Source: a candidate division TA06 bacterium SM23_40
GTDB taxonomy: Bacteria > LJUI01 > SM1-40
DNA length: 13,275 nt
Direction of reading: 5' to 3'
NCBI GenBank assembly: GCA_001303705.1
Contig: LJUI01000067.1
Coordinates: 1-13,275, forward strand
In this document: one piece after another, positions 1 to 13,275 of the stretch
Numbering within the stretch: position 1 is the stretch's first letter
How the letters are laid out: each line of letters opens with the position of its first letter
Position numbers and translations under genes: made by a program
The notes under the pieces: generated by a model
Databases searched by the model: none
Seen by the model: the letters and a program-made list of their open reading frames with translations, nothing else
What the model was told of the DNA's origin: nothing

Positions 1-283
<283 letters not shown>

Positions 284-335
284 TCAACCCTTGGATTTTC
301 CTGTGCGCGAATGCACTCACCTCTGCCAGGGGAGG

Positions 336-364
336 CCTATATGTTGGCTCAAGGGTGTGGCCAA
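336..364 (-). promoter_or_regulatory. Candidate internal promoter ahead of subunit K
   Basis: In the 224-base gap between subunits I and K, the minus strand shows TTGGCC (359-364), a 17-base spacer and TATAGG (336-341). Each box matches four of six consensus bases. An extra start site would suit a rotor ring that needs many copies of K per complex. The same gap holds a perfect 14-bp palindrome, GATCGTCGACGATC (394-407), just upstream of the -35 box. Either element could be chance. Confidence 0.3.
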
Positions 365-483
365 GGTACAGTGCCGTCCCCTCACTCGTTTGTGATCGTC
401 GACGATCGAGAGGGCAATCGGTCCTTCCACATTCGGTGGAGGCGAGGACCTCCGGGCCGGTTCGACATGCAGGCGACGGCCAG

Positions 484-2475
484 CTAGTGCTCGGAGGATC
501 GTTGGACGATGGTGTACTTCGCCTCGCGGGCAAAGGGTCGGAAGATCGTCCCTCCTGCCTCGTAGAACTTCGGAAAGAACTCGACAAACTGCAGCCTGAG
601 TGTGTGGACGAATGCCCCCAAGACATTGATCGCCAGGTTGAAATGATGCGCCCCGATAAGGACGATTGCAGCGAGCACGATGCCGACGATCGGAATGTCC
701 CCGATCATACCGGCGATAGTGTTGAAGGCCATCGCGATCCCCGCCGTCACCATGCCCAGTGCCATGAGTCGGACATAGGAGAGTGTATCTCCCACGAATC
801 CTGTCAACCCCATGTAGAAGTTGATCCCACCCATTATTATCCTGAACACCGGATTGGGCTCCTCGCGTGCGCTGAAGATGAGCGCGCTCAGCATGCCGAG
901 AAACGCCACTGCGAAGAACGGTCGGGCAAGCGACTCCGGCAGGAGGCCGACAAGTGCCAGCACTCCAAGCAGAATGCTGTTTATGAGGACGATCCAGGTG
1001 AGCGGTCCGAAGAGGGTGTCCTGGAGCCGTCTCTGCCTGAGAGTATCGTAGAGCTCGATGACGCGGCCGAACATGCAATGTATATATCCCAATCCCACTG
1101 AGATGCCGAAGAAGACCATCGGGGTCTCGAAGGGATCGAACAGTCGTAGACGATTGCGCATGATCTTCAGGAAGCCAAACGGAAGACGGTCGATTGCATC
1201 CCCGAACCAGCCGCCGGTAATGGCTCCCATGACGACAGTGGCAGCTGCGCCCCAGAGCAGGAGCTTGAGAAGCTTCGGGTCGCCCTGTACCTTCCGCATG
1301 AGAAGGAAGACGAGGAACGCGAGAAGAATGCCGTATCCCGCATCGGTGAGACAGAGGCCGAAGAAGAGAGCGAAGAAGGGTGCGAGGAACGGTGTTGGAT
1401 CGAGTTCTCGCTGGTGCGGCATCCCGTACAGTTCGGTGACGACCTCAAATGGACGAACAGGGGACCGATTGCTGAGGACGGTAGGGGGTCTCTCGCCCGG
1501 CTCGGGGTCGATCTTCGTGAGAGAGACGTGGGGAAATCGTTCGGCCGATCGCTCGAGCCTGGAATAGGTGCTCTGCGGAGTCCAGCCAACGATGAGGGCC
1601 GATTCGCGTGTACTGAGCGCGAGATTCTGGATACGCCTCTGATTGAGACGACTCTGGTAATGGTCGTGGAGGATCTTCAGTGTCGGGAGGTTATCGGCGA
1701 GTTCGAGAGCCGTTGCATTGAGTTTCTCACGCTCTTCATCGATCTCCTGGAGCTGGGCCTCGTAGTCTGCGAGCAGTTCGCGAGGGTTGCCTACCAGATC
1801 GTGTGCGGCGAAGTCGATCCGTTCGAATTCGACGGCGGCCAGGGCCTCCTCTACCGGATCCTTGTTCGTCGCCGGAAAGCAGACGATACAGTGGGTGGAC
1901 TCAGGGGTCCGCTCGATGACCTCGATGTGCACAGGAAGATCGGCAACCGAGCTCAGGAGGCGATCGATGCCTCCCGCCTCGGGGACGACTCCGGGGAGGA
2001 TCGTGGTATGAGGCGTTGATGCGACCTGTTCGAGTGGCACATCGAGCGTTCTCCAGGGCAGCAGGAATTCCATCTGGGCGTGCAGGTGCGTCTCTCTGCT
2101 ACGCAGCTCTGCATGGCTCCTCTCAAGGGCTCGCGACGCATCTATGACGGGTGCAGGATCGTGTTCGGATATCGTATGCTCGAGCGTCTGTTCATCAAGC
2201 ACTGCTCTCGCGCCCAGAAAGCCCTGGAGAAACCCCTCGCTTGGCCCGAACTGGCTGAGGCTGCCGATGGTCCAGGCAAGCTGGGAACAGAGCTCCTCGA
2301 GGGATTCGTCCGTGATCTCCTCTTCCGCGACAAGGTCGGGGAAGTCCTCGGCGAGCGGACTCTCTCGGAGGTCAGAAATGTGAAGGAGCCCGTCATTCTG
2401 GAGCTGGCGAACGAGCTCCTCCTGGTCGCTGCGGTGAGCCAGCAGGCTCACCTTCTGCATTGGAACGATGCTCAT
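484..2475 (-). CDS. ntpI: V/A-type ATPase subunit I (membrane stator, a-subunit type)
   Basis: This stator subunit forms the ion half-channels against the K ring. The 663 residues fit the family (about 640-660). The start MSIVPMQKVSLLAH matches the usual N-terminus of the family, though its ribosome binding site is weak; it begins 6 bases after the subunit H stop, so translational coupling is likely. Residues 1 to about 345 form the cytosolic part with coiled-coil segments near 230-285. Hydrophobic segments follow from about 361 to the end, starting with FLAPFFALFFGLCLTDAGYG. The conserved helix GDTLSYVRLMALGM carries R569 and the last helix carries R627 (HTLRLQFVEFF). These are the positions of the two arginines that face the ion-binding glutamate in this family. 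The C-terminus FYEAGGTIFRPF is typical. The gene is intact and the call is firm. Confidence 0.97.
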   Translation of the reverse strand: MSIVPMQKVSLLAHRSDQEELVRQLQNDGLLHISDLRESPLAEDFPDLVAEEEITDESLEELCSQLAWTIGSLSQFGPSEGFLQGFLGARAVLDEQTLEHTISEHDPAPVIDASRALERSHAELRSRETHLHAQMEFLLPWRTLDVPLEQVASTPHTTILPGVVPEAGGIDRLLSSVADLPVHIEVIERTPESTHCIVCFPATNKDPVEEALAAVEFERIDFAAHDLVGNPRELLADYEAQLQEIDEEREKLNATALELADNLPTLKILHDHYQSRLNQRRIQNLALSTRESALIVGWTPQSTYSRLERSAERFPHVSLTKIDPEPGERPPTVLSNRSPVRPFEVVTELYGMPHQRELDPTPFLAPFFALFFGLCLTDAGYGILLAFLVFLLMRKVQGDPKLLKLLLWGAAATVVMGAITGGWFGDAIDRLPFGFLKIMRNRLRLFDPFETPMVFFGISVGLGYIHCMFGRVIELYDTLRQRRLQDTLFGPLTWIVLINSILLGVLALVGLLPESLARPFFAVAFLGMLSALIFSAREEPNPVFRIIMGGINFYMGLTGFVGDTLSYVRLMALGMVTAGIAMAFNTIAGMIGDIPIVGIVLAAIVLIGAHHFNLAINVLGAFVHTLRLQFVEFFPKFYEAGGTIFRPFAREAKYTIVQRSSEH

Positions 2476-2481
2476 CGCTTG

Positions 2482-2793
2482 CTATCCAACGGTCTTCTTC
2501 TCTATCGCCGAGAGGGCGTCTTTCAATCTCTTTGCCGCCATCTCGTCCAGTTTCGCGCACTCCTCGGCATTCGCGCGCTTCATCTCTTCGATGGCCGCTT
2601 CGGCAGCAGCACGTCCCTTCTCTCTCGCGTCTGCGAGGCGAGGCTTTCTCCGTGCGGCCTCTTCTCTGAGGAGTTTTCGCGCCTCCTCTTCGGCCTCCTC
2701 GATGTGGGCTTTCGCCTTGGCCTCAGCCCCCTTGATGATTTCGTCGGCTTTGCGTTCTGCTGCCTGGATCTGTTTCAGGAACTCCGTACTCAC
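2482..2793 (-). CDS. ahaH: V/A-type ATPase peripheral-stalk subunit H (AhaH / NtpF type)
   Basis: This is one strand of the coiled-coil peripheral stalk, which pairs with subunit E and holds the catalytic head against rotation. The 103 residues are almost all charged helix: Lys/Glu/Ala-rich from residue 1 to 99 with heptad-like spacing, no cysteine except C79, and a single proline (P51). Length and composition fit the AhaH family (about 105 residues). I chose the GTG at 2791-2793 because AGAGGA lies 5 bases upstream. The longer in-frame reading to 2871 would run through the promoter and the Rex operator. It is the first gene of the operon, as in archaeal aha operons, which supports the family call despite low sequence complexity. 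Expression is probably controlled by the Rex site at 2819-2836. Confidence 0.85.
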   Translation of the reverse strand: MSTEFLKQIQAAERKADEIIKGAEAKAKAHIEEAEEEARKLLREEAARRKPRLADAREKGRAAAEAAIEEMKRANAEECAKLDEMAAKRLKDALSAIEKKTVG

Positions 2794-2818
2794 AGTATTC
2801 CTCTGTGTGTTGGGAGCT

Positions 2819-2836
2819 ACGTGAACTTCTTCACAA
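2819..2836 (-). promoter_or_regulatory. Rex operator of the V/A-ATPase operon
   Basis: On the minus strand the site reads TTGTGAA, GAAG, TTCACGT. The known Rex consensus is TTGTGAA-N4-TTCACAA, so 12 of 14 half-site bases match. The half-sites are identical to those of the site in front of rex itself (4100-4117). It lies 26 bases upstream of the subunit H start codon and about 10-27 bases downstream of the predicted transcription start, where a bound repressor would block RNA polymerase. With high NAD+ relative to NADH, Rex should bind and repress; rising NADH should release it. Confidence 0.85.
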
Positions 2837-2852
2837 CCACGCATCGGCGTTT

Positions 2853-2881
2853 CTTGTACCACATATCCCACTACCAGTCAA
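2853..2881 (-). promoter_or_regulatory. Promoter of the V/A-ATPase operon
   Basis: The minus strand has TTGACT (2876-2881, five of six), a 17-base spacer and TACAAG (2853-2858, four of six). The predicted start is near 2846, giving a leader of about 50 bases that contains the Rex operator. No better promoter was seen between here and rex. Confidence 0.65.
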
Positions 2882-3377
2882 CCCTTTTTTGGGCCCGGTT
2901 CGCGCTGTTCTGGCGCTAATCGAGGAGGTCGGGGGCGTAACTGTGCTGAACATCACGCTGCCCGGCTCGTCGGGCCGCCGCCGTGGAAATGGAGGTGGAT
3001 AAGGTGTGGAGAAGTCGTCGATGGTCGTGGGAAAAGGTCGTTCTTCGGCCCCCGGGCAGAGCATATCTAATGACCGTCCGGTGGATAACCTGTGACTATC
3101 ATGGCGGCATCGTCTTGTCTATGCACAGCACGCGGGCAGGCAGTGGCTCTCCTGATGAGTTCTTACTCCCGGGGAGCTCCATCAGCACGCGGGCAGGCAG
3201 TGGCTCTCCTGATGGGTTCTTGTCCCCGGAATCCTCCATCCCCTTCGGGGCGTCCGGTGAGCACGCCGTCAGGGAGGATCAAGCAAGCGGTGGGCAGGTG
3301 CGTCCCCGGGCAGGTGCCGGGCCTGCAATGGAATATGGTGAGTACAGCTGTGCGTATTGAGTGGGCCTGATCCTCAC
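2882..3377. other. Intergenic region between rex and the ATPase promoter
   Basis: About 500 bases with no convincing gene. The open frames here lack a ribosome binding site, have odd composition and match no family I recognise. It holds a 57-bp direct repeat (3127-3240), a small CCCC-TTC-GGGG hairpin (3240-3250) with no T tract, a 10-bp repeat GGGCAGGTGC (3294 and 3308), and three sequences one base away from the DnaA box (2994-3002, 3005-3013, 3080-3088). A clear terminator for rex was not found. Confidence 0.6.
3127..3240. repeat. 57-bp direct tandem repeat, two copies
   Basis: Copy 1 is 3127-3183 and copy 2 is 3184-3240, directly abutting. The first 31 bases of each (AGCACGCGGGCAGGCAGTGG and the next 11) are identical; the second half has drifted at several positions, and both end in CTCCATC. 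A possible remnant of a third copy starts at 3260 (AGCACGCCGTCAGG). The period is a multiple of three, but the plus-strand frame through it shows no other sign of being a gene. Confidence 0.85.
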
Positions 3378-4010
3378 CTAGCGGCGCGTTCGATTCTTCG
3401 TCATGACGTAGGACAGGGTCTCCAGCTCCATCGCCATATTGACGTTCCTTAGGGTCACCCCGTCTGGCACAAAGAGCTTGCGGTGCGCAAAATTGAGTAT
3501 CGCCTTGATTCCAGCATCTACCATGGCATTTGCCACAGATTGTGCCGTGTCCGCCGGTACGGCGATGACGCCGATATCGACTTTGCGCTGCCTGACTATG
3601 GACTTCATATCGTCGGGGTGGTCGATCTGCACGTCAGCCCAGTGCTTGCCGACCTTGTGACGATCACTGTCGAACACGGCCACGATATGGAAGTTGCGTT
3701 TCCTGAATTCCTTGTACGAGAAGAGGGCGCTGCCCAGTCGCCCTGCGCCGACGAGGGCAACTCGCCAGTCGCGGTCGATGCCGAGGATCGAGGTGATTTT
3801 CGAGATCAGATCTGCCACCAGGTAGCCCTTTCCCTTGGTGCCGAACGTCCCGAAGCAGGAGAGGTCTCTCCGGACCTGCGCAGGAGTCGCGCCAGCCCGT
3901 TGGGCCAGTTCATGGGAAGAGATGTACTCTTTGCCCTCGTTCGCGAATTCGGAGAGAAGCCGATGATAGCTTGAGAGCCGGTGAATGGTCCAGTCTGACA
4001 CTTTCTGCAA
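3378..4010 (-). CDS. rex: Redox-sensing transcriptional repressor Rex
   Basis: Rex is a homodimeric repressor that senses the NADH/NAD+ ratio: NADH releases it from DNA. From the start chosen the protein has 210 residues, the usual Rex length. Residues 1 to about 75 form the winged-helix DNA-binding domain, with ISSHELAQRAGATPAQVRRD (30-49) and the wing FGTFGTKGKGY. Residues from about 82 form a Rossmann NAD(H) domain with VALVGAGRLGSAL (85-97). The last helix, typical of domain swapping in the dimer, contains ELETLSYVM. The start is probably TTG (4008-4010): GGAGG lies 7 bases upstream, and MQKVSDWTIHRLSSY matches the known Rex N-terminus. An upstream GTG at 4115 would place the operator inside the gene and add 35 atypical residues. 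An operator in its own promoter indicates autoregulation. The call is firm; the start codon is likely. Confidence 0.96.
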   Translation of the reverse strand: MQKVSDWTIHRLSSYHRLLSEFANEGKEYISSHELAQRAGATPAQVRRDLSCFGTFGTKGKGYLVADLISKITSILGIDRDWRVALVGAGRLGSALFSYKEFRKRNFHIVAVFDSDRHKVGKHWADVQIDHPDDMKSIVRQRKVDIGVIAVPADTAQSVANAMVDAGIKAILNFAHRKLFVPDGVTLRNVNMAMELETLSYVMTKNRTRR

Positions 4011-4099
4011 CGTTCCGCCTCCCCGGTCGAGCCCGGTGCCTGCCCTATGTCGGGCTGGCCTGTGTGGCCGAAGGATATCGGTGTCCGCCTCGCCGCAGT

Positions 4100-4117
4100 A
4101 CGTGAATCTTTTCACAA
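4100..4117 (-). promoter_or_regulatory. Rex operator in the rex promoter (autoregulation)
   Basis: The minus strand reads TTGTGAA, AAGA, TTCACGT, matching 12 of 14 half-site bases of the Rex consensus. It starts 8 bases downstream of the -10 box, so it covers about +2 to +19 of the transcript, a classic repression position. It lies 89 bases ahead of the TTG start of rex. Its half-sites and flanks (GTTGTGAA and TTCACGTA) are the same as at 2819-2836. Confidence 0.87.
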
Positions 4118-4125
4118 CCCAGTCA

Positions 4126-4155
4126 AATCTAGCACAGAATCGGTTTCCATGTCAA
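4126..4155 (-). promoter_or_regulatory. Promoter of rex
   Basis: The minus strand has a perfect TTGACA (4150-4155), an 18-base spacer and TAGATT (4126-4131, four of six). The predicted start near 4119 abuts the Rex operator. The leader to the TTG start is about 110 bases. Confidence 0.7.
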
Positions 4156-4665
4156 TAGCGAGTGTCAAATTCCTGGTGTGCGCGGCCGCCGCCGGCGGCT
4201 TCCGGCAAGGGGGCGTGTTCGTGGTGGGTCCGATCCCGAGGCGTGCTGGGGCCCGTTGCATCTGTGCAGTCATGAACGAGAGGAGGCTGAACAAAGGGAA
4301 GGTGATGGGGATCCGTTTTTGCGCGCATCAGAAAGCGTCCGGGGTAGGAGCTGGATGTGGGCGGGGATCCGATCGGGTAAGCGTCAGGACAGGGACCCGA
4401 TCCGCGGGGGGACCGGATCTGGAGGGAGACTCAGTCCGGGCGGGAACCAGGCACATACGGGGGTCGGAACCATGGGTGGATCGGGATCGTGGGTGGACGG
4501 GGGCCGTGGATGGACGGGCTCGTCGATGGACCGGTACCGCGGATGTATCTGAACCGTTGATGGGCCGGCATCGTGGATGGACCGGGATCGTGGGTGGACC
4601 GGGACCGCGGATGTACCTGAACCGTAGATAGACCAAATCCAGGGAGGAACTAGATCAGACAGGAA
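4156..4665. other. Intergenic region between archease and rex
   Basis: About 510 bases without a supported gene. The right third (4477-4665) is the 17-bp tandem repeat. The rest (4156-4476) is GC-rich, with GGATCCGATCGGG and GGACCGGATC-like words that may be decayed repeat units. Frames through it exist on both strands, but their proteins are Arg/Gly/Pro-rich translations of the repeat, so I do not call them. No terminator for archease is clear. Confidence 0.6.
4477..4645. repeat. 17-bp tandem repeat with 68-bp higher-order period
   Basis: Ten units run head to tail with almost no gaps. Starts are 4477, 4494, 4511 (16 bases), 4527, 4544, 4561, 4578, 4595, 4612 and 4629. The consensus is close to TGGACCGGGATCGTGGA. 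Units 4-5 (TGGACCGGTACCGCGGA, TGTATCTGAACCGTTGA) recur as units 8-9 (TGGACCGGGACCGCGGA, TGTACCTGAACCGTAGA), so a block of four units (68 bases) was duplicated. Two more related steps, GGAACTAGATCAGACA and GGAACTAGATG, run into the archease stop codon. The period is not a multiple of three, which argues against coding. Confidence 0.9.
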
Positions 4666-5088
4666 CTAGATGTCGAATAGGACGTGGGCGACCCAACCCC
4701 GAGGTTCCTGGCGGACCTCGAGGTCGTGGTAGGTAACACTCTTGATTTCGGTCCTCAGTCGGTGCCGTTCTGGATCGACGAGTTCGCCTGCGCAGCGGGC
4801 CACAACTTCCCGGTCGGAGAGCCGCCCGATATCGAACCGGCAGAAGAGCATCTCGTCTGTCGCCAGACGGTAGAGAAGCTCCCGCAGCCACTCGACGAGC
4901 AATTCCTCCACACCCTCGTCGCCGTTCACGACGTGGATATCCATCTCGACGCTCGCCGAGATGCTGCCGATGTCAACCAGGCACTCGAACATGGCGCGGG
5001 CCGCGGTCGCGAACAGATCCTCGAGCGTCGTCCCGTGGATCGTGAGTGAGAGGTCGGCAGTATGCTCAAGCACCTCGTACGACCCCAT
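4666..5088 (-). CDS. Archease, activator of the RNA ligase RtcB
   Basis: Archease is a small cytoplasmic protein that speeds guanylylation and turnover of the RNA ligase RtcB. The 140-residue length and the landmarks fit the family. It begins MGSYEVLEHTADLSLTIHG, with D12 in the conserved HTAD motif. It has a central VEWLRELLYRLATDEMLF helix, then SVTYHDLEV (117-125), and ends in the typical VLFDI. D12, the penultimate D139 and the C-terminal carboxylate match the metal site known in the family. The ATG at 5086-5088 has AAGGAG 6 bases upstream; an in-frame ATG at 5139 lacks such a site. No rtcB is in the window, so it is a single-gene unit here. Its leader, from a promoter at 5264-5292, is long and contains inverted repeats. 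Confidence 0.95.
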   Translation of the reverse strand: MGSYEVLEHTADLSLTIHGTTLEDLFATAARAMFECLVDIGSISASVEMDIHVVNGDEGVEELLVEWLRELLYRLATDEMLFCRFDIGRLSDREVVARCAGELVDPERHRLRTEIKSVTYHDLEVRQEPRGWVAHVLFDI

Positions 5089-5155
5089 AGTTTTCTCCTT
5101 GACGGTAGCATTGTGCATCGATAGAATGGGCCCGAGCATACCAATGTCTATCTAT

Positions 5156-5177
5156 TGCGTTCCTTACGTGGAACGCA
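5156..5177. repeat. Perfect 8-bp inverted repeat in the archease leader
   Basis: The arms TGCGTTCC (5156-5163) and GGAACGCA (5170-5177) are perfectly complementary around a 6-base loop, TTACGT. It falls about 70 bases upstream of the archease start, within the predicted leader RNA. It has no T run, so an RNA hairpin or protein-binding palindrome is more likely than a terminator. Confidence 0.7.
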
Positions 5178-5198
5178 CACGGGTTCGTGATCGGTATG

Positions 5199-5269
5199 TA
5201 GCATCGAGACGAGTGGCGAGGCCGTGCTTCTTCTGCAGGCGCTGTCCTTCACTCGTAGCGTCGATGCTA
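5199..5269. repeat. Long imperfect inverted repeat at the archease promoter
   Basis: Left arm TAGCATCGA-G-ACGAGTG (5199-5215) pairs with right arm CACTCGT-AGCG-TCGATGCTA (5250-5269): 9 and 7 perfect pairs around a small bulge. The inner part adds GCC-G-TGC (5221-5227) against GCA-GGC (5235-5240) with a TTCTTCT loop. Outside, ATCG (5190-5193) can pair with CGAT (5272-5275). The right arm contains the -10 box of the archease promoter, so DNA-level pairing or a bound protein would affect it. Only the inner ACGAGTG/CACTCGT stem would be fully transcribed. Confidence 0.7.
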
Positions 5270-5292
5270 GGCGATGGGCTCGATCTTGTCAA
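5264..5292 (-). promoter_or_regulatory. Promoter of the archease gene
   Basis: The minus strand has a perfect TTGACA (5287-5292), a 17-base spacer and TAGCAT (5264-5269, four of six). The predicted start near 5257 gives a leader of about 170 bases containing two inverted repeats. Confidence 0.6.
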
Positions 5293-5446
5293 GTGTCGCC
5301 GCGATCCGGCGAGTTGTCGGAAGTCAGGGCAGGTGAGCATACCCGGGTCGCACGTCCAGTAGTCACGATGAGGATGGGGCAGGACTCTCCACAGACACGG
5401 TAGGCCACGAGATCAGTATGTCAGGCATCAGGAGGAGGCGAGCGCT
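5293..5446 (+). other. Upstream region of the five-gene cluster
   Basis: This completes the 358-base divergent gap. I see no good plus-strand promoter; TTGTCG (near 5314) with CATACC 18 bases on is only a weak candidate. The last bases carry AGGAGGAGG (from about 5431), the strong ribosome binding site of the next gene. Confidence 0.4.
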
Positions 5447-5701
5447 ATGGAGGAACTGGAGATAGGGAAGGTCGAGGATTATTTTGCCAAGATCGGGGTC
5501 GCGGGGATTCAGCTTACTGGCGAGATCGCCGTCGGAGACACGATTCACATCAAGGGCCATACGACTGATCTGACCGAGATGGTGATGTCGATCCAGATTG
5601 AACACGAATCGGTCGAACGCGCTGGGTCGGGCGATCTTATCGGCATCAAGGTGAGTGATAGGTGTCGCCAGGGGGACCACGTCTACAAGGTGATCGAGTA
5701 G
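5447..5701 (+). CDS. Translation elongation factor-like protein (EF-Tu domain 2-like barrel)
   Basis: An 84-residue stand-alone beta-barrel resembling domain 2 of EF-Tu-type GTPases. The signature runs from GKVEDYFAKIGVAGIQLTG through IAVGDTIHIKGHTTD to VERAGSGDLIGIKVSDRCRQGDHVYKV. The G domain is absent, so it cannot bind GTP by itself. Such short proteins are widespread in archaea and anaerobic bacteria as conserved proteins of unknown role. A strong AGGAGGAGG stands 8 bases before the ATG. It opens a run of five same-strand genes; the next start is 39 bases on. Family recognition is good. The biological role is unknown, and binding to RNA or a ribosomal partner is only a guess from the fold. 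Confidence 0.85.
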   Translation: MEELEIGKVEDYFAKIGVAGIQLTGEIAVGDTIHIKGHTTDLTEMVMSIQIEHESVERAGSGDLIGIKVSDRCRQGDHVYKVIE

Positions 5702-5740
5702 CCCCGACGATATGTCTGGGTGCTGGTCAGGGACGGGGAC

Positions 5741-6082
5741 ATGCACATCGACTCCTATCGGTTCGGTCGTATCGTTATCGATGGCCGTCCATTCACTGCT
5801 GATGTTATTGTCTATCCTGACAGAGTTCAGGGGAGTTGGTGGCGGAAGGAGGGCCACTCTCTCGATATGGGAGATCTCGAGGATGTCTTCGATGCGGCAC
5901 CCCAGGTTCTCATCGTGGGAACGGGCGCGAATGGGATCATGCGAGTTCCCCCGGAAGTGGCCAGTGCCATCGAGGTGAGAGGGATCAAGCTTATCGTAGA
6001 GAGGACCGACCGGGCATGCGAGCTGTTCAATGAGATGAGCCAGGGACAGATGGTAGTGGCCGCTCTTCATCTCACCTGCTAG
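5741..6082 (+). CDS. Mth938-like domain protein
   Basis: A 113-residue conserved protein of the Mth938 family, which has a single alpha/beta domain and no established biochemical function. The family's landmarks are all present: MHIDSYRFGRIVIDGR at the start, WWRKEGHSLDMGDLEDVF near 34-51, VLIVGTGANGIMRVP (about 57-71), then IKLIVERTDRACELFNEM and the hallmark C-terminus VVAALHLTC. I start it at the ATG at 5741 (AGGGA 8 bases upstream) because family members begin MxIDSY; an in-frame GTG at 5720 would add seven atypical residues. The GTG-ANG loop suggests a ligand pocket, but that is inference. It is full length. Confidence 0.93.
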   Translation: MHIDSYRFGRIVIDGRPFTADVIVYPDRVQGSWWRKEGHSLDMGDLEDVFDAAPQVLIVGTGANGIMRVPPEVASAIEVRGIKLIVERTDRACELFNEMSQGQMVVAALHLTC

Positions 6083-6154
6083 CCGGAGAGTGGCTTGAGG
6101 TGAGGATGGACGGTTTCTCGATAGATTCGAGTCGGCACTCGATGGGAGGAAGGG

Positions 6155-6349
6155 GTGAAAGCCAATCAGGCCTGTGGTCCGTGTGGGGGGACCGGCAAGT
6201 GTCCCGCCTGCAGAGGTAGCGGCGTTCTCCACGGAAAGCGCTGCGTCTTCTGTGATACAACGAAGCCAGACCTTGGCCGTGATATGGGATCGGGGATCTG
6301 TAACGACTGTCATGGAACCGGCCTATGGCCGAAGGAATGGAGGAAATAG
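6155..6349 (+). CDS. Small zinc-finger protein with CxxCxGxG repeats (DnaJ-like)
   Basis: This 64-residue protein consists almost wholly of cysteine pairs: C7-x2-C10-GGTG, C16-x2-C19-RGSG, C30-x2-C33 and C49-x2-C52-HGTG. Three of the four are the CxxCxGxG motif of the DnaJ central domain, and eight cysteines could hold two zinc ions in the same interleaved way. There is no J domain, so it is not a full co-chaperone. The start is GTG at 6155 with GGAGG 5 bases upstream. It ends 3 bases before the next gene, so the two are surely co-transcribed and perhaps coupled. Possible roles are protein or RNA binding; nothing in the sequence decides between them. Confidence 0.85.
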   Translation: MKANQACGPCGGTGKCPACRGSGVLHGKRCVFCDTTKPDLGRDMGSGICNDCHGTGLWPKEWRK

Positions 6350-6352
6350 CGA

Positions 6353-6667
6353 GTGGTCGTCTCCTTTTCGATCATTCCGCTCGACAAAGGTGTGAGCCTG
6401 GGGAAGTACGTCGCCCGTGTGACGGAGCTGGTAGAGGAGAGCGGGCTTGATCATCGCCTGACGCCCATGTCCACGATCGTGGAGGGCGATTGGGATGAAG
6501 TATTCGATCTGATACGTCGTTGTCATGAGCGGATGCGCGAGGATTCGGTCAGGGTGGTGACGACGATCAAGGTCGATGATCGCGAGGGAGCGACAGGTCG
6601 TCTTGATGGAAAGATCCAATCTGTCGAGCGTCACATGAGAAGAAGCGGCTCCGAGAGGGGTCGTTAG
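6353..6667 (+). CDS. MTH1187 / YqgV family thiamine-binding protein
   Basis: This 104-residue protein belongs to the family formerly called UPF0045, a ferredoxin-like fold whose members bind thiamine or related ligands. It shows MVVSFSIIPLDKGVSLGKYV at the start, then VTELVEESGLDHRLTPMSTIVEGDWDEVFDLIRRCHERM. The family's conserved region is the LTPMSTIVEGD segment. RVVTTIKVDDR is the last strand. The final 15 or so residues (RRSGSERGR) form a basic tail. The start is GTG at 6353 with GGAGG 9 bases upstream, only 3 bases after the zinc-finger gene. No thiamine transporter or biosynthesis gene is visible beside it, so the ligand here is not certain. Confidence 0.9.
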   Translation: MVVSFSIIPLDKGVSLGKYVARVTELVEESGLDHRLTPMSTIVEGDWDEVFDLIRRCHERMREDSVRVVTTIKVDDREGATGRLDGKIQSVERHMRRSGSERGR

Positions 6668-6735
6668 GGAGTGGTCTGTAAAGCAGCCGATCGGGTGCCC
6701 GATCCAATTGCCCCGGAGGAGTCGCAGGAGCTGGA

Positions 6736-7368
6736 GTGCCCATGTGGGATATGGTGACGTCTCGGCTCTTTGCCTTAGATGTGGCCGTATTCCGTCTCGT
6801 CAATCACTATATGGCCAATGAGCTCTTCGATGTGGTGATGCCATTTATCACCGATATCGCTCATTGGCGTCTTATCATCGTTGGAATCGCGCTCTTTCTG
6901 GTGACGTTCGGCGGCCGCAGGGGGAGATGGCTTCTCGCCGCTATAGTGGTGACTGTCGCTCTCACGGACGGCGTGATCGGTCATTCACTCAAGCATTGGC
7001 TGGATAAGCCCCGTCCGTTCCTTGTCCTCGATGGCGTGAGGGTTCTCATAGGTGCAGGCGGCGGGTCCTTTCCGTCTGCTCACGCCGCCAACATGTTCGC
7101 CCTTGCCACAGTCTTCAGCGCGTGGGTCCCGCGCCTTGGATTGCTGGGTTTCGGATTCGCCTCCCTGATTGCCTTTTCCCGTGTGTACGTTGGAGTCCAC
7201 TATCCTTCTGACGTGATCGGAGGGGGGATGCTCGGCATCCTCGCCGGGCTGTTTGTACTGTGGATGGTGCGGAACTGGGGCGGGTGCAAGGGAGTAATCT
7301 CATCCGGGTCCGGGGGAAAAGGGGGTAGTGAGCCGCCGTCCGCAGGCGGGGAGGAGGATTCGCCATAG
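6736..7368 (+). CDS. PAP2-family membrane phosphatase
   Basis: An integral membrane acid phosphatase of the PAP2 superfamily that removes phosphate from lipid phosphates or undecaprenyl pyrophosphate. All three catalytic motifs are present: K86-x6-R93-P94 (KHWLDKPRP), P113-S-A-H116 and S148-R149-x5-H155-x3-D159. H155 is the expected nucleophile and H116 the proton donor. Hydrophobic segments lie near 30-58, 66-82, 117-128, 136-148 and 160-177. From about residue 187 there is a low-complexity hydrophilic tail (GSGGKGGSEPPSAGGEEDSP) absent from typical members. The start could be GTG at 6736 (AGGAG, 5-base spacing) or ATG at 6742 (GGAG, 5-base spacing); the difference is two residues. It is the last gene of the plus-strand run. 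The substrate is not determined by sequence. Confidence 0.93.
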   Translation: MPMWDMVTSRLFALDVAVFRLVNHYMANELFDVVMPFITDIAHWRLIIVGIALFLVTFGGRRGRWLLAAIVVTVALTDGVIGHSLKHWLDKPRPFLVLDGVRVLIGAGGGSFPSAHAANMFALATVFSAWVPRLGLLGFGFASLIAFSRVYVGVHYPSDVIGGGMLGILAGLFVLWMVRNWGGCKGVISSGSGGKGGSEPPSAGGEEDSP

Positions 7369-7397
7369 ATTGTCGCGCCCGCCCCGCCAGATCGCGC

Positions 7398-7427
7398 TTG
7401 ACGAGAGGGTAGACATTGCGATATCAT
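7398..7427 (+). promoter_or_regulatory. Promoter of the M14 carboxypeptidase gene
   Basis: TTGACG (7398-7403, five of six), an 18-base spacer and TATCAT (7422-7427, five of six). The leader to the ATG would be about 95 bases. Right after the -10 box lies an imperfect palindrome, ATCGTAT (7427-7433) against ATGCGAT (7441-7447), which overlaps the predicted start and might be an operator. Confidence 0.6.
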
Positions 7428-7529
7428 CGTATGTAGCATATGCGATACAGGTAGCACAGACAGCCCGGAACCTCGGGCTCATGGAGACTGAGGGAACTTC
7501 TGGAGGGCGAGTAGGAGAGGGGAGTTGAA

Positions 7530-8975
7530 ATGAGAGTAACGAAATACTGTATTCTTGTGGGTTCACTCGTGGCGGCGACATGCGCAGTGGTCCTGAATGC
7601 CCCATTGTCCGCCTGGTGTGCGGGGAATGATCCCCTGCTCTGGACCAGCTTTCTGTTACAGAACTATGATCAGGACCTCGGAGAGCTGCTGAAACAGGGA
7701 CACGATGTCGTGCGGATGCACCCTGCCGCATCGATGGTCGAAATCATAGTCTCCCGGGGGGGCTTCGACCAGCTCCTCGCCCGGGGCTATTCCGGCCAGA
7801 TAATCGATATTTCTCAGCCGTTCAGGGAGCTCGTCTACGGCGATCCCCCACAGGCGGAGTACTACGACTACGATGAGATTGCGCAGGGGCTCCTGGATAT
7901 CCAGAATCAGTATCCGGGGATCGCGAAGCGTGTCGACCTGACGACGTACCTCGATGTGCCGGAGACACACGAGGGGCGTCACATCTATGCCCTCAAGGTG
8001 AGTGACAATGTCGCGGACGACGAGGACGAGGCCGCCGTGGTCTTCGAATGCGGCCATCATGCCCGGGAGTTGGTGACCCATGTGATCGGGATGGACATCT
8101 GTGAGCAGCTGACCAGCCTCTATGACTTCGATCCGATGGTGACGAAGTGGGTGGACCGGATGGAGATATGGATCGTCCCCTGCGTCAATCCCGACGGGCT
8201 TGAGTATGTCTGGGACTACAACGAGTGGTGGCGGAAGAATAGACGATACAACGGCGGGGACGAGTGGGGTGTGGACAATAATCGGAACTACCCGTTCGGG
8301 TGGCGCGTGTGGGGCAACTGGAGCAGCAATCCGGGGAGCCAGGTCTACACCGGCCCTTCGCCGTTGTCAGAGCCGGAGAACAAGACGATGGTTGCGCTCT
8401 GGGAGCATCTCGTGCCCGTGGTGATGCTCGACTATCACAGCTATGGTGACGAGGTACTCGATACGTATGTCTACTTCACGATGGCTGAGCCGCTGAAGCA
8501 TGATACAATCCGGAATTATCTGGAGAGCAAACTCAACTACGGATCGCGATCGCCATCGTCGACGGGGGAGGCTCCCGAGGAGGCGTACCACACCTATGGG
8601 GTCGTATGTTATCTCCTCGAAGTAGGGTACGACTTCCAGCCTCCGTTCTGGCAGGCGCAACAGCACGTAGAGGAGAACAGGGCAGGGTGGCGGTTCATGC
8701 TCAACCTTCCATTCGTGGCGCCGGGAGTGACGGGCAGGGTGACTGACTCGACGACCGGCGACCCGCTCGTGGCCACCTATGAGATCGAGGAGATAGATTT
8801 CGTAGAAGGGGAGATCCGGCGCACCGAGCCGGGGCACGGCCGCTACATCGAGCTTCTGCCCGGCAATTCGACCTATCACTTGACGTTCTCCGCTGACGGG
8901 TACGCGCCGAAGACCGTACCCGTCTTCGTGGGGAACAGAATCGTGTTCAGGGGAGTACAGCTCGATCCGCTCTAG
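7530..8975 (+). CDS. Secreted M14 zinc carboxypeptidase with C-terminal transthyretin-like domain
   Basis: A secreted metallopeptidase of family M14 that removes C-terminal amino acids from peptides. Residues 1 to about 31 are a signal peptide (hydrophobic core 8-28, likely cut near AWCA/GN). Residues about 32-105 look like a pro-segment. The peptidase domain spans about 110-395. Its zinc ligands are H177 and E180 (GHHARE) and H303 (LDYHSYG). N251-R252 (DNNRNYPFGW) is the substrate carboxylate site and E364 (CYLLEVGY) the catalytic glutamate. The stretch NPDGLEYVWDYNEWWRKNR is strongly typical. Residues 399-481 form a carboxypeptidase regulatory-like beta-sandwich (GVTGRVTDSTTGDPL to the end). 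All catalytic residues are present, so it should be active outside the cytoplasm. The ATG has GGGGAG about 6 bases upstream. It has its own promoter. Confidence 0.95.
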   Translation: MRVTKYCILVGSLVAATCAVVLNAPLSAWCAGNDPLLWTSFLLQNYDQDLGELLKQGHDVVRMHPAASMVEIIVSRGGFDQLLARGYSGQIIDISQPFRELVYGDPPQAEYYDYDEIAQGLLDIQNQYPGIAKRVDLTTYLDVPETHEGRHIYALKVSDNVADDEDEAAVVFECGHHARELVTHVIGMDICEQLTSLYDFDPMVTKWVDRMEIWIVPCVNPDGLEYVWDYNEWWRKNRRYNGGDEWGVDNNRNYPFGWRVWGNWSSNPGSQVYTGPSPLSEPENKTMVALWEHLVPVVMLDYHSYGDEVLDTYVYFTMAEPLKHDTIRNYLESKLNYGSRSPSSTGEAPEEAYHTYGVVCYLLEVGYDFQPPFWQAQQHVEENRAGWRFMLNLPFVAPGVTGRVTDSTTGDPLVATYEIEEIDFVEGEIRRTEPGHGRYIELLPGNSTYHLTFSADGYAPKTVPVFVGNRIVFRGVQLDPL

Positions 8976-9014
8976 GTTTTCTTCTGTCCCGAGGTTTCGC
9001 CCGGGGGAACGCAC

Positions 9015-9046
9015 GACGCCCGCCACTCCGCAGAGTGACGGGCGTC
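9015..9046. terminator. Bidirectional terminator hairpin between convergent genes
   Basis: GACGCCCG (9015-9022) and CACTC (9024-9028) pair with GAGTG (9033-9037) and CGGGCGTC (9039-9046): 13 pairs, one C/A mismatch and a CGCA loop. It sits between the 3' ends of the carboxypeptidase and lipoprotein genes. The plus side is followed by TTCGTCATATTCG, only loosely T-rich, so it may be Rho-assisted or act mainly as an RNA 3'-end stabiliser. Confidence 0.8.
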
Positions 9047-9078
9047 TTCGTCATATTCGTCGTCCGGGCGGACAACTT

Positions 9079-10344
9079 CTACTTCGGGCGATTCCAGTCC
9101 TGGGGCCCTGCGAGATAGGGCATTGGCGGATTCGGACTGATCTCGTCGACGATGGTGATATCTCCCGTCTCGCCGTTGACCGTGAGGACGTTCCACCACC
9201 AGTTCGCCTCGGCGGAATCAGGGGGGACATCGAGCGAGTGGAGTTCGCCCTCGGGTCCGAGGACGGTGACGTTCGCCGAGGAAGTCGCTATCGTCCCGGC
9301 GCCAGAAAAGTGAAAGACAGAGTAGTAGTAGGTTCCCGGGAAGAACTGATAGATCGTGATGTTCTCCGGCCCGTAGCTCGTGACGTCGTCCACATCGAGC
9401 TCGGCGTAGGGAGCGGATTCCTGCGATCCCTGGCTGGCGTAGTAGACGTGGTAGGTGCTGCCCTCGATCTCCGGTGTCCAGAGGTGGCTGTCGAGATCAG
9501 ATGGGTCCTGCCCCCACGTCAGCGTGAGCCGCAGCTCGAAGTCTCGGTGGAGCTCGATGTCCATGAGATAGATCGGCGTGATGACCCTTCCGTCGGAGTG
9601 GGTGCCGTAGCAGTAATAGCCGATATCATCGCCGAAGATCCCGAGTGCCTCACCGAGGAGCGCCACGAAGAGGGGGAGGCCGGCATTGACGATATCCTCG
9701 GCGAAGGCGATGGTCCTCGTAGTATACCCGAGCTTCTCGCCGGCCGTCTCGGTCACATGCAGGATCTTCCCGATCTGCTGAACCCATCCCTCATATGATG
9801 CGATGACGGCGAGGAGGTCCTCGGCATTCAGGCTGTCACAGACCCAGGTGATGTGTTGCTCGTCCCGGAGGTCGCCGATATGGTCGGGGTCGGTCGCATA
9901 CTCATAGACGAGCAGCGTGGTTTCAGTGAGTGTCATGACGATATATATCGTCTGCTGTGAGGCGGCGGGACTCCTCGCCGGCTTCTGCGTGGAGGCGTGG
10001 GTCGGTAGAGTTTCGATCGCGATGTCCGGGTAGTACTGTGAGGAGCTGTCATTGGCCACGACGCAGACGTAGTTCGAGCTGAGCGATACTCTGAGCAGTA
10101 TGCCCTCGAGAGGCTGTTGGGCGGCGTCCTGAACCGTTATGTCAAGACTGAGCCCCCCGAGATCGAAACCGACATTGCCCTGAGCATCGGTGACGTGGTC
10201 GCCCGTCACGGGCAGATCTATTCCGGGCTCCGGCTCCGCGGGCGTGTCTTCCCCTTTACAGCCGGCAAGCAGGATGATGAGGAGAGCGGCCGCGAAGGCC
10301 GTTGCGGCCGCGGTGAGCAGGCTCCTGGTGCGCAGAGAGTGCAT
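9079..10344 (-). CDS. Lipoprotein with YfaP/DUF2135-like C-terminal domain
   Basis: A 421-residue predicted lipoprotein. The signal has arginines at 5 and 7, a hydrophobic stretch 9-27 and the lipobox LAGC with C29 as the lipidated residue, then an acidic/proline linker (GEDTPAEPEPG). Residues about 55-90 resemble a small beta-sandwich (VQDAAQQPLEGILLRVS). Residues about 130-260 are of no family I recognise. From about 268 the sequence LRLTLTWGQDPSDLDSHLW, then YASQG, AELDVDDVTSYGPENITI, FPGTYYYSVFHF and WWWNVLTV, is the pattern of the YfaP/DUF2135 domain, a secreted beta-sandwich. The gene is intact, with AAGGAGG 5 bases before the ATG and its own promoter. Function is unknown; a cell-surface role is an inference from the lipobox. 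Confidence 0.85.
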   Translation of the reverse strand: MHSLRTRSLLTAAATAFAAALLIILLAGCKGEDTPAEPEPGIDLPVTGDHVTDAQGNVGFDLGGLSLDITVQDAAQQPLEGILLRVSLSSNYVCVVANDSSSQYYPDIAIETLPTHASTQKPARSPAASQQTIYIVMTLTETTLLVYEYATDPDHIGDLRDEQHITWVCDSLNAEDLLAVIASYEGWVQQIGKILHVTETAGEKLGYTTRTIAFAEDIVNAGLPLFVALLGEALGIFGDDIGYYCYGTHSDGRVITPIYLMDIELHRDFELRLTLTWGQDPSDLDSHLWTPEIEGSTYHVYYASQGSQESAPYAELDVDDVTSYGPENITIYQFFPGTYYYSVFHFSGAGTIATSSANVTVLGPEGELHSLDVPPDSAEANWWWNVLTVNGETGDITIVDEISPNPPMPYLAGPQDWNRPK

Positions 10345-10419
10345 GATTGCCTCCTTCTCTCGTTGTCACCTCCGGCGTGCGCGAGATGGTAGGGATGATA
10401 ACCTACAGCGTGCAAAGAG

Positions 10420-10448
10420 ATAATGGCCAACTCTCTCTCTTCTGTCAA
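10420..10448 (-). promoter_or_regulatory. Promoter of the lipoprotein gene
   Basis: The minus strand shows a perfect TTGACA (10443-10448), a 17-base GA-rich spacer and CATTAT (10420-10425, four of six). The leader is about 70 bases. It lies downstream of the radical SAM gene, which I infer ends an upstream transcript, although no terminator is visible in 10449-10567. Confidence 0.65.
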
Positions 10449-10567
10449 TGCCCTTTTTCCGAACGATCCCGGAAGTGCACCGAGAGAGGCATCCCTTTTG
10501 CAGCTCCCTTGTATCGGTCGCGTCTCCTCAGGGGCGCGGGGGCGAGTGAATGGAGTACCACCGGTAC

Positions 10568-11512
10568 CTATCTGGGGGCACAAAGTCGTCTCATGTAAAA
10601 CCGCCTGCCGCGGTAGGTGAGCTCGACCATTCTCCCATCATCGATGAGCTTCTCGACTACGGCCCAGTCGCTCCCCGCCTTCGCCAGCAGGATATCCACG
10701 GCATCGGCTCGCATGGGGTGGACGGCGGTGATGCTCAACAGATCTTCTTCGACGTTTCCAGTGAACGCGAATGCATTTCCTTCATATCCAAGCAGGCACT
10801 CGACCGCGAGGGATCTCTCGGCAAAGGTGTGGTACGCGGTATTGACCATCTCTTCCGAAGGGACGGCGACAATGCGCTCTGCCGGCGGTCTCGTCGGAAC
10901 GGAGAGATAGCTTGTCTGCGGAGCAAGACCTGCAATGAAGGAGGCTGCCTTCGCCAGTCCGTCGGCAGCAGTGTTGATGTCCTTCACCAGCATCGTTTCG
11001 GTCACGAGCTCCCCTCTGAAGTGATGAGAGAAGTCGGCGACGCCCTCTAGGACCTGATCGAGCTTCAGGTCAGGATGAGGCCTGTTCACGCGTTGCCAGA
11101 CCTCCTGACTCGCGGTGTCGATCTTGAGGGAAATCCAGTCAAGCCCTTCTAGATCGGTCCGAACATCTTCACGCCACAGCAGGGAGGCGTTCGATATGGC
11201 CCCGATCCTCTTTCCCAGCCCTTTGAGGAGACCGATTGTCCTTCCGAGATTCAGATCGAGCGTGGGCTCTCCGTCGGGGACGAGCGTGAGGATGTCGATC
11301 GCCTCGGCCTTCTTCTCTGCAGCCTCGAGCCGCGCCTCGACCTGGCGGGCAATCTCCTCCGGATCGTAGAACCGGGTGCGTTCGATGACCCTCCGAGGGG
11401 TCTTCCCCAGCTGGCAGTAGATGCATGAATAGGTGCAGTGCTTGGGCGGGATGTTGTTGATGCCGAGGCTCTGCCCGAGGCGTCTCGATGGGACGGGTCC
11501 AAAGACGATCAT
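10568..11512 (-). CDS. Radical SAM protein, COG0731 type
   Basis: A 314-residue cytoplasmic iron-sulfur enzyme of the radical SAM superfamily. The cluster motif is C26-x3-C30-x2-C33 (CTYSCIYCQLG), preceded by the family opening FGPVPSRRLGQSLGINNIPP. VPDGEPTLD (78-86) carries the GEP-type SAM-binding motif, and LDWISLKIDT and TMLVKDIN are further core strands. Residues from about 240 form a winged-helix-like C-terminal domain (DAVDILLAKAGSDWAVVEKLIDDGRMVEL). This architecture is that of the COG0731 group of small bacterial radical SAM proteins. They are related to tRNA-modifying enzymes but their substrate is usually unknown. GGAAGG lies 9 bases before the ATG. It starts 27 bases after the FG-GAP gene, so co-transcription is likely though the two products have no obvious link. 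Confidence 0.92.
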   Translation of the reverse strand: MIVFGPVPSRRLGQSLGINNIPPKHCTYSCIYCQLGKTPRRVIERTRFYDPEEIARQVEARLEAAEKKAEAIDILTLVPDGEPTLDLNLGRTIGLLKGLGKRIGAISNASLLWREDVRTDLEGLDWISLKIDTASQEVWQRVNRPHPDLKLDQVLEGVADFSHHFRGELVTETMLVKDINTAADGLAKAASFIAGLAPQTSYLSVPTRPPAERIVAVPSEEMVNTAYHTFAERSLAVECLLGYEGNAFAFTGNVEEDLLSITAVHPMRADAVDILLAKAGSDWAVVEKLIDDGRMVELTYRGRRFYMRRLCAPR

Positions 11513-11539
11513 CGCCGGCCGCCTTCCGCGCGCTGCGGA

Positions 11540-13174
11540 CTACTCGCCCTCGAGCACGACGGAGAATGGAAAGCTCCGCTCGTCTATCACGGTATTCGGT
11601 GGATTGCCCACTTTCGCCTTGTATGCGTAGTCCCCGAGCGGGGGGGTGGGGGGGACTGTGTGCGAGAGAGTGCGTGATTTCATCTGGCCTGGTTCGAGCA
11701 CGAAGTTGACGGGTCCGACGACCGGCCCATATGGATTGCCGTTGGGCAGCTCCACCTCCGCCACATACCAGGCGCTCAGCTGGGTCTGGGTGTTATTATA
11801 TACGGTCGCGCGGTATGAGAGCGTTTCGCCCGGCAGGAGCTGGCGCTGATCGGGAGCAAGCAGGAGCGTGATCTCAGGCGTTGGAAGGGCATCGCCGTCG
11901 AACGCGAGGAGATGTGTCGGCGCATAGCCGTGATCCTGCAGGCCGACGAGAATGTCGGGCAGGTGATCGCCGTTGAGGTCAGGGGCCGAGCTCACATCGT
12001 ACACACGCTCTGTAGTCGGATAGGACCAGATCTCTGCTCCGTCCACGCCGGAGAGGCAGACAGCCCGATAGCCATTGAGAGAGCCGACCGCCACGTCATC
12101 CACCCCGTCTCCGTTCACGTCGGAGAGAGCGTCGACTGACCAGTTGTCGGAGCCGACCCAGACCGACCAGATGATCTCCCCCGACTCACCCTCGAGGCAA
12201 TAGACTGAGCTAGACCAGGAGCCTACGATGACATCGTCGATCCCGTTGCCGGTCACGTCGCGTATGATGCTGAGCTCCATGATGATGGTGCCGATGTCTC
12301 TCGTCCAGAGCACGAGCCCGTTCGTGCCGTCGAGACACGCCACATAGTCAGCCCATCCCCCCGCAACGACGTCTTCGATCTCGTCTCCATTGATGTCCTC
12401 GATGATCGCGACATCGGAGACCGAGGCCTCCAGGTCGCGCTGCCAGATGGATGAGCCGGAGGGGCCGTCGAGAGCCCAGACGCGGTTATCGAGGCTGTTA
12501 CCCCCTGCCCCTACTATGATATCGTCGGCGTCGTCTCCATTGATGTCAGCGATGACGGCGAGAGACCATGCGCCGTCGAGAGGCACCCGCCAGGTCCAGA
12601 TGGTGTCGCCGGACTCACCGTCGAAGAGGAAGACAGTCCCGCTCCGGTCACTCGAGTTTCCCCCGGCGGCGGCCGCAACCTCGGGCAGCTCGTCACCATC
12701 GACATCCGGATATGGTGCTACCTCGTGGAGCCAGCCCCAATTGGGTCCCTGGGTGTAGGTACACCAGGTCCAGACTGTAGTGCCGTCGGCTCCGTCCTTG
12801 AGGAAGACAGAGGATCCGGGGGCGATTCCGCCGGGCGTGCCCAGGATCACATCGTCGATCTCGTCGCCGGTCACATCCTCTATCGCCGCGAGTGCCTGAT
12901 TGCCCCACGTGCCCTGGCAGTCGGAGCTCGCCCAGATGAGCGCGCCGTCCGTTCCGCTCACACAGTAGAGGTTCGGTTCCGGGTCAGAGTAGTAGATGGC
13001 GGCGACAACATCCGGGACAAGGTCGCCATCCACGTCATTGACGGGAATTGCGCTGTACACTCCGCCGCTCGTATTGAAATCCCACAACAGGATGGGCTGG
13101 GCCCCTGTGTCTGGGATGAGTATCGCGCTGGCGAGCAGAACGGACATAAGACCGACTATCTGATACCGAATCAT
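11540..13174 (-). CDS. Secreted FG-GAP repeat beta-propeller protein
   Basis: A secreted 544-residue protein built of repeats. Residues 1-26 are a signal peptide (hydrophobic core 5-20, likely cut after GAQ). Eight propeller repeats of about 45-58 residues begin near 41, 95, 152, 205, 255, 301, 347 and 394. Each starts with a calcium-loop signature of the form D-(V/I/L)-(D/N/T)-G-(D/N)-x2-(D/P)-(D/E), for example DVDGDLVPD, DINGDDADD and DLNGDHLPD. Each ends near an (I/V)W strand. Residues about 432-544 form an Ig-like beta-sandwich (ITLLLAPDQRQLLPGETLSYRATVYNN). Eight blades suggest one closed propeller. The ATG at 13172-13174 has GGAAGG 3 bases upstream and begins the signal peptide; an in-frame ATG at 13252 would bury it. 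Likely an extracellular binding or adhesion protein; no sorting tail of a known type is visible. Confidence 0.9.
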   Translation of the reverse strand: MIRYQIVGLMSVLLASAILIPDTGAQPILLWDFNTSGGVYSAIPVNDVDGDLVPDVVAAIYYSDPEPNLYCVSGTDGALIWASSDCQGTWGNQALAAIEDVTGDEIDDVILGTPGGIAPGSSVFLKDGADGTTVWTWCTYTQGPNWGWLHEVAPYPDVDGDELPEVAAAAGGNSSDRSGTVFLFDGESGDTIWTWRVPLDGAWSLAVIADINGDDADDIIVGAGGNSLDNRVWALDGPSGSSIWQRDLEASVSDVAIIEDINGDEIEDVVAGGWADYVACLDGTNGLVLWTRDIGTIIMELSIIRDVTGNGIDDVIVGSWSSSVYCLEGESGEIIWSVWVGSDNWSVDALSDVNGDGVDDVAVGSLNGYRAVCLSGVDGAEIWSYPTTERVYDVSSAPDLNGDHLPDILVGLQDHGYAPTHLLAFDGDALPTPEITLLLAPDQRQLLPGETLSYRATVYNNTQTQLSAWYVAEVELPNGNPYGPVVGPVNFVLEPGQMKSRTLSHTVPPTPPLGDYAYKAKVGNPPNTVIDERSFPFSVVLEGE

Positions 13175-13275
13175 GGTCCTTCCCCCCTGGGTTTTCCGTG
13201 GCTCTGAAGTCGCTTCGGTGCAGTCCTCACCCGGCGGCCCGATGCCTACCATTGAGCGACGCCCGTACCCTTTCT

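What the first reader, a model, noticed from the sequence alone, without database searches (positions are those of the whole stretch)
2819..2881. Rex operator directly in the control region of a V/A-type ATPase operon
The sequence shows TTGTGAA-GAAG-TTCACGT about 10-27 bases downstream of the predicted start of the ahaH-ntpI-ntpK transcript. Rex is known to control fermentation, respiration and cytochrome oxidase genes. Control of a V/A-type rotary ATPase in a bacterium with its own rex next door is a much less familiar target. It implies that ATPase synthesis rises when NADH accumulates. That would make sense if the enzyme uses ATP to hold an ion gradient in reducing conditions, or makes ATP when a reduced chain feeds the gradient.
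Basis: partly seen in the sequence, partly recalled or inferred. Interest (0 to 1): 0.75.

Follow-up and report, generated by a model that had tools for sequence, protein, structure and literature searches.

The report
Redox switch on a rotary ATPase
A bacterium from a poorly sampled lineage carries a well-formed binding site for the NADH sensor Rex in the promoter of its V/A-type rotary ATPase genes, next to the rex gene itself, so it probably makes more of this ATPase when NADH builds up; Rex is a familiar switch, but this type of ATPase seems to be a new target for it.

Summary
Window 2819-2836 (minus strand TTGTGAAGAAGTTCACGT) is a Rex operator with 2 mismatches to TTGTGAAN4TTCACAA. It lies 25 nt before the start codon of ahaH and just downstream of a promoter-like TTGACT-17-TACAAG. 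A near copy sits at the promoter of rex, 1.28 kb upstream. The genome has 8 sites with at most 2 mismatches; about 2.2 are expected and a reversed-pattern control gives 0. Six lie upstream of redox/energy genes (a typical Rex regulon), two in coding sequence. No CRP/FNR helix-turn-helix was found, so the main look-alike binder is unlikely. No F-type catalytic subunit was found, so this V/A ATPase appears to be the only rotary ATPase in the ~90% complete assembly. Rex control of a rotary ATPase is not new: Streptomyces avermitilis Rex represses its F-type operon. A V/A-type target was not found in the papers held, and the site was absent upstream of subunit I in about 105 other genomes (at least 62 with Rex). 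No phylum-mates are held, so conservation could not be tested. Verdict: a credible, lineage-specific new member of the Rex regulon; binding is untested.

The parts
2819..2836 (-). Rex operator of the V/A-type ATPase operon, TTGTGAAGAAGTTCACGT on the minus strand
2853..2881 (-). Likely sigma-70-type promoter of the ATPase operon: TTGACT (2881-2876), 17 nt, TACAAG (2858-2853) preceded by TG
   Evidence: read from sequence; weak -10, not listed by the consensus scan
2482..2793 (-). ahaH (ATPase peripheral stalk G/H-like subunit), GTG start with AGAGGA ribosome-binding site at 2804-2799
   Evidence: position before ntpI, coiled-coil-like composition, weak Pfam V-ATPase_G_2 (E 0.0038, below cut-off)
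484..2475 (-). ntpI: V/A-type ATPase membrane subunit I (a)
   Evidence: Pfam V_ATPase_I E 4.8e-19; NCBIfam V-type ATP synthase subunit I E 3.4e-108
2..259 (-). ntpK: rotor ring subunit K, first hairpin only (contig ends)
   Evidence: Pfam ATP-synt_C E 6.1e-14; NCBIfam V-type subunit K
3378..4010 (-). rex, likely TTG start at 4010 (mechanical ORF extends to 4115)
   Evidence: Pfam Put_DNA-bind_N and CoA_binding; NCBIfam Rex E 3.2e-79; 39-41% identity to Rex of known structure
4100..4117 (-). Second Rex operator, TTGTGAAAAGATTCACGT, in the rex promoter (autoregulation)
4126..4155 (-). rex promoter: TTGACA (4155-4150), 18 nt, TAGATT (4131-4126), extended -10

Best explanation
The site is a genuine Rex operator. 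When NAD+ dominates, the Rex dimer made from the neighbouring gene binds about +11 to +28 of the ahaH-ntpI-ntpK transcript and blocks RNA polymerase. When NADH rises, NADH-bound Rex leaves the DNA and transcription of the V/A-type ATPase operon increases, together with rex itself and a small set of redox genes (thiolase/3-hydroxybutyryl-CoA dehydrogenase, Hdr/NuoEF-type complex, RnfB/Hdr cluster, P5C-dehydrogenase-like gene). Because this appears to be the only rotary ATPase of the cell, Rex more likely tunes its level than switches it off. Shown here: the sequence, position, genome-wide pattern, Rex identity, ATPase identity. Inferred: binding, repression, NADH response, joint transcription of H-I-K with the C-F-A-B genes on another contig, and the physiological purpose.
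For: Site with 2 mismatches and matching site at rex. Genome-wide, 8 sites at <=2 mismatches against 0 for the reversed pattern and 2.2 expected; six lie upstream of redox/energy genes and two inside coding sequence. All six share GTGA in the left half and CAC in the right half. Rex keeps most DNA-contact residues listed for T. maritima Rex (R12, S33, Q46, R48, S52, G58, G61, Y64; conservative K49R and R60K) and the NAD-contact Y100 and D115. The operator sits just downstream of the -10 at ahaH, rex and the thiolase operon, a repressor position. HTH_Crp_2 absent from the assembly but found in all 14 controls. Precedent for Rex on an F-type ATPase operon.
Against: No binding or expression data. 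The ahaH promoter has a weak -10 and is not listed by the scan. The site was not seen upstream of subunit I in about 105 other genomes including the 38-42% identical homologues, and no close relative is held. The residue that pairs with Tyr in the NADH form (Asp191 of T. maritima Rex) is Asn here, although the best-matching solved Rex (3wg9) has His there. The RnfB-cluster site is weaker and lies upstream of its promoter.
Confidence: 0.8

Rival explanations
1. The palindrome is bound by a CRP/FNR-family protein, whose consensus TGTGA-N6-TCACA is contained in the Rex operator.
For: The sequence TGTGA-N6-TCACG fits a CRP-type site by eye.
Against: No HTH_Crp_2 domain was found in the 90% complete assembly, against hits in all 14 control genomes. 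The inner A/T bases of Rex sites are mostly kept in the six sites. The same palindrome sits at rex. The site lies downstream of the -10, unlike a typical CRP activator site.
Confidence: 0.05
2. The palindrome is a chance match or a decaying site with no role in ATPase expression; rex alone is autoregulated.
For: About 2.2 sites of this quality are expected by chance in the genome, and two of the eight do lie in coding sequence. Distant relatives lack the site.
Against: About 0.0003 expected in a given 400-nt upstream region. Position between promoter and start codon, and adjacency to rex with the same site.
Confidence: 0.1
3. Rex binds but the ATPase operon is mainly read from another promoter (for example read-through from rex or a distal start in the 584-nt gap), so the site has little effect.
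For: rex and ahaH run the same way with 584 nt between them and no terminator-like hairpin found in the gap. The sole rotary ATPase could hardly be shut off completely.
Against: A usable promoter lies exactly ahead of the operator, and a bound Rex could also act as a roadblock to upstream transcription.
Confidence: 0.2

Closest known systems
Rex control of the F-type ATP synthase operon atpIBEFHAGDC in Streptomyces avermitilis (PMC5355995)
   Same: Rex operator (TTGTGATACGGTTCACGA, also 2 mismatches) in the promoter of a rotary ATPase operon; shown by EMSA, ChIP, footprint and rex deletion.
   Different: F-type enzyme in an aerobe; operator overlaps the -35 rather than lying after the -10; rex is in a different operon, with hem genes.
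Rex regulons of fermenting bacteria with thl-crt-hbd, Rnf and hydrogenase targets, e.g. Caproicibacterium lactatifermentans (PMC9600882)
   Same: Predicted Rex sites at the rex operon, thiolase-hbd and Rnf genes, matching several targets here.
   Different: That organism has a V-type ATPase but its published table of Rex targets does not list it; the motif used there is the clostridial TTGTTAA variant.
Rex of Thermotoga maritima and Thermus (solved structures)
   Same: About 40% identity over the whole of Rex with conserved DNA and NAD contacts.
   Different: Asn replaces the Asp that pairs with Tyr in the NADH-bound T. maritima form.

Membership tests
Rex repressor | N-terminal winged helix Put_DNA-bind_N plus C-terminal Rossmann NAD-binding domain | tested here: met
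   Pfam PF06971 and PF02629, NCBIfam Rex E 3.2e-79
Rex repressor | Conserved DNA-recognition residues and NAD-contacting Tyr/Asp | tested here: met
   Alignment to three structural Rex sequences; Y134, D149, R82, Q80, G92, G95, Y98 kept; conservative R83 for Lys
Rex repressor | NAD+/NADH-dependent DNA binding | not testable with these tools
   needs purified protein
Rex operator / Rex regulon member | TTGTGAAN4TTCACAA-like palindrome in the promoter region | tested here: met
   2 mismatches, 25 nt before the start codon, after the promoter
Rex operator / Rex regulon member | Same motif at rex and other redox genes of the genome | tested here: met
   six sites at redox/energy genes; reversed-pattern control 0
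Rex operator / Rex regulon member | Conservation of the site in related genomes that keep the operon | tested here: inconclusive
   no phylum-mates held; absent in about 105 distant genomes
V/A-type ATPase operon | Subunits I, K and catalytic A, B of V/A type | tested here: met
   I and K in the window; C, F, A, B in order on contig C17; joint operon inferred across a contig break
CRP/FNR site | A CRP/FNR-family protein in the genome | tested here: not met
   HTH_Crp_2 absent from the assembly, present in 14 of 14 controls

The most novel reading that the evidence does not exclude
In this lineage rex and the V/A-type ATPase operon form one module in which the NADH/NAD+ ratio directly sets the amount of the cell's only rotary ATPase, coupling redox state to ion-gradient/ATP conversion; a Rex target of this ATPase type has not been reported in the papers searched.
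Probability: 0.6. Interest if true: 0.5.

Novelty: new member of a known kind. Interest (0 to 1): 0.4.

Why it matters
Rex is known to match respiration and fermentation to the NADH/NAD+ ratio. If it also sets the level of a V/A-type ATPase that is the cell's sole rotary ATPase, the machine converting between ATP and ion gradient is itself under redox control, in a bacterium with Hdr/NuoEF-type electron-transfer enzymes under the same switch. It can be tested with one purified protein and one DNA fragment. It also extends to the V/A type what is so far shown for the F type.

Tried and rejected
A genome-contig scan with subunit I found only two distant homologues. Phylum searches around this genome and around three of the nearest homologues gave only 1, 4, 8 and 9 genomes. 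A first scan of relatives took the wrong flank for some loci and was redone with orientation corrected. Two apparent sites elsewhere were rejected: L109 in a 32% GC region lies at a ribosomal-protein-L28-like gene overlapping a TATAAT and is not kept in two genomes of its genus; L031 lies in coding sequence. Sites with 3 mismatches in this genome that I read fall in open frames; about 34 are expected by chance and 59 are found (51 of them with exactly 3 mismatches). A guess that Caproicibacterium Rex targets its V-type ATPase was checked and not supported. The main comparative survey of Rex regulons (Ravcheev 2012) is not held, so absence of a V/A-type precedent is not proven.

Full report
Setting. 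The window is the whole of contig C9 of a 2.88 Mb, 189-contig genome, about 90% complete, the only held member of its phylum. On the minus strand it carries rex (3378-4010), a 584-nt gap, then ahaH (2482-2793), ntpI (484-2475) and the first hairpin of ntpK, where the contig ends. Contig C17 begins with subunits C, F, A and B of a V/A-type ATPase in the usual order, so a single operon broken by the assembly is likely but inferred. Only three ATP-synt_ab proteins were found: V/A-type A and B, and Rho. No F-type catalytic subunit was found.

The site. Minus-strand TTGTGAAGAAGTTCACGT at 2836-2819 has two mismatches to the Rex consensus. It follows TTGACT-17-TACAAG and precedes the GTG of ahaH by 25 nt. 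The rex promoter, TTGACA-18-TAGATT, is followed directly by TTGTGAAAAGATTCACGT. The two 21-nt stretches are 86% identical.

Is it more than chance? Genome-wide there are 8 places with at most two mismatches, 0 for the reversed pattern and 2.2 expected from a first-order Markov model. Two of the eight lie inside long reading frames. The other six lie upstream of ahaH, of rex, of a metallo-beta-lactamase-fold/thiolase/3-hydroxybutyryl-CoA dehydrogenase operon (perfect match), of an Hdr-type flavoprotein with NuoE- and NuoF-type subunits, of an RnfB-like/Hdr cluster, and of an L-glutamate-semialdehyde-dehydrogenase-like gene cut by a contig end. For some of these the true start codon was judged by eye, because the mechanical reading frames run further upstream. 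The set reads like a Rex regulon. The RnfB site is the weakest: it lies upstream of its promoter.

Who binds it? The neighbouring Rex is 39-41% identical to Rex proteins of known structure and keeps the main DNA contacts (Arg12, Ser33, Gln46, Arg48, Ser52, Gly58, Gly61, Tyr64 in T. maritima numbering, with Lys49 to Arg and Arg60 to Lys; Lys43 and Glu34 are not kept) and the NAD contacts Tyr100 and Asp115. Asp191, which pairs with Tyr100 in the NADH form, is Asn here. The CRP consensus resembles the Rex operator (own knowledge), but no HTH_Crp_2 domain was found in the assembly, while it was found in all 14 control genomes.

Mechanism. From established Rex biology (PMC8836258), NAD+-bound Rex holds the operator and NADH releases it. 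With the operator just after the -10, Rex would block initiation or early elongation. High NADH would thus raise ATPase synthesis along with enzymes that use NADH or handle low-potential electrons. Since no other rotary ATPase was found, graded control is more likely than on/off. Whether the ATPase then makes ATP or pumps ions cannot be told from the sequence.

Comparison. In S. avermitilis Rex directly represses the F-type ATPase operon (EMSA, ChIP, footprint; PMC5355995), so control of a rotary ATPase by Rex is known in kind. I found no report of a V/A-type target in the library, but the main comparative survey is not held. Upstream regions of subunit I in about 105 other genomes, at least 62 of them with a Rex-type domain, showed no convincing Rex site, including the nearest homologues at 38-42% identity. 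This covers only operons that begin near subunit I. The link thus looks lineage-specific.

Verdict.

Noticed in passing
window 3126-3240: Two tandem copies of a 57-nt unit (86% identical) in the non-coding gap between rex and ahaH; no Rfam match.
   Followed up: partly
window 4473-4634: GC-rich minisatellite-like array of 17/34-nt units (TGGATGGACCGGGATCG) upstream of rex.
   Followed up: no
window 5447-5701: 84-aa stand-alone protein resembling the EF-Tu domain 2 beta barrel (Pfam GTP_EFTU_D2, E 0.00078, below cut-off), between archease and a DUF498 protein.
   Followed up: no
L073 5553-5570 (contig C124 35552-35569): Perfect Rex consensus TTGTGAAAAAGTTCACAA upstream of a metallo-beta-lactamase-fold/thiolase/hbd operon.
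   Followed up: yes
L070 2998-5499 (contig C171): RnfB-like protein encoded directly ahead of HdrC- and HdrB-like genes, with a weak Rex site about 175 nt upstream.
   Followed up: partly
whole genome G000: No HTH_Crp_2 domain protein found although all 14 control genomes have one; the assembly is about 90% complete.
   Followed up: partly
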